In this document: in pieces, positions 1-64,000 of the stretch
Layout: each line of letters starts with the position of its first letter
How positions within the stretch are numbered: the first letter of the stretch is position 1
From: Parascardovia denticolens DSM 10105 = JCM 12538
GTDB taxonomy: Bacteria > Actinomycetota > Actinomycetes > Actinomycetales > Bifidobacteriaceae
DNA: 64,000 nt
Reading direction: 5' to 3'
Assembly: GCF_001042675.1 (NCBI RefSeq)
Contig: NZ_AP012333.1
Span: 1,302,001 to 1,366,000 of the forward strand
Made by a program: the position numbers and the translations under genes
Notes under the pieces: generated by a model
Databases searched by the model: none
Seen by the model: only the letters and a program-made list of their open reading frames with translations
What the model was told of the DNA's origin: nothing

Positions 1-519
1 GGCCTCTTCAGCGTAGGAAGTGTCGATCACTTGGACCTTGTACTGATGCCTTTCCGCCCAGCGGATATACATGCGCATCAGCATCTGGGCCCAGTCGGCG
101 GCGTCCACCCCGCCCGCGCCGGAACGGATGGTGACCACGGCCGCACGGTTGTCATACTCGCCGTCAAGCAAGGTTTGGATTTCGATGTCGGACAGGTCTT
201 TGGACAGCTTTTTCAGCTCGCTCCAAGCCTCCTGCTTGCTGTCCTCATCCTCTTCCTCCATTCCCAAGGAGTAGAGGGTGTCGATATCGTCAAGGCGCTG
301 ACCGGCCTCGGTCAGGCGTTTGTATTCGGCTTGGCTGGCGGACAGGTTCGACGTGACCCTCTGAGCCGTTTCGGGGTCGTCCCACAGCCCTGGGGCGCTG
401 GCCTGTTTTTCCAATTCCGCGATTTTTCCGCGCAAGGAATCCAAGCCCACCGCCTGGGTTATGGTCTCGTATTTGGAACGCGCTTCGCCTAAATCCTGAG
501 TAAAGTCATAGTCTGCCAC
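1..519 (-). CDS. prfB: Peptide chain release factor 2, N-terminal part (runs off the window)
   Basis: Release factor 2 recognises UGA and UAA stop codons and triggers peptide release on the ribosome. The minus strand is open without a stop from a GTG at 517-519 (VADYDFTQDLGEARSKYE) to the window edge. It contains the class I release-factor segment TIRSGAGGVDAADWAQMLMR, which in RF1/RF2 precedes the SPF/GGQ parts; those lie outside the window. About 173 codons are visible, roughly half of a normal RF2. The frame is continuous, so the in-frame UGA frameshift known from many prfB genes is absent, as usual in actinobacteria. The GTG start is inferred from the position of the conserved N-terminus. 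RF1 is ruled out because a separate prfA is present at 30-31 kb. Confidence 0.93.
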   Translation of the reverse strand, partial: MADYDFTQDLGEARSKYETITQAVGLDSLRGKIAELEKQASAPGLWDDPETAQRVTSNLSASQAEYKRLTEAGQRLDDIDTLYSLGMEEEDEDSKQEAWSELKKLSKDLSDIEIQTLLDGEYDNRAAVVTIRSGAGGVDAADWAQMLMRMYIRWAERHQYKVQVIDTSYAEEA

Positions 520-761
520 AAACCTAACCTTAACGCATAAGGGCCAAAAGCAAGGAAATAGGCCATTTTTTAACATCCTCAGCACAAAGGGGAGGATATT
601 TGCACATTTCGCTTACAAATCAACCCAAAAGCACGTAATGGCCGTCCAAAGCAGCTTGATCCAAGGTTGCTTGATTCAACGTTGCTTGAAGGGGCCACTT
701 GGAAGCTGCTTGAAAGCTGCTTGAAAATCACTAATTGCTTAAGGAAGTTACTTAAATGAAG
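520..761. repeat. Gap between map and prfB with degenerate 'GCTGCTTGA' repeats
   Basis: No gene is visible. About 650-771 carries roughly nine irregular copies of a 10-15 bp unit close to GCTGCTTGA/AGTTGCTTGA. Read on the minus strand the unit is TCAAG(T/C)AGCTT. The first copy coincides with the last Lys codon and TAG stop of map, and further copies run towards prfB. The remainder (520-650) presumably contains the prfB promoter, which I could not pinpoint. Confidence 0.6.
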
Positions 762-1559
762 CTACTTGAGGAGGTCCTTTTCATGGGGGCGCTTGGTCAG
801 GATGATCGGGCCCTCATCGGTGATAGCGATGGTGTGTTCGCTGTGAGCCCCACGGGAGCCGTCCACGGATTTGAGGGTCCAGCCGTCCTTGGAATCCTGG
901 TAAAGCTCATCCGTCGTCTGGAAGAACCAAGGCTCGATGGCGATCACCAGCCCCGGGCGCAGGCGATAACCTCGACCGGCCCTGCCATCGTTGGCCACAT
1001 AAGGCTCTCCATGCATGATATGCCCCACCCCGTGGCCGCCGAACTCCAGGTTGACCGGATATCCATACCCTGCGGCGACTTCCCCGATGGTGGAGGAAAT
1101 ATCGCCCAAGCGGTTCCCCGGAATGGCCATCTTGATGCCTTCGTGCAGGGCCTCCTCCGTGGCTTGGATGAGGCGGAGGTCCTCCGGGCGCTTATCCTGG
1201 CCGACCACGAAACTGATGGCGGAATCCCCCACCCATCCGGCGACGTTGATGGCCAGATCCAAGCTGACCAAATCCCCGTCCTTCAGATCATAATCGAAGG
1301 GAACCCCATGCAGGACGGCGTCATTGACGGACGTGCAGATGTAGTGGGCGAAAGGACCGGTACCGAAATCGGGAGCGTAATCCACATAGCAGGACTCGGC
1401 ATCCGGCCGGGCTTCGATCTGTTCCTTGACGTAGTTGTCGATGTCCAGCAGATTCGTGCCGACCGTCGTGGTTTCCTTCAAATGCTCCAGAATCTGACCG
1501 ACAAAAGCGCCGGCAGCACGCATCTCTTTGATCTCCTGCGGAGTCTTCAACTCGATCAT
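762..1559 (-). CDS. map: Type I methionine aminopeptidase
   Basis: This 265-residue protein has the pita-bread metallopeptidase fold that removes the initiator methionine from nascent proteins. All five metal ligands are visible: D101 (in SLDLA), D112 (in GDSA), H176 (in GGHGVGH), E209 (in IAIEPW) and E241 (in SEHT). The substrate histidine lies in AVLHGVP near residue 84. The length fits the family, and no N-terminal zinc-finger extension is present. It is transcribed towards prfB, 242 bp away. The ATG start has only a weak ribosome site but gives the normal N-terminus (IELKTPQEIKEMRAAG). The 3' end is the first unit of the short repeat tract in the gap that follows. Confidence 0.96.
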   Translation of the reverse strand: MIELKTPQEIKEMRAAGAFVGQILEHLKETTTVGTNLLDIDNYVKEQIEARPDAESCYVDYAPDFGTGPFAHYICTSVNDAVLHGVPFDYDLKDGDLVSLDLAINVAGWVGDSAISFVVGQDKRPEDLRLIQATEEALHEGIKMAIPGNRLGDISSTIGEVAAGYGYPVNLEFGGHGVGHIMHGEPYVANDGRAGRGYRLRPGLVIAIEPWFFQTTDELYQDSKDGWTLKSVDGSRGAHSEHTIAITDEGPIILTKRPHEKDLLK

Positions 1560-1943
1560 CGGTATTCGCCTATCCGTTTCCTCTGGTTTCTTCCGATTCC
1601 TTCGTGATCGGACGGGGCGGCGGCGAGCGAAACTCGACGACGCCTTGCGAAACCAACCTTGGTTTTCGGAAGACCTTGTTCATCCATTGACCTCCACTAT
1701 AGTAGTCGCCCCCTTCGGCAGACGGAATCGCGTCCTTTTCACTCTTGCTTGCGGGCTCGTGAAGAAGCTCTTCCCAAGCCCCCTCTCATAGCCCTTCCCA
1801 TGACGCTTCCTGCGGCCCTTCCCATGACGCTTCCCCTAATACTTCTACTTCCTATGGGCCTTCCTATGGTCCTTTCTTGGGATACGGACTTCCGCCAAAA
1901 ACCGCGGCCCCGTCCGTTCGCCTCTTCTTGCTAGGTTAGGAGC
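1560..1943. repeat. Divergent spacer map/peptidase with a 20-bp direct repeat
   Basis: This 384-bp gap separates two divergently transcribed genes and holds no convincing ORF. GCCCTTCCCATGACGCTTCC occurs at 1791-1810 and again at 1815-1834, followed by diverged copies (CTTCCTATGGGCCTTCCTATGG) up to about 1880. TTAGGAGC just before 1944 is the ribosome site of the peptidase gene. I could not assign promoters with confidence. Confidence 0.55.
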
Positions 1944-4031
1944 ATGGAACAAACACATAATGAAACCAATGCCGAATTGCAAGGCATCCTTGATAACCTC
2001 TCCTCCACCGTCAAGCCCCAGGATGATTTCTTCCGTTACGTGAACGGACCCTGGCTCGACACGTATCAGCTCCCCGAAGACCGGCCCCGCTTCGGCTCCT
2101 TCGACCAGCTGATTGAGGATTCCGAAGAGCACGTCCATGACATTTTGGACAACTCCCCTGAAACCGCACCCAAGTCCGCTGGTCTCTACCACGCTTACTT
2201 GGATAAGCAGGCGCGCGAGGCGGCCGGCATCACGCCCATCCGCGCCCAGCTGGACGCCCTTGAGGCGGCCTCGAACAAGGAGGAGCTGACCCGCGTTTTG
2301 GGCAAGCTGAACGTCTCCGACGGCCCCCTGCCCTTTGAATTCTTCGTGGACGCCGACCCCAAGGACCCGGAAACCAACGCTTTGGTGATGGAACAAGGCG
2401 GCCTGGGCCTGCCCAACGAATCCTACTACCGTGAGGATAACTTCGCCTCCGTGCGGGCCGCTTACCCGGTCATGCTGGGCAAGTTCTTCGCCCTCTCCGG
2501 CGATGCTTCCGATGAGGAGGAAGGAAGGAAACTGGGCCAGCGCGTGCTCGACTTGGAGACCAAGATCGCCGCCCATCACTGGGACAACGTGCGCACCCGC
2601 GACGTGAACGCCACCTACAACAAGCTCGGCCTGGCAGAGGTCGAAAAGGCCTTGACCAACTTCAACCTGTCCGCTTGGCTTGACGCTTGGCAGCAGGAGT
2701 TCGACTCCTCTTCCGTCGCCTCCGCCTTCCATGTGGACATCCACAAGGCCTTCGATGGCGCCATCGTCAGCGAGCCTAGCTTCTTGGAGGGCTTTGATCA
2801 GGTCTGGCAAGAGGCCTCCTTGGAAGACCTCAAGCTGATCTTCAAGGCCCACCTGCTCATCCACTGGTCCGCCTATCTGACCGAGGAACTGGATCAGATC
2901 CATTTCGACTTCTACGGCACCACCCTGTTCGGGACCAGCAAGCAACGCGAGCCTTGGCGTCGCGCCATCCGTCTGATCGACGGGATCTGCGGCGAAGAAA
3001 TCGGCAAGGAATACGCGAAGCGCTACTTCCCCGCTTCCAGCAAAGAGCGGATGGAGAAGTTGGTGGCCGACCTGATTTCCGCCTACCGCGTATCCATCTC
3101 TGGCAGCACCTGGCTGGGTGAGGAAACTAAGAAGAAGGCTTTGGACAAGTTGGACCTGTTCACCCCGATGATCGGATATACCGAGCGTTGGCGCGACTAT
3201 TCGGCCTTGGACCTCCAGGACTCCTATTCCCTTATGGAGAACATGTTCAACGCGGCCCAATGGTCCAATGGCTACAACCTGAGCCGCGTCGGCCAGCCCG
3301 TCGACAAGGGCGAGTGGCTGATGAACCCGCAGACGGTCAACGCTTACTACAATCCGACCACGAATGTGATCGTTTTCCCGGCCGCCATTCTGCAGCCTCC
3401 TTTCTTCAACCCAGATGCCGACGACGCGACGAACTACGGCGCTATCGGCGCCGTGATCGGTCACGAGATCGGCCACGGTTTCGATGACCAAGGCAGCGAG
3501 TTCGATGGCCATGGCAAGCTGACCAGCTGGTGGACGGAGCAGGATCATGAGAATTTCAAGACCCGCACCGCCGACCTCATCGACGAATACAACCATTTCA
3601 CCCCCTTGGTCGTCGCTCGTAAGTACGAGGAGGAAGGCAAGGCCGACGGCATGCCTCACGTCAATGGAGGCTTCACCACCGGCGAGAACATCGGTGACCT
3701 GAGCGGCGTCAACATCTCCCTCAAGGCCCTGGCCATCTCCGCTGGAGCTCAGAATGACTCCCGCGAAGAAATGGACAAGGCCTTTGAGAAGTTGGGCGTG
3801 ATCTCCGGAAAGAGCGCATTGGAACGCTACTTCCTTTCTTACGCTCATATCTGGCGCGAGAAGACCACGGAAGGTTATGCGGAGCAGATGCTGCAGATTG
3901 ATCCCCACTCCCCCGCCGAATTCCGCGTGAACGGCATCGTGGCCAACGTCGATCGTTTCTATGAGACTTTCAACGTTCAACCCAGCGATGCCCTTTACAT
4001 CGAGCCCGACAAGCGCGTTCGCATCTGGTGA
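1944..4031 (+). CDS. pepO: M13 family zinc endopeptidase (PepO/neprilysin type)
   Basis: The protein has 695 residues and is a neprilysin-like oligopeptidase. The zinc site is VIGHEIGHGFDDQG, with H507 and H511 as ligands and E508 as catalytic base. The third ligand is E581 in GENIGDLSG, with D585 behind it. The substrate-binding NAYYNPTTNVIVFPA motif precedes the zinc helix, as in all M13 enzymes. The N-terminal 400 residues form the helical lid. There is no signal peptide or membrane anchor, so it should be cytoplasmic and degrade peptides, as known for PepO of lactic acid bacteria. AGGAG six bases before the ATG supports the start. It is a single-gene unit ending in a strong hairpin. Confidence 0.95.
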   Translation: MEQTHNETNAELQGILDNLSSTVKPQDDFFRYVNGPWLDTYQLPEDRPRFGSFDQLIEDSEEHVHDILDNSPETAPKSAGLYHAYLDKQAREAAGITPIRAQLDALEAASNKEELTRVLGKLNVSDGPLPFEFFVDADPKDPETNALVMEQGGLGLPNESYYREDNFASVRAAYPVMLGKFFALSGDASDEEEGRKLGQRVLDLETKIAAHHWDNVRTRDVNATYNKLGLAEVEKALTNFNLSAWLDAWQQEFDSSSVASAFHVDIHKAFDGAIVSEPSFLEGFDQVWQEASLEDLKLIFKAHLLIHWSAYLTEELDQIHFDFYGTTLFGTSKQREPWRRAIRLIDGICGEEIGKEYAKRYFPASSKERMEKLVADLISAYRVSISGSTWLGEETKKKALDKLDLFTPMIGYTERWRDYSALDLQDSYSLMENMFNAAQWSNGYNLSRVGQPVDKGEWLMNPQTVNAYYNPTTNVIVFPAAILQPPFFNPDADDATNYGAIGAVIGHEIGHGFDDQGSEFDGHGKLTSWWTEQDHENFKTRTADLIDEYNHFTPLVVARKYEEEGKADGMPHVNGGFTTGENIGDLSGVNISLKALAISAGAQNDSREEMDKAFEKLGVISGKSALERYFLSYAHIWREKTTEGYAEQMLQIDPHSPAEFRVNGIVANVDRFYETFNVQPSDALYIEPDKRVRIW

Positions 4032-4111
4032 CCACAGGACGAGCGTAGGTCTTTGAGTCCGCTTTGGTGAGTTAGACCCTCCTGACGGATGTGACCAGCG
4101 TCCTGGCCCTA

Positions 4112-4143
4112 GGGTGGGAAGCCGACCGGGCTTCCCACCCTTT
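4112..4143 (+). terminator. Intrinsic terminator of the M13 peptidase gene
   Basis: A perfect 12-bp stem (GGGTGGGAAGCC pairing with GGCTTCCCACCC) with a 5-base loop is followed by TTT, 80 bp past the stop codon. Confidence 0.85.
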
Positions 4144-4168
4144 GCCATTCTCAGGAAAGAGAAGAGTG

Positions 4169-4255
4169 AAAGGTCGAAGGACTGAAGACCAAAAGGCTGA
4201 AGGGCTGACGTATTGACGGGTTGGCGGCTTAAAGGACTGAAGGACTGAGGTTTTG
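4169..4255. repeat. Degenerate 'AAGGACTGA' repeat tract
   Basis: The gap 4144-4307 is filled by irregular copies of a 9-10 bp unit near AAGGACTGA/AGGGCTGA. No ORF or RNA is evident. It separates the peptidase terminator from the 3' end of the convergent SSB-like gene. Confidence 0.5.
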
Positions 4256-4307
4256 AAGAACCGGCGGAAACCCAAAGGACCCGAATAAGTCCAGTGGGAT
4301 TAGGCGT

Positions 4308-4865
4308 CTACGCCTCTTGCCCCACAAGCTCCTGTTGGAAAGCGGGCTGACCCGAAGGCTCAGGGTCCCGCTCGAAGGAACCGAATTCATCGGCTCCCGG
4401 CGCGGTCCCCTGGTTCAAGCCTCCCGACTCGTCCGGGAGGGCCTTCCCCTCAGCCCCTCCCGGCTTGTGGACCACGGACTCTTCGGCAGAATCCTGCTGG
4501 GAAGGTTTCATACGGATGAAGGCGGAACGTCCCAGAGCCAAATCATGTCCAATGCCGGTTGCATCGATGATGGTCATGGAATGGTTCCTCCCATCTTTTT
4601 GCCATTGATCCGTCGTGACGTTCCCGACCACGATGACGGGATCGCCCACATGCACCGAGGTGAGAACATTCGTCGCCAACTCCCGGTAACAGCGCACATC
4701 CAGCCAAGTTGTGGAAGCCTCCTGCCACTGTTGGGCCCGTCGATTCCAATAATTCCTGGTCGCCGCGATCCGGAAGCGGCACACGGGGATCGACTGGTCA
4801 TGACTGATCCTCTTGGGCTCCTGCCCCACATAACCGATAACGGTGACCATCGCCTGCTGACTCAT
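4308..4865 (-). CDS. Single-stranded DNA-binding protein, divergent paralogue
   Basis: The protein has 185 residues. Residues 1-110 match the SSB OB-fold: VTVIGYVGQEPKRI, FRIAATRNYWN, WLDVRCYRELATNV, and VGDPVIVVGNVTTDQW. The remainder is a disordered Pro/Gly/Glu-rich tail. That tail ends in ELVGQEA and lacks the acidic DDDIPF-type tip by which housekeeping SSB recruits partner proteins. It is therefore probably a second SSB rather than the replication SSB, which in actinobacteria normally sits between rpsF and rpsR. AAGGAGGA precedes two consecutive ATGs; the second (4865) has the better spacing. The neighbours (proS, Pif1-like helicase, orn) do not form an obvious replication operon with it. 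Confidence 0.85.
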   Translation of the reverse strand: MSQQAMVTVIGYVGQEPKRISHDQSIPVCRFRIAATRNYWNRRAQQWQEASTTWLDVRCYRELATNVLTSVHVGDPVIVVGNVTTDQWQKDGRNHSMTIIDATGIGHDLALGRSAFIRMKPSQQDSAEESVVHKPGGAEGKALPDESGGLNQGTAPGADEFGSFERDPEPSGQPAFQQELVGQEA

Positions 4866-5269
4866 CATTCCTCCTTAATCCGGCGGCATGTCCGCGGAAG
4901 GATTCTGCGGACAGCTAATTGAGTCTTCTCCGGACAACGTCATCCGGATACGTCTCCACTATGCGCCAGACGAGGCCGGGATGCCAACAGGAAAGACCAA
5001 TGTGGTCAAATGTGCCATTTTTCGGCTCTTCTCCACATCTGCCTTCCCTCATGGGGATAAGTGATGTGGATAAGGGGCGAAATCAAAGAAAACGAAAAGA
5101 CCGAAACGAAAGGATAGAAGAGAAAAGCAGAGAAAAGAGGAAGAGAACAGAAGAGAGAAAACAAGCCTACCTGCCCTGGCCCGGAAAAATCCAGACAAGC
5201 ACAGGTAGGCCTTGGTTCAAGCAGGTCCTGCAAACGGGACAACAGGTCCTATGAATGAAACAGCAGATC
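4866..5269. promoter_or_regulatory. Spacer with two DnaA-box-like sites and a purine tract
   Basis: This gap has no gene. On the minus strand it contains TTATCCACA (5066-5074), identical to the DnaA-box consensus, and TTATCCCCA (5053-5061), one base off, 13 bp apart. 5081-5164 is a purine-rich strand (G/A with a few C/T). 5165-5210 is a hairpin and 5222-5305 a 21-bp repeat. It should also hold the promoter of the SSB-like gene. Whether DnaA binds here is not known. Confidence 0.45.
5165..5210 (-). terminator. Hairpin downstream of proS
   Basis: Nine-bp arms GCCTACCTG (5165-5173) and CAGGTAGGC (5202-5210) enclose a 28-base loop, about 60 bp past the proS stop. No long T-run follows, so termination is plausible but not certain. 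Confidence 0.45.
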
Positions 5270-5305
5270 CTACAAGCGGAACAGTAGGTCCTGAACGGCT
5301 TGAGC
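5222..5305. repeat. 21-bp tandem repeat made from the last seven codons of proS
   Basis: Four consecutive 21-bp units (5222-5242, 5243-5263, 5264-5284, 5285-5305) share the core CAGGTCCT...GG/AACA. On the minus strand they read, in the proS frame, QDLLFRL-stop, DLLFHS-stop, DLLSRLQ, DLLEP. The terminal heptapeptide codons of proS have therefore been copied downstream past the stop and have then drifted. Confidence 0.75.
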
Positions 5306-7063
5306 GGCCTGATCCAGCGGGACCACATCCTTTTCGCCCGTGGCCCGGTTGCGGATTTCCACCGTGCCGTCGCTCAAGGTATCCCGGCCGACGACCACGA
5401 TCATAGGCAGGCCTAGAAGCTCGGAATCCTTGAATTTCACACCAGGAGACATCTTCGCACGGTCATCGTAGAGGACTTCCACATCGGCCTTCTCCAAGTC
5501 ACCCAGCAAGGACTCAGCCAAATCGTAAGCCTTCTGGTCCTTGCCGGTGGCAATCAGGTGGACCTGAGCCGGAGCTACGGACAAAGGCCAAATCAGCCCC
5601 TTATCATCATGATGGGCTTCGGCGATGCAGGACATGACGCGGGAGACCCCGATGCCGTAACACCCCATCCACACAGGGACGGCCTTACCGTTCTGATTCA
5701 GCACATTGAGCCCCATGGCCTTGGAATACTTCAGCCCCAGCTGGAAGACCTGGCCGATCTCCACTCCGCGCTCGAAGCTCAAAGGGCCGGAACCGTCAGG
5801 GCTCATATCGCCGTGGCGCACCTGCACGGCTTCCACCCTGCCATCAGCCTTGAAATCGCGCCCATAGACGAAATCGCGCACATGTTTGCCAGCATGGTCG
5901 GCGCCGGTCACCCAGGCGCTGCCTTCCACCACATGAGGATCCAGCAGGTAGGTCAAAGCCTTCTTGTTGCCGACCTGGCGGCCCTGAGGCCCCACGACGC
6001 CCGGCCCCATGTAACCTTTGACCAGTTCGGGATGCTTGGCCAAGTCCTCTTCGGTGGCTTCCTCGATCTCAGCCGGGGAGAAGCTGGCTTCCAAACGCTT
6101 CATATCCACTTCGCGATCGCCGGGAACGCCCACAATCACCAGCTCCCGCTGACCGTCAGGATGCTTAACGGCGATGACCAGGTTTTTCAGCACATCGCTG
6201 GCGGCCCAGGCGCGGCCATCCTCGCGAGGCGAGCTGGCGTTCAGCTGAGAGACCAAAGAGTCAATGGTGGGAGAATCAGGGGTGTCCACCACGGTGGCCG
6301 CAGGGGTCTGGGAATAATCGACCGGATCCATGGCGGGAGTGGTCAAAGCCTCCACGTTCCATGCCTTGCCGGAAGGAGCCAAAGCGAAAGTATCCTCCCC
6401 GATGGGCAAAGGAGCCAGGAATTCCTCGGACTCGGAGCCGCCCATAGGTCCTGAGACGGCGTGGACGATCACATAATCGACAGCCAGGCGGTGGAAAATC
6501 CGCTCGTAGGCCGCCCTCTCAGCCAGGTAGGATTTCTTCAGGCCTTCCTCATCGATATCGAAGGAGTAGGCGTCCTTCATGACGAACTGACGGCCGCGAA
6601 TCATGCCGGCTCGAGGCCGGAATTCATCGCGATACTTGCCTTGGATCTGGTAGAGGGTGACGGGCAAGTCCTTATAAGAGGTATACATATCCTTGACCAT
6701 GAGGGTGAACATCTCCTCATGGGTGGGGGCCAGCAGATAATCGGCCCCGTGGCGGTCTTTGAAGCGGAAGATGTTGTCCCCGTATTCCTCCCAGCGATTG
6801 GACATCTGGTAAGGCTCCCGGGGCATCATAGCGGGGAAATGCACTTCCTGGGCCCCCAGGGCGTTGATCTCCTCACGGATGATGGCCTCGATCTTGTTGA
6901 GGACTTTCAGACCCAAAGGCAGCCAGGAATAAAGGCCGGGGCCGATTTTGCGAATATAGCCGGCACGGATGAGCAACTTGGCGGAATCCACATCAGCGTC
7001 GGCCGGGTCGTCGCGCAAAGTGCGCAGGAACAAGGTAGACATACGTAGTGCTTGAGAACTCAT
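5270..7063 (-). CDS. proS: Prolyl-tRNA synthetase
   Basis: This is a class II synthetase that charges tRNA-Pro. It has about 597 residues, the bacterial (E. coli-like) length that includes the editing INS domain. Visible are the N-terminal STLFLRTLRDDPADADV, motif 1 (LLIRAGYIRKIGPGLYSWLPLGLKVLNKIEAIIREE), motif 2 (QIQGKYRDEFRPRAGMIRGRQFVMKDAYSF), the INS domain near residues 225-400 (including AGKHVRDFVYGRDF), motif 3 (CYGIGVSRVMSCIAEAHHD), and the C-terminal anticodon-binding domain. Three in-frame ATGs are possible. I chose 7063 (MSSQALRMSTLF) because bifidobacterial ProS commonly begins this way; the ribosome site is poor for all three. The final codons overlap the 21-bp repeat. Confidence 0.95.
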   Translation of the reverse strand: MSSQALRMSTLFLRTLRDDPADADVDSAKLLIRAGYIRKIGPGLYSWLPLGLKVLNKIEAIIREEINALGAQEVHFPAMMPREPYQMSNRWEEYGDNIFRFKDRHGADYLLAPTHEEMFTLMVKDMYTSYKDLPVTLYQIQGKYRDEFRPRAGMIRGRQFVMKDAYSFDIDEEGLKKSYLAERAAYERIFHRLAVDYVIVHAVSGPMGGSESEEFLAPLPIGEDTFALAPSGKAWNVEALTTPAMDPVDYSQTPAATVVDTPDSPTIDSLVSQLNASSPREDGRAWAASDVLKNLVIAVKHPDGQRELVIVGVPGDREVDMKRLEASFSPAEIEEATEEDLAKHPELVKGYMGPGVVGPQGRQVGNKKALTYLLDPHVVEGSAWVTGADHAGKHVRDFVYGRDFKADGRVEAVQVRHGDMSPDGSGPLSFERGVEIGQVFQLGLKYSKAMGLNVLNQNGKAVPVWMGCYGIGVSRVMSCIAEAHHDDKGLIWPLSVAPAQVHLIATGKDQKAYDLAESLLGDLEKADVEVLYDDRAKMSPGVKFKDSELLGLPMIVVVGRDTLSDGTVEIRNRATGEKDVVPLDQAAQAVQDLLFRL

Positions 7064-7190
7064 AACCCCACACATTACAGGCGTTTATCGACGAGGGAGG
7101 AAGCCGACGGAAGCGGGTGTGAGTGAGAGGAAGTTAGGGAGATATCGGGCGGGAGTGAAGAAGGAAGCCGGAAGAAGCGGGCGGGACGAA

Positions 7191-8732
7191 TCAGAAAAGC
7201 TGCCCTTGGCCGAATTCGTCCGAGACCGACTCCGAATCCAAATCCGAATCCGCCCCCTGTCCTGCCAACCTTCCCGAAGATCGGCCGCCCTTACCGACCT
7301 GAGCCTGCTTTTCGCCTTGAATCCGGAAGGAGGCCGCCCCTTCCTTCTCCAAGATGGCCGCCGCGGCTTCGGAGGCCCGCCGCAAATCGGAATCCCCCAT
7401 GATCGCCTGCTGGGAGATGAGGAAGGCCCGGTTGCTGATCCCCGTCAGATAAAGGCCTTCCAGATTCTCCACCCGGGACAGGGCCACATACCCCATCCCT
7501 GGAGCGAAAGTCCGACGCAGGTCCATGACCGCCCGGTCCAAGGTCATCCCCTGGGACTTGTGGATGGTAATCCCCCAAGCCAGACGCAGGGGGACCTGGT
7601 TGACCGAAGCCAGAACCATCTCCCCGTCCAGGGTCTCCCAAGCGGCCGGAGCCATGGTGACCAAGTGGCCATTATCGAACTTCACCTGGGGGTATCCCCC
7701 TTTCCTCCCGGGCAGGAAGCCGGCCACCGTCCCCAAAGACCCGTTGACGTACTGGCGCTCCGGATCGTTGCGCAAGGCCATGACCGTCGCCCCGACTTTG
7801 AGGACCAGCCTCTGCGGAGCCAGCATGTTCTTCTTGAGCCTGTCCACCAGCGGGGCGGCCCCGGCCTCGGTCGCCAGGAAAACATGCTCTTCCTGGTTGA
7901 TTTGTGCCAGCTTGGCCATGTTGAGCGTATCGGCCGTCTTGTTCATCGGGAAGAGGTGGACGGTCGCCTCCCCCTCTTTCGGCAGAAGGCCCACCCGAGT
8001 CGTCAACAGGTCGCAATCATCCTGGCTGACCTGGCCGGAGCGGATATTCGAAAGAACGGTCAAGAGCTGGCTATCGTCCTGACGATGCTGCTCGGTCAGG
8101 TAGCAGACGACCGGATCTAGGACCTCCCAACAGAGGGCTTCGGTCACATAGCCTTCCGGGTCCTTGCCCAAGGCCGCATAGCGCTGGCGCGAATTCGTGT
8201 AAGCCAGGCCCGCATTCACCAGATCCGCATTGGTCCGGGCTTTGCTGACCGGCGGCAGCTGATAAAGGTCTCCGGACATGACCACCTGGATGCCGCCGAA
8301 AGGCTGGTCGGACCGTTTGATCGCCCGGCAGACTTCGTCCACCATGTCCAGCAGCCAAGCATGAATCATGGAGACTTCGTCGATGACCAGGACGTCCGTG
8401 GCCTTGATGGCCTTGCGCCGCCGGGTTTTGATGCGTTTCAGGACATCCGGGGTGAGGACCGTGTCCAAGCCGACTCCCGACCAGGCGTGGATGGTCTGGC
8501 CGTTGATGTGGGTGGCGGCGATGCCGGTGGAAGCGGTCATGGCCACGGTGAGCCCTTGGGCCCGGGCCTGGTCGACGAATTCGTTGAGGACGTAGGTCTT
8601 GCCTGACCCCGGGGCCCCAGTCAGGAAAACCGGCACCCCGCTGGAAAGGATGGCGAGCGCTTGTGACTGTTTCACTTTTCGGCGATGACCTTTCTCTGGA
8701 TCAGCGGCCCCGAGGCCGGGGATTCGAATCAA
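7191..8732 (-). CDS. Pif1/RecD-like SF1B DNA helicase
   Basis: This ATP-dependent helicase has up to 513 residues. Walker A is FLTGAPGSGKTYVLNEF, Walker B is VLVIDEVSMIHAWLLD, and motif III is VVMSGDLYQLPPVS. The later motifs are LAWGITIHKSQGMTLDRAVMDL and GMGYVALSRVENLEGLYL. This layout is that of Pif1/RecD2 enzymes, which unwind 5'-3' and act on replication or recombination intermediates. The family is established; the role here is inferred. The reading frame opens at a TTG (8732), but a GTG at VKQSQALAIL about 20 codons downstream is an equally good start. The tail (DSDLDSESVSDEFGQGQLF) is acidic, and its DNA is a TCCGAATCC-type microrepeat. It lies downstream of orn on the same strand. 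Confidence 0.85.
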   Translation of the reverse strand: MIRIPGLGAADPEKGHRRKVKQSQALAILSSGVPVFLTGAPGSGKTYVLNEFVDQARAQGLTVAMTASTGIAATHINGQTIHAWSGVGLDTVLTPDVLKRIKTRRRKAIKATDVLVIDEVSMIHAWLLDMVDEVCRAIKRSDQPFGGIQVVMSGDLYQLPPVSKARTNADLVNAGLAYTNSRQRYAALGKDPEGYVTEALCWEVLDPVVCYLTEQHRQDDSQLLTVLSNIRSGQVSQDDCDLLTTRVGLLPKEGEATVHLFPMNKTADTLNMAKLAQINQEEHVFLATEAGAAPLVDRLKKNMLAPQRLVLKVGATVMALRNDPERQYVNGSLGTVAGFLPGRKGGYPQVKFDNGHLVTMAPAAWETLDGEMVLASVNQVPLRLAWGITIHKSQGMTLDRAVMDLRRTFAPGMGYVALSRVENLEGLYLTGISNRAFLISQQAIMGDSDLRRASEAAAAILEKEGAASFRIQGEKQAQVGKGGRSSGRLAGQGADSDLDSESVSDEFGQGQLF

Positions 8733-8787
8733 TGACTTCGAAGCCGAGATCCCGAATCAATGGCTCCAAATCAATGGCTCCAAATCA
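8725..8787. repeat. 14-bp degenerate repeat between orn and the helicase
   Basis: Read on the minus strand from the orn stop codon, consecutive 14-mers are ACTGATTTGGAGCC, ATTGATTTGGAGCC, ATTGATTCGGGATC, TCGGCTTCGAAGTC and ATTGATTCGAATCC. The first includes the TGA stop of orn and the last overlaps the putative TTG start of the helicase. Confidence 0.6.
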
Positions 8788-9513
8788 GTAATCTCGCTTT
8801 TCGGCGGAGGCCTGATCGGTCAAAGGATCCCCTGCCTGCTCGTATGCCCGCAGAAGGCTGGTCTCTTCCACCTGCCGGCAAGCGGCCTGGGCCTGGTCGG
8901 CGTCCAACCCCGGCTCAGGCAGGAACATGGCCGAACGGTAATACCGCAGTTCGTCGATGGATTCGATGATATCGGCCAAGGCGCGGTGACCTCCGTGTTT
9001 GACCGGGCGCTGAGAATATACGTCCGGATACCAACGGCGGGAGAGCTCCTTAAGGGTGCTCACGTCGATGGTCCGGTAATGCAGAAGCCCCATGAGATCG
9101 GGCATGAACCGGTCTAGGAACTTCTTGTCCGATCCGATGGTATTGCCGGCCAGGTGGGCCTTGCCCTGGCCATCTTCGGGCAAGAAAGGCTTGACATAAT
9201 CGATCACGCGGGCTTCGGCCTCAGCCAAGGACAGACCCTGCTCCCATTCCTTGATCAGGCCGGAGGAAGCATGCATCCGCCTGACGAAATCGCCCATATG
9301 ATTCACGGCCGCCTGGGAAGGCTTGATCACAAGGTCGATCCCCTGGTCCAGGACTTTCAGATTGAAATCGGTGGGGACAACGGAGACTTCGCACAGCTCG
9401 TCGTGCTCGATGTCAAGCCCCGTCATCTCGCAATCGATCCAAATCAGCAGGGACTTGGCCGGATCGAAAATCTGATTGTCCGAATGCGCCGTATGGTTAT
9501 CCGCAACGACCAT
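8785..9513 (-). CDS. orn: Oligoribonuclease
   Basis: This DEDDh 3'-5' exoribonuclease degrades 2-5 nt RNAs and linear cyclic-dinucleotide products. Exo I is [12 protein letters not shown]. The middle segment has [39 protein letters not shown]. Exo III is [22 protein letters not shown], with the catalytic His and Asp. With the start at 9513 (MVVADN, behind AGGTAGGT) it has 242 residues. That is somewhat longer than the usual 180-215 because of an N-terminal lead of about 20 residues and a C-terminal tail of about 35. An ATG at 9549 would add 12 residues that have no support. Confidence 0.93.
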
Positions 9514-9868
9514 CTCATACCTACCTTTGGCTTGTTTGCCTGTGAACATTTCATTATGGCACAGGGTATGCTCCGCGGGGAGAGATTCTGGCCAGACGGG
9601 CCGATAGAGTGAGAATATCCTCGTTCATCGATGACAGGCATGGATCATGACAATGGACTTGCAGTGATTTGCAATCGTTTACAATCGTTTACAATCGTTT
9701 GCAATAGTTTGCACTGACTCGTAACGATTCACAATGATTCGCGACGATTGCAATGCCTTGCAACGATTTGCAACGGATTGTAACAACCGGCAGCAGCTCG
9801 CGACGAAGCAGACCCGGACCTAGCGCCGATGAGCGGGCAGGAAAAAAGATCTTCAACGGAGGAAGACC
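9514..9868. repeat. Divergent spacer with a 10-bp periodic repeat
   Basis: Between orn and the GH13 gene, about 9663-9785 consists of roughly twelve 10-bp units near (G/A)CAATCGTTT: four clean copies first, then GCACTGACTC, GTAACGATTC, ACAATGATTC, GCGACGATTG and so on. The spacing is one helical turn. GGAGG before 9869 is the GH13 ribosome site. No ORF is present. Confidence 0.65.
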
Positions 9869-11656
9869 ATGACAGACGATACGTCCCCCACGACCGCCAA
9901 CAGCGCGATGAAAGCCGACAGCCCAACCATCATCGACGATTCGAACCCCGACAACTGGTGGAAGCAGGCCGTCATCTACCAAATCTATCCCCGATCCTTT
10001 GCGGACGAAAACGGCGATGGACTGGGGGACCTGGCCGGCATCACCAAGCATATGGATTATCTGGAGAAGCTGGGGGTCGACGCCCTCTGGCTCTCCCCTT
10101 TCTACCCTTCGCAGCTGGCCGATGGCGGTTATGATGTGGACGATTACCGGACGGTCGATCCCCGGCTGGGAACCATGGACGATTTCGACTCCATGGTGGA
10201 GGCCGCCCACAGCCGGGGGCTCAAGATCATGGTGGACATAGTTCCCAACCATTCCTCCAACCATCACCCTTGGTTTCAGGCGGCCTTGGCGGCCGGCCCC
10301 GGCTCCCCTGAGCGGGACCGTTACATCTTCCGGGATGGGCGGGGCGAAAACGGCGAGCTGCCTCCGACCAAGTGGTCCTCCACCTTCGGCGGGCCAGCCT
10401 GGACCCGGGTGGCGGATGGCCAATGGTACCTGCACTTGTTCACCAAAGAGCAGCCCGATTGGAATTGGGACAACCCTGACGTGCATCAGGACTTCCTGAA
10501 AACCATCCGCTTCTGGTGCGACCATGGGGCTGACGGTTTCCGGGTCGATGTGGCCCACGGCCTGGCCAAGGACCTGGACCGGCCGAATCTCGACGATTAC
10601 AGCGTGATTCCGTCCAGTCTGCCTTCCGATGGCTCCTACTCGCTTTATGACCGCAACGAAGTACACCAGATTTACCGCGAGTGACGCAAGGTCTTCAATC
10701 AGTACAGCCCCCGCCGCTTCTCCGTGGCGGAGGCTTGGGTCAATCCCGACCGACAGTATCTTTATGCCTCCGAAGACGAGCTGGGGCAGGTCTTCAACTT
10801 CGAGTTCGCCAAGATGGACTGGTCCCGCGACCAGTTCGAAACTGCCATCAGGGAAGGGGTCGCTATGTCCGAAAGGGCGAAATCGCCGGCGACCTGGGTC
10901 CTGAGCAACCACGACATGCCGCGACACGCCACGCGTTTCGCCCTTCCCCAGGTCCCCACCCGCAATTACCACCAGTTCGCCAATGACTGGATCCTGCGCA
11001 ACGGGGAATCCTATCAAGAGGACCGGCCCCTGGGAACCAAACGGGTCAAGGCCGCCCTCCTCATGGAGATGGCCTTGCCTGGATCCGCCTACGTCTATCA
11101 AGGCGAAGAGCTGGGCCTCTTCGAAGTGGCCGACATTCCCTGGAATCGGCTGGAAGATCCGGTCGCCTTCAACACCAGCGGAAGCGGATTGGCCAAAGGC
11201 CGCGATGGCTGCCGGGTCCCCCTCCCCTGGGATTCGACGGGTTCGGACGGCTCTTTCGGCTTTTCCCTTCGCCGCCCTTCGGATAGCGAAAAGGTCGAGC
11301 CTCACCTGCCCCAGCCCGCCTGGTTCAAGGATTTCAGCGTCAACGAAGAGGAAGGCGACCCTTCGTCCATGCTGGCCTTCTACCGACAGGCCTTGGCTCT
11401 GCGCCATCGTTTGCAGTGCCCCGACATCTCCTTGGAATGGCTGGATATCAACGGCAGCGATAACCTGCCCGATGGGGCCAACGGCCTTACCGGAGGAATC
11501 ATCGCCTACAAGCGGTCGAACGGGTGGGCTTGCATCACCAATTTCGGGGCACAGCCCATCAACTTGCCGGCTGGCCAGGTCCTTCTGCCTTCTGGCCCTT
11601 TGGATTCCGAAGGCCGTCTCCCTCAAGATACGTCCGCCTGGATAAGGCTGGGCTAA
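9869..11656 (+). pseudogene. GH13 alpha-glucosidase interrupted by an in-frame TGA
   Basis: One frame of 596 codons encodes a GH13 alpha-glucosidase/oligo-1,6-glucosidase, but codon 272 (10682-10684 region) is TGA. Before it lie WWKQAVIYQIYPRSFADENGD, DIVPNHSSNHHPWF and the nucleophile region GFRVDVAHG. After it, in the same frame, come FSVAEAWVNP (acid/base Glu), LSNHDMPRHATRF (third catalytic Asp) and the C-terminal beta domain. The context QIYRE-stop-RKVFNQY suggests a TGG to TGA change at a tryptophan. No other stop or frameshift is visible, so the lesion is recent, a sequencing error, or read through. A 271-residue product would lack two catalytic acids. GGAGG precedes the ATG. Confidence 0.88.
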
Positions 11657-11880
11657 AAGCAGCTGGGCCGAAAGCGACTGCTCGACATCCAACCGCCCCC
11701 GCCAGTTCAACCGCTCAGCAAACCAATCACTCTCCGCAACAGACCTTCCAGTAGACTGGGATCGACGATTACCATCGGACCAACCGAATCGACCGGGGTG
11801 ACCGGACTAACCGGACTAACTGGATCAACCAAAAACCATAAAACAAAATCAGAAAACCGAATCAAACGAAAGGAATTCGT
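11657..11880. repeat. Spacer with short degenerate repeats
   Basis: Around the GH13 stop codon, AAGGCTGGGCTAAAAGC is followed by AGCTGGGCCGAAAGCG and GACTGCTCGAC, again a repeat starting at a gene's 3' end. At 11775-11830 there are copies of ACCGGACTAACC. AAAGGAATTCGT before 11881 provides the ppiA ribosome site. No gene is seen. Confidence 0.5.
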
Positions 11881-12414
11881 ATGAAAGCCACCATCCACAC
11901 CTCCATGGGCGATATCGCCGTGGAGCTCTTCGAGGCAGACGCGCCCCAGACCGTCGCCAACTTCGTCGGCCTAGCCAACGGTTCCAAAGAATGGACCGAC
12001 CCACTCGATGGCATGAAGCGCACCGATCCCCTTTACAACGGGACCACCTTCCACCGGGTCATCAAGAACTTCATGATCCAAGGCGGCGACCCTCTGGGAA
12101 ATGGCACCGGCGGCCCCGGCTACTCCTTCAACGACGAGATCAACCAGCACAAGTTCGACCAGCCTTACATGCTGGCCATGGCCAACGCCGGTCTGCGCCG
12201 CGACTCCGATGGCAAGGTGCACGGGACCAACGGGTCACAGTTCTTCATCACCACCGTCCCCACCCCATGGCTGGACGGGCACCACACCATCTTTGGCCAG
12301 GTGACCGACGCCGCTTCCCAGAAGGTTGTGACCGAAATCGACGCCGTTGCGACCGGTCGAGGCGACCAGCCTCTCGAGCCCGTCTTCATCGAGAGCATCG
12401 AAGTCGCTGAGTAA
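11881..12414 (+). CDS. Cyclophilin-type peptidyl-prolyl isomerase
   Basis: This 177-residue single-domain cyclophilin catalyses cis-trans isomerisation of X-Pro bonds. Family signatures are FVGLANGSKEW, TTFHRVIKNFMIQGGDPLGNGTGGPGYSF (catalytic Arg in FHRV), MANAG, GTNGSQFFITTVPTPWLDGHHTIFGQVT and the late TEIDAV. The tryptophan of the cyclosporin-binding loop is in PTPWLDG. There is no signal peptide, so it is cytoplasmic. AAAGGAATTCGT precedes the ATG. It converges with guaB and shares a long inverted repeat with it. Confidence 0.95.
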   Translation: MKATIHTSMGDIAVELFEADAPQTVANFVGLANGSKEWTDPLDGMKRTDPLYNGTTFHRVIKNFMIQGGDPLGNGTGGPGYSFNDEINQHKFDQPYMLAMANAGLRRDSDGKVHGTNGSQFFITTVPTPWLDGHHTIFGQVTDAASQKVVTEIDAVATGRGDQPLEPVFIESIEVAE

Positions 12415-12420
12415 AAACAA

Positions 12421-12502
12421 AAGTGGCACTAAACGAAAGTCAAAAATCGAAAACGGCGGAAAATAATCATTTTGGTTTTATTACCTTCGTTCAGTGCCAC
12501 TT
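12421..12502. terminator. Long-armed inverted repeat between convergent ppiA-type gene and guaB
   Basis: AAGTGGCACTAAACGAA at 12421-12437 pairs with TTCGTTCAGTGCCACTT at 12486-12502 (one mismatch), leaving a loop of about 48 bases rich in A/T. It is placed to stop transcription from both sides, but the large loop is unusual for an intrinsic terminator. Confidence 0.55.
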
Positions 12503-12523
12503 CTATATGTTCAATATAAATGT

Positions 12524-14798
<2,275 letters not shown>

Positions 14799-14802
<4 letters not shown>

Positions 14803-15962
14803 GCTTGGGACTCCTGTCTTCGAGGAAGCTGGTCGGCCTGTCCCCTCTCGTCTCCATGACGGGCCTGCGCCTCAGCGAGGCGTCGCTTGTAAGATGGGGC
14901 CAGGGTGATGATGGTCAAAGCCGAAGCGATGATCACGAAAAAAATCAGAACATAGCGGACCCGGACGAAAAGGGTCAATACGGAGCTGAAGGAAATCAAA
15001 GCGGCCCAGCCCCACAGGGTCAAAACGGCCGACTGCACGCTGTGGCCGATCCGCAACATCCGATGATGCAGGTGCATCCGATCGGGATGCATGGGAGACT
15101 GGCCTTTGCTCAGGCGGCGGACAATGGCCAGGACCACATCGAGGAAGGGCAGAAAGAGCACCAGGATCGGCAGAAGTATCGGCATGAAAAGCGGGATATA
15201 AAGGCTGGCGTGGATGGCGGTCGGGTCAAGACGGCCGGTCATCATGATGGAGGCGCAGGTGATCAGGTAACCCAGCAGCATGGAACCGGCGTCACCCATG
15301 AAGAGTTTGGCCGGATGCCAGTTGTGCAGAAGGAAGCCGACGCAGATGCCGACCAGGGCCACGTCCAGCAGGGTCGCCACTGATGCGTAGCTGGCCGAGG
15401 AGCGGGCGATGATGTAAGAATAGGCCCCGAAAGCCAGGCCGCCGATGGCCACGATTCCGGCGGCCAAGCCGTCCAGCCCGTCCACGAAATTGACGGCGTT
15501 GATGGAGGCCACCAGGATGAAGGCGGTCAGAGCCATGGAAAGACTGGGTGAAGCGGTGATGAGCCCGTCGCCCCAAGGCAGGGCGACGATCTGCAGCCCT
15601 CCGAGGGAAACGAGGACGGAGACCAGCAGTTGGCCGGACATCTTCAGCATCCAGTCCAGGTCGAAGATGTCGTCCAGGATTCCCAAAAGACAGATGAGGG
15701 CGGCTCCAAGCAATACGATCCAAATGACGTGGTTCTGCTCGAAAACCGTGGAAATGAAGGGAAGCCGGCTGGCGAAAAGCAGGGAGACGGCCAGGCCGAT
15801 AAGCATGGAGAAACCGCCCATGCGGGGGGTCGGCACCGTATGCACGTCGCGGGCGCGCACCTCCCCCACAGCCCCGATCTCAATGGCCAGGTGACGGATG
15901 AGGGGGGTGATGAGCCAGGTGACGCCACCAGCGACAGCGGCGATGAAAATATACACACGCAT
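14799..15962 (-). CDS. Undecaprenyl-phosphate N-acetylhexosamine-1-phosphate transferase (WecA/TagO type)
   Basis: This is a polytopic MraY-family enzyme of 387 residues. It transfers a sugar-1-phosphate from a UDP-sugar to the polyprenyl-phosphate carrier, starting synthesis of cell-wall polysaccharide. About eleven membrane segments are visible. Conserved cytoplasmic motifs are PTPRMGGFSML, GILDDIFDLDWMLKM (Asp pair for Mg2+), INAVNFVDGLDGLAAGIVAIG and KLFMGDAGSMLLGYL. The histidine-rich PMHPDRMHLHHRMLRIGHS is typical of WecA/TagO and not of MraY. The usual substrate is UDP-GlcNAc, which is inferred here. It lies directly after tsaC and overlaps the next gene by 4 bp. Confidence 0.92.
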
Positions 15963-15998
15963 CCGGGCGGGACCTCCTAGACAGTTTGTATGGTCATT

Positions 15999-16925
15999 TT
16001 ACCGCCCTGACTTTACAGGACGGGGAGGAATGGGAGGGGCAGTGGGAATAGGAGGAACAGTGGGGGCAGGAGGAACAGTGGGGGCAGGAGGAACAGTGGG
16101 GGCAGGAGGACCGGGGGGGAGACGACCGGAAGGAAGTCGATTCTCGCCCCCAAGGCCTCGGACCCGGCTCAGAGCCCAAGCGTTCAGGCTCGATTCCGGG
16201 ACGACCCCCCGTCTGAGGACTTTCAACTGGGGATTGAGCGGCTCTTCGCCCGACAAAGCCTGGGCCATACTGGCCGGATCGAGGCTGATCACAGTGCTGG
16301 CCACCGGCCCAGAGGTCGCTCCCCCGTCCAGGTAGAGCGGGACCGATCCGCCGAGTTCGGCTATTGCCTCTTGGACGGTAGTGGCTGATTTATCACCCGA
16401 ACGGTTGGCGCTGGACGCGGCGACGGGACCGACGAAGTCGATGATCGCCCTCGCTTGCCGACCGGCGGGAAAACGGACTGCCTGCGAACGGTAGCCCTTT
16501 TCCTGCCGTGTGGTGACCAGCTGGCAATCATCCTTGACCGGGCAGACCAGACAGACAGCCCCCTTCGGGAATTCGGCGAGCAGGTCCTGGTAGATTTGCG
16601 GGAAAATAAGACCGAGCTTTTGCGCCTGGGGAGCGTCCGCGCAGAGAATCTGAACCGATTTCGTCCGCGGCCGGGATTTGGCTTCGAAGATCCGGCCCAC
16701 CCCCACCTGTGAGCGCGGATCGGCGATGATTCCATAGACCGTGTCCGTGGGAATCACGACCACATGACCTGCGGATAGGAGGTTTTTCACTTCGCCGGCG
16801 GTCTGAGGTCCGGCTTGACGAATAGTTGGATGGCGGTTTTGGCGACCGGTCTCATCCTGCTTTCCTGCGTTCATTCTCTTCCCCGTCATATCCTCCATTG
16901 CCTTTTCCGTTCCATTCGACTTCAT
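15999..16925 (-). CDS. tsaC: L-threonylcarbamoyladenylate synthase (TsaC/Sua5/YrdC) with a proline-repeat tail
   Basis: The enzyme makes threonylcarbamoyl-AMP for the t6A37 tRNA modification. The YrdC core is at about residues 45-240: GHVVVIPTDTVYGIIADP, EAKSRPRTKSVQIL, the Arg of the AVRFP strand, and VAASSANRSGDKSATT. It has 308 residues. The last 40 are low complexity, with a hexapeptide PAPTVP repeated three times plus variants, encoded by an 18-bp tandem repeat. A full-length Sua5 C-terminal domain is not evident. The start overlaps the stop of the DUF624 gene by 4 bp. It lies in the same orientation as wecA, as in the standard prmC-tsaC-wecA order, but prmC is now about 12 kb away. Confidence 0.92.
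   Translation of the reverse strand: MKSNGTEKAMEDMTGKRMNAGKQDETGRQNRHPTIRQAGPQTAGEVKNLLSAGHVVVIPTDTVYGIIADPRSQVGVGRIFEAKSRPRTKSVQILCADAPQAQKLGLIFPQIYQDLLAEFPKGAVCLVCPVKDDCQLVTTRQEKGYRSQAVRFPAGRQARAIIDFVGPVAASSANRSGDKSATTVQEAIAELGGSVPLYLDGGATSGPVASTVISLDPASMAQALSGEEPLNPQLKVLRRGVVPESSLNAWALSRVRGLGGENRLPSGRLPPGPPAPTVPPAPTVPPAPTVPPIPTAPPIPPRPVKSGR
16033..16104. repeat. 18-bp in-frame tandem repeat at the tsaC 3' end
   Basis: Three identical units GGAGGAACAGTGGGGGCA lie at 16051-16068, 16069-16086 and 16087-16104. A diverged unit at 16033-16050 adjoins them. They encode the repeated PAPTVP hexapeptide at the TsaC C-terminus. The copies are perfect, so the tract may vary between strains. Confidence 0.85.
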
Positions 16926-17548
16926 TTTTTCCGCCTATTTCGATTCGGATTCGTATATGGTTGAAGGGCTTTTTCAATCAGAGGAACATGCAAGGCAACC
17001 ATCATGCCCGGCCCCATGACCGCCAGGAAGAAGACCGACTGGATCCAGTACCGCACGGAAGCCCACAACAGGAAAAGACAGAAAGCATCAATCGCCGCGA
17101 TCCCTAAAGTCGTTCCCAGGTAGGAAATCGAAAAAATATAAGCGTTTTTCACCGTACTACCGACAGAATTCTCCAGACGAGACTGCACGGGGAAAACCCA
17201 CCAGAAACCAAAAAGCCAGACAAGAGTCAGTACGACTTTGAAAGGCAGGAGGGCCGGAATCCGCAAGACAAGCCAGGAATAGACCAGCCCAGCTCCCATT
17301 AGGGCGAAGGGCAGCCAGATTATCGTGGACTGCTTGAAATTCCGGACGAAAGATCGAGAATAATTCCCGGTCAGCCCTCCGCGATCCTCCTGTGAACGCC
17401 GTGCCGTGTCGTAAGCGGCGGTTATGGCCGCTCCGATGGTCACCACTGGAATGGAAGCGATCAGCAGATAGAGATTGATCAACACCACGTCGGTGAACCA
17501 CCATAAAGCCCGCATGAAACCGGAATCCTGGTCGAAGAAATGTCCCAT
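16922..17548 (-). CDS. DUF624 (YesL-like) membrane protein
   Basis: The protein has 208 residues and five to six membrane segments. It has the DUF624 signature near the N-terminus (ALWWFTDVVLINLYLLIASIPVVTIGAAITAAYDTAR) and a conserved C-terminal region (MGPGMMVALHVPLIEKAL). YesL-like proteins are usually encoded with carbohydrate ABC transporters or glycosidases; their molecular function is unknown. Here it lies after a sugar-binding protein gene but is separated from it by a terminator. It overlaps tsaC by 4 bp, tying a sugar-cluster gene to a tRNA-modification gene. A paralogue lies at 60.6-61.2 kb. Confidence 0.85.
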   Translation of the reverse strand: MGHFFDQDSGFMRALWWFTDVVLINLYLLIASIPVVTIGAAITAAYDTARRSQEDRGGLTGNYSRSFVRNFKQSTIIWLPFALMGAGLVYSWLVLRIPALLPFKVVLTLVWLFGFWWVFPVQSRLENSVGSTVKNAYIFSISYLGTTLGIAAIDAFCLFLLWASVRYWIQSVFFLAVMGPGMMVALHVPLIEKALQPYTNPNRNRRKK

Positions 17549-17851
17549 AAGTATCCAGTCTATTCACGAGACGGATGTCCAGACATGATTCTCTTCTTCC
17601 TCGTGTGTACTAAGCCGATTTATTAAAAAAGATAAGCGGAAGATAAAGGGAGATTTTTAAAACTCTGACTTAGTCCACAGAAAGCGAACGAGCCGCGCAA
17701 AACCAGCAGACGACTCTATGAAAAGGCAGGCGCGTTAAACACAAAACAGGCATTCAATAAAAAGCGGGCATCCTGCTAATGCAGGATGCCCATTCCATAC
17801 AAACCGGGAAGTGGCTTAGCGGTCATTAAATTCAATGACCGCGATCAGTCT
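17549..17851. other. Spacer without a gene
   Basis: This is about 300 bp with no ORF worth calling. The right end holds the terminator at 17760-17791. The left part, AT-rich at 17590-17670, probably contains the promoter of the DUF624-tsaC-wecA group, but no clean -35/-10 pair is seen. Confidence 0.5.
17760..17791 (-). terminator. Intrinsic terminator of the sugar-binding protein gene
   Basis: A perfect 11-bp stem (GGGCATCCTGC with GCAGGATGCCC) and a 4-base loop are followed on the minus strand by GCTTTTTATT. It lies 60 bp past the stop codon. Confidence 0.9.
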
Positions 17852-19177
17852 CTAGTGAGTGGCGTCATACTCCGTCTTCCAACCATCAACGAAGGCCTTC
17901 TTCACGCCGTCCCATTTGCCAGTGCCTTGAGCATAAGCGAGCAGAGCGGAGCCGAGGTTATTCTTCCAGTTTTCGGAAGGCATGATGGTGAAGTTCCATG
18001 TGACGTCCTTCTTGCCGGACTTGGCGTCTCCCTGAGCGATCTCAACCAGGGGGTTGTCGGACTTGATGGAAGCCATATCCTTGAAGGGGGTGACAAAACC
18101 CATGTCCTGGGTCATAGCGTTCTGGCCTTTCTTGGAGGAGACCATCCACTTGAGGAAGTCAGCGGTGGCTTTCTGATCGGCCTTGGAAGCCTTGGAATTG
18201 ATGCACCAGTAGTTCTCGGAACCGGTAGTCAGACCCTGCTTGGCCTCATTGCCAACACCGATATACAGAGGCATCATGCTGATGTCGCTGGCCTTGAAGC
18301 CGGCTTTTTTGAGGTCGGTCCAAGCCCAGGTACCGTTCTGGTAGAAGACGGCCTTGTCAGTGGCGAACTCGGAGGTGGCGTCATCAGCGGTCTTGGAGGA
18401 AAGCTGGGTGCGAGGGGTAGTGGAATCGGTCAGATAGAGATCGAAGATGTTCTTGTAGGCTTTCAGGTAAGTCCCCTTGACGGTCTTTGGCTGACCGGTG
18501 ACGTGGTCGGCCTGCATCTCGAAGTAAAGAGGCATATTGGCCAGGTGGGTCTTGAAACGCCAGTCGGAGCTGGAATCGAAACCGGCGGAAGTGAAAGCTC
18601 CGGAAACGCCCAAACCGGACTTGTGAGCCTGGATCTCATCAGCCACGGTCTTCAGCTTAGCGAAAGAGTTGAGCTGATCCATAGACTTGACTGTCGCCCA
18701 GGATTCACCGAAGTACTTGTTGAGCAAAGACTTGTTATAGATGATGCCGTAGGTTTCCATGGAGTAAGGCACGCCCTTGACCACCCCATCCTGTTTGAGC
18801 GCCAAATCCGCATTCTGCAGGTTTTTATAGACATAGGTGCCGCTCATGTCGGAAGCGTATTTGTTCCAAGTGGACAGGCCGACGGGACCGTTGACTTGGA
18901 AGAGCGTAGGGGCGTTGGATTTGGCCATCTCGGACTTCAGGGTCTGCTCATAAGTATTGGCGGCCGCGGTCTGGACAGTCACCTGAACGCCTGTCTCCTT
19001 GGTATATTCAGCGGCGATCTTCTTCCATGCATCAGCCGCTTCCGGCTTGAAATTGAGGTAGTAGACCTGACCCTTGCCATTGGAGCTGCCTGAGCTTCCG
19101 CAGGCGGCCAACCCGCCCAGCGCCAATACGGATGCGGCTACAGCACCCACGATCCTCGTTACTGCACGATTCATCAT
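17852..19177 (-). CDS. Sugar ABC transporter substrate-binding lipoprotein
   Basis: This family-1 extracellular solute-binding protein has 441 residues. A lipoprotein signal peptide is clear (RIVGAVAASVLALGGLAACG, lipobox LAAC), followed by a Ser/Gly linker and the typical VYYLNFKPEAADAWKKIAAEYTKETGVQV. The chosen start (ATGATG at 19177) follows AGGAAAGG; the longer frame adds nine unsupported residues. It would deliver an oligosaccharide to the permeases encoded just upstream (19525-21215). An operator-like palindrome and a promoter precede it, so it probably has its own transcript. The sugar cannot be told from sequence. Confidence 0.92.
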   Translation of the reverse strand: MMNRAVTRIVGAVAASVLALGGLAACGSSGSSNGKGQVYYLNFKPEAADAWKKIAAEYTKETGVQVTVQTAAANTYEQTLKSEMAKSNAPTLFQVNGPVGLSTWNKYASDMSGTYVYKNLQNADLALKQDGVVKGVPYSMETYGIIYNKSLLNKYFGESWATVKSMDQLNSFAKLKTVADEIQAHKSGLGVSGAFTSAGFDSSSDWRFKTHLANMPLYFEMQADHVTGQPKTVKGTYLKAYKNIFDLYLTDSTTPRTQLSSKTADDATSEFATDKAVFYQNGTWAWTDLKKAGFKASDISMMPLYIGVGNEAKQGLTTGSENYWCINSKASKADQKATADFLKWMVSSKKGQNAMTQDMGFVTPFKDMASIKSDNPLVEIAQGDAKSGKKDVTWNFTIMPSENWKNNLGSALLAYAQGTGKWDGVKKAFVDGWKTEYDATH

Positions 19178-19403
19178 CGAACCTTTCCTTTTTTTATGAA
19201 TCATCTTCTATGGCTCCTGCCTTGTCAGACCGTAACGATGATTCCGACAAATCAGGAACCATTTCATTGTTTCCTCAGAGAAAGGCCGGGGCTAGGGAAA
19301 GCCGACGACTTTATGGTCGTTATCTTTCTTCCTACCTTTCCGCCTTCCCTGTCAGGATTGAATGCCGCATGATGGATCCTTGCCACCATACGGCATCCAA
19401 TCC

Positions 19404-19439
19404 TACACTTATTTATTTGAACGTTCAAACCCTCGTGTC
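19404..19439 (-). promoter_or_regulatory. Promoter with a TTTGAACGTTCAAA operator
   Basis: The 14-bp perfect palindrome TTTGAACGTTCAAA is at 19426-19439. On the minus strand its TTGAAC can serve as a -35, with TAGGAT 17 bp further as a -10. A LacI-type repressor bound there would block the promoter. The same motif recurs at 27102-27116. Confidence 0.65.
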
Positions 19440-19485
19440 GTAATCCATACTCGGAGGAAAACAAACTTGACCTCTTCTTTTTCAG

Positions 19486-19520
19486 GTCGTCCGGCTGCCG
19501 CTTACCGACAGCCGGACGAC
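19486..19520 (-). terminator. Hairpin after the permease pair
   Basis: Perfect 12-bp arms GTCGTCCGGCTG and CAGCCGGACGAC with an 11-base loop lie 5 bp past the permease stop. No T-tract follows on the minus strand, so it may act as an RNA-stabilising or attenuating hairpin between the permease and binding-protein genes. Confidence 0.6.
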
Positions 19521-19524
19521 TCGC

Positions 19525-20364
19525 TCAGCCCTTGACTGCCCCTGCGATTACACCGGAAATGATGTATTTCTGGCAAATCAGGTAGAAGACGATGATGGGG
19601 ATGATGGCCAGAACCAGGCAGGCCATCATGGAACCCATGTCAACGGACCCATAACCGCCCTTAAGATACTGGACGGCGATGGAAATGGTCTTGTACTTGT
19701 TCAGATCCAAAGTCAGATAAGGAAGCAGATAGTCGTTCCAAATCCACATGGTCTGCAAGATCGCCACGGAAATGATGCTGGGCCGCATGAGCGGAATCAC
19801 GATTCGGAAGAAGGTGTAAGGAACGCTGGCTCCATCGATCATGGCCGCTTCCTCAATGGAGGCGGGCAGTCCCTTGATCACACCCGTGAACATGAAGACG
19901 GCCAGACCTGCGCCGAAACCGAGGTAAATGACCCACAGCCCCCAGGGTGTGTTCAGCCCCAGGCTGTCGGAGATCTTGGACAGGGGGAACATGACCATCT
20001 GGAAAGGGACGATCATATTGAAGAGGAAGAGGACGTAGATGAACTTGGCGAACCAGTTGTTGACACGTACGATCCACCAGGCGCACATGCTGGTGCACAG
20101 GAGAATGAGCAGGACTGATCCGACGGTCACTACCACGGTCCACCAGAAGACGGACCAGAAATTGGTCGCATCTATTCCAGTCGTGTAGTTGGCCATGCCG
20201 ACAAAGGATTTGGCGTTGGGCAGCTGGAAGGTATAGACCGAGGAAATGTAGGTCTTGGATTTGAAAGAGTTATAGAGAATGATGACTATGGGGAAAACCC
20301 ACAAGAGGGAAATCAGCGTGAAAATGGTCACCCAGAGGGGCTCATGCTTGACTTTCTGATTCAT
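19525..20364 (-). CDS. Sugar ABC transporter permease, MalG-type
   Basis: This inner-membrane permease has 279 residues and six predicted helices. The EAA loop that docks the ATPase is EEAAMIDGASVPYTFFRIVIPLMRP. The C-terminus GVIAGAVKG is typical of the MalG subfamily. It pairs with the next gene upstream (4-bp ATGA overlap), forming the heterodimeric channel for the binding protein at 17852-19177. No ATPase gene is nearby. Confidence 0.93.
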   Translation of the reverse strand: MNQKVKHEPLWVTIFTLISLLWVFPIVIILYNSFKSKTYISSVYTFQLPNAKSFVGMANYTTGIDATNFWSVFWWTVVVTVGSVLLILLCTSMCAWWIVRVNNWFAKFIYVLFLFNMIVPFQMVMFPLSKISDSLGLNTPWGLWVIYLGFGAGLAVFMFTGVIKGLPASIEEAAMIDGASVPYTFFRIVIPLMRPSIISVAILQTMWIWNDYLLPYLTLDLNKYKTISIAVQYLKGGYGSVDMGSMMACLVLAIIPIIVFYLICQKYIISGVIAGAVKG

Positions 20365-21215
20365 GCCAGCACCTCCTTGCTGGTGGTCAGACGGTTTTGG
20401 ATGAGAGCGATGACGGCCACGATGATGAAGAAAATCACGGCCTTGGCCTGCCCTACGCCTTCAAAACCTACACGACCATAGAAGGTGTTGAAGATGTTCA
20501 GAGCCAGCATTTCGCTTTGATGAGCGGGGTTCCCGGCGGTCAGGGCCAGATTCTGGTCATACAGCTTGAATCCGTTTGTGACTGTCAGGAAGGTGCAAAC
20601 CGTGATGCTAGGCATCATCAAGGGAATGATGACCTTGAACATGGTCTGCGAGGGGCTGGCCCCATCCACTTGAGCCGCTTCCAGCACGTCGGTCGGCAAG
20701 CTTTGCAGCCCAGCGATGTAGACGACCATCATGTAGCCGATTTGCTGCCAGCAGACGAGGATCACCAAGCCCCAGAATCCGTATTTGGCCGAATAGGTCA
20801 GGGATTTGCCCCAGTTTGACAGAATACCGTTGATGATGATCTGCCAAATCCAGCCCAGGATGATGCCGCCAATCAGGTTGGGCATGAAGAAGACCGAGCG
20901 GAAGATGGTGGCCCCCTTCATGGCCTTAGTGAACATATAGGCCACGGCGAAAGCCAGGATGTTGATGATGATGGTCGTCACGATGGTGAAAGCCACGGTG
21001 AATAGGAGGGAATGCAGAAAAGTCCCGTCGTCCCAAATGTGTTGGTAGTTCGACGCCCCCACGAAAGTTGCATCGGTGATAGTGGTGAAATCACAGAAGC
21101 TCAGCCAAACGCCGATGAGAAAAGGCGCGACGAATCCTATTATGAAAGCCACGAAAGTGGGAAGGGTGAATAAGGCCCACCACTTTCTAATCGACTTTCC
21201 TGTCATGGTAATCAT
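20361..21215 (-). CDS. Sugar ABC transporter permease, MalF/UgpA-type
   Basis: This six-helix permease has 284 residues with the EAA loop EAAQVDGASPSQTMFKVIIPLMMP. The start at 21215 (MITMTGKSIRKWWALF) is supported by GGAGG seven bases before it; the longer frame to 21266 runs into the promoter. It is the first gene of a permease pair and overlaps the second by 4 bp. A good promoter lies immediately upstream. Confidence 0.93.
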   Translation of the reverse strand: MITMTGKSIRKWWALFTLPTFVAFIIGFVAPFLIGVWLSFCDFTTITDATFVGASNYQHIWDDGTFLHSLLFTVAFTIVTTIIINILAFAVAYMFTKAMKGATIFRSVFFMPNLIGGIILGWIWQIIINGILSNWGKSLTYSAKYGFWGLVILVCWQQIGYMMVVYIAGLQSLPTDVLEAAQVDGASPSQTMFKVIIPLMMPSITVCTFLTVTNGFKLYDQNLALTAGNPAHQSEMLALNIFNTFYGRVGFEGVGQAKAVIFFIIVAVIALIQNRLTTSKEVLA

Positions 21216-21255
21216 GAAATCCTCCACTCTACTTTGAGCCTTATATATCCATTTC

Positions 21256-21283
21256 ATTATACACACGTTCTAATTGCCGTAAA
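21256..21283 (-). promoter_or_regulatory. Promoter of the permease pair with a half operator
   Basis: On the minus strand, TTTACG (21278-21283) and a perfect TATAAT (21256-21261) are 16 bp apart. The spacer contains AGAACGT, half of the GAACGTTC palindrome seen at 19426 and 27102. Confidence 0.65.
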
Positions 21284-21344
21284 CATTGGCGTGGCGGCGA
21301 ATTTTCCAGCAAGCGGAACGAGTTTTGAAGCGCCAGAGGAAATC

Positions 21345-22109
21345 TCACATGGCGAAACGGATGAGGGCGAAGGCCACAAGCAACAGCGGGTAGGCGAAGA
21401 AAAGCATCCATCGGAAGAAAGGATGAGGATAGCACTCCTCGTCGTTGCGAGCGTGGATGAAGAGGACTCCGATGCCGGGCATGAGCATGCCCAAGGCGCC
21501 CCACACGCCAGCCGCGTAAGTCATGGTGTTCTCTTTATCCCCCAAGGCGCGGAAGATGAGGACAAAGCCCAGCAGGCTGATCCCCTGGTAGAGGAGCTCC
21601 TGACGGAAGCCCAGACGGAAGACGAAGATCCAGGTCAAGCCGATGATGACGGCGATGATCCGCCAGATCCAGCGGGTGAAGGATTCGAAGCGTCCGAGCC
21701 AGTCCCAGATGGCGAGGACGAAGGCGCAGACGGCCAAGGCCAGAACCGGGTTCTGGCTGCGCAAATCGACCCAAGTGCCTGAAGACACATAATCGTAAAG
21801 AGGCTCGCAAATCAGCCCCAGAGCCAGGAGGAAGCCCACGTAACGAGGTTTGAGCCCCCAATTCTCGTAATGGTCCAGGAAAAGCCAGGCCACCAGGGGC
21901 AGGGCCATCCAGGAGGCGGCCTCGCACAGGACGGCCACCGTCAGGACGGGCATGGGGATCTTCCCTAAGGTCAGGCCGTCGTTGCCGACCATGACCGTGG
22001 CGACCATCGACAAGGCCATGAAGAGGACCACGAAAAGGCTGAGACGGAAATCGCTGTTGCCTTTATGGATGCGGCCCTTCCGCTTTTTCGGCTCGCTACT
22101 CATCGGCAT
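21345..22109 (-). CDS. TraX-like polytopic membrane protein
   Basis: The protein has 254 residues and about eight hydrophobic segments after a basic N-terminus (SSEPKKRKGRIHKG). The stretch EAASWMALPLVAWLFLDHYENWGLKPRYVGFLLALGLICEPLYDYV and the ending FFRWMLFFAYPLLLVAFALIRF resemble the TraX family, membrane proteins related to acyltransferases. Function is unknown in this setting. GGAGCGCC precedes the ATG. It is in the same orientation as the genes around it, between a HAD phosphatase and a permease pair that has its own promoter, so it is probably the last gene of the upstream transcript. Confidence 0.6.
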   Translation of the reverse strand: MPMSSEPKKRKGRIHKGNSDFRLSLFVVLFMALSMVATVMVGNDGLTLGKIPMPVLTVAVLCEAASWMALPLVAWLFLDHYENWGLKPRYVGFLLALGLICEPLYDYVSSGTWVDLRSQNPVLALAVCAFVLAIWDWLGRFESFTRWIWRIIAVIIGLTWIFVFRLGFRQELLYQGISLLGFVLIFRALGDKENTMTYAAGVWGALGMLMPGIGVLFIHARNDEECYPHPFFRWMLFFAYPLLLVAFALIRFAM

Positions 22110-22231
22110 GGCGCTCCTTGTCTCGAAACCACAGAATCTGGCCTAACTGAAATTCCGAGACTGAAATTTGGTTGGATTGACAAATGACCTGAATGAATGT
22201 TACTACTGGTGTGGGCATCAGGCATCCGCCC

Positions 22232-23125
22232 TCACCAGCTCTTCCCCGTGATGAATTCGAAAACGGCCGGGTAATCGGCCCCATCCAGACAAAGCACGGC
22301 CCGGGAAGACCCCTCTTCCCGTGAGAGCTCGGGGATGGTTCCAGTCCGCAGGAGAATCCCGTCCACCCCTACTCCCCTGGCTCCCAGGATATCGCAGCCC
22401 ACTTCGTTGCCTACCATGACCGCCCGACTGGCCGCGATAGCCCGGCTGGCCGTCTCTCGGCGGCCAGGACCGCTTCCCAGCCTATCGGAGCGATTTTCCG
22501 ACCTGTCCGAGCCACTTTCCGATAAAGACAAGGAGTCGAGGATGCGGCTGAAGAAGCGGGGGGATGGCTTCTTGAAGCCGACCTGTGAGGAGAGGAAGAT
22601 CTGGTCAAAGGAATCTTTGAGCGGTTCCATCTCCTGCTCGGTGAAAAGAAGCTGGGCGTTGGAAGCCAGGATGGTCATCACCCCCTCTTGCCTCAATCGC
22701 GCGAGGAGGTCGACGGCTTGAGGAAAGACCGCCAACTTCGAACGAGACCGGCGGCGGAAGAAGACGGCCGCGTCCGCGATCAGGCTGTGTATCTCCCGCT
22801 CCTCACGACCTGGCCCTACATCGAATCCGAAATCAGCCAAGGTTTTCCTGTAGACCGGCTCCAGGTCGATCTCGATTTCCTCGGTGTCCACCGACGGGTC
22901 GGAAGCCTCCCGATGGGCCAGCTCCTCTCTCTGCCTCATCTTCAGTTTGTCTTCCAAAGCGGATGCGGACGCCAAAGCAGGCGGCTTCGCGTGGCCCCCG
23001 GGCCAACCAGTGAGCCGGTCGGCCAGATAGCGGTGAAAGTCCTCCCACAGGCCGGGGTCGCCTTCGTCGGTGCGGATGTCCACCAAAGTCCCATAGAGGT
23101 CGAAAAGGGCATAAGAATAAGTCAT
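22232..23125 (-). CDS. HAD-family hydrolase with a Ser/Arg-rich insertion
   Basis: The protein has 297 residues. HAD motif I is FDLYGTLVDI; the second aspartate of the usual DxDGT is replaced by Tyr, as in some HAD subgroups. Motif II is ILASNAQ, motif III is the lysine of SQVGFKKPSPRFF, and motif IV is MVGNEVGCDILGARGVG. A cap domain occupies residues 20-110. Between motifs III and IV lies a low-complexity insertion (SESGSDRSENRSDRLGSGPGRR) not expected in the family. It is probably a small-molecule phosphatase; the substrate is unknown. It sits directly after the maltose-type permeases, suggesting a sugar phosphate. Confidence 0.85.
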   Translation of the reverse strand: MTYSYALFDLYGTLVDIRTDEGDPGLWEDFHRYLADRLTGWPGGHAKPPALASASALEDKLKMRQREELAHREASDPSVDTEEIEIDLEPVYRKTLADFGFDVGPGREEREIHSLIADAAVFFRRRSRSKLAVFPQAVDLLARLRQEGVMTILASNAQLLFTEQEMEPLKDSFDQIFLSSQVGFKKPSPRFFSRILDSLSLSESGSDRSENRSDRLGSGPGRRETASRAIAASRAVMVGNEVGCDILGARGVGVDGILLRTGTIPELSREEGSSRAVLCLDGADYPAVFEFITGKSW

Positions 23126-23213
23126 GAGTCCATCTTCCTCGGGAAGGATCCCGGCCGACCGCGCGAACGCGAAAACGAAACGGCCGGCCGAGTCCTCCCG
23201 TCAGCCAAACCGA

Positions 23214-24218
23214 TCAGCCCTTGACAGAGCCAGCCATGGCTTCCTGATAGAAGCGCTGCATGACGATGAAGAGGATGGCGATCGGGATGGAGACGCAGAC
23301 GGCGCCCGCGGCGAAGCGGGTGTACCACTGGTAGATGTATTCCTTCTGCAACATGTTCCACAGCCCCAGGGCCACGGTCCATCCGCGCTGGTCACGGGCG
23401 ATCACACCTGCCATCACGAAGTCGAGCCAGGGAGTCAGGAAGCCGGTGATGGCCTGATAGACGATCATGGGCTTGCAGATGGGGACGATGATCTTCCAGA
23501 AAACCTGCCAACGAGTGCAGCCATCCAGATAGGCGGCTTCGTCCAAGGAGGCGGGGATGGTGTCCATGTAGCCCTTCATCACGTAGAAGCCCGCGCCGGA
23601 GCCGGCCGAGTAGACGATGATCAAAGCGATGATCGTGGTCGAAGAACCGGTCAGCCCCATGGCCTTGAGGATGAAGTAGATGGCAACTACGGCCATGATG
23701 GATGGGAACATGCCCAGAATCAGGGCGATGTTCATGAAGGTCTTGCGGAAGTGGAAGCGCAGACGGCTCATGCAGAAGGCCACCGAGAGCACGAAGAACA
23801 TGCTGATCAGGCAGACGAAGACAGCGATGATGAAGGTGTTCATGAACATCTGGGGGAAGTTCATGACATCCGTCTCCGTGAAGAGCTTCACATAGTTGTC
23901 GAAGGTGTAGTGAGTCGGGAAGAAGGTGTTTTGGTAAGCGCCTTGTTCCTTGTTGAAGGACTCAAGCAAGACCCAGACGATGGGCAGAATCCAGATGACG
24001 GCCATGATGGCCAGGAAGAGGTGGGTGAGGACGTCAGCAACCACCCTGCGGGTCTTCTGGTTCTTCAGGCCTTCCGCCCTGTTACGGTAAGCGAGGGATG
24101 GGTCTTCGGCCGCGCGGCCTGCGACCGCTTCCTTCGCGCGTCCGGCAGTCTGTTCGGCCACCTGGCCAGTCTGGTGAGCGGCCTGGTCGAAGCCCGGCTC
24201 AGTTTGCACGTCACTCAC
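23214..24218 (-). CDS. malG: Maltose-type ABC transporter permease, MalG
   Basis: The protein has 334 residues. An N-terminal polar extension of about 60 residues is followed by six membrane helices, the EAA loop DEAAYLDGCTRWQVFWKIIVPICKP and the MalG ending AMAGSVKG. The GTG start overlaps the malF TGA by 4 bp (GTGA), so the two are translationally coupled. With malF and the lipoprotein at 25792-27021 it forms a complete MalEFG importer without its ATPase. Maltose or a maltooligosaccharide is the likely substrate by similarity, which is not proven. Confidence 0.93.
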   Translation of the reverse strand: MSDVQTEPGFDQAAHQTGQVAEQTAGRAKEAVAGRAAEDPSLAYRNRAEGLKNQKTRRVVADVLTHLFLAIMAVIWILPIVWVLLESFNKEQGAYQNTFFPTHYTFDNYVKLFTETDVMNFPQMFMNTFIIAVFVCLISMFFVLSVAFCMSRLRFHFRKTFMNIALILGMFPSIMAVVAIYFILKAMGLTGSSTTIIALIIVYSAGSGAGFYVMKGYMDTIPASLDEAAYLDGCTRWQVFWKIIVPICKPMIVYQAITGFLTPWLDFVMAGVIARDQRGWTVALGLWNMLQKEYIYQWYTRFAAGAVCVSIPIAILFIVMQRFYQEAMAGSVKG

Positions 24219-25624
24219 TGGAATCCCTCCTCATTCTTGTAGGAGCCGGAGTTACGATAGGTGATCAAAGACACCACCGCCAGGACGATGAAGGTCATGA
24301 TACCAATCACCGCGCCGAGGCTGTAATTCTGCTTATCCACGGTCAACTTGTAAAGCCAGGTCACCAGAAGGTCGGTCTTTCCGGCCGAAGCGCCGACCGG
24401 CGTCGGATCGCCGTTGGTCAGCAGGTAGATGACGTTGAAGTTGTTGACGTTGCCCATGAAGGTGGTGATCAGATAAGGGGTCATCACGAAGAAGAGGTAA
24501 GGCATGGTGATCTTGCGGAAGATCTGCCACCAGTTGGCTCCATCGATCTTGGCCGCCTCGTACAGGTCGGCGGGGATATTCTGGAGGATGCCGGTCACCT
24601 GCATGATGGTGAAGGGGATGCCCACCCACAGATTGATGACGATGACGGTCACGCGGGCCCATGTCGGGTCGGACAGCCAAGGCAGGGGACCATTGATCCA
24701 GCCCCAGCTCTCCAGAAGCCGGTTGATGGCCCCATCCCGCTGGAGCATGGTACGCATGACCAACAGGGAGACGAACTGAGGAACGGCGATCGACATGGAG
24801 AAGATGGCGCGCCAGAAGCCCTTGAGTCTCGTCGTCTTCCTGTTGATGAGCATGGCCATGAACAGGCCCAGGAAGTAGTTGAGGAAGGTGGCGAAGAAGG
24901 CCCAGATCAGGGTCCAGGCCAGGACGCTGAAGAAGAGCGAGGCGTTGACCGTGGAGCCTGTGCTGGAGAAGACCTGCTTGAAGGCGGCGAAACCGGTCCA
25001 GCTGAACTGATCCACATGATCGGCGTCATAATTGGTGAAAGCCATGGAGATCATGAAGATCAAGGGCAGGATGGTGAAGATGAAGATGCCCAGGGTAGGC
25101 AGGAACATCATGGAAGTAGAAGCGTTCTCGTTGGCCAAGGACTTGAAGTCCTCGACGATGGTCGGGGCGTGTCCCCGCTCTTTGGCCAGGACTTCGGCCT
25201 TGTAGGCGGAGGACATGGCCAGGGACATGACCCAGATGAACAGGAGGACCAGGACGACGGTGATCACGCCGTAAAGGAGGACCTCCACGGAGGGATCGGG
25301 GTTCTTGTAGACCCAGAAACCGTTGACCTTGACCTTGACCTGCTTGCCACTGCCCAGCTTGGTCAGTTGGGAGAGATTGTGGGCGCCGTTGGCCACCATG
25401 AACCAGATGAAAAAGACCTCGATGGCCAGGAAGGCCAGGCCTTTGACGATCTGCTTGTGGACCAGGTTGCCGAGACCGAGAACGAAGAATGAAAGCTTGG
25501 CGATCACGCTGCCCTTCTTCAACGCATGCGCGAAGGAGAAGCGGGAGGGCGCGACGTAATCTTTACTGACTGCTTTTCTTTTCTTGCTCTTCACTGCGGA
25601 AGGAGCTTGAGCAGCTGTAGTCAC
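24215..25624 (-). CDS. malF: Maltose-type ABC transporter permease, MalF
   Basis: The protein has 469 residues and eight predicted helices. The long N-terminal region and extra helices (VIAKLSFFVLGLGNLVHKQIVKGLAFLAIEVFF) mark the MalF subfamily. The EAA loop is EAAKIDGANWWQIFRKITMPYLFF. The start is taken at GTG 25622-25624 because a perfect AAAGGAGGTG lies just before it; an upstream ATG at 25720 would run through the hairpin region. A 10-bp-arm hairpin separates it from malE. Confidence 0.93.
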   Translation of the reverse strand: MTTAAQAPSAVKSKKRKAVSKDYVAPSRFSFAHALKKGSVIAKLSFFVLGLGNLVHKQIVKGLAFLAIEVFFIWFMVANGAHNLSQLTKLGSGKQVKVKVNGFWVYKNPDPSVEVLLYGVITVVLVLLFIWVMSLAMSSAYKAEVLAKERGHAPTIVEDFKSLANENASTSMMFLPTLGIFIFTILPLIFMISMAFTNYDADHVDQFSWTGFAAFKQVFSSTGSTVNASLFFSVLAWTLIWAFFATFLNYFLGLFMAMLINRKTTRLKGFWRAIFSMSIAVPQFVSLLVMRTMLQRDGAINRLLESWGWINGPLPWLSDPTWARVTVIVINLWVGIPFTIMQVTGILQNIPADLYEAAKIDGANWWQIFRKITMPYLFFVMTPYLITTFMGNVNNFNVIYLLTNGDPTPVGASAGKTDLLVTWLYKLTVDKQNYSLGAVIGIMTFIVLAVVSLITYRNSGSYKNEEGFQ

Positions 25625-25671
25625 AACCCACCTCCTTTGAGGGTGGAAATTTATAAGCCGATAATTAACGG

Positions 25672-25709
25672 AAGGGGCGCCAACAGCCAAGCGGCCGCGG
25701 GCGCCCCTT
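25672..25709 (-). promoter_or_regulatory. Hairpin between malE and malF
   Basis: Ten-bp arms AAGGGGCGCC and GGCGCCCCTT flank an 18-base loop. A second stem (GAGAGGA/TCCTCTC) lies at about 25739-25758. There is no T-tract. Such stems commonly protect malE mRNA and lower malFG expression. Confidence 0.6.
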
Positions 25710-25791
25710 GCACTTGTCATCGCTCGGCGGGGCCGCCGAGAGGACTATTCTCCTCTCCGAGGCCCTACCGAAGGCATGCCCGCGGAGAAAG

Positions 25792-27021
25792 CTACTTCTT
25801 GTAGGAGTTCAACCAAGCGGTGGTCTTGTCCGCGCCGTTGCCGCTGTTGACGGACTTGTTGGCCAGGGACTTGCCGAAGGTCTCGCAAGGAGTCCAGAAG
25901 ATGCTCATCTCGGAGATGATGGGCTGATTGACGGAGATGTCGGACACGGTGTTGATCTGAGCCACGGCGGCCACATCAGCCTTCACGGAAGAATCCTCGG
26001 CCAGGGTCTTGTCGGAAGGAACGATGCCACGCATCTTGAAGTGTTCCTGCTGAGCGTCCTTGGAACCAAGGAAGGCGGCGAATTTGGAAGCCCATTCAGG
26101 GGACTTGGAGTTCGGGTTGGCCGCGATGGCCTTAGAGCCGGAGAAGGGCTTGATCTGCACGGACTTGCCGTCCAAGGTGTAAGTCGGGGCAGGGGCGGCG
26201 GCGTAGTTGTCGCCCAAGGCCTTCTTGGCGTTCTCGGAATCCCAGGTGCCGGAGAAGAAGGCGTCGGCTTTGCCGCTCTGAACGGCGGCCAGACCGGAGC
26301 CATTGGAATCATCGGCGAAGTTGGGGTTGGCGACCAGCTTGGTCAGGTAAGCGGTCACAGAAGCCGCCTTGGCGAAGTTGACGCCGGCCTTGGCATCGGA
26401 GCCCTTGGATCCGAACAGGGAGCTGCCACCCACGCCCAGGTAGAAGGCGGGCAGGTACCAGGAATTGGAGATGGGGAAGGTCACCTTACCCTTGGAAAGC
26501 ATGGTGTCGAGGTTCTTGATGTCGCTGGAGGAGAATTTAGACTTGTTGTAGTACATGAACCAGGTGTTGCCAGTGAAAGGAACGCCGTAGAGTTTTCCAT
26601 CGGTGCCGGTGACGGACTGGATCATGGAATCGCTGTTCTGCTCCTTGACCTGCTTGGCGGCGTCATCGGACAATTCTGCGATGGCGTTGGCCTTGAGGAG
26701 GTCTCCCAGCTGATCGTTGGCGAACATGTAGACATCGGCGGCCGCCTTGGCATCGGTCTTCACCTTCTTGGAGGCGTCACCTTCGGGGACGACGACGTTC
26801 TTCCAAGTGAACTTGGTGCCGGAATTCTCAGAAGCGAACTTCTTCTCCATGGTCTGCAGCCAGGAGGTGCTCTTCGCCTGATCCTCCTGAGGACCCCATA
26901 CAGTCAAAGTGACGGCGCCACCAGAGGTAGAAGAACCGCTGCTGCTGCTACCGCAGGCGGACAGGCCGAACATCATGGCAGACGCAGCGACGATGCTAAT
27001 TACCTTAGTGAGTTTTTTCAT
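25792..27021 (-). CDS. malE: Maltose-type ABC transporter substrate-binding lipoprotein
   Basis: The protein has 409 residues. Its signal peptide MKKLTKVISIVAASAMMFGLSACG ends in the lipobox LSAC and is followed by a Ser/Gly-rich linker. The mature part opens with AVTLTVWGPQEDQAK and contains AAADVYMFANDQLGDLLK and GVPFTGNTWFMYYNKSKF, as in MalE-like proteins. AAGGAGAG before the ATG supports the start. It heads the malE-malF-malG-HAD group. An operator resembling that of the neighbouring transporter lies 81 bp upstream. A divergent GH13 gene on the other side suggests alpha-glucosidic substrates. Confidence 0.93.
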   Translation of the reverse strand: MKKLTKVISIVAASAMMFGLSACGSSSSGSSTSGGAVTLTVWGPQEDQAKSTSWLQTMEKKFASENSGTKFTWKNVVVPEGDASKKVKTDAKAAADVYMFANDQLGDLLKANAIAELSDDAAKQVKEQNSDSMIQSVTGTDGKLYGVPFTGNTWFMYYNKSKFSSSDIKNLDTMLSKGKVTFPISNSWYLPAFYLGVGGSSLFGSKGSDAKAGVNFAKAASVTAYLTKLVANPNFADDSNGSGLAAVQSGKADAFFSGTWDSENAKKALGDNYAAAPAPTYTLDGKSVQIKPFSGSKAIAANPNSKSPEWASKFAAFLGSKDAQQEHFKMRGIVPSDKTLAEDSSVKADVAAVAQINTVSDISVNQPIISEMSIFWTPCETFGKSLANKSVNSGNGADKTTAWLNSYKK

Positions 27022-27101
27022 AAGTAACTCTCCTTATGTATCCCATAACAATGCGGGATTCTTTTTCCTTCACGCTCAATGGCCAGTCGTCAATGGCTGA
27101 T

Positions 27102-27116
27102 TTTGAACGTTCTAAA
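27102..27116. promoter_or_regulatory. Operator-like palindrome upstream of malE
   Basis: TTTGAACGTTCTAAA is a near-perfect copy of the palindrome at 19426-19439. It lies in the 214-bp divergent spacer between malE and the GH13 gene, so it could control either or both. Confidence 0.6.
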
Positions 27117-27235
27117 CCAGAATAACAAATGCCTCCTCCTTTTCTCAAGGAACGACACGCCTGTTTTCAGGGAGCAACACGATCAATCCCTTCCCAGACC
27201 TTCCTTTGTAGCTTGACCGGCTTAGAATCCAGCCT

Positions 27236-28906
27236 ATGAGCAACGAGGCGAAACAGTGGTTGGAAGACGCCGTCTTCTATGAAATCTACCCGCAAAGTTT
27301 TTATGATTCCAATGGGGACGGAATCGGCGACATCCCGGGCATCAGCGTCAAGCTGGACTATATCCGGGACCTGGGCTGCAACGCCTTGTGGATCAACCCC
27401 TGCTTCGACTCCCCTTTCAAGGACGCCGGCTACGACATCCGGGACTATACCAAGGTGGCCCCGCGCTACGGGACCAATAAAGACCTGATCGATCTCTTCG
27501 GCCAAGCCCACGAAAAAGGCATGCATGTGCTTCTGGACCTGGTTCCCGGCCATACGAGCGAAGAGCATCCCTGGTTCAAGGCCAGCAGCGAAGCCGCCCG
27601 TGGCAGCTTCTCCGACCGCTACATCTGGACCCGATCCGCCTTCGAAGCCCCGCAAGGCCAGCCTTTCATCGCCGGCGAGAGCGAGCGCGACGGGGCTTAC
27701 GTCCTGAATTTCTTCAAATGCCAACCGGCGCTGAACTACGGTTACGCCCATCCGGACAAGCCCTGGCAGTGGATGGCCGGAAGCGAACCGGCCCGCAGGA
27801 CGGAAGAGGCCATGAGCGAGGTGATCCGCTACTGGCTCTCCCGCGGCTGCGATGGTTTCCGCGTGGACATGGCCGATTCCCTGGTCAAGTTCGACGGGGA
27901 CGACAAAACCTACACCATCGAGGCTTGGAAACGGATCTTCGCCCCCATCAAGAAGGACTTCCCCGCCGCCGCCTTCGTCTCCGAATGGGGACGGCCCTGG
28001 CTCTCCTTCAAAGCCGGTTTCGATATGGATTTCTATCTGGATTGGCGTTGGGACAAGCCGAACGGATATAACCGACTCCTGAGAAACACCGACTCCACCC
28101 TGGTCCGCGAGTCGGACCTCAGCTATTTCAACGCCGATTCCCCCTCCTCCCCCATCGATTTCCTTAACGACTATCTGCCTCAATACACCGGCGGCAAGCA
28201 AATCAACAAAGACGGCAGCTTCAGCTTCATCACCTGCAACCACGACACGCCCCGCATCGCCCCCCGCTTGCGGCCGGAGGAGATCAAACTGGCCTATGCC
28301 ATGATCTTCACCATGCCAGGGGTCCCCTTCCTTTATTACGGGGACGAGCTGGGCCTGCATTACCGGAATCTGCCCACCAAAGAAGGCGGCTACGGCCGGA
28401 CCGGGTCGCGGACCCCCATGCAGTGGACCTCTTATGACCCCCGGACCAACCCCACCTGCGGATTCTCCCAGGCGGATCCCCAGGACCTCTACCTGCCCGT
28501 GGACGAGCAGGATGATGGGATCAGCGCGGCGGCCGAGCGGGACGATCCCGATTCCCTCCTGAACTTCGTCAGGAAGCTGCTGGCCTTGCGGCACCGCTAC
28601 CCCGCCCTCCGGTCGACTTCGGACTGGGAGGTCATCAACGCCGAATCCGGCCTGCGCTCTCTGACCTATCTGAGGAAGGACCCGGAAGGGCAGGACGACA
28701 TTTCGGTCTGCATCAACCCCGGCAGGAAGGCGGAAACAGTGACCTTCGAGTTTCCCAGGCCCAGGCGGCACAAACTGCTCCTGAGCATCGGAGGCGAACC
28801 TGAGGTGGAGAGTCGGCCGGAAGAAAGGACCGATGGGTACGGCCGACGCCCGTCCATCTTCCGGGTGACCTTCCCCCCGCAAAGCGTCTGCATTCATCTG
28901 GTATGA
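27236..28906 (+). CDS. GH13 alpha-glucosidase-type hydrolase
   Basis: This intact GH13 enzyme has 556 residues and no signal peptide, so it is cytoplasmic. Catalytic regions are ALWINPCFDSPFKDAGYDIRDY, LLDLVPGHTSEEHPWF, GCDGFRVDMADS (nucleophile Asp), FVSEWGRPW (acid/base Glu) and FITCNHDTPRIAP (third Asp), followed by GVPFLYYGDELGL and a C-terminal beta domain. It probably hydrolyses alpha-linked oligosaccharides brought in by the adjacent MalEFG system. The exact GH13 subfamily and bond specificity (1,4, 1,6, sucrose, trehalose) cannot be assigned by eye. The gene ends 6 bp from the convergent prmC stop. It differs clearly from the broken GH13 gene at 9.9 kb. Confidence 0.92.
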   Translation: MSNEAKQWLEDAVFYEIYPQSFYDSNGDGIGDIPGISVKLDYIRDLGCNALWINPCFDSPFKDAGYDIRDYTKVAPRYGTNKDLIDLFGQAHEKGMHVLLDLVPGHTSEEHPWFKASSEAARGSFSDRYIWTRSAFEAPQGQPFIAGESERDGAYVLNFFKCQPALNYGYAHPDKPWQWMAGSEPARRTEEAMSEVIRYWLSRGCDGFRVDMADSLVKFDGDDKTYTIEAWKRIFAPIKKDFPAAAFVSEWGRPWLSFKAGFDMDFYLDWRWDKPNGYNRLLRNTDSTLVRESDLSYFNADSPSSPIDFLNDYLPQYTGGKQINKDGSFSFITCNHDTPRIAPRLRPEEIKLAYAMIFTMPGVPFLYYGDELGLHYRNLPTKEGGYGRTGSRTPMQWTSYDPRTNPTCGFSQADPQDLYLPVDEQDDGISAAAERDDPDSLLNFVRKLLALRHRYPALRSTSDWEVINAESGLRSLTYLRKDPEGQDDISVCINPGRKAETVTFEFPRPRRHKLLLSIGGEPEVESRPEERTDGYGRRPSIFRVTFPPQSVCIHLV

Positions 28907-28912
28907 CGAGGG

Positions 28913-29896
28913 CTAACCCTCGGCCTTGTCGGCGACCAGGAAGCGGTCCCGCCCGGTCAGGTCCGGGGCTGTATGGGCCTGGGAGAAGCCGACGGATGTA
29001 GCGAAAGAGACCAGGGCGTGGGACTGGGAGCTGTCGTGTTCCATGACCAGCAGGCCGCCAGGCCGCAGGAAGGCCGCCGCCCGGCGGACGATCTTCTCCG
29101 GGATGACCAGACCATCGTCCGAGCCTCCGTAGAGGGCCACATCAGGGTCGTAATCGCGCACTTCCGGCTGCTGAGGGATCTGGGTGAGAGGGACGTAAGG
29201 CGGGTTCGTCAGAACCAGGTCAGCCTGGTCATCGAGCTGAGCCAAGGTCTGAGGCGAAGAAGCGTCCGCTTGAACGAGCTGATAACGGGATTTCAACTCC
29301 GGTCGGGACCAGAGGATCTGGTCCCGGTTTTTCCTGGTCCAGGCGATGGCCTGATCATCGATTTCCACCGCGTAGACTTGGGCCTTGCGGGCTTGCAGTT
29401 CGGTGACGGCCGCCAGGCCCACCACCCCGCTGCCGGCGCACAGGTCCAGGATGACCGGGGCGTCGATCGCTTGTTCGTCCACCCAGTCCAAGCCAATCTG
29501 GACCAAGGTCTCCGTTTCCTGCCGGGGAATGAAGACCCCGGGACCGACGGCCACCGTCAGGTAACGGAAAGGGGCCTTGCCTATGATGTATTGCAAAGGT
29601 TCCCTTGCGGCCCGCCGACCGACCCTCTCCTGCAGGTCCTGCAAAAAGGCCCTTTTGCCTTGGAGGGAGCCCTCGGACCCGGCCGGCAAGGCGACGAAGC
29701 AATGCCCGGCGGATTTGAGGTCGCCCAAACTGCCGCCCATGATGGAGGCCAAAGTCACGTCCGATTTGCTGACGCCGAAACTGTAGGCGATCAGAATCGC
29801 GGCGTCGTTATCCGCCTGTTCAATGCCGGCCTCGGACAGACAGCCGCTGATGGAGTCGATGACCTGACGGACCGGCGTCAGTAGAGTAAAATCCAT
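28913..29896 (-). CDS. prmC: Release factor glutamine methyltransferase
   Basis: PrmC (HemK) uses S-adenosylmethionine to methylate the GGQ glutamine of release factors. The protein has 327 residues. The N-terminal helical domain spans about residues 1-110. The SAM site is VILDLCAGSGVVGLAAV. The NPPY catalytic motif is at residues 231-234 (LVLTNPPYVPL), and the PFRYLTVAVGPGVFIPRQETE strand is typical of the family. It follows prfA, its substrate, after 141 bp. That spacer carries a degenerate 15-bp repeat near CCCGGATAGGGAATA. Confidence 0.95.
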   Translation of the reverse strand: MDFTLLTPVRQVIDSISGCLSEAGIEQADNDAAILIAYSFGVSKSDVTLASIMGGSLGDLKSAGHCFVALPAGSEGSLQGKRAFLQDLQERVGRRAAREPLQYIIGKAPFRYLTVAVGPGVFIPRQETETLVQIGLDWVDEQAIDAPVILDLCAGSGVVGLAAVTELQARKAQVYAVEIDDQAIAWTRKNRDQILWSRPELKSRYQLVQADASSPQTLAQLDDQADLVLTNPPYVPLTQIPQQPEVRDYDPDVALYGGSDDGLVIPEKIVRRAAAFLRPGGLLVMEHDSSQSHALVSFATSVGFSQAHTAPDLTGRDRFLVADKAEG

Positions 29897-30037
29897 GCAG
29901 GCCTACTCTTTCTGGGGATTCTCTTTCTGAGTATTCCCTTCCTAGACATTTATTCCTTTCCCCGGGTATTCCCTATCCGGGTATCCGGTTGGGGCAAACA
30001 AGCGGGTCGGCTTCATGCGGCCTATCCTGCCTCCGAC

Positions 30038-31138
30038 CTAGTCTTGCTTGTTCTGGCTGGCCAGGCGAGCCTCTTCGTCGGCCTTGATATCGGAATCGAT
30101 GACGGCCTGCAAATCGCCATCCAGAACGGCGTCCAGGTTATAAGCCTTGTAATTGGTGCGATGGTCCACGATGCGGTTCTCAGGGAAGTTATAAGTACGG
30201 ATGCGCTCCGACCGGTCCAAAGAGCGAACCTGGGAGTGGCGCATATCGGCGGCTTCCTGGGCCTCTTCCTCGTGTTTCATGGCCAGAAGGCGGGATTTGA
30301 GCACGCGCAAGGCCGCCTGGCGGTTCTGGATCTGAGATTTTTCGTCCTGCATGCTGACCACGATCCCAGTGGGGATATGGGTCATGCGAACGGCCGAATA
30401 GGTGGTGTTGACCGACTGTCCGCCAGGGCCGGAAGACATGAAGATGTCAATCTTCAAATCCTTGGGATCGACCTCGATCTCGTCATCGTCATCGTCAGCC
30501 TCAGGAAAGACGATGACCCCGGCAGCGGAGGTCTGAATGCGGCCTTGGGATTCGGTCACGGGAATGCGCTGCACCCGGTGGACCCCGCCTTCGTATTTGA
30601 GAGAAGCCCAGACCCCGTCGGCCGGGGCCACGACCCCCTTGCTGCGGAAGGCGATCTGGATGTCTTTGACCCCGCCCAGCTCGGTCATGTTCTGGGACAT
30701 GATCTCGGTGGACCAGCTGCGCTTTTCGGCGTAACGGGTGTACATACGCAGGAGGTCTCCGGCGAAGAGGGCGGCCTCTTCCCCACCGGCCCCGGCTTTG
30801 ATCTCCATGATGGTGTCGCGGGCGTCATCGGGGTCGCGAGGGATAAGGGCGGTGCGCAGCTTCTCGGCCGCCTCAGGCAGGTCGGCCTCCAGCCTCTGGG
30901 CCTCCTGGGCGAAGCTTTCATCCTCGGAGGCGAACTCCTGAGCGGCTTCCAGGTCATCGCGAATCTGCCTGTAAGACTCATAGGCGGAGACGATCTGCCC
31001 CAGTTCGGCATGTCTCCGACCCAGTTTGCGGATCTTGTCCGGATCAGAGGCGACCTCGGGCTGGCTCATCTGCCTCTCGATCTCATGGTATTCATCCAAA
31101 GCCATTCGCGCTGCTGGAAAATCATCGGCTGTTGCCAT
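30038..31138 (-). CDS. prfA: Peptide chain release factor 1
   Basis: RF1 terminates translation at UAA and UAG. The protein has 366 residues from the ATG at 31138, which follows GAAGGA by seven bases; the frame extends seven codons further without support. The GGQ motif is at residues 239-241 ([21 protein letters not shown]). The stop-recognition PxT region is [17 protein letters not shown]. The ending [22 protein letters not shown] is typical. It is followed by prmC and preceded by rpmE, with a terminator and a 14-bp repeat tract in between. Confidence 0.96.
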
Positions 31139-31200
31139 CTGCCGTCCTTCAATCCGCAAATCCTGCGCTTTCGCGAGACCTGCATATCCCTTGTATCATC

Positions 31201-31270
31201 TCGATGTTTTATCGAGCCGTTTTTATTACACTGCTTTTATCAGACTGTTTTCATCCGGCTTCTGTCAAAC
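31201..31270. repeat. 14-bp degenerate repeat between rpmE and prfA
   Basis: Consecutive units at 31201, 31214, 31228, 31242 and 31256 (13-15 bp each) follow the pattern (A)GACTGTTTT(A/C)ATC. The tract lies between the rpmE terminator and the prfA start, so the prfA promoter must be within or next to it. Confidence 0.6.
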
Positions 31271-31280
31271 CGCTTCAGCG

Positions 31281-31332
31281 AATAAAGAAAACGCCAGTCC
31301 CAAACATGACGGGCATGCTGAAAACTGGCGTT
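31281..31332 (-). terminator. Terminator of rpmE
   Basis: AACGCCAGT (31290-31298) pairs with ACTGGCGTT (31324-31332). On the minus strand the stem is followed by TTCTTTATTC, 12 bp past the rpmE stop. Confidence 0.75.
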
Positions 31333-31343
31333 GAAAAGTCTGG

Positions 31344-31556
31344 CTACTTGTTCTTCTTGCCATAACGGGCTTCGAAACGAGCCACGCGGCCACCGGTGTC
31401 AAGGATCTTCTGCTTACCAGTGTAGAAGGGGTGGCAGTTAGAGCACACGTCAACGGTCATGTGACCGGACTTCTCGGTGGAGCGGGTAACGAAGTGATTG
31501 CCGCAAGAGCATACGACCTCAGTGGGCACGTACTCGGGATGGATATCCTTTTTCAT
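31344..31556 (-). CDS. rpmE: Ribosomal protein bL31, zinc-binding form
   Basis: The 70-residue 50S protein begins [27 protein letters not shown] and has the family block [33 protein letters not shown]. Cysteines in VCSCG and VCSNC form the zinc site of the C+ paralogue. AGGAGATCAT before the ATG is a strong ribosome site. It has its own promoter and terminator. Confidence 0.97.
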
Positions 31557-31629
31557 ATGATCTCCTAGGGAACTCAGGGAACCGGGTCGCCATGCCCCAG
31601 TGGCAGACGTGAACCGGAAACCTTGAGTG

Positions 31630-31657
31630 ATTGTACGCCTTCATGCCGACTTGTCAA
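31630..31657 (-). promoter_or_regulatory. rpmE promoter
   Basis: On the minus strand a perfect TTGACA (31652-31657) and TACAAT (31630-31635) are separated by 16 bp, about 75 bp before the rpmE start. Confidence 0.75.
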
Positions 31658-32667
31658 ATCGGAAAGTAAATTCAGGTAAGAGCTGAACCAGTTACGCCAT
31701 GATCGCATAGGCGCCGCTGGGATAGTGAAAAGCGCCAGGAAGACTTTGTTCTTACGTTCTAGTCTTATGGTTGGTTAGCGAGAACCTTATGCTCCATAGC
31801 CATGCCGATATCCCGGCATTACGAAATTTTAGAAATCCTGAAATAGGATCCAGCACTGGAATAAACCCCTCGCAGGGGTCCCAGCAGTGAAGCCTAGTGA
31901 CTGATCCAATGAGCTTGAGGGACATATCATGTTTTCACATTTAGATGAGGTTGCAGGCCAGACGACTAGCGTTGAATAATCCAATAGCGTGCCTATATCG
32001 GATTGGAGTGTCCCGTGCCAGTGAATACAGTGTTGGATTGAGTGAAACGCCTGGGCTTGCTGACCGGCATCGCGAGCTTAATTCGTAGGGAGTGCATATG
32101 CCCTACCAGCAGAATAAGGACATGCGCATCATATAATCCGCGTCCCATCCACGATGCCAGCCTTCGCATGCTGATTCAACAAGTCGATAGCGTTTCTGTT
32201 AATGTGAGATATCACCAGTGAGTCCTACGGACTGGATGATTGACACGCTGATTATTTCGTTCACCATGCCATTTTCTCTGTGCCTATTTTGAATCTTACT
32301 AGCTGCTAATCTTTGTCTGAATTTCTCAGCGTACGACATGACTCGGCACCATCTCCGACTAGCTTTCCCGACCATAACTGTTGTGCAAGTCTCGCATCTC
32401 TTACCAGCACTGTAAAAAAATGCAGAAGAGTATAAAAGAGAACGTCTGGTTTCTATGCAGATTCACCGAAACTGCTCGTAAGCCAACAGTAAGCCTTCAG
32501 ATAAGCTCCAATCTATCTGCTGAATTAGGATAAGACCCCTTGACATGATTTATGCGAATCAGAATCGTACCCAGCAGAAACGATCAATCACTGGAGGACT
32601 GACATTTTTAATCTATCCATTGTGAAAAAATCCATCATGACACTAGCCACATAGTCATCAGCATCAG
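31658..32667. other. One-kb stretch without an intact gene, bordering the CRISPR array
   Basis: Base composition shifts to AT-richer here. No complete ORF, tRNA or clear transposon end is visible. It includes a small hairpin (ACCCCT-CGC-AGGGGT at 31865-31879) and the possible gene remnant at 32129-32462. The region is the leader-distal flank of the CRISPR array. Confidence 0.5.
32129..32462 (-). pseudogene. Possible decayed small gene (zinc-ribbon-like fragment)
   Basis: One minus-strand frame (32199-32462) reads KRCETCTTVMVGKASRRWC, a CxxC...RRxC pattern as in small zinc-ribbon proteins, then SYAEKFRQRLAASKIQNRH, but it has no start codon. It ends at TAA 32199. A second frame picks up about 40 bp earlier with DSLVISHINRNAIDLLNQHA and ends GIVDGTRII-TGA at 32129. 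The two could be one frameshifted gene. I do not recognise the family, and chance coding-like sequence is possible. Confidence 0.22.
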
Positions 32668-35600
32668 GTTCCAATCCACGCTCCCCTTGCGGGGAGCGAC
32701 CCTCCAGGAGCATTACACCGACCCCGGCAAGGTATTTCAATCCACGCTCCCCTTGCGGGGAGCGACCCGTAGCGAGGATGGGGGTGCGCTTGTCGGCGTT
32801 ATTTCAATCCACGCTCCCCTTGCGGGGAGCGACCAGACATCTTCGACTTCCTTTCAAAAGTTGGAGTATTTCAATCCACGCTCCCCTTGCGGGGAGCGAC
32901 CCTATCTGACGGCGAAAAACCATATCAGGAATCCATTTCAATCCACGCTCCCCTTGCGGGGAGCGACCGGTGGGCCGGCTGAACCGTCTGGTGGCGGGGT
33001 TATTTCAATCCACGCTCCCCTTGCGGGGAGCGACTGGCGGCCGACACGTACGTGTGGAGCGTGTGGGTATTTCAATCCACGCTCCCCTTGCGGGGAGCGA
33101 CAGAGGGGCTTCAGGTTCCGGCAGTAGTCGATGAGATTTCAATCCACGCTCCCCTTGCGGGGAGCGACCGGGTGGGCCGACGTTTCCGGTGCTGTGAACA
33201 CAATTTCAATCCACGCTCCCCTTGCGGGGAGCGACCGGCGACGTGAAAAGTAAAAACGACCAGGACTTATTTCAATCCACGCTCCCCTTGCGGGGAGCGA
33301 CTCAGGCTCCCATCCTTGATGTTCCTTCCCAAAGGATTTCAATCCACGCTCCCCTTGCGGGGAGCGACTGGCGGGGTGCTTTCATCCAGGTGAGGATGTC
33401 GAGATTTCAATCCACGCTCCCCTTGCGGGGAGCGACAGGGAACTTCACCTCCGCGTGACGGCCGGTCAAGATTTCAATCCACGCTCCCCTTGCGGGGAGC
33501 GACGGGATAGTGTTATAATAGAACTATCAATCAATCAATTTCAATCCACGCTCCCCTTGCGGGGAGCGACATCGACAGGGAGCACCGGTGCTACTGCGAG
33601 TATCGATTTCAATCCACGCTCCCCTTGCGGGGAGCGACCCGTCGGGGTTCACGCTGTTGAGGCTGTTCCCGTCATTTCAATCCACGCTCCCCTTGCGGGG
33701 AGCGACCGTCACCCACCTCGGCCTCGCAGACAGCCACCTCATTTCAATCCACGCTCCCCTTGCGGGGAGCGACGTGCGCCCGTATGGGAATACGGCGACC
33801 TTCAATCTATTTCAATCCACGCTCCCCTTGCGGGGAGCGACCTCCGACTCCAACCCGGCGGCGGGGACAGCGGAATTTCAATCCACGCTCCCCTTGCGGG
33901 GAGCGACCACACGCTGTTCTTGTTGACGCCGAGGTGGTTGGCATTTCAATCCACGCTCCCCTTGCGGGGAGCGACCAGCGCATTGCCGTACGCCGTGGCG
34001 TTGCTTCTCAAATTTCAATCCACGCTCCCCTTGCGGGGAGCGACACTCCGGATAACCGATTTATCAGTTTGGCTTGGATATTTCAATCCACGCTCCCCTT
34101 GCGGGGAGCGACAGACAGGCTGGAGCTGACCTGCGACCAGTGGGCATTTCAATCCACGCTCCCCTTGCGGGGAGCGACTAACGTCGACGCCAAGACCAGG
34201 CTTCTGGTCAAATTTCAATCCACGCTCCCCTTGCGGGGAGCGACCTCAAAAGCAACCACAGCGTCGACTACGCGAGACATTTCAATCCACGCTCCCCTTG
34301 CGGGGAGCGACGCGGAGGATTGACGAGACCCGCCTCCGGGGATTATTTCAATCCACGCTCCCCTTGCGGGGAGCGACTACTGCCCGTCCTGCGGCAGGAA
34401 GGTGCGCCGGGTATTTCAATCCACGCTCCCCTTGCGGGGAGCGACTCACGCCATTCTGTGTAGCATATGTTACATTTCTATTTCAATCCACGCTCCCCTT
34501 GCGGGGAGCGACCCAGGATTCCAAGTCAGCGATGACCTTTTCGCGATTTCAATCCACGCTCCCCTTGCGGGGAGCGACCAAGACGGATGTCGACGACTCC
34601 ACCAGCGAAGGATTTCAATCCACGCTCCCCTTGCGGGGAGCGACCAATCAAGGTGAGCTTGCTCCCCTCCCCGGTCCAATTTCAATCCACGCTCCCCTTG
34701 CGGGGAGCGACCCGGCTATCCGGAGCAATCCATTAAGGGGTGTATTTCAATCCACGCTCCCCTTGCGGGGAGCGACGAAGAGCGTCTTCCAATCATCCTT
34801 ATTACCATAATTTCAATCCACGCTCCCCTTGCGGGGAGCGACACTCCGTTTCCGTGAAATGCAGGACGAACCGTTATTTCAATCCACGCTCCCCTTGCGG
34901 GGAGCGACCATCATGGCAGAGAACGGGCGTGCCGTCAGCCAATTTCAATCCACGCTCCCCTTGCGGGGAGCGACTGGATGCGGAATAAATATGCGGTATA
35001 TTTATTCTATTTCAATCCACGCTCCCCTTGCGGGGAGCGACCGCAAATGTAACTTAGATTATTAAGCATGTACCATTTCAATCCACGCTCCCCTTGCGGG
35101 GAGCGACTGTTGATGACGAGGATGCGGCCGGTGGGTGTCATATTTCAATCCACGCTCCCCTTGCGGGGAGCGACGATATGATCAGATAAGCTACTAAGGA
35201 GGATGGCAATTTCAATCCACGCTCCCCTTGCGGGGAGCGACACGTATGATAGGCGACAAAGCATGGGACCTCGACATTTCAATCCACGCTCCCCTTGCGG
35301 GGAGCGACCATCGCCGACCTGGAGGCCTGGTTGGCCAAGCAAGATTTCAATCCACGCTCCCCTTGCGGGGAGCGACCCATGGTAGGTGTCCTTTCTGGTT
35401 AGTTTTTACCATTTCAATCCACGCTCCCCTTGCGGGGAGCGACCCATCAGCCTGGCGACTATGGTCCGTAATGGTCATTTCAATCCACGCTCCCCTTGCG
35501 GGGAGCGACTTCGCCGCGTCGGCCCGGTCGCCTCGTCGTCGGGATTTCAATCCACGCTCCCCTTGCGGGGAGCGACTAAAAAGTTGCGATAGAGAGCCCG

Positions 35601-38600
35601 GCGAGTGGGATTTCAATCCACGCTCCCCTTGCGGGGAGCGACTGATAACAACGAGGACAGTATCAATATTCACGCTATTTCAATCCACGCTCCCCTTGCG
35701 GGGAGCGACCACCGGCTATCCGGAGCAATCCATTGAGGGATGTATTTCAATCCACGCTCCCCTTGCGGGGAGCGACCCCTGCTCAAGAGGGCCGGAAAAG
35801 AAGGATATTGATTTCAATCCACGCTCCCCTTGCGGGGAGCGACCGAAAAGCCTGCCCCTCGTGTATAATAGGGAGCTATTTCAATCCACGCTCCCCTTGC
35901 GGGGAGCGACCGTCCGTGATGAGCCGCTCCCCTTTCTCTTCCGTCATTTCAATCCACGCTCCCCTTGCGGGGAGCGACCTCAATCGGTGGATTTTTATGA
36001 CCTACACCTCAATTTCAATCCACGCTCCCCTTGCGGGGAGCGACCCGTGGCAGTTTGTCTTTTATGTAGGTCGGACTTTATTTCAATCCACGCTCCCCTT
36101 GCGGGGAGCGACACCGTTCCACTCTGTTTGCCTTGAGAGCGGGAGAATTTCAATCCACGCTCCCCTTGCGGGGAGCGACTGCACAGTTTTAAAAAGTATG
36201 CGATGCCGGGGATATTTCAATCCACGCTCCCCTTGCGGGGAGCGACTGGATGCGGAATAAATATGCGGTATATTTGTTCTATTTCAATCCACGCTCCCCT
36301 TGCGGGGAGCGACAACATCAAAAGTATGCATAGGGGCCAAACATACAATTTCAATCCACGCTCCCCTTGCGGGGAGCGACAGGTGGAGCCGGAAAAAATC
36401 GACATCAACGGTCTATTTCAATCCACGCTCCCCTTGCGGGGAGCGACACCTGAGCACGCTCCTGGGCGTCATCCTTGTCCCATTTCAATCCACGCTCCCC
36501 TTGCGGGGAGCGACTTGAGGTATCAAGGAGGTTAAGATGCGTTTACAGATTTCAATCCACGCTCCCCTTGCGGGGAGCGACCGATGTGTGGGATCTCGAC
36601 CGATGGGATGACGTATTTCAATCCACGCTCCCCTTGCGGGGAGCGACTGGGGTTTGGCGGGGCCGGTCACCAAGTCTCGGCATTTCAATCCACGCTCCCC
36701 TTGCGGGGAGCGACCATGGTCATGCGGGTTGCCCGTTACTCGCCGTTATTTCAATCCACGCTCCCCTTGCGGGGAGCGACCTTGGATCAGGACAGTCTCG
36801 TTCTTGACAGGACATTTCAATCCACGCTCCCCTTGCGGGGAGCGACTTTTCTCGCATATGGCCCCATGCGTAGCGAGACGATTTCAATCCACGCTCCCCT
36901 TGCGGGGAGCGACGTCCTTTGACAGATTTTTTGGATAATGTCGTGTGATTTCAATCCACGCTCCCCTTGCGGGGAGCGACCCAGACCGACCAGGGGCCGG
37001 TCACCAAGTCTCGGCATTTCAATCCACGCTCCCCTTGCGGGGAGCGACGGATCTCCCCTTGTCTCATGCCGGTCAACAGACGATTTCAATCCACGCTCCC
37101 CTTGCGGGGAGCGACCATCGTGGATTCCGGCCACTCATCCAGCAGCTCATTTCAATCCACGCTCCCCTTGCGGGGAGCGACGCATCAGTATCAGCTTGGT
37201 AAGGATGGTGATAAAATTTCAATCCACGCTCCCCTTGCGGGGAGCGACGGGCCTGCCGGATGGGCGTCTGCTGGCTGGTGGTATTTCAATCCACGCTCCC
37301 CTTGCGGGGAGCGACTTACCGTGTCTGATAAAACAAGGTTGGAGACTTGATTTCAATCCACGCTCCCCTTGCGGGGAGCGACAGTTCCAAAAATGGTTCG
37401 TGCTTCTACCGGGGTATTTCAATCCACGCTCCCCTTGCGGGGAGCGACCCGTCAAGCCAGTCGGCGACGTCGACAAAGTCGCGATTTCAATCCACGCTCC
37501 CCTTGCGGGGAGCGACCTGGGCCGACCCCGGAAAGAGACACGCTCAGAAATTTCAATCCACGCTCCCCTTGCGGGGAGCGACCGTCAAGCCAGTCGGCGA
37601 CGTCGACAAAGTCGCAATTTCAATCCACGCTCCCCTTGCGGGGAGCGACCGCAGTAGCAGTCCAAGTTGGTCCCATAGCACGGATTTCAATCCACGCTCC
37701 CCTTGCGGGGAGCGACCGCTTCCGGCGAAGCCGAACCCGTCGCCCGTGCTATTTCAATCCACGCTCCCCTTGCGGGGAGCGACCCGTCCACGGTGGGGAA
37801 GGTTTACCGGGTTGAATTTCAATCCACGCTCCCCTTGCGGGGAGCGACTTGCAGGAGGCCATCGGCAAGCAGACCGCCGTGCTATTTCAATCCACGCTCC
37901 CCTTGCGGGGAGCGACAGGTTATGCGATCCAATGGCCCGGCAATGTGTGGATTTCAATCCACGCTCCCCTTGCGGGGAGCGACTGAGTTCCTCGGCATGG
38001 ATAATGTATTTGAGTTATTTCAATCCACGCTCCCCTTGCGGGGAGCGACCGCCGGGCGGGATAAAAGCCCCGCACCGGGTCGTATTTCAATCCACGCTCC
38101 CCTTGCGGGGAGCGACATGAAAACAACGTGAAGGACGATGAGAATCAGGAGATTTCAATCCACGCTCCCCTTGCGGGGAGCGACTCTTCAAACCTATCTT
38201 ATAAAAATACGGGTTGTTATTTCAATCCACGCTCCCCTTGCGGGGAGCGACTTCAAAGGCGTTTCATTTCCTCCTATCCGGTCATATTTCAATCCACGCT
38301 CCCCTTGCGGGGAGCGACGGCTGCCCCAGCTCAATCATATACGATAACACAAATTTCAATCCACGCTCCCCTTGCGGGGAGCGACATAACATTGTCATGC
38401 AGCTTTTCGCATTCTACGAATTTCAATCCACGCTCCCCTTGCGGGGAGCGACCGCTGATAAAACCGATTGAAGGTGAATAATCATATTTCAATCCACGCT
38501 CCCCTTGCGGGGAGCGACCACTTCAATGATAGGACTGGTAATCCAATCAGTTATTTCAATCCACGCTCCCCTTGCGGGGAGCGACCAGGATGAGTACAAA

Positions 38601-38787
38601 CCTGAGTATTTCGTCGATATTTCAATCCACGCTCCCCTTGCGGGGAGCGACAGGGACGGGGGGAATGTTCATCGCAATGTCTTCAAATTTCAATCCACGC
38701 TCCCCTTGCGGGGAGCGACTTTGACCTTGTTGTATGTGAGCCGGTTTATGATTTATTTCAATCCACGCTCCCCTTGCGGGGAGCGAC
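32668..38787 (-). CRISPR. Type I-C CRISPR array, 92 repeats and 91 spacers
   Basis: The repeat is 33 bp. On the transcribed minus strand it starts GTCGCTCCCC and ends GTGGATTGAAAT, with a perfect 8-bp stem (CGCTCCCC/GGGGAGCG) and a GCAA loop, as in type I-C. I counted 92 repeats with starts at 32668, 32734, 32801 and so on to 38755, and spacers of 32-36 bp, mostly 33-34. All repeats look identical except the leader-distal one (32668-32700), which has two changes near its 3' end. The leader side (38788 onward) adjoins cas2, so the newest spacers have the highest coordinates. Three spacer pairs are near-identical and a fourth pair shares 23 nt. Counts were made by eye and could be off by one. 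Confidence 0.98.
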
Positions 38788-39025
38788 CGCAGAAATGGAC
38801 AAATAATCTCAGAAATCAAGACACGAATCCATCTCTATTCCTTTATTCTACCTATAAGAGGCAGAGAATTGACGCTTTTGTCATAAAATGTCTAAGACAA
38901 ATAAGGCGCAATTACTAAAAACCATTTAGCTCATATTAAAACTTGGTGCGAAGATCCCAGGATTTCTATGACAGCTTCACCTCCGCACAACCGTAATGTT
39001 TCGCTTCCCATCTGGTCCCGAAACC
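38788..39025 (-). promoter_or_regulatory. CRISPR leader
   Basis: This AT-rich gap of 238 bp lies between cas2 and the first repeat, transcribed towards the array. It should hold the pre-crRNA promoter and the integration signals next to the first repeat. TTTAGTAATTG and TTATTTGTCTTAG tracts lie near 38890-38925 (minus strand), but I cannot fix a promoter. Confidence 0.7.
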
Positions 39026-39319
39026 TTAGATCATCATAATGCCATCCACCGGTATGTGCCGTTGAACACCTCGGTATTCTATTTTATTCGAGTATTTACT
39101 CCCAAGATTATAAAACCTTAAACTATCCACTTCCTCATCCATGATTTCGAACAAATCGTGTTTAAGCAAAAGATAATCCGCAGGAGTCACTTCACATTCG
39201 AAAACGCTGTTTTGTACTCTTTGACCAAATTTTGAGCACACCTTCGCGACCCTACGTAATCGCCTTTGCCCTGCAACCTCCATCGTATTCACATCATAAG
39301 CGACTATGACCATCATCAT
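39026..39319 (-). CDS. cas2: CRISPR-associated Cas2
   Basis: The protein has 97 residues and forms the Cas1-Cas2 spacer integrase as a structural dimer. The beta-1 strand MVIVAYDVNT contains the conserved Asp. It is followed by RRLRRVAKVCSKFGQRVQNSVFECEVT and DSLRFYNLGSKY. The length and ferredoxin-like pattern fit the type I-C Cas2. It begins 6 bp after cas1 and is the gene next to the leader. Confidence 0.95.
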   Translation of the reverse strand: MMMVIVAYDVNTMEVAGQRRLRRVAKVCSKFGQRVQNSVFECEVTPADYLLLKHDLFEIMDEEVDSLRFYNLGSKYSNKIEYRGVQRHIPVDGIMMI

Positions 39320-39325
39320 ATTCCT

Positions 39326-40357
39326 CTACTTCCATAAAAATGACGGATATCCATCCAAATCTCCACGGATGACACGGGCAAGGAGGAGCGCTTGAGCATA
39401 GGGGACCAACCCCCATTGAATCTTCTCTTTGAGAAAAGGATGGGTCAACGTTTCCATTTTCCTCTTCTGCCACTCTGCAAGAAGCGTCTTCTTCCCGCTT
39501 TCATTCAGAAAAACACCGCCATTTTCCCGATGCTCGAAATCCTTTCCTGTGATGATACCCGTGTTCACAAGAGCAAGCACAAATCTATCGCCCAGAGGAG
39601 CACGCAGCTCCTCCATCAAGTCCAGAGCCAAGGATTCACGCCCTGGCCTGTCAACATGGAAAAATCCCGCATAGGGGTCCAGCCCCACCCCGTGAAGAGC
39701 TGCCGCGCAATCTCGCTCAATCAGCACATAGATGAAAGACATCAGGGCATTCATACTATCCATTGGAGGTCTTCTGGAACGATCCTCGAAGAAGAAATCC
39801 TCCTTATTGCGAAGAATCAGCTCATCATAAGCGGAAAAATATTGTTTAGCCGCCAAACCTTCAATGCCACGAAGCTTATCGAGACTGTTTGCATTCCTTG
39901 CGGATTTTATACTTTGAGCCAACTCTGCGCTAGCTTGCGACACCAAATCTATGTTAATCCTCAGTCCATGATCACGAATCGCTCGTTCCATCACCCAACG
40001 AGCGTTGAATATCTTACCTATGATCATATTCCGGGCAATCGGCAGAGCCCTCTCCTCATCTTCTGAAATCTCAAACTGTTCTTTACGCAACAGAATATTT
40101 CTATCAGCTTCGTCAAAAATCGAACAGTAATATCGACCGCGTGGAGAGAAAAAAGACAGGCTGATTCCCATTTCCGCGCATTTACCCATCAGTGCCGGGG
40201 AAGCGCCGCCATAGGTGAAGCTAAGAATGGATTCCAACGACCGCAAAGGAACTTTGCCAAGTTTTTTATCACCTTGAAGGATAAGAACATTCTCATCCTC
40301 AAGAGCCAAATAAGCATCCTCAGTCATAACAAATAACGTATTGAAGAGTTTTCTCAT
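39326..40357 (-). CDS. cas1: CRISPR-associated Cas1 (type I-C)
   Basis: This spacer-integration nuclease has 343 residues. The N-terminal beta domain has FVMTEDAYLALEDENVLI. The catalytic helical domain has LDKLRGIEGLAAKQYF (metal Glu), GLDPYAGFFHVDRPGRESLALDLMEELR (His and Asp), and the ending QWGLVPYAQALLLARVIRGDLDGYPSFLWK. The sequence is that of the type I-C subgroup. It is one base from cas4. Confidence 0.96.
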   Translation of the reverse strand: MRKLFNTLFVMTEDAYLALEDENVLILQGDKKLGKVPLRSLESILSFTYGGASPALMGKCAEMGISLSFFSPRGRYYCSIFDEADRNILLRKEQFEISEDEERALPIARNMIIGKIFNARWVMERAIRDHGLRINIDLVSQASAELAQSIKSARNANSLDKLRGIEGLAAKQYFSAYDELILRNKEDFFFEDRSRRPPMDSMNALMSFIYVLIERDCAAALHGVGLDPYAGFFHVDRPGRESLALDLMEELRAPLGDRFVLALVNTGIITGKDFEHRENGGVFLNESGKKTLLAEWQKRKMETLTHPFLKEKIQWGLVPYAQALLLARVIRGDLDGYPSFLWK

Positions 40358-40358
40358 C

Positions 40359-41051
40359 CTACCTTTCCTCCTCAGAGTCGAGCATGGAATCCATATAAGA
40401 GCTCACCGATGGTATGGTGTATAGCTTCGGCAGACATAAATCCCGTAAGGAGCAGGCTTTGCATGCTTTTGTCGGCTTGACTTTCGGCGTTGCTCCACGT
40501 TCGAACAACCGATGCATCTCTGCGAACATCATCGTTACTTTTTCTCGCAGACCAGCCTCAAGCGGTACGACCTCTCTCCGCTTCACCTTTTGATAGAACA
40601 AGGCTCCCTCTGCGATATCGCAAGAGAGCATCTCTTCCAGACACATGGCCTCCGCACATAATTGGAGCCGGTCTGCGTCATTGTCTTTGGACTGCCCATG
40701 TTTATACTCAATCGGATAAGGAATCCACCTCCCCCTGCGCCCAATGAGAGGAACCCCTTGATTGGATTTATGGAATTCCACGACATCACAATCTCCCGAA
40801 ATACCAAGCCTGCGAGAGAAAACCCGTAGATCTCTAAGGGTCAGTACATCTCCTCTCAATTCTGATTGGGCGTAATCATGCGCACGCGAATGTTCCAATC
40901 GACCAGACATAGTCAAATAGTTCTCTGACCACACTTGCTCGATGTGAATCAACGCCCATTGCCGCCGACAAAACGAAAAGTGCTGGATGCCGGAAAGGGC
41001 CAGCCATTGCTCTTCAGGATACTCGCTTGGCCCTTCCCGAACAATATCCAT
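40359..41051 (-). CDS. cas4: CRISPR-associated Cas4 nuclease
   Basis: This RecB-like exonuclease has 230 residues and processes prespacers and checks the PAM in type I-C adaptation. The first Fe-S cysteine is in HFSFCRRQWALIHIEQVW. The nuclease core has the IEYKHGQSKDNDADRLQLCAEAMCLEE motif (QRxQ-like helix). The last three cysteines are in KACKACSLRDLCLPKL. It sits between cas7 and cas1, the standard type I-C order. Confidence 0.94.
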   Translation of the reverse strand: MDIVREGPSEYPEEQWLALSGIQHFSFCRRQWALIHIEQVWSENYLTMSGRLEHSRAHDYAQSELRGDVLTLRDLRVFSRRLGISGDCDVVEFHKSNQGVPLIGRRGRWIPYPIEYKHGQSKDNDADRLQLCAEAMCLEEMLSCDIAEGALFYQKVKRREVVPLEAGLREKVTMMFAEMHRLFERGATPKVKPTKACKACSLRDLCLPKLYTIPSVSSYMDSMLDSEEER

Positions 41052-41056
41052 GCGTA

Positions 41057-41896
41057 TCAGCGACCTTCCAATTTTTCGAACTGCAATCCCGGAATCAGAC
41101 TCTGCTCAATACTGATATTCCCATCAGAATCCACCTTTACCGCCCTACGCACCTTTGCGGATGAATACTGACCACTCTTACTATCATGAGAGAACCATAC
41201 AACCCAAAGGACCTCCATCGATCCTGAGGGCCGTGCAGAACTCTCATCATTTTCAAACAAGGTGACGAGGGCATGCTTAATAGCCTCTGCGTCTTCATCC
41301 GAGAACCCGGTTTTTTCAGCAAGCTGTGGGCTGATGCTCCCAAACGTAGTATAGATGGCACGGCCAGAAACACGATACTTCATACCCATGGTGTCCGGAG
41401 ATTTCTTACCTGTATCAGTCGTCTCGCTATTCACGGATTTAGTGATCTGAATATCATCAATCGCCACCGGTGAAGTGGAAAAAGCCGGCTGTATAGTAAC
41501 AGGACCGCGCACTCCCAGAGAGACCTCATCGACATCCTGTGCCTTTTTGAAAGCAAACACCTGACCGAATGCTCGCACATCAAACCACTGCCCGCATACC
41601 GCGTTCCGAACAAATTCCTTGTTTTTCTGTTCGTCCTTTGGTAATTCCTTCAAGAAAGAATTGAACCGATCCGATAATGACTTCTTCCCATCATCAGCTC
41701 GATCATCAGATTGGACGAAGATGCGTTTACCATCATCCTGAAGACGATTACGAATCTTCCGTTTCAACGCCACATCGGATACCTCACCGTATCCTTCCGA
41801 CGTAGTGCGAGGACGATTCCCGTTGAGCGGATCTCCATTAGGATTCGCGTTTTCCGCGCTGAAAACTAGCGCAAAATCTATCTTATTTTGCAGCAT
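41057..41896 (-). CDS. cas7c: Cas7c (Csd2), Cascade backbone subunit
   Basis: The protein has 279 residues and polymerises along the crRNA spacer in the type I-C Cascade. Family marks are FALVFSAENANPNGDPLNGNRPRTTSEGYGEVSDVALKRKIRNRLQD at the N-terminus and SLGVRGPVTIQPAFSTSPVAIDDIQITKSVN in the thumb region. The start follows AAGGAGTAAGATTCAC (minus strand). A 54-bp gap separates it from cas8c. Confidence 0.95.
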   Translation of the reverse strand: MLQNKIDFALVFSAENANPNGDPLNGNRPRTTSEGYGEVSDVALKRKIRNRLQDDGKRIFVQSDDRADDGKKSLSDRFNSFLKELPKDEQKNKEFVRNAVCGQWFDVRAFGQVFAFKKAQDVDEVSLGVRGPVTIQPAFSTSPVAIDDIQITKSVNSETTDTGKKSPDTMGMKYRVSGRAIYTTFGSISPQLAEKTGFSDEDAEAIKHALVTLFENDESSARPSGSMEVLWVVWFSHDSKSGQYSSAKVRRAVKVDSDGNISIEQSLIPGLQFEKLEGR

Positions 41897-41950
41897 GTGA
41901 ATCTTACTCCTTATAACCTAGATATTGTGAATAATGCCGATTGTCGATTA

Positions 41951-43864
41951 TCATGAGTTTACCGTTGCAGCTTCTTTCCTTTCCTTCGCCTTTTCCATGG
42001 AATATCGACGCTGGCAAGAAAAGCCCAGAAGGAAAGCGGGCGAAAGCGGAGAGTTATCCTCAAAGTCGTCACCATCGAAAAGGGCGACGACATCATCGAT
42101 ATCATTCTGAAAATAAGGCGCACCGTTACTAGCACCAATATAGGGGACAAGCTGTTTGTAAAGAGTCAACCACGTCGTACTCGGCTTTGCCACAAAATTC
42201 GACATTAGCTTCACCGCGTTGGTTGGTCTGGTTCCTTGAATCCCCTGTTTATACAGGACATTATTTTCGAATCGATCCGCTAAGGCCAATAACCGACCAT
42301 ATAGGTAGTCACGGTCTTTTCTTGATGTGTCCAGTTGCATCATTTTTTCCTTTCGCTCGGAACTCATTGGATTACTTGACTGTAATGCATCATCAATGAA
42401 GGATTTTTTCCATAGACTGCATGTCACTTCAAAAGATCGCCACCATTCCTTGAGATTATCGGGGCCGAAACTCATCGGTCGGGTAGCTCTATGGAAGGCG
42501 GACTCCAAAATTGCTTTGGGCATGCGCCTATTGCCAAACATGCACTCAATGAGTTGTTGCTTGACAATGCGCGAAAAGCGTTGATAGTTCTTGCTAGATC
42601 TGTCGCCTTCTACGCTATATGCGCTATTAATGATATCTCTATACGATGGAGCTCCGATATAAGTCACAACTTTTTGATTGGCTTTGTCAAATCGACTGAG
42701 AGGCCAGGCCATATCCACATGCCATTGCATGAGTTGTTCAAAGTATTGACTTTCTTCGAATTCACGGTAGAAAGTCACTCCCAGACGTCCAGACGTTGCT
42801 GCATCGAGAATGACCAAGACTATGGTTTTATAATGGTTGCTCAACACTTTGGGATTGCCGAAGCCACGAAGAAGACCACCGAATTGGCGAGCATAATCAT
42901 AATCTGTTTCGACGAGCGCATCTTGAATGTTATGTATTCCTTCGTCATCTGCAAGCAGTGCCTCAACCGCATCAAGCGAATTTGCACTTGGCTCCACAAT
43001 CTTTTCATTCGGAGTTTGCACGGCCCATAAAACGATGGCTTGAGTGTCCGTAAGCGTACCATGGGTATTCACCAACCACTTCAGAGTCAGATGAATCAGC
43101 TGCGAAGTATCCGCATCGATACGCAAAGCGTCATCTCGACCGGCGAATCTCCCTCGAAATGTGAAATTCGCGTTGTCATTAGCAGACACGAGCTTGGAAT
43201 TCGCCGCAGTTTTTACTATGTTCTTGGGAAAATTCGCCGCCTGAGAGACAAACGGCAACCCTAGCATATCACGGCCGTTTTGATCCACGTTTTTCTTGAG
43301 ATATGTCCGCCATAGCTTGCGGATTTCGTCCGAGTTCTCCACATGCGGGTCTCCTCCGCCGGGGACTTCTACCGCAAACCGTACTCCCGTTTTCTCATCT
43401 TTAAATCTTCCTTTATTATCCTTCTCAAGAAGATCGGTACCGTACTGCTTCGCATCCTCAGAAATGCTATGTTTCAATACATACCAGTAAATCGCGTTGA
43501 GATAGACATTATCCGCTTTCCACCGTGAAAGCTGATCAAGGTAAAGATCGACTTTTTCTCCGCCAATCTCCCTATCTAAATATTGGAGCTGGTCACACAA
43601 CGGGTGAGGAACAGGTTTGCTCGTCCGTCCCGATGACTGTTCGCTACATGGAATAACAATCTGTTTTGGCTTGGCGCCTTTCTCGATCCGTATCAGTTCC
43701 CCGTCACTATCAATTGTCACACAAATCTGCGTTTTTAGAATGGTGCAGTTCAGAGGAAGAAGCACATTCCCAACGCCTTCCTCTCCATTGTCAGTAGCTT
43801 CTTCTTGGCCGGCTACCGATTGAATGGCGTCGTATGTTTGTATAAGGTTCGACCACAAACTCAT
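41951..43864 (-). CDS. cas8c: Cas8c (Csd1), Cascade large subunit
   Basis: The protein has 637 residues and recognises the PAM and opens the target duplex in type I-C. Csd1-like segments are WSNLIQTYDAIQS at the start, RFAVEVPGGGDPHVENSDE, FVSQAANFPKNIVKTAANSKLVSANDNANFTFRGRF and FLLGFSCQRRYSMEKAKER at the end. In type I-C an internal translation start within this gene often makes the small subunit Cas11c. I could not confirm one here. It overlaps cas5c by 4 bp. Confidence 0.94.
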   Translation of the reverse strand: MSLWSNLIQTYDAIQSVAGQEEATDNGEEGVGNVLLPLNCTILKTQICVTIDSDGELIRIEKGAKPKQIVIPCSEQSSGRTSKPVPHPLCDQLQYLDREIGGEKVDLYLDQLSRWKADNVYLNAIYWYVLKHSISEDAKQYGTDLLEKDNKGRFKDEKTGVRFAVEVPGGGDPHVENSDEIRKLWRTYLKKNVDQNGRDMLGLPFVSQAANFPKNIVKTAANSKLVSANDNANFTFRGRFAGRDDALRIDADTSQLIHLTLKWLVNTHGTLTDTQAIVLWAVQTPNEKIVEPSANSLDAVEALLADDEGIHNIQDALVETDYDYARQFGGLLRGFGNPKVLSNHYKTIVLVILDAATSGRLGVTFYREFEESQYFEQLMQWHVDMAWPLSRFDKANQKVVTYIGAPSYRDIINSAYSVEGDRSSKNYQRFSRIVKQQLIECMFGNRRMPKAILESAFHRATRPMSFGPDNLKEWWRSFEVTCSLWKKSFIDDALQSSNPMSSERKEKMMQLDTSRKDRDYLYGRLLALADRFENNVLYKQGIQGTRPTNAVKLMSNFVAKPSTTWLTLYKQLVPYIGASNGAPYFQNDIDDVVALFDGDDFEDNSPLSPAFLLGFSCQRRYSMEKAKERKEAATVNS

Positions 43865-44580
43865 TTTTCATCCTCCCCAACAAGGTGCATATTCTTCCCA
43901 ATCGTGAACTCTTTCGCCTTGATCTTTTCATGTGACCGAATCACCCTGGAATCAAGCTGCTGCGAATCAGTCCGAGGAAACTCGATTATTCCATCTTTCA
44001 TGACGGGAGTCCAAAAACGTGCCAAAAAGTCCTGGTCTGCATTCTCATCTGGATAGGAAAAACTGTGGAACATGTATCCTAAGTTCCACTCTCCATAAGA
44101 GTCATAAAAGCCAGGCTCTTCCCCGAAAACACATGGTTCTACATAACCTTGGCATTCTCTGGTCCCAAGAAAGACATCACGTCGGCCACCTTTTTCCACA
44201 GAACGTAAAGCGATTTGATGATGCTTATTCTCATCGCGATCACCAGCGAGTTCAGGGCGCTGATTGTTCCATTCGAAGTGAGCACGAATTTGATATTTGA
44301 CGTCTTTAAGATACGTATAGTAGGAAAGATCATTCCCGCCATTATATTTTATCGGTCGAATACCCTTACTCTCAGTTTGCACACGGTTCATGACCCTTAC
44401 AGCGTCGATTATCCAGATAATTGTTGGCTTCCAATAGATGCTTTCGACCATACCCTTCAAAGCCTGGTATGTGGGTACTTGATAGGAAAATTTCTCCCCT
44501 CCGACCCGCGTTGTGGCTTCCGAGAACAATGCATACCGCCCTGATATTGTGAATTCAATCGAATTCCTATGCTTCTGCAT
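43861..44580 (-). CDS. cas5c: Cas5c (Cas5d), crRNA-processing endoribonuclease
   Basis: The protein has 239 residues. In type I-C, which lacks Cas6, this subunit cuts pre-crRNA in the repeat and caps the 5' handle. It has the Cas5 N-terminal block FTISGRYALFSEATTRVGGEKFSYQVPTYQALKGMVESIYWKPTI and a conserved TRECQGYVEPCVFGEEPGFYD. The stem-loop repeat in the array is its expected substrate, leaving an 11-nt handle by analogy with characterised Cas5d. It lies between cas3 (9-bp gap) and cas8c. Confidence 0.95.
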   Translation of the reverse strand: MQKHRNSIEFTISGRYALFSEATTRVGGEKFSYQVPTYQALKGMVESIYWKPTIIWIIDAVRVMNRVQTESKGIRPIKYNGGNDLSYYTYLKDVKYQIRAHFEWNNQRPELAGDRDENKHHQIALRSVEKGGRRDVFLGTRECQGYVEPCVFGEEPGFYDSYGEWNLGYMFHSFSYPDENADQDFLARFWTPVMKDGIIEFPRTDSQQLDSRVIRSHEKIKAKEFTIGKNMHLVGEDEK

Positions 44581-44589
44581 GTATCCTCC

Positions 44590-47034
44590 TCAATACATTT
44601 GTAAAGGCATTGGCGCCTCAACCGCTAAGCCGTACTCTTCGTTATAGTACTCTTGGTCAAGAACATATATTTCAAACGTGTCATCGACAAGATCAATTGC
44701 ATGAGATTCGCGTAAGGATTGTTCCTCCCATTCAAAAAGCGAAATTGTATAATCTTGCAGATTATGTAACGCCTTATAGCGAGTATCCATATCGGATACG
44801 GAAAGGAGTTCCAGTAACTCTCCTGAATCTCCATACGGCACTATGACGTTACATGCTGCGCCAGGAATAAGATGAAAATTATCGCTTACCGTCTTGAACG
44901 CCTGTGCGTAATAGTAGGGAAAATCCGCTCCCCTGCGATTTTTGTATGTTCCTCGCCACATCCGATTTCGTGCGAGCAAATCATACGCAGAGGTATGGAA
45001 TCCCTTCAATGGATAATCCATCTTACTGAATTGCTTCCGGTCATCGGGTTGAAGTCTTGCGAAATAACGACGATAATACTCCGTAAGCATGGCGTCGGAT
45101 AGCAAATCCTCATCGGGATATTCCCTGATCAGCTGACTCATCAATTCTTTGCCAAGCTTGATATCAGGCAAATATGATAAACCCTTCTCATCCTTGACCG
45201 GGAAAACGTATACATTCTTGGGAGTCGGAGACTCTCCATTGCGGTTGCATCGCCCCGCGGCCTGCAATATGCTATCCAGCCCTGCCATCGCGCGGACAAC
45301 GCAAGAAAATGAGATATCGACGCCGGCTTCAATCAGTTGTGTGCTAACGCAGATGATAGGTTTTGCCTCAGAAGATTTAGATGAATTTCGAATATGATTC
45401 AATTTGTCTTTCCTGTGCTTGCCGCACATGGAAGTGCTCAAATGGATAAGATCGAATTGCTTATCTTCATCTAATTTCCGCAAGGCCCGGTAAATGTTTT
45501 TCGCCTTAGATTTGAGATTTACGATAATCAGACAATTTCCATTCTCTCTCGCCCGGTCAAATGCAAATTCAGCGAGTTCGTCACAATCCTTATCTTTCGT
45601 AGAAGCAACAATATTGGTTCTTTTGAAAAGACCTAAATCATGCTCATTCAACTTTATGAGGTTTGGCTCTGAGGCTAAACATAAATTATCTCGATTCGTC
45701 TGCTCCAATAGTGGTTGCGTCGCCGAGCATAACAATATTGTCGAATCAAGGATTTCTGATAGGAAGCTAACGATTTCATTGAAAAGATTGATGGTATCGG
45801 TAGGCAAAGATTGAATTTCATCGAAGATGATGACGCTCTCGGCCATGTTATGAAACTTACGTAGGTTTGTCCCTCTAGCTGACATTATCGTTTCCAAGAA
45901 TTGAACCATTGTCGTCACTATGATGGGATTATCCCATTGCTCTGCAACCAGTTTCCGCTTCTTCGACTTCGCGCTTTCCTCTTCCTTCTCCTCATCAGTA
46001 CGCTCTTTCGTAATCTCTTCAATCGTTTCATTCATCGCACTTGAATAATGTTCGAGAATCAAATCATTATTCTCAGACAGGTCCAACATATCACGAAACG
46101 TTTGCGAAGTTTGCGTTGTAATGGACAAATATGGAATGACATAAATGATTCTTCGCTTACCTTGTTTTTGCGCATGCCGCATGGCGAAGTTCAATGATGC
46201 CAAAGTTTTCCCACCACCTGTTGGCACCGCCAGTTTATAAATCCCTGTCTTCCTGTCACTCGCCTGTCGACATGCTTGTGAAATCTTGCTTCGGATGGCA
46301 TTGATGGAAGTTGTCGAATCAAAACCTGACATCTTTTTATCCAACTTGGAGATAAGTTCTTCCCACTGGACGATTTTCGGCTGATAAGTTGTACGGCTTT
46401 CGAATGATGCCGCATCTGTTCGATCCGCATCAACAAGACGCGAATATATATACTTTGCCAACAGTCCAAGGTAGAAAAACTTACTCTCACCGCTGAGCTG
46501 ATTCCCCTGAGCATTTCTGATTTCGCTCATTTTAGTCCAAAAGGATCCGATTTTGTCAGTTGCTTCTAAGAATAACCTGCTTATTTGCGGTTGAAGGTCA
46601 TTCAAGTTACGCTTGACTTCATTATACGAATATTTCTCACCTTGCTTATTCTCAGCCGAAAAATTATCAAAAAACGACTCCATTCCATCTTGATTCACGC
46701 AGTCTGGTAGCTCACCATGGTGCTTGGAAATGACAAGTTCAAGTAACTGCTGTGCTATCTTCGCATACCCGTTTTGGGCATCAAGGTCATTGATCATGAA
46801 AGCGCCCTGCCAGGCATGAATAACGGATCCTCTGATTCCATCATCAGATAGCAAATAATCTTGGAAATTTTTGCTTGCCTTACCGGCATCATGAAGGAAG
46901 GCAGCCAGCCGAGCTAAAGATGAGAATTCACCCTCAAATGCCCCGGATAGTGCAGCCGCGCCAGAAAGATGGCTCTGGAGCGTTTGGGTCCTTCCCGATT
47001 GATCTCTGCGAGCAAGCAAATCCTCCATGATCAT
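44590..47034 (-). CDS. cas3: Cas3 nuclease-helicase (type I-C)
   Basis: The protein has 814 residues and degrades DNA marked by Cascade. The N-terminal HD nuclease domain has RLAAFLHDAGKASKNFQDYL and later HHGELPD histidines. The SF2 helicase has Walker A KLAVPTGGGKTLASLNFAM, the DExH-like FDEIQSLP, SAT in LLCSATQPLLEQ, and motif VI LQAAGRCNRNGES. All key residues look intact. It is the first gene of the cas operon. GGAGGCGGA precedes ATGATCATG, and the upstream gap to the tRNA is 89 bp. Confidence 0.96.
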   Translation of the reverse strand: MIMEDLLARRDQSGRTQTLQSHLSGAAALSGAFEGEFSSLARLAAFLHDAGKASKNFQDYLLSDDGIRGSVIHAWQGAFMINDLDAQNGYAKIAQQLLELVISKHHGELPDCVNQDGMESFFDNFSAENKQGEKYSYNEVKRNLNDLQPQISRLFLEATDKIGSFWTKMSEIRNAQGNQLSGESKFFYLGLLAKYIYSRLVDADRTDAASFESRTTYQPKIVQWEELISKLDKKMSGFDSTTSINAIRSKISQACRQASDRKTGIYKLAVPTGGGKTLASLNFAMRHAQKQGKRRIIYVIPYLSITTQTSQTFRDMLDLSENNDLILEHYSSAMNETIEEITKERTDEEKEEESAKSKKRKLVAEQWDNPIIVTTMVQFLETIMSARGTNLRKFHNMAESVIIFDEIQSLPTDTINLFNEIVSFLSEILDSTILLCSATQPLLEQTNRDNLCLASEPNLIKLNEHDLGLFKRTNIVASTKDKDCDELAEFAFDRARENGNCLIIVNLKSKAKNIYRALRKLDEDKQFDLIHLSTSMCGKHRKDKLNHIRNSSKSSEAKPIICVSTQLIEAGVDISFSCVVRAMAGLDSILQAAGRCNRNGESPTPKNVYVFPVKDEKGLSYLPDIKLGKELMSQLIREYPDEDLLSDAMLTEYYRRYFARLQPDDRKQFSKMDYPLKGFHTSAYDLLARNRMWRGTYKNRRGADFPYYYAQAFKTVSDNFHLIPGAACNVIVPYGDSGELLELLSVSDMDTRYKALHNLQDYTISLFEWEEQSLRESHAIDLVDDTFEIYVLDQEYYNEEYGLAVEAPMPLQMY

Positions 47035-47123
47035 TCCGCCTCCCTGCGCACCTGCGTATCCGCGGTCCCGGGTTTCACGGTCTGCGCGTTTTACGCGTAT
47101 GGATGAAATTATGAAAACAGAAG

Positions 47124-47197
47124 TGGGGACGCAGGGGCTTGAACCCTGGACCGAACGATTATGAGTCGTTTGCTCTAACCGACTGAGCTACATCCCC
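47124..47197 (-). tRNA. tRNA-Met (anticodon CAT)
   Basis: The 74-nt sequence folds as a complete cloverleaf on the minus strand. The acceptor stem is GGGGATG/CGTCCCC with discriminator A. The D arm is GCTCAGTCGGTTAGAGC, the anticodon stem AACGA/TCGTT with loop CTCATAA, and the T arm CAGGG-TTCAAGC-CCCTG. CAT with a standard first pair points to elongator tRNA-Met; tRNA-Ile2 with a lysidine-modified C is the alternative. No CCA is encoded. The 3' end faces the cas operon. Confidence 0.95.
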
Positions 47198-47508
47198 GGA
47201 CATCGCGCGATGCGGATCGCGAAACGCCAAACGCACAACCGCGGAATGCGCAAAGCAGAATGCAAAGCGCAAAAAGCGAAACCGGAACCGCATCATCCAC
47301 CTTCTGATAATAGCAAACAGAAGCGAAGACGACATGGGCGGTCAGCTCCTCCCGTTAAAATGAGAGGAATCATCAAAGTTTGAATCAAATCCTTGAATCA
47401 AATCAAAAGGGAAAAGACCCGGAAATCCAAGAGACACAGACAGCCGGCTTTGTCGGCGACATTTCACATAATTTCAGATAATCAGACCAAGAAAAGAACG
47501 GGATTACA
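47198..47508. other. Spacer between tRNA-Met and ettA
   Basis: This holds the tRNA promoter region (minus) and the ettA promoter (plus), neither clearly resolved. Two short repeat patches are present: GCGCAAAGC-type at 47215-47280, and two copies of TTGAATCAAATC at about 47381-47406. No ORF is seen. Confidence 0.45.
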
Positions 47509-49188
47509 TTGGCAGAATTCATTTATCAGATGATCAACGCCCGCAAGGCCTTCGGCGACCGGGTCATCCTCGACAACGTCACCTTGAGCTTCCTGCCCGG
47601 AGCCAAGATCGGCGTGGTAGGTCCCAACGGCATGGGTAAGTCCACCCTGCTGAAGATCATGGCCGGGCTCGAGACCGTCTCCAACGGCGAAGCCAGCCTC
47701 ACTCCCGGCTACACGGTCGGCATCCTCCAGCAGGAACCCCCTCTGGACGAGAGCAAGACCGTCGGCGAAAACATCGAGATGGCTTTTGGGGACATCCAGC
47801 AGAAAGTCCGCCGTTTCAACCAGATCGGCGAAGAGATGGCCAATCCCGACGCTGACTTCGACGCCTTGATGAAGGAGATGGGCGAGCTGCAGACCGAGAT
47901 CGACGCCGCCAACGGTTGGGATTTGGAAAGCCAGCTGTCCCAAGCCATGGACGCTCTGCAATGCCCCGACCCTGATACCCCCGTGACCGTCTTGTCCGGA
48001 GGCGAGCGCCGCCGCGTGGCTTTGTGCAAGCTCCTTTTGGAAGCCCCAGACCTGCTCTTGCTCGACGAGCCCACCAACCACCTGGACGCCGAGTCCATCC
48101 TCTGGCTGGAGCAGTTCCTGCATACTTACAAGGGAGCCGTCCTGGCCGTCACCCACGACCGCTACTTCCTGGACAACGTGGCCGAATGGATCTGCGAGGT
48201 CGACCGCGGCCAGCTCTACCCCTACAAGGGCAACTACACCACGTACTTGGAGACCAAGGCCAAGCGTCTGGAGATCCAGGGCCAGAAGGACGCCAAGCTG
48301 GCCAAGCGGCTCAACAACGAGTTGGAATGGGTCCGCTCCTCCCCCAAGGCCCGTCAGGCCAAGAACAAGGCCCGTCTGGAACGTTACGAGCAGATGGAGC
48401 AGGAGGCGCAGGCTTCCAAAAAGCTTGACTTCTCCGAGATCCAGATTCCGCCCGGGCCCCGTTTGGGCTCCAAGGTTCTGGAGGCCTCCCACATCCACAA
48501 GGCTTTCGGGGACCGCGTGCTCATCGACGACCTCTCCTTCACCTTGCCCCGAAACGGCATCGTGGGCGTGATCGGCCCCAACGGCGTCGGCAAGACCACC
48601 CTCTTCAAGACCATCGTTGGCTTGGAGCCTTTGACTTCCGGCAGCTTGGAAATCGGCGACACGGTCAAGATCTCTTACGTGGATCAGAACCGGGCCGGCC
48701 TGGATCCCAACAAGAACCTGTGGGAAGCCGTTTCCGACGGGAATGACTTCATCGAAGTGGGCGGGGTGGAAATCCCCACCCGTGCCTATGTGGCTTCCTT
48801 CGGATTCAAGGGTTCCGACCAGCAGAAGCTAACCGGGGTCTTGTCTGGCGGCGAGCGTAACCGCCTCAACCTGGCCCTGACCCTCAAGCAAGGCGGCAAC
48901 CTCCTTTTGCTGGATGAGCCTACCAATGATTTGGATGTGGAAACCTTGGAAAGCCTGGAGAACGCCCTGATCGCCTTCCCCGGCTGCGCCGTGGTCGTCT
49001 CCCATGACCGCTGGTTCCTGGACCGCATCGCCACCCACATCCTCGCTTGGGAAGGCGACGACGAGAACCCGGCCAACTGGTACTGGTTCGAAGGCAACTT
49101 CCAGGCCTATCAGGAGAACAAGGTCCAGCGTCTGGGCGAAGAGGCCTCCAAGCCTCACCGTCTGCATCGCAAGCTGACCCGCAGCTGA
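47509..49188 (+). CDS. ettA: Energy-dependent translational throttle protein EttA (ABC-F)
   Basis: The protein has 559 residues. It is a soluble ABC-F ATPase that binds the ribosomal E site and gates elongation according to ATP/ADP. Two nucleotide-binding domains are present. Walker A1 is GPNGMGKS (residues 38-45) and Walker A2 is GPNGVGKTT. Signatures are VLSGGERRRVALCKLL and VLSGGERNRLNLALTL, with Walker B LLLLDEPTNHLDAESI and LLLLDEPTNDLDVETL. The positively charged P-site linker (SSPKARQAKNKARLERYEQMEQEAQ) lies between them. The start is TTG, chosen because AEFIYQM is the family N-terminus and no ATG is near. Confidence 0.95.
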   Translation: MAEFIYQMINARKAFGDRVILDNVTLSFLPGAKIGVVGPNGMGKSTLLKIMAGLETVSNGEASLTPGYTVGILQQEPPLDESKTVGENIEMAFGDIQQKVRRFNQIGEEMANPDADFDALMKEMGELQTEIDAANGWDLESQLSQAMDALQCPDPDTPVTVLSGGERRRVALCKLLLEAPDLLLLDEPTNHLDAESILWLEQFLHTYKGAVLAVTHDRYFLDNVAEWICEVDRGQLYPYKGNYTTYLETKAKRLEIQGQKDAKLAKRLNNELEWVRSSPKARQAKNKARLERYEQMEQEAQASKKLDFSEIQIPPGPRLGSKVLEASHIHKAFGDRVLIDDLSFTLPRNGIVGVIGPNGVGKTTLFKTIVGLEPLTSGSLEIGDTVKISYVDQNRAGLDPNKNLWEAVSDGNDFIEVGGVEIPTRAYVASFGFKGSDQQKLTGVLSGGERNRLNLALTLKQGGNLLLLDEPTNDLDVETLESLENALIAFPGCAVVVSHDRWFLDRIATHILAWEGDDENPANWYWFEGNFQAYQENKVQRLGEEASKPHRLHRKLTRS

Positions 49189-49270
49189 AATCTCACGGAT
49201 TTTGTCAGACGGTTTTATCGGATGGCTTCAGCGGACCCTCTCGGGGGCTATGTGGACTAAACTGTCCCCT

Positions 49271-50215
49271 ATGACTTCTGTCAATCCTACGAATCCTACG
49301 GATCGGGGCAACGAAAGCAAGGCGGCCCCCATCTCTCCCATCGACCGTATCGTGGGGGTCCTCAAGCTGGGGACCCCCACGACTTCCCTGAATCATACTT
49401 ATGTCAAAGGGGAAAGCCTTTACTTCCCCACTGGCCGTGTTTATGGCGGTCAGGTCATCGCGCAATCCGTGGTGGCAGCGGCGCGGACGGTCGAAGAAAG
49501 TCGTCTGCCTGAATCGATTCATGGCCTTTTCATCACGGCGGGGGATATTGGGCAGGACATTCTTTTCGATGTGGAAAACCTGCGCGATGGCCGTTCCTTC
49601 TCTTCCCGCAGGGTCAACGCCACCCAAAGGGACGGAGCCGTCTTCACCGCCATCTCCAATTTTCAGGAGAAGGGCCAGGACGGTTTCCACTATCAAGACC
49701 CGATGCCGGACGATCTTCCCGCCCCCGAAAGCCTCCCCTCCATGTATGATCTCATGAGCCCTTATCAGGAAGAGTCTCCCTTCGCCGATTATTACACCAA
49801 TCAATCCCCTTTCGACATCCGCCATATCACTTCGGTCGTCCTGATGCATCGGGAAAGGGACGCTCAGGCTCGCAGGGACCGCCAGATGGTGTGGATGAAA
49901 GCGGATGGCCATGTGGAGGCGGACCAGGTGATCCATCGGGCGCTCCTCGCCCTCGGTTGTGACCAGCTCATGATGGAGCCAATCATCCGCCGCTCAGGCT
50001 ACAGCTTCCTGGTTCCCGGGATTTCTTTCGCCTCGCTCGACCATTCCATGTGGTGGTATGAAGACATCGACATGAACGATTGGCTGCTTTTCGTGCAGGA
50101 AACGCCAAAAGCGGCCCATAGCCGGGGACTGAGCCAGGCTGAGGTCTATGACCGGTCAGGCAGGCTGGTGGCCGCCATGGTCCAGGAGGCCATGGTCCGC
50201 ATCCCGAATCTGTGA
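49271..50215 (+). CDS. tesB: Acyl-CoA thioesterase II (TesB family)
   Basis: The protein has 314 residues and two tandem hot-dog domains. It hydrolyses acyl-CoA to free fatty acid and CoA. TesB marks are GRVYGGQVIAQSVVAAARTV, LHGLFITAGD-like SIHGLFITAGDIGQDILFDVENLRDGRSFSSRRVNATQ, and the second-domain catalytic Asp in SLDHSMWWYEDIDMNDWLLFVQETPKAAHSRGL. The start at 49271 (MTSVNPTNP) was preferred over an upstream ATG at 49202, which lies in the repeat-like ettA downstream region. Neither has a good ribosome site. It may be co-transcribed with ettA. Confidence 0.9.
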   Translation: MTSVNPTNPTDRGNESKAAPISPIDRIVGVLKLGTPTTSLNHTYVKGESLYFPTGRVYGGQVIAQSVVAAARTVEESRLPESIHGLFITAGDIGQDILFDVENLRDGRSFSSRRVNATQRDGAVFTAISNFQEKGQDGFHYQDPMPDDLPAPESLPSMYDLMSPYQEESPFADYYTNQSPFDIRHITSVVLMHRERDAQARRDRQMVWMKADGHVEADQVIHRALLALGCDQLMMEPIIRRSGYSFLVPGISFASLDHSMWWYEDIDMNDWLLFVQETPKAAHSRGLSQAEVYDRSGRLVAAMVQEAMVRIPNL

Positions 50216-50287
50216 TCTGTGGTTCACCTGGGATTCCAGCAGCTGCCAGTGTTCCACAAGCTCGCATTCTGGTAGATCGCATTCCGC

Positions 50288-52606
50288 CTAATATTCCAGC
50301 CGATGAACCTCCATGGATTCGATGAGGTCTTTTCGCCCGATGAAAGTAAAAGACCGGGAGGAGAAGGGCCGGGATACAGCTGTAGCGGATGGAGCAGTAG
50401 CGGTCTCTGACGGATATGGTCTCCCCTCTTCGTGACTTTCGCGATTTCCGCGATTCCCGCTGCTCTCGTCAGTCCTCTCCTTGTCGGCAGATGAATCGCC
50501 ATCGGTCTGTGGCGCGTCATCGGCATGCGAATCGTCATCGGCATATGACTCATCGTCCGCAAGCGAATCAAAAAGAACGGTGGCGGCATCCTGTCCATCG
50601 TTGAGGAAGACTTCGCAGACGGTCTCATCCATGAAAATCTCCAGTCGACGAACGGGAGAGACGGACGAAACCATCTCGACCTCATCGATCGGCAGGCCTT
50701 CCGTTCTCAGAACGACCCGTCCGGACTCGATTGAGCAAAACAACCGGGCCTTTCCTCTTTGCGCCAGCAGGAAGCGGCAAGGAGCCGAGGAAGCCCCCGT
50801 CGGATTTTCGTCAACAGCCATGCGTATATCGGCATAGTAGGGAGCCCCCTCGGTCGAAGCCAAGCACAGGTCATCGTTCGACCCCTTGCTTGTCCCCTCG
50901 CCTGAGTTTTCTTTAAGCTCCCCGCCCGACTTCTCGCCAATCTTTTCCCCCGGTCCCTTGCCCCACTGCAGGGACACAGGTTCGGCGATCAGTTCCTCAT
51001 ACACTTCATCCACCGGATGCATATACAGCCTGCCCTCGCGGCACGTCACCTGCCGGGGATAGGTCATGATTCCGTAGGAAGGGCTGGTTTCTTTGCGACG
51101 AACGCCATAGTGATCGCTGACCCAACCGATGACGATGCGTCGGCCACGGTCGTCCAAGAAAGACTGGCTGGCGTAGAAGGAATCGCCGAAATCGCACCAA
51201 TCCGAGTTTTCGACTGAAAGGCGAGGATACCCCTGGCAGTCCTGCAGATGCCCCAGATACCAGCGGACGGGTTGGAAACGGCCATGTCCATCGCGGAAAT
51301 GCATGAGGGCGCCCATGGCCACGGTATACCCACCCAGGCTGAAGACGTCGGGGCATTCGAAGGTCTTCGAAATCCCCTGCCGATAATCCATCAGGAGGGG
51401 ACCTTGATAATGCCAGGAAGCGGGGTCATCCAAGGGCTGATCCAAAGAGCAGGAATAGCCCACGATGGCCGGAACCCAGTCCAGTCGCGGGTCCTGACCC
51501 GGATCCTCCTGCCAAGCGCAGGTGACGAAGTCCCCGTCATCGCCCCGCATATGGTCATAATCCAGCTTCTCCACCCCTTGGTCCCGGCGGAAAAAGGCGC
51601 AATCAACAGGGCGGACGGCGCCGGAGGAAGGGGAGGAGAGAGAGGAAGGGGAGGAAATGCCATTCCCCTCCCCTGACTCAAGAGCGTCGAGAGAGTCAGG
51701 CGAAGCGAGAGAGCCAGAAAAAGCGAGAGTGTCGGGCGAAGCGGGAAGATGTGTGGCCACGGCCATCAAGGCGGTCCCGGCAGGAAGCTTCGACCACGCG
51801 GACAAGGCGGTCATATCCACCTTGGGGTCGCGAAAGTCCGCCGCCAGACCAGGCAGGTTCCGGGGGACGACCTCCTCCTGCTCGGATACGTGGATTCCGT
51901 CCGCGCACAGGCAGGTGGTCTGGTACTCGATCTGATGCTTATCATCCTCCCCTAGCTGTTGGTGCCAGGTCAGGAAAAGGCGGATGGCGCTGGCCTGGCC
52001 CCCTAGGCAGGGCCGCCCCTCCTGATCAACGGTCAGCGCGGATCCGGAAAAGGCCCCGCCCCGAAGCAGGGAGTTCCGGTAAATCGCCTCCTGCGGGTCT
52101 ATGGCCACCGGCAGGTCCACCCAGTGGATCAGATCCTTGCTGACGGCGTGCCCCCAGTGCATCGGCCCCCATTCCCAGCCGAAAGGGTTGAATTGGTAGA
52201 AAAGATGATACCGGCCCTGGAAACGGCAGAGGCCATTGGGGTCGTTCATCCACTGGCTGACAGGTTCCATATGGGTCGAAGTCTGCCGGGGGCCATAGGG
52301 GGTCAAAGCCTGAATCCCTTTGTCCAACAGGTCGGGGCAGTCGGTCAGGTAGGCGAAAGTCACCTCGACGCCCTGCGCGTGCGCCTGATAAGACCGGGTC
52401 GGATCCACGACGGCCGAGCAATGGAAATAGGACGCCAGCGGATTCACGTCGACCGCGACCAAACGCCCTTCCTGCGAGGCGTCCCCCACCGTTTTGACGA
52501 CGATGCGCGGGGTCTGGCCTTCAGGCAGAAGGTCGGGCTGAACCTTCCCGTAAAAATCGACCCGCCGGTAGTCATCGCTGAAGAAAATCATAGTCTGTTC
52601 CTGCAT
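50288..52606 (-). CDS. GH32 beta-fructofuranosidase/fructan hydrolase with low-complexity insertions
   Basis: The protein has 772 residues and no signal peptide, so it is a cytoplasmic fructosidase acting on sucrose or inulin-type oligosaccharides. The nucleophile is Asp in WMNDPNGLCRFQGRYHLFYQ (about residue 122). The stabiliser is FRDPKVDMTA, and the acid/base is Glu in SKTFECPDVFSLG. A beta-sandwich domain follows. Compared with its paralogue at 57-59 kb it carries three low-complexity insertions: LASPDSLDALESGEGNGISS, EKIGEKSGGELKENSGEG, and a long acidic one around ADDESYADDDSHADDAPQ. A single tryptophan-rich N-terminal domain of about 100 residues precedes the catalytic part. GGAGG precedes ATGATG. 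Confidence 0.92.
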   Translation of the reverse strand: MQEQTMIFFSDDYRRVDFYGKVQPDLLPEGQTPRIVVKTVGDASQEGRLVAVDVNPLASYFHCSAVVDPTRSYQAHAQGVEVTFAYLTDCPDLLDKGIQALTPYGPRQTSTHMEPVSQWMNDPNGLCRFQGRYHLFYQFNPFGWEWGPMHWGHAVSKDLIHWVDLPVAIDPQEAIYRNSLLRGGAFSGSALTVDQEGRPCLGGQASAIRLFLTWHQQLGEDDKHQIEYQTTCLCADGIHVSEQEEVVPRNLPGLAADFRDPKVDMTALSAWSKLPAGTALMAVATHLPASPDTLAFSGSLASPDSLDALESGEGNGISSPSSLSSPSSGAVRPVDCAFFRRDQGVEKLDYDHMRGDDGDFVTCAWQEDPGQDPRLDWVPAIVGYSCSLDQPLDDPASWHYQGPLLMDYRQGISKTFECPDVFSLGGYTVAMGALMHFRDGHGRFQPVRWYLGHLQDCQGYPRLSVENSDWCDFGDSFYASQSFLDDRGRRIVIGWVSDHYGVRRKETSPSYGIMTYPRQVTCREGRLYMHPVDEVYEELIAEPVSLQWGKGPGEKIGEKSGGELKENSGEGTSKGSNDDLCLASTEGAPYYADIRMAVDENPTGASSAPCRFLLAQRGKARLFCSIESGRVVLRTEGLPIDEVEMVSSVSPVRRLEIFMDETVCEVFLNDGQDAATVLFDSLADDESYADDDSHADDAPQTDGDSSADKERTDESSGNRGNRESHEEGRPYPSETATAPSATAVSRPFSSRSFTFIGRKDLIESMEVHRLEY

Positions 52607-52676
52607 CATTCACCTCCGAACTTCGTTCGTGGTAAAACCGATTCATCTATGCGAAAAAGACGCTATAAAGAAGGAT

Positions 52677-52721
52677 GCCTCTTGCCCTAGAGATTCATCA
52701 TATTATTTTGCAGCAAGAGGC
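52677..52721 (-). terminator. Hairpin between permease and GH32 genes
   Basis: GCCTCTTGC (52677-52685) pairs with GCAAGAGGC (52713-52721) around an AT-rich loop. It lies 30 bp past the permease stop and could stop or weaken transcription into the GH32 gene. Confidence 0.5.
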
Positions 52722-52750
52722 ACCTCCTTGCATAGAGCCTTTGGCCTACC

Positions 52751-53710
52751 TCATCCTTTCACTCCGGAAGCGGCGATCGAGCTGACGAACTGCTTCTGGA
52801 AGAGGACGAATATGATGATCACAGGAACGGTGATGACCGAGCTGTAGGCCATGATCTGCCCCCAGGAAGTCGTCATCTGCTGGAAGTACTGGACGCCGAT
52901 CATGACCGGCCTCAAATCTTCCGACTGGACCACCATGAGAGGCCAGATGTACTGGTTCCACATCGGCAGGAAGCTCAGGATGACGACTGTAGCGGTCGCG
53001 GGGCCGGACAGGGGCATCACGATGCGGGAATAAATCCTGAACCAGCCTGCCCCGTCGACGCGGGCGGCCTCGTCCAGATCCCGGGGAATGGTTTCGAAAT
53101 ACTGGATATAGAGGTAAACGGAGAAAGCGTTCGCGACGAAGGGGATGATCTGCACCCAGAGGGTGTTGGTCCAGCCTTTGGTGAAATAAAGGCCGAACTG
53201 GTCGACCTGGGCCTTGGGCAGCTGGTTGACCCACCAGAGCAGGGGGATGGCGTAGGTTTCAAAAGGAACCATGAGGGTCGCCAGAATGAAAGTGAAGATG
53301 ATCCCTTTCCCTCTGACCTGAAGACGTTGGATGGCGAAGGCCGCCATGGAGTTGACGACGACGCCCAGGGCGACCGTCACCACCGTGATGATGACCGAGT
53401 TCAGCAGGAAACGGCCGGCGGGGACCCGGGTGAAAACCTGGGAGTAGTTGTCCATGCTGATATGGCCCACAGGCAGGAAAGCCTTGAGCGAGCCCAGGTC
53501 AGACATGATTTCGTCATCGGGTTTGAAACTGGAGACCACCATGAAGATGAGAGGGAAGGCGAAGATGATCGCGAAAAGAATCCTGACGATCCATCCCCAG
53601 ACGCTGAGATGGTTGCGTTTGTATTCGCTTTTCCTGATTTCGCTGGAAGCCTTCCTCCTGGCCTTTCGGTCGGAGCCGGAGCCAGCGGGCTGAAGTGTTG
53701 TTTGAGACAT
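52751..53710 (-). CDS. Sugar ABC transporter permease, MalG-type
   Basis: The protein has 319 residues and six helices after a basic N-terminus (SDRKARRKASSEIRKSEYKRN). The EAA loop is DEAARVDGAGWFRIYSRIVMPLSGP and the C-terminus SIAASGVKG. AAAGGATTTATC precedes the ATG. Together with the next two upstream genes it forms a binding-protein/permease/permease set beside a GH32 gene, so fructooligosaccharide or sucrose uptake is the likely role. Confidence 0.93.
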   Translation of the reverse strand: MSQTTLQPAGSGSDRKARRKASSEIRKSEYKRNHLSVWGWIVRILFAIIFAFPLIFMVVSSFKPDDEIMSDLGSLKAFLPVGHISMDNYSQVFTRVPAGRFLLNSVIITVVTVALGVVVNSMAAFAIQRLQVRGKGIIFTFILATLMVPFETYAIPLLWWVNQLPKAQVDQFGLYFTKGWTNTLWVQIIPFVANAFSVYLYIQYFETIPRDLDEAARVDGAGWFRIYSRIVMPLSGPATATVVILSFLPMWNQYIWPLMVVQSEDLRPVMIGVQYFQQMTTSWGQIMAYSSVITVPVIIIFVLFQKQFVSSIAASGVKG

Positions 53711-53744
53711 GATAAATCCTTTACTTGTTACCGGAAATGCCTGA

Positions 53745-54650
53745 CTAAGCGTCTCGGGTCATTCGCCGCTGGATTCCGGAGATGATCATGATGATGACGA
53801 AGAAGACCAGAGCGATGGCCGATGCGTATCCCATCTCCTGCTGCTGGAAGCCTGAACGCACGGCTTCATACACGACCGTGGTGGTGGCGTCGCGGGGGCC
53901 GCCCTGGGTCATGACGTTGATTTGGGTGAACAGGCTCATCGCGGCGATGGTGATGGTGATCAGGATCATGTTCCTGGTGGATCTCAGGCATGGCCAGGTC
54001 ACGTTCTTGAACTGCTGCCAGGGGGTGCACCCGTCCAGCTCCGCGGCTTCATAGAGTTCCCCGGGAATCGTCTGCAGACCGGAAAGCCAGATAAGCATAT
54101 GCTGGCCGACAGCCTGCCAGATCGACATGACGATGATGGCCCCCAGGGCGGTTTGCGGGTTGTTGAGCCAGTCAACCGCCTGCCAGTGCCCAAAGGTCAG
54201 TTTCGCCATGACCTGGTTCAGCATGCCGTCATTCTGGTAGATGAACATCCACAGGAGGGAGACCACCACCATGGAAGTGATGACCGGCAGGAAGTAGACG
54301 GTGCGGAAGAAGACCGAGCTGCGGACCTGCTTATTGATCAATACCGCCAGGAGCAGGCCCAGACCTGCCTGGACAGGGACCACCACGATGGAGAAGATCA
54401 CGATGTTGCGTAAGGCGTGCCAGAAAGTGGGATCGGAGAAGAGACGGGTGAAATTCTGGATTCCGATGAACTTAGTGGGGTTGGGGCTGATGGTCCTGGC
54501 GTTGGTGAAAGAAAGGCCGAAAGCCAGAACCATCGGGATGCCGATGAAAAGAAGAAGGAGGATGCAGGCGGGCAGAAGCATCCCCCACCCGACCGCGTTC
54601 TGATGACGGACCTCGTCGGAGACCGTTTTCGTTTTATTCGCTGCTGCCAT
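53745..54650 (-). CDS. Sugar ABC transporter permease, MalF/UgpA-type
   Basis: The protein has 301 residues and six helices. The EAA loop is YEAAELDGCTPWQQFKNVTWPCLRS. The start ATG at 54650 follows TAGGAGGTAGAA closely. It begins 9 bp after the binding-protein stop and is followed by its partner permease after 34 bp. It is the membrane component of the same importer. Confidence 0.93.
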   Translation of the reverse strand: MAAANKTKTVSDEVRHQNAVGWGMLLPACILLLLFIGIPMVLAFGLSFTNARTISPNPTKFIGIQNFTRLFSDPTFWHALRNIVIFSIVVVPVQAGLGLLLAVLINKQVRSSVFFRTVYFLPVITSMVVVSLLWMFIYQNDGMLNQVMAKLTFGHWQAVDWLNNPQTALGAIIVMSIWQAVGQHMLIWLSGLQTIPGELYEAAELDGCTPWQQFKNVTWPCLRSTRNMILITITIAAMSLFTQINVMTQGGPRDATTTVVYEAVRSGFQQQEMGYASAIALVFFVIIMIISGIQRRMTRDA

Positions 54651-54659
54651 TTCTACCTC

Positions 54660-55991
54660 CTACTTGCTGGCTTTCCGGTAATTGTCGGCACCGGCGATAT
54701 TGCCATCAATGTGGTTGACGGCTTTATTCAGCCAGGAGTCAGTGTCAGCGCCGTTCATGATGTCACCTATGGTCTTCCTGAATTCGGTGGAAATGAAATT
54801 ATAGGCAGGAGTCGCCGGCCGCATGGTGACGTACTTGCGGGAGATTCTGGTGAAGACCACCATGTCCCCTCCCTTGGCGAACTGCGGGACCATCTGCTGA
54901 GCCTTGGCCGTGGCGGGGATGTTCATGCCCGCCTTGGCCATCTGGGCGACGTACTTGTCCTGGAGGGAGAAGCGGATGTAGTCTTCCGCGGCGGCCTTGT
55001 TATTGCAGGTCTTCGTCACTCCAACGGTCCAGGACCCGCCGCCGGCGACCGACCCATGGCCGAAATCGGTCAGGGGCATGGCCACGATATCCTTGTAATC
55101 CTTGGCGTACTTCTGGAAAGTGCTCATGGACCAGATGCCGCCATAGAGCAGCCCGGACTTGTTGTTGACGAAATCCAGGGCGGTGTCGCTGCCTCCCCGG
55201 GAACTGATGTAGCCTTTGACGACCAGCATCCTCATCCAGTTGGCGAACCGGTGGCCGGCCGCGCCGTTCAGATAGCCATCGGAGCTGGTATAGGTCTTCC
55301 TGTTGACCAGGTCCCCCCCGAAGGATTGGAGGATGGGGGCATAGGCGTAAGCGTACCATTCGCTTTTATTGTCGGCGGTGCCGATTTCGAAGGGATACTG
55401 CCATCTGCCGGTTTTCTTCAGCTTGGCCAGGGCCTGGTTCATCTCGTTCTCCGTCCAGGGCTTGTCCACGGTCGCGATGCGGATTCCCAGCTTCTTCAGA
55501 ACGGATTTGCGGGCGAACAAGGCCGTGGTGGCGTCAAAATAGCCGACGGTATAGGTCTGATTCCCCCACTTTCCGGTAGCGGAAGGCATCAGGTCTTTGA
55601 TTCTCCTCGCAAGCGCAGGAGTGGTCAGAGGGGCCAGAATATTGGCCCATGCCCAGTAAGGGGTGTTAGGTTGATCCACGTCGACCATGCAGGGCAGATT
55701 CCCTGCGGACGAAGCGGAAACGACGGAATCGTTATAAGAGCTCTGAGGAAAAGCCTGGATCTTCACTTTCGCCTTTCTGCCGGGCCAGGCGTTATAATCG
55801 GCGACGATCTTCTGGACCGTCCCCAACTCTCCTTCCGACCCTGCCGTGTGGGTCCATATGGTTATTTCGTTGGCGTTGGATTTGGCCTTGGCCCGTTCCG
55901 CTTCACCGCAGGCGGACAAACCGGCGGCGCTGGTCACGGCCATGACGGCCGCGAGCAAGGCGGTCACCGCTCTCTTCGTTCGAAACAGCAT
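54660..55991 (-). CDS. Sugar ABC transporter substrate-binding lipoprotein
   Basis: The protein has 443 residues. The signal peptide MLFRTKRAVTALLAAVMAVT is followed by the lipobox LSAC. The mature start EITIWTHTAGSEGELGTVQKIVADYN fits family-1 solute-binding proteins. The start at 55991 follows GAAAGGG; the longer frame to 56048 is unsupported. It is the first gene of the importer operon and sits behind a promoter with an internal palindrome. The substrate is inferred from the GH32 genes on both sides. Confidence 0.92.
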   Translation of the reverse strand: MLFRTKRAVTALLAAVMAVTSAAGLSACGEAERAKAKSNANEITIWTHTAGSEGELGTVQKIVADYNAWPGRKAKVKIQAFPQSSYNDSVVSASSAGNLPCMVDVDQPNTPYWAWANILAPLTTPALARRIKDLMPSATGKWGNQTYTVGYFDATTALFARKSVLKKLGIRIATVDKPWTENEMNQALAKLKKTGRWQYPFEIGTADNKSEWYAYAYAPILQSFGGDLVNRKTYTSSDGYLNGAAGHRFANWMRMLVVKGYISSRGGSDTALDFVNNKSGLLYGGIWSMSTFQKYAKDYKDIVAMPLTDFGHGSVAGGGSWTVGVTKTCNNKAAAEDYIRFSLQDKYVAQMAKAGMNIPATAKAQQMVPQFAKGGDMVVFTRISRKYVTMRPATPAYNFISTEFRKTIGDIMNGADTDSWLNKAVNHIDGNIAGADNYRKASK

Positions 55992-56143
55992 CGTAGCCCT
56001 TTCGTTATTTTTCTTCCCGCTCTTTACACCACCGTAAACAGCAGTCACTGACTTTGTTATTCATGCTCAATGATGAGATTGAAAGGAAAACCCGCGCGAA
56101 ACCTTCTTATCCAGAACCCTCGCTGCCAGGTTTTCCACTCCCC

Positions 56144-56172
56144 ACTATATGATGTCAATCGATTGACGTCAA
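56144..56172 (-). promoter_or_regulatory. Promoter with a LacI-type operator in the -35/-10 spacer
   Basis: On the minus strand, TTGACG (56167-56172) and TATAGT (56144-56149) are 17 bp apart. Between and overlapping them is the perfect palindrome GTCAATCGATTGAC (56154-56167), extending to 20 bp with one mismatched pair. It drives the binding-protein gene. The LacI gene just upstream is the obvious candidate regulator. Confidence 0.8.
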
Positions 56173-56222
56173 CCTGGCGTTTTCCTCTTCCTCTCCCCTT
56201 TTCCAGCCGTTTCCAGATCCAT

Positions 56223-57299
56223 TCAAGCGCCGCCGAAGACGATGGACCCCTTTTCGATGAGGGGGCAGGGCAAACGAACCGGACTGGCTGAATCCAGGGG
56301 AGGCAGAGGGAGGAAAGGCCCCTTCCGCCCTTCGCGTGAATCACGTCCGCGAATCCGGCCTCCCGCCTTAGGATCAATGAGGCTGATCACCTTGCTGACA
56401 GCCCAGTAGCCCATTTCGTAATGCGGCAGACCGATGGTGGTAAGACGGGGGACGAGGGTCTGCGCGAAGACCTGATGGTTATCCACTCCGATGACGCTGA
56501 CGTCCTTGCCCACGTACAATCCCCGACGCGCGGCCTGAAGGTAGACGTAAAGCGCACGGGCATCGTTAAAGCAGAAAAAGCCATCAGGCTCACAGCGATC
56601 CCACAAATCCCCTACGGTCCGATAGTCCCCTTCGTCATTATCCACCGCCACCTCCCACTGGGGGTCAGGGGTCAGCCCCGCCTCCCGCAAAGCCTGATGG
56701 TAGCCCCGGCGGCGTCCTTCCTCGGCGATCATCGGTCCTGAACAACCGATGTAGGCGATCCTCCTGCATCCCGCTTCCAGCAGGCGCCGGGTGGCGTCGT
56801 AGCCGATGCGGAACTCATCCGGAGAGATGCTGGGGACCCTGTTCCCATCCGCATCCATCGCGTCCACTAAAACGGCTGGGCAGGCACGGATCTCCTGAGG
56901 AAGGTGAACATAACGGTTATACATTTTCGCATAGAGGAAACCATCGACCCCATAGCTTTTCAAGGCGTCGATCTCCTCCTTCTCGCTGGATCCGCCATCG
57001 GTGTTGACGGTCAGCATGACGTACCCGTTTTGGCTGGCGGCATCCTGCGCCTCCAGGATGAGCCGGCCGGCGAAAGGGGTGGTCGCCACCTCCTCGCTGA
57101 CGAATCCCAGGATCCGGGTCTTATTCGTTCGCAAGGACCGGGCGAGGGGGTTCGTCTTATAGCCCATTTTCTGAGCGAGCTTGCGGATCCTGACCGCGTC
57201 CCCGGCCTTCACCCGCCCGCTGTCTTTACCATTGAGGACCAGGGACACGGTTGATACGGATACTCCCGCCTTCCGGGCTATCTCACGCATAGTAACCAT
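56223..57299 (-). CDS. LacI-family transcriptional regulator
   Basis: The protein has 358 residues. The N-terminal helix-turn-helix is TMREIARKAGVSVSTVSLVLNGKDSGRV with the hinge helix LARSLRTNKTRILGFV. A periplasmic-binding-like sugar sensor follows (GFLYAKMYNRYVHL, RIAYIGCSGPMIAEEGRRRGYHQAL, DGFFCFNDARALYVY, VIGVDNHQVFAQTLVPRLTTIGLP). It lies between the GH32 gene and the importer operon whose promoter carries a palindrome. It is therefore probably their sucrose/fructan-responsive repressor. A paralogue lies at 59.4-60.5 kb. Confidence 0.93.
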   Translation of the reverse strand: MVTMREIARKAGVSVSTVSLVLNGKDSGRVKAGDAVRIRKLAQKMGYKTNPLARSLRTNKTRILGFVSEEVATTPFAGRLILEAQDAASQNGYVMLTVNTDGGSSEKEEIDALKSYGVDGFLYAKMYNRYVHLPQEIRACPAVLVDAMDADGNRVPSISPDEFRIGYDATRRLLEAGCRRIAYIGCSGPMIAEEGRRRGYHQALREAGLTPDPQWEVAVDNDEGDYRTVGDLWDRCEPDGFFCFNDARALYVYLQAARRGLYVGKDVSVIGVDNHQVFAQTLVPRLTTIGLPHYEMGYWAVSKVISLIDPKAGGRIRGRDSREGRKGPFLPLPPLDSASPVRLPCPLIEKGSIVFGGA

Positions 57300-57322
57300 G
57301 ATTCCACTTTATCGGCTCAGCC

Positions 57323-59365
57323 TTACCTGGCGACCCTCCGCTTGTTCAGCGAGCGTAAACCATGCACGTCGAAAGAGGCGAAGCACTCCCCGCCATGGAC
57401 GATTCGCAAACCCGTCTGGCCGGACGAACCGGAGCCATGGGGGTCATCGAAAAGAACCGTGGCGGCCTCTTCCCCATCGTTGAGGAACAGTTCGCATACG
57501 GTCCCGTCCATGAAAACCTCCACACGACTGACTGCCGGCAGATCGATGGCCAGGTTCAGGCGATCGGTGGGCAAACCATCGGTGGCCAGCCGTATCCGCC
57601 CTTTCCGTCCGAGCAGATGCAGGAGGCAATCCCCTTTGGATGCCAGGATCAGGTCGAAATCGCCGCGGAAGACCGCAGCGTCACCGGTAAAAAGCCGCAG
57701 ATCCGCATAATAGGACCGCCCGGTCTTCTCAGCAAGATTCCCGTCATCGGCGAAAGCGATCGACGGCCCCAGCAACTCTTCGTAGACTTCTTCCACCGGG
57801 TGGCTGATCAGGCGGCCTTGCCGCAGATGCAGCTGACGGGGGTAAGTCATGACGCCGTTGGCGGGACTGGTGGCCGGGTTACGGATGCCGAACCAGTCAG
57901 CAACCCATCCGATGGCGATGCGCCGGCCGGAGTCATCCACGAAGGATTGAACGGCGTAATAAGAATCACCGCCATCGCACCAGCCGGACGAAGCCACCCG
58001 CATACGCAAGCACCGACCCGCATCGGCCGCCGTGGCGATGTCCCCGACATACCAGCGGACAGGCTGGAAACGACCGCCTCCATCCCTGTAATGCATCAGA
58101 GCGCCTATAGCGACCCACCGCCCGTCGAGCTTGAAAAAGTCAGGACATTCATAGGTCTTGGACACGCCATGCCGGTAATCCATCAGCAGAGGGCCGGCGT
58201 AATGCCAGCTCCCGGCGCGGGACAGATCGGCTCCTGCGACAGCCGTATAAGCAACGATGGCCGGGACCGATGAATGGTCGGCCTCCCATTCGCCTTTCCG
58301 ATCCCAAGGGTTTGGGGCGAACCAGCCGCCATCGCCGCTCATATGCTCATCATCAAGGCTTTCCACCCCCTGGGCCCGACGAAAATCCTCCCCGAGCCGG
58401 GCGGGGAGATTCGTGGCGGCCACGATCACCGCTCGCCCTCGGGAACCTGCGCCTTTCGGCTCCAGCGCGGTCATATCGACCTTGGGATCGCGAAAATCAG
58501 GGGCGAGTCCGGGAGCCTCGTGGCCGATGACCAGGGACGGCTGACTCAGATGGATGCCGTCAAGGCTCAGGCAGGTCGCCTGGTACTCCACCTGATGGGC
58601 GGGATCCCCGTTTTTCTCCAGATGACAGGTCAGAAAAAACCGGATGGCATGGGCCCTGTCCCCCGGGCAGGGCCGACCCTGCCCATCAACGGGGATGGCG
58701 GAGCCGGAGAAGGCGCCGCCCGCATAAGAGGAATCGGAATATATCTCCGCCTGGGGATCCATGGCGAGAGGAAGATGGGTCCAATGGATCATGTCTTCGC
58801 TCACGGCGTGCCCCCAGTGCATCGGCCCCCACTTCCATCCGAAAGGGTTGAACTGATAGAAAAGATGATAACGTCCCTGGAACCGGCAGAGACCGTTGGG
58901 GTCGTTCATCCATCGGCAGGGGGGCTCGAAGTGGGTCGCCGTCTGGGAAGGGGGATCCCCCGGGATCCCCGCGCCTTCCCTTGCAGGAGACATGTCGATG
59001 AGCCGGATGCCCTTCTCCAGGATATCGGCGCACTCGTTCAGATAGGCGTATGTCACAGTCAGCCCCCGGACTTCAAGCTGATAGGCGGCGCCTTCTTTCA
59101 GTTGAGCCCACAGGTGGAAATAGACGTTTTCCGCCGGGGCTTCAAGGAGGGTCCTCTCCCCCGTCGATGAGTCGGTCATGACGATCCGAGGCCGGGGGTC
59201 GGCCCCGGGACCGATCCCCGTGGACAAGAGGCTGTTCCGAAGACCGCCATCGCCAGTGTCGGGGCGCTTGTCCACAAGTCCGTAAAAATCGATCCGGCTG
59301 TAGTCCCCGCTGGTTATCCGGATGGAAAACCGCGTATAAGCTGCTTTGTGGCTTGGTTGCGACAT
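57323..59365 (-). CDS. GH32 beta-fructofuranosidase/fructan hydrolase
   Basis: The protein has 680 residues, is cytoplasmic, and is paralogous to the enzyme at 50-52 kb. The nucleophile is D155 in RWMNDPNGLCRFQGRYHLFYQFNPFGW. The stabiliser is FRDPKVDMTALE, and the acid/base is Glu in SKTYECPDFFKLDG. A C-terminal beta-sandwich (VEVFMDGTVCELFLNDGEEAATVLF) follows. It lacks the long acidic insertion of the paralogue. AAGGATTCATC precedes the ATG. It is flanked by two LacI genes in the same orientation and probably acts on fructosides imported by either adjacent transporter. Confidence 0.93.
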   Translation of the reverse strand: MSQPSHKAAYTRFSIRITSGDYSRIDFYGLVDKRPDTGDGGLRNSLLSTGIGPGADPRPRIVMTDSSTGERTLLEAPAENVYFHLWAQLKEGAAYQLEVRGLTVTYAYLNECADILEKGIRLIDMSPAREGAGIPGDPPSQTATHFEPPCRWMNDPNGLCRFQGRYHLFYQFNPFGWKWGPMHWGHAVSEDMIHWTHLPLAMDPQAEIYSDSSYAGGAFSGSAIPVDGQGRPCPGDRAHAIRFFLTCHLEKNGDPAHQVEYQATCLSLDGIHLSQPSLVIGHEAPGLAPDFRDPKVDMTALEPKGAGSRGRAVIVAATNLPARLGEDFRRAQGVESLDDEHMSGDGGWFAPNPWDRKGEWEADHSSVPAIVAYTAVAGADLSRAGSWHYAGPLLMDYRHGVSKTYECPDFFKLDGRWVAIGALMHYRDGGGRFQPVRWYVGDIATAADAGRCLRMRVASSGWCDGGDSYYAVQSFVDDSGRRIAIGWVADWFGIRNPATSPANGVMTYPRQLHLRQGRLISHPVEEVYEELLGPSIAFADDGNLAEKTGRSYYADLRLFTGDAAVFRGDFDLILASKGDCLLHLLGRKGRIRLATDGLPTDRLNLAIDLPAVSRVEVFMDGTVCELFLNDGEEAATVLFDDPHGSGSSGQTGLRIVHGGECFASFDVHGLRSLNKRRVAR

Positions 59366-59441
59366 GATGAATCCTTTAGAAATGAAACGGTAAAGCTCCG
59401 GCCGTCGGCGTCCCCTTCGCTGAAGCGGGCGGCCGGATGCG

Positions 59442-60503
59442 TCAGCGATAAGGACAAGAGTCCCTTTTTATGAGGACGCAGTCGATCACAGTCTGGTGGG
59501 ATGAGACCATCCTGGCCTTCGCGCCGCTGGGGAAGGTCATCGGAAGTCCTCCCATCCGCTTGCCTTCGATCTGTGAAACCATTGTGTCAACGGCCCAATA
59601 CCCCATTTCGTAATGCGGCAGTTCCACAGAAGTCAGTCCCGGGTGCAAGGCTTTGATGATCAGAGGCTGATTGTCCACGCTCACGACGGTGATGTCCTTG
59701 CCGATCCGGAGCCCCCGCCTTTCAGACTCAGCGTAGATATATGTAGCCCTGATGTCATTGAAGCAGAAAATCCCATCAGGCTTCACGCGGTCGAACAGCT
59801 CGGCCGCTCCCCGGACGAGGTCTTCATCCGTATACTCGCTGTACAGCGATGCGCCGGATAGAGCATCCTTCGCAGGAAGGCCGGCCTCCCGCATAGCCTT
59901 GAAATAGCCCTCGGCCCTGAGATGTTTGGCTTGGATGTCATCCCTGGTATTGAAGAAAGCTATCCTCTTGCAACCGGCTTTGAGCAAAGCCTTCGTAGAA
60001 GAATATCCGATCCCCACCTCGTCGGGGGAAACCGCGGGGCAAACGCCTTTGCGGTCGGAGCCATCGATGATGACGGTCGGGTATCCTTCCAGGCCTTCAG
60101 GCAGGTCCACCACCTGGTTGAACATGCAGGCGTAAAGGAAGCCATCGACCCCATAACGTTTGAGAGTGTCGATTTCCTCCCGTTCCAAGGTCTTGTCACC
60201 ATTGGTGTTCACCGTCAGGATCAGGTAGCCCGCCTGCCTGGCCGCCTCCTGGGCGCCAAGGATGATCCGTCCCGCGAAAGGGGTGGTCGCGATGGAGTCG
60301 CTGACGAAGCCCAGGATCTTGGAACTATTGGTCTTGAGGCTACGGGCCATGAGGTTGGACCTGTATCCCATGGACCGGGCCTTGTCCCTGATGGTCTGGG
60401 CCAGCGCGGGATTGACCCTTTTCTTGTCTTTGCCGTTCAGGACCAGGGAAACCGTTGCGGCGGAAACCCGAAGCTCGCGGGCTATGTCTTTGATGGTTAC
60501 CAT
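59442..60503 (-). CDS. LacI-family transcriptional regulator
   Basis: The protein has 353 residues. The HTH is TIKDIARELRVSAATVSLVLNGKDKKRV and the hinge MARSLKTNSSKILGFV. Sensor segments mirror its paralogue (GFLYACMFNQVVDL, DGIFCFNDIRATYIY, VVSVDNQPLIIKALHPGLTSVELP). The start at 60503 (MVTIKD) matches the family; an ATG three codons earlier is only two bases from GGAGG. It is placed after the DUF624 gene in an LplABC-type operon and before a GH32 gene, which suggests it controls that module. Confidence 0.92.
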   Translation of the reverse strand: MVTIKDIARELRVSAATVSLVLNGKDKKRVNPALAQTIRDKARSMGYRSNLMARSLKTNSSKILGFVSDSIATTPFAGRIILGAQEAARQAGYLILTVNTNGDKTLEREEIDTLKRYGVDGFLYACMFNQVVDLPEGLEGYPTVIIDGSDRKGVCPAVSPDEVGIGYSSTKALLKAGCKRIAFFNTRDDIQAKHLRAEGYFKAMREAGLPAKDALSGASLYSEYTDEDLVRGAAELFDRVKPDGIFCFNDIRATYIYAESERRGLRIGKDITVVSVDNQPLIIKALHPGLTSVELPHYEMGYWAVDTMVSQIEGKRMGGLPMTFPSGAKARMVSSHQTVIDCVLIKRDSCPYR

Positions 60504-60557
60504 ACGCTCCATTTCCTCCAAGTGTATCAGCCCTTGCAAAAGATACGGTTCAAGAAA

Positions 60558-61247
60558 TCACATGTCCTCCTTCTTCTGCGTCAGGCCGTTTTCAGGGGCC
60601 GGGCCTTCTTCGCGCTGGCGGGCGGCGAAACCCGGCAGATGACCAAAAGAGTAGACCACCGCCTGAGCCGAGAAGATCGTCAGGGACAGGCCGAATCCCA
60701 CAAAGACCCCCGGCCATTGGACGCAGACCCACCCGATCAGGAAGAAGACGGCCAGCAACATGAGGCTGCAGAGAGGCCGGGCGACGACCATGCCCAGGGA
60801 CGTGCGCAGAATCCACCAGAGGCTTTCCTTGAAGTGGACGAACATCACCCATGATACAGCGCAGAAGAGGAGGAAGGCGACGATGATCACGACGAGAACG
60901 CCTGAAACCGCCAGGCCGGCCATGCCTGTGCGAAGGTTCCAGTTCACGACCCAGTAGTCATAGGCCAGAAGGAGCCCCAGACCGAGCTGAAGATACCCGA
61001 TCGGCTGGGATTTCGCGAGACTGGCCTTCCATTCACGATGGAAGACGGCCCAGGTCTGGCGGACCTTCCATGACCGGTCGTCTTCCAACAACCAGATCCG
61101 GTACGTGGCGTTGGCGGCCGCTATGGAAGGGAAGAGGCCGATGATGACGAATCCCATGACCGTATGGACCAGTATGGCCACATTGACCACGAAAACGGTC
61201 AGGATCATTCGGCAGAAACGTTCGTACAAGGTCGCGAATTTCGCCAT
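60558..61247 (-). CDS. DUF624 (YesL-like) membrane protein
   Basis: The protein has 229 residues and about five membrane segments. It carries the N-terminal DUF624 pattern (LTVFVVNVAILVHTVMGFVIIGLFPSIAAANATYRIWL). It lies immediately after the LplC-like permease (start overlapping the region of its stop), the classic YesL position in such operons. Function is unknown. It is paralogous to the protein at 16.9-17.5 kb. Confidence 0.88.
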   Translation of the reverse strand: MAKFATLYERFCRMILTVFVVNVAILVHTVMGFVIIGLFPSIAAANATYRIWLLEDDRSWKVRQTWAVFHREWKASLAKSQPIGYLQLGLGLLLAYDYWVVNWNLRTGMAGLAVSGVLVVIIVAFLLFCAVSWVMFVHFKESLWWILRTSLGMVVARPLCSLMLLAVFFLIGWVCVQWPGVFVGFGLSLTIFSAQAVVYSFGHLPGFAARQREEGPAPENGLTQKKEDM

Positions 61248-61249
61248 CG

Positions 61250-62251
61250 TCAGCCTTTGACCGCTCCGAGCATCACGCCCTTGTTGAAGTACTTCTGCAG
61301 GAAGGGATAGAGGACGAACAAGGGAACGGTCGCCACGATGATGATGGCGAACTTGATCTGATCCGCCGCCCTGATCTGGTCGAACGTCCCTGCGTTGACG
61401 GTACCCGCCGTCTGGTTCACCAGCAGAAGCTGCTGAAGGATGTTCTGCAAAGGCTGCTTGTTCCAGTCGGTCACATAAATCAAACCGGTCATGAAGTCAT
61501 TCCAGTGCCCGACGAAATAATAGAGGCCGATGACCGCGAGGATGGCGGACGACAGAGGAAGGACGATGCGGATGAAATATCCCATATAAGACAGACCATC
61601 CAATTTGGCGGCATCAAAAAGCTCCTCCGGAATGGACGTCTCGAAGAAGGACCGGGCGACGATGACATTATAGACACTGACCGCGCCTGGCAGAATGAAC
61701 ACCCACATCGAATTGAGGATCCCCATCTGCTTGAAAAGCAGATAGTTGGGGATGAGACCGCCGGAGAAAAACATGGTCACCGTGAAAAGGAAAATGATGA
61801 CGCGGCGCGGCTTCCACTCGGAACGGGAAAGGGCGAAAGCGCAGGGAATCGTCACCACCATGTTGACCAACGTCCCCAGGATGCAATATATCAGCGTGTT
61901 CTTATAACCATTCCAGATCTGACCATTCTCGAAGACCTTCCGATAGCCGCCCCATGTGACGCCCTGAGGAAGGAGCTTGACCTGCCCGTTGGCTACGGCG
62001 CTGGGATCGGAAACGGATGAGACGAGGACGAACCAGAGAGGATAGATCATGGAGATCACGGTCACGATCAGCAGACCGTAAATGATGATGGTAGCGACCC
62101 AATCGGAAGGCTTCTTTTTGTAATGGACCTTCGGATTCCATGGGATGTCGGCCGATTCTGTGGCCGTCGACCTGGCGGCCTGAGGCAGGCGGGAGGGGGC
62201 GTCCTTTTCAGGGCCCATCCCCGGTTCCTTCTTTCTTTCGGATGATGTCAT
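61250..62251 (-). CDS. Sugar ABC transporter permease, LplC/YtcP-type
   Basis: The protein has 333 residues. After a polar N-terminus of about 50 residues it has six helices, the loop FDAAKLDGLSYMGYFIRIVLPLSSA and the ending FNKGVMLGAVKG. The DGxS/GYF variant of the EAA loop and the segment SDPSAVANGQVKLLPQGVTWGGYRKVF are typical of LplC-like permeases for complex polysaccharide fragments. GGGAGAAACA precedes the ATG. Its partner is the next gene upstream. Confidence 0.92.
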   Translation of the reverse strand: MTSSERKKEPGMGPEKDAPSRLPQAARSTATESADIPWNPKVHYKKKPSDWVATIIIYGLLIVTVISMIYPLWFVLVSSVSDPSAVANGQVKLLPQGVTWGGYRKVFENGQIWNGYKNTLIYCILGTLVNMVVTIPCAFALSRSEWKPRRVIIFLFTVTMFFSGGLIPNYLLFKQMGILNSMWVFILPGAVSVYNVIVARSFFETSIPEELFDAAKLDGLSYMGYFIRIVLPLSSAILAVIGLYYFVGHWNDFMTGLIYVTDWNKQPLQNILQQLLLVNQTAGTVNAGTFDQIRAADQIKFAIIIVATVPLFVLYPFLQKYFNKGVMLGAVKG

Positions 62252-62260
62252 TGTTTCTCC

Positions 62261-63178
62261 CTAGAAAATGCTGGCCTTGGTTACCTTCTTGGACAAGAAG
62301 TTCGCCGTGATCAGGAAGAGGAAGTTGATTACCGTGTTGAACAGTCCGATCGCCGTGGAGTAGGAAAACTGACTGTTCAAGATGCCGATCTTGTATGTGT
62401 ATGTGGAGATGACTTCCGTGGCAGGCAGGTTCAGGGAATTCTGCATGAGGAAGATCTTGTCGAAGCCCACGCCCAGGACGGAGCCCATGCTCAGTATGAA
62501 AAGCACGGTCATGGTGGGCATGATGGCGGGGATGTCGACATACCAGATAAGTTGGAAACGACCGGCCCCGTCGATTTTCGCCGCTTCGTACAAGGAAGTG
62601 TCCACGGATGACAGAGCGGCCAGATAGATGATGGAATTCCATCCCACATGCTGCCACACCTCGGAAATCCAGTAGACGGCCGTGATCCAGCGCGTGCTGC
62701 CCAGAAGGCTTGTGCTGCCGAAGAATTGCCCGAGGATTCCCGACCCCGGGGTCAGGAAGATGTTGAGCATGGAGACGATCACCACTACCGAGATGAAATG
62801 GGGCATATAGGTGATGGTCTGCACAAACCCCTTGATTTTCGCGGAAGCGATCTGGTTGATGAGCAAAGCGAGGATGATCGGGGCTATGAAACTCATGACC
62901 AGGGTCCACAGGCTGATGCGGATGGTATTGCCCATGATCTCGCCGAACAGGGGGCTCTGGAAGAATTTCAGGAAGTATTTGAAGCCTGCCCAATCGCCTC
63001 CGGTGAGACCTTTCTCGGGATCGAATTCGCGAAAGGCCAGCTGGATCCCCCACATAGGGATGTAGGAGAAGACAAGGACGAAGACGAGAGCGGGGGCGGC
63101 CATGATCCACAGGTGCCAGTAAAGCCGGAAATGGCGGCCGATCCGCTGTGGTAAAGAGAGTTTGCTTGTGCGTGACAT
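62261..63178 (-). CDS. Sugar ABC transporter permease, LplB-type
   Basis: The protein has 305 residues and six helices. LplB marks are MWGIQLAFREFDPEKGLTGGDWAGFKYF and SLLGSTRWITAVYWISEVWQHVGWNSIIYLAALSS, and the EAA loop is YEAAKIDGAGRFQLIWYVDIPAIMP. AAAAGGACATCA precedes the ATG. It follows the binding-protein gene by 71 bp. Confidence 0.92.
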   Translation of the reverse strand: MSRTSKLSLPQRIGRHFRLYWHLWIMAAPALVFVLVFSYIPMWGIQLAFREFDPEKGLTGGDWAGFKYFLKFFQSPLFGEIMGNTIRISLWTLVMSFIAPIILALLINQIASAKIKGFVQTITYMPHFISVVVIVSMLNIFLTPGSGILGQFFGSTSLLGSTRWITAVYWISEVWQHVGWNSIIYLAALSSVDTSLYEAAKIDGAGRFQLIWYVDIPAIMPTMTVLFILSMGSVLGVGFDKIFLMQNSLNLPATEVISTYTYKIGILNSQFSYSTAIGLFNTVINFLFLITANFLSKKVTKASIF

Positions 63179-63249
63179 TGATGTCCTTTTGGATGAAGGG
63201 ACGGGACGGCGGATTGTCGCGTCCCGTCCCTTCGGCGGCGTTTCAAGGC

Positions 63250-64000
63250 TTATTTGACGGCCTTGTCGTAGGCTTCCTGCCAGATTCTGATATTGTCCTT
63301 AAGCCCGAGAGACGGTTCGGAGACCTTCTTCACGTACTCGTCCCATTCCTTATCGACGTTGCCGTTCTGGAACCATGATGCGATCTTGTTGTTCGCATAG
63401 TTGGAAATGGAAGTGTTGTTGTCGGAGAGGGTGTCCAGCTGGGCGCTGGTAGGCTGGGTGTAGATCGGGATGACGTCCCTGGTGGGATCGACATGCTTCA
63501 AGGCCTCCTCATCGGCCTTATTCGCATCCGTGACCGCATCGGCATTGGTGTCGTTCTTGATGGTGATGGTATCCGGAATCCAGCCGGCGAAACGATCCTG
63601 AGCGGAGATCTCACGGGTGTCCACATACTTTTCGTAAACCTTGTCGGAAATCGTGTACGTGCTGCCGCTCTTATTCACATACTTGCCCAGGTCGCCGTAA
63701 TACTGTTCCACCGAAATCTCCGGGTCGTACATGGCGTTGACCACCTTCCATACGGCCTGCTTATTCGGAGCCTTCCTGGAGACGGTCAAAGCGTAGGCGA
63801 ATTCGGTCCAATTCTGGCTGTAATCCCATTTGACCTGGCTGTCAGGCATGGAGGCGCTTTCCTTCAGGGGAGGAACGGAAACGTATTGGTTGGAGAGTTT
63901 GCCGAAAGCGTTGTTGGCCGTCCAGTCAAAGACGAAACCGGTCAGGGCGGTCTTCCCGTCGCTATTGGTCTGGGCGGTGTACCTGGAACTGTCACGAGTG
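63250..64000 (-). CDS. LplA-type sugar-binding lipoprotein, C-terminal part (runs off the window)
   Basis: The minus-strand frame is open from TAA at 63250 to the window edge, so about 250 C-terminal residues are visible. The N-terminus and signal peptide lie outside. Segments such as LTGFVFDWTANNAFGKLSNQYVSVPPLK, VSRKAPNKQAVWKVVNAMYDPEISVEQYYG and RFAGWIPDTITIKNDTNA resemble long LplA-like binding proteins of Firmicutes/actinobacterial LplABC systems. It heads the operon LplA-LplB-LplC-DUF624. The substrate is unknown; the following GH32 gene suggests fructosides. Confidence 0.88.
   Translation of the reverse strand, partial: TRDSSRYTAQTNSDGKTALTGFVFDWTANNAFGKLSNQYVSVPPLKESASMPDSQVKWDYSQNWTEFAYALTVSRKAPNKQAVWKVVNAMYDPEISVEQYYGDLGKYVNKSGSTYTISDKVYEKYVDTREISAQDRFAGWIPDTITIKNDTNADAVTDANKADEEALKHVDPTRDVIPIYTQPTSAQLDTLSDNNTSISNYANNKIASWFQNGNVDKEWDEYVKKVSEPSLGLKDNIRIWQEAYDKAVK

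Follow-up and report, generated by a model that had tools for sequence, protein, structure and literature searches.

How does a bacterium come to hold, within a single CRISPR array, two spacers that are the same save for one base, and could that base be the trace of a phage that slipped past its own record? The question is raised by a window of 64,000 nucleotides (by which we mean the whole stretch of Parascardovia denticolens DNA that was analysed), where one array carries a 34-nt spacer at 34975–35008 on the minus strand (AGAATAAATATACCGCATATTTATTCCGCATCCA) and another, also of 34 nt, at 36247–36280 on the same strand (AGAACAAATATACCGCATATTTATTCCGCATCCA). We number spacers from the leader side and positions within a spacer in the orientation of the crRNA, with position 1 at the PAM side; in these terms, the two are #57 and #38, and their sole difference is at position 5, which is T in the older #57 and C in the newer #38. 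A preliminary description of this DNA had spoken of two 34-bp spacers one base apart, had placed the difference at crRNA position 5 in the seed, and had called the variant copy the newer because it lies closer to the leader; parsing of the array bears out the coordinates, the single difference, the orientation and position, and the order of the two.

The array itself (32668–38787, minus strand) is made of 92 copies of a 33-nt repeat, GTCGCTCCCCGCAAGGGGAGCGTGGATTGAAAT when read on the crRNA (minus) strand, with 91 spacers of 32–36 nt between them. Only one repeat is degenerate, that at 32668–32700, which terminates in GGAAC and forms the trailer end; at the high end lies a presumed leader (38788–39025, minus strand), recognized by position only as the gap between the array and cas2. 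Beyond it, all on the minus strand, stand cas2 (39026–39319; TIGR01573, E=6e-17), the type I-C cas1 (39326–40357; TIGR03640, E=1e-131), cas4 (40359–41051; TIGR00372, E=3e-32), cas7/csd2 (41057–41896; TIGR02589, E=2e-90), cas8c/csd1 (41951–43864; TIGR01863, E=7e-64, at 216.4 bits slightly below the cut-off of 218.65), cas5c (43861–44580; TIGR01876, E=1e-77), and cas3 with its HD and helicase parts (44590–47034; TIGR01587 and TIGR01596). With all these genes beside the array, six of them above the NCBIfam cut-offs, the locus is a complete and ordinary type I-C CRISPR-Cas system. It shares with other type I-C systems of the Bifidobacteriaceae the gene order cas3-cas5c-cas8c-cas7-cas4-cas1-cas2, a 33-nt repeat ending in GTGGATTGAAAT, and a TTC PAM; what sets it apart is not the system but the array, with its length and its wealth of variant pairs.

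One spacer, #26, has an informative target, a tyrosine-recombinase (integrase) gene in a relative within the Bifidobacteriaceae (L035:7943-7976), which it matches with mismatches at positions 4, 7, 19 and 21. That target lies directly 3′ of a TTC, and the match therefore supports the TTC PAM, the orientation of the array and the origin of its spacers in mobile elements. Together with the degenerate repeat at the low end and the cas operon and presumed leader at the high end, it tells us that we are reading the array in the correct direction. Flanking the array on its other side is a gene for ribosomal protein L31, with an L31-Actinobacteria ribosomal protein leader (Rfam RF03158) upstream of it at 31578–31624 on the minus strand.

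When all 91 spacers are compared with one another, four pairs stand out, with scores of 33, 31.5, 27 and 23, and the next pair, an unrelated one, scores 12. The agreement of #38 and #57 at 33 of 34 positions (score 31.5) is thus not chance. The two are 19 spacers from each other and share no neighbour on either side; their equal length is uninformative, since 38% of random spacer pairs in this array share a length, and length therefore leaves room, for this pair, for a duplication. The other three pairs, absent from the preliminary description, are more telling. Spacer #18 (37583–37616, minus strand, 34 nt) is the newer version of #20 (37449–37483, minus strand, 35 nt), from which it differs at position 1 and in length; #46 (35710–35743, minus strand, 34 nt) is the newer version of #61 (34712–34743, minus strand, 32 nt), differing in length and at two positions, 4 and 9; and #27 (36981–37015, minus strand, 35 nt) is identical to the older #32 (36648–36681, minus strand, 34 nt) through positions 1–23, after which the two are unrelated. 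All four pairs retain the same PAM-side start, and all four sit among neighbours that differ, with no block duplication. Because their lengths or 3′ ends are unequal and their neighbours different, the three sister pairs are separate insertions from one PAM-side start and not duplications. For #38/#57 we infer what unequal lengths make plain in the sister pairs. The pattern of #27/#32, 23 nt in common and the rest unrelated, is what one would expect from two mosaic phages with one common module.

Our answer to the first half of the question, to which we would assign a probability of about 0.8, is that #38 and #57 are two separate acquisitions of the same protospacer, with the same PAM, from related versions of a single mobile element, which was most likely a phage. 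Judging from the order of the array, an element with T at position 5 would have been sampled to give #57; eighteen later spacers, still in place, would then have been added; and a relative with C at position 5 (and G opposite it in the target strand) would have infected the lineage, whereupon Cas1, Cas2 and Cas4 would have sampled the same site again to give #38. This array would hold at least three further instances of the same course, with #18 following #20, #46 following #61, and #27 following #32. In each case, the older crRNA would match the newer target less well, for three pairs because of their seed differences and for #27/#32 because nothing matches after position 23.

Did the change at position 5 help the second element evade #57? 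Laboratory work has established both seed escape and priming, and the type I seed, reportedly described by Semenova in 2011, is taken here as positions 1–5, 7 and 8. The laboratory cases of seed or PAM escape with primed adaptation involved known phages or plasmids, whereas here we have the spacer record alone, from which we infer escape. In type I systems, a single seed mismatch can stop interference and yet permit the uptake of new spacers, according to work cited in a paper on type I-E mismatches (PMC13122317). We lean slightly toward the view that the seed change did help the second element past #57.

The kind of mismatch tempers that view. At position 5, the crRNA of #57 is predicted to meet the C5 allele in an rU-dG wobble. 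Sensitivity in type I-E is greatest at positions 1, 2 and 4, and a dG is tolerated best opposite rU, more so than opposite rA or rG (PMC13122317); a mild effect is accordingly to be expected of rU-dG at position 5. For #18/#20, the predicted mismatch is rC-dA at position 1, which in type I-E gives slow target loss (PMC13122317), and for #46/#61, position 4 is predicted to be rC-dA and position 9 rU-dG. By the type I-E measure, then, #18/#20 would be the better candidate for escape than #38/#57 in this array.

Another property of this protospacer is its fold. In spacer #57, the arms of an inverted repeat pair perfectly over 10 bp around a 5-nt loop, and inverted repeats of at least 10 bp occur in only 2 of 3119 other type I-C spacers. 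The position-5 change breaks the crRNA hairpin (from −6.6 to −2.3 kcal/mol), and the hairpin of the other strand survives it by way of a U-G pair (−8.0 kcal/mol for both alleles). We considered whether the restoring or breaking of this palindrome could explain the variant, and with one hairpin lost and the other kept, it does not discriminate among the explanations. The protospacer may be a phage hairpin or operator, for which the change could be neutral; equally, the looser fold could make the crRNA more effective. Three of the six reading frames through the protospacer are open, and the change is synonymous in one of these.

If escape is at work in such pairs, it might be seen more readily in many arrays than in one, and a survey of about 7,150 spacers bears on this. 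It covers 3333 type I-C spacers (91 of them from this window) in arrays of Bifidobacteriaceae and of GTDB genomes from a mix of phyla, and 3820 type I-E spacers from Bifidobacteriaceae and other Actinomycetales; a pair was defined by the same spacer start and one to three differences, in the same genome and without block duplication, with related triples reduced to their nearest pairs. With the window excluded, 25 of 61 differences within genomes fall in the seed, where 13.2 are expected (p=0.0004), and 20 of 36 pairs have a seed difference, where 11.9 are expected (p=0.003). The excess holds without position 1 (p=0.0006), without the richest array, L223 (p=0.014), and without adjacent pairs (p=0.0009), and a sham seed at positions 25–31 is depleted in differences. 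The last set, gathered after the rule had taken shape, has 13 of its 33 differences in the seed, with 7.2 expected (p=0.015). Taken by themselves and with the window left out, the type I-C arrays have 5 of 15 differences there (p=0.18), which is not significant.

Pairs drawn from different species serve as a control, for there no shared older spacer could have done the selecting. Only 4 of their 21 differences lie in the seed, with 4.4 expected, and thus no excess is seen; the control is small, and its direct contrast with the within-genome pairs is borderline (Fisher p=0.058). An excess within genomes that is absent across species is just what escape-driven re-acquisition predicts, and as a statement about the class, such re-acquisition is reasonably supported. 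Seed escape behind #38/#57 is plausible, with its statistical support coming from the class. The preliminary description had read the pair as re-acquisition from a phage escape mutant; the same-start re-acquisition, the seed position, the order and the class-level seed excess all speak for that reading, and against it stands that no target carrying either allele was found in the collections searched, which are described below.

The strongest competitor to escape accepts two acquisitions and denies the older spacer any part in the second: the two alleles would be neutral variants standing in a phage family, whose favoured site happened to be sampled twice. Identical sites are indeed re-acquired in many arrays, also at different lengths. 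Among 168 pairs of identical spacers, 135 are adjacent or block duplications, and 33 are neither, 7 of these differing in length; one site can thus be taken twice without mutation, and escape is not required. In some near-duplicate pairs, moreover, every difference lies outside the seed or the spacing is codon-like (L159 18/23), and the change at position 5, mild as a wobble, synonymous in an open frame and harmless to the hairpin of the other strand, could be neutral. What standing variation does not predict is a seed excess within genomes, and that excess is seen (p=0.0004) and is missing from the cross-species control. In the present array, too, each of the three full-length pairs has a seed difference (at position 5, at position 1, and at position 4 with 9), where 0.81 would be expected (p=0.017), a result that is suggestive by itself and was what prompted the seed hypothesis. 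We hold standing variation to be a tenable account, at somewhat less than even odds.

Could the array instead have made its own variants? Copying within it, by recombination or gene conversion, followed by a point mutation, would suit the equal length of #38 and #57, and the many adjacent and block duplications just counted in other arrays show how often spacers are multiplied. Such copying would not yield the unequal lengths or 3′ ends of the sister pairs, however, and it fits poorly with two spacers that are so far apart and differ in both flanks, so that we regard it as improbable. In other type I-C arrays as well, near-identical pairs are mostly unequal in length, as is expected of separate events and not of duplications. 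Errors of insertion, in which end processing or gap filling by the repeat creates differences on the PAM side and so mimics the seed signature, would explain why differences cluster at positions 1–5, near a repeat. The far end of the spacer is as close to a repeat and has no enrichment, the pattern is absent from the cross-species pairs, and the 33 non-adjacent identical pairs are free of such errors, all of which makes this account distinctly improbable. As for a one-base error of sequencing or assembly, a single-base difference within a long repeat array naturally invites the thought; the genome, however, is a single contig of 1,890,857 bases, 99.93% complete, and the unequal lengths and mosaic ends of the sister pairs are impossible as one-base errors, and we give such an error very little credence indeed.

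Phages carrying either allele were sought in several collections. Exact cores (19–22 nt) of #38/#57 have no genuine match in 2.9 million IMG/VR contigs, and the exact cores of all four pairs find nothing there. One IMG/VR contig (L182) matches a 19-mer of PAM plus seed and diverges immediately after it, and is put down to chance; another (L256, of 36% GC) matches a 19-mer from the 3′ half and has 10 mismatches in the first 14 positions, and it, too, is put down to chance, even though a TTC stands at the place equivalent to the PAM. Degenerate patterns for two possible peptides encoded by the protospacer gave no match. The whole array, set against INPHARED and PLSDB, found just the CRISPR repeats of other arrays or weak matches, and single spacers found only partial, low-scoring matches in INPHARED. 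Across 189 Bifidobacteriaceae genomes, #38/#57 occur at up to three mismatches in their own array alone, and when all 91 spacers were run against these genomes with BLAST, no target for the pair came up. Since most phages of the genus are unsampled, the missing targets carry little weight.

Near-identical repeated spacers are not new. They were described in 2026 from type I-E and I-G arrays of Bifidobacterium animalis subsp. lactis, where, as here, the repeats are identical or a few bases apart, adjacent or distant, and were sorted by positions 1–8 (PMC12915315). Here the system is type I-C, unequal lengths show separate acquisition, and seed enrichment is tested against a control, of which the parts of the B. 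lactis paper that we draw on describe none (PMC12915315). In the open-access literature, we found no study that tests pairs of this kind for seed enrichment with a control, a search that does not settle the absence of one.

What would be gained if escape is the right explanation? The older member of a pair would record the blocked allele and the newer the one that passed, so that escape positions could be read without the phage; and if the seed change caused the re-sampling, such pairs would reveal the mutations that let wild phages past a natural crRNA. That phage seed escape can be read, across type I systems, from near-duplicate spacers within a genome is an idea to which we give just under an even chance, and its signature, the seed excess, can be checked on many sequenced arrays. 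The interest lies more in this general signature than in #38/#57 alone. For the present locus, the gain is four sites with two recorded versions of one target.

A few further observations concern individual spacers and arrays. Spacer #22 (37316–37349) matches the organism's own chromosome (G000:C1:191850-191883, or L033:11851-11884) except at position 1, inside an ORF of 487 aa that has no Pfam or NCBIfam match. Genes for a relaxase, an integrase and a D12 methyltransferase lie in the region, which is probably an integrated conjugative element, and the resident copy has ACG in place of the TTC PAM, which would account for its tolerance. Among the arrays surveyed, L223 (G715:C1:1631000-1646500), of type I-E and from the other Actinomycetales, holds nine near-duplicate pairs, mostly with seed differences, and clusters of several variants of a single site. 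A type I-C array of 227 spacers (L163, G129:C6:395500-415000) has several spacers in common with the arrays of other species, exactly or with few differences. In one genome (G112), a site adjacent to a start codon (AAAGGAAAACACGCATGAGC) supplied three spacers in two arrays, namely spacers 2 and 48 of L173 and spacer 17 of L174, and these acquisitions differ at positions 9 and 21.
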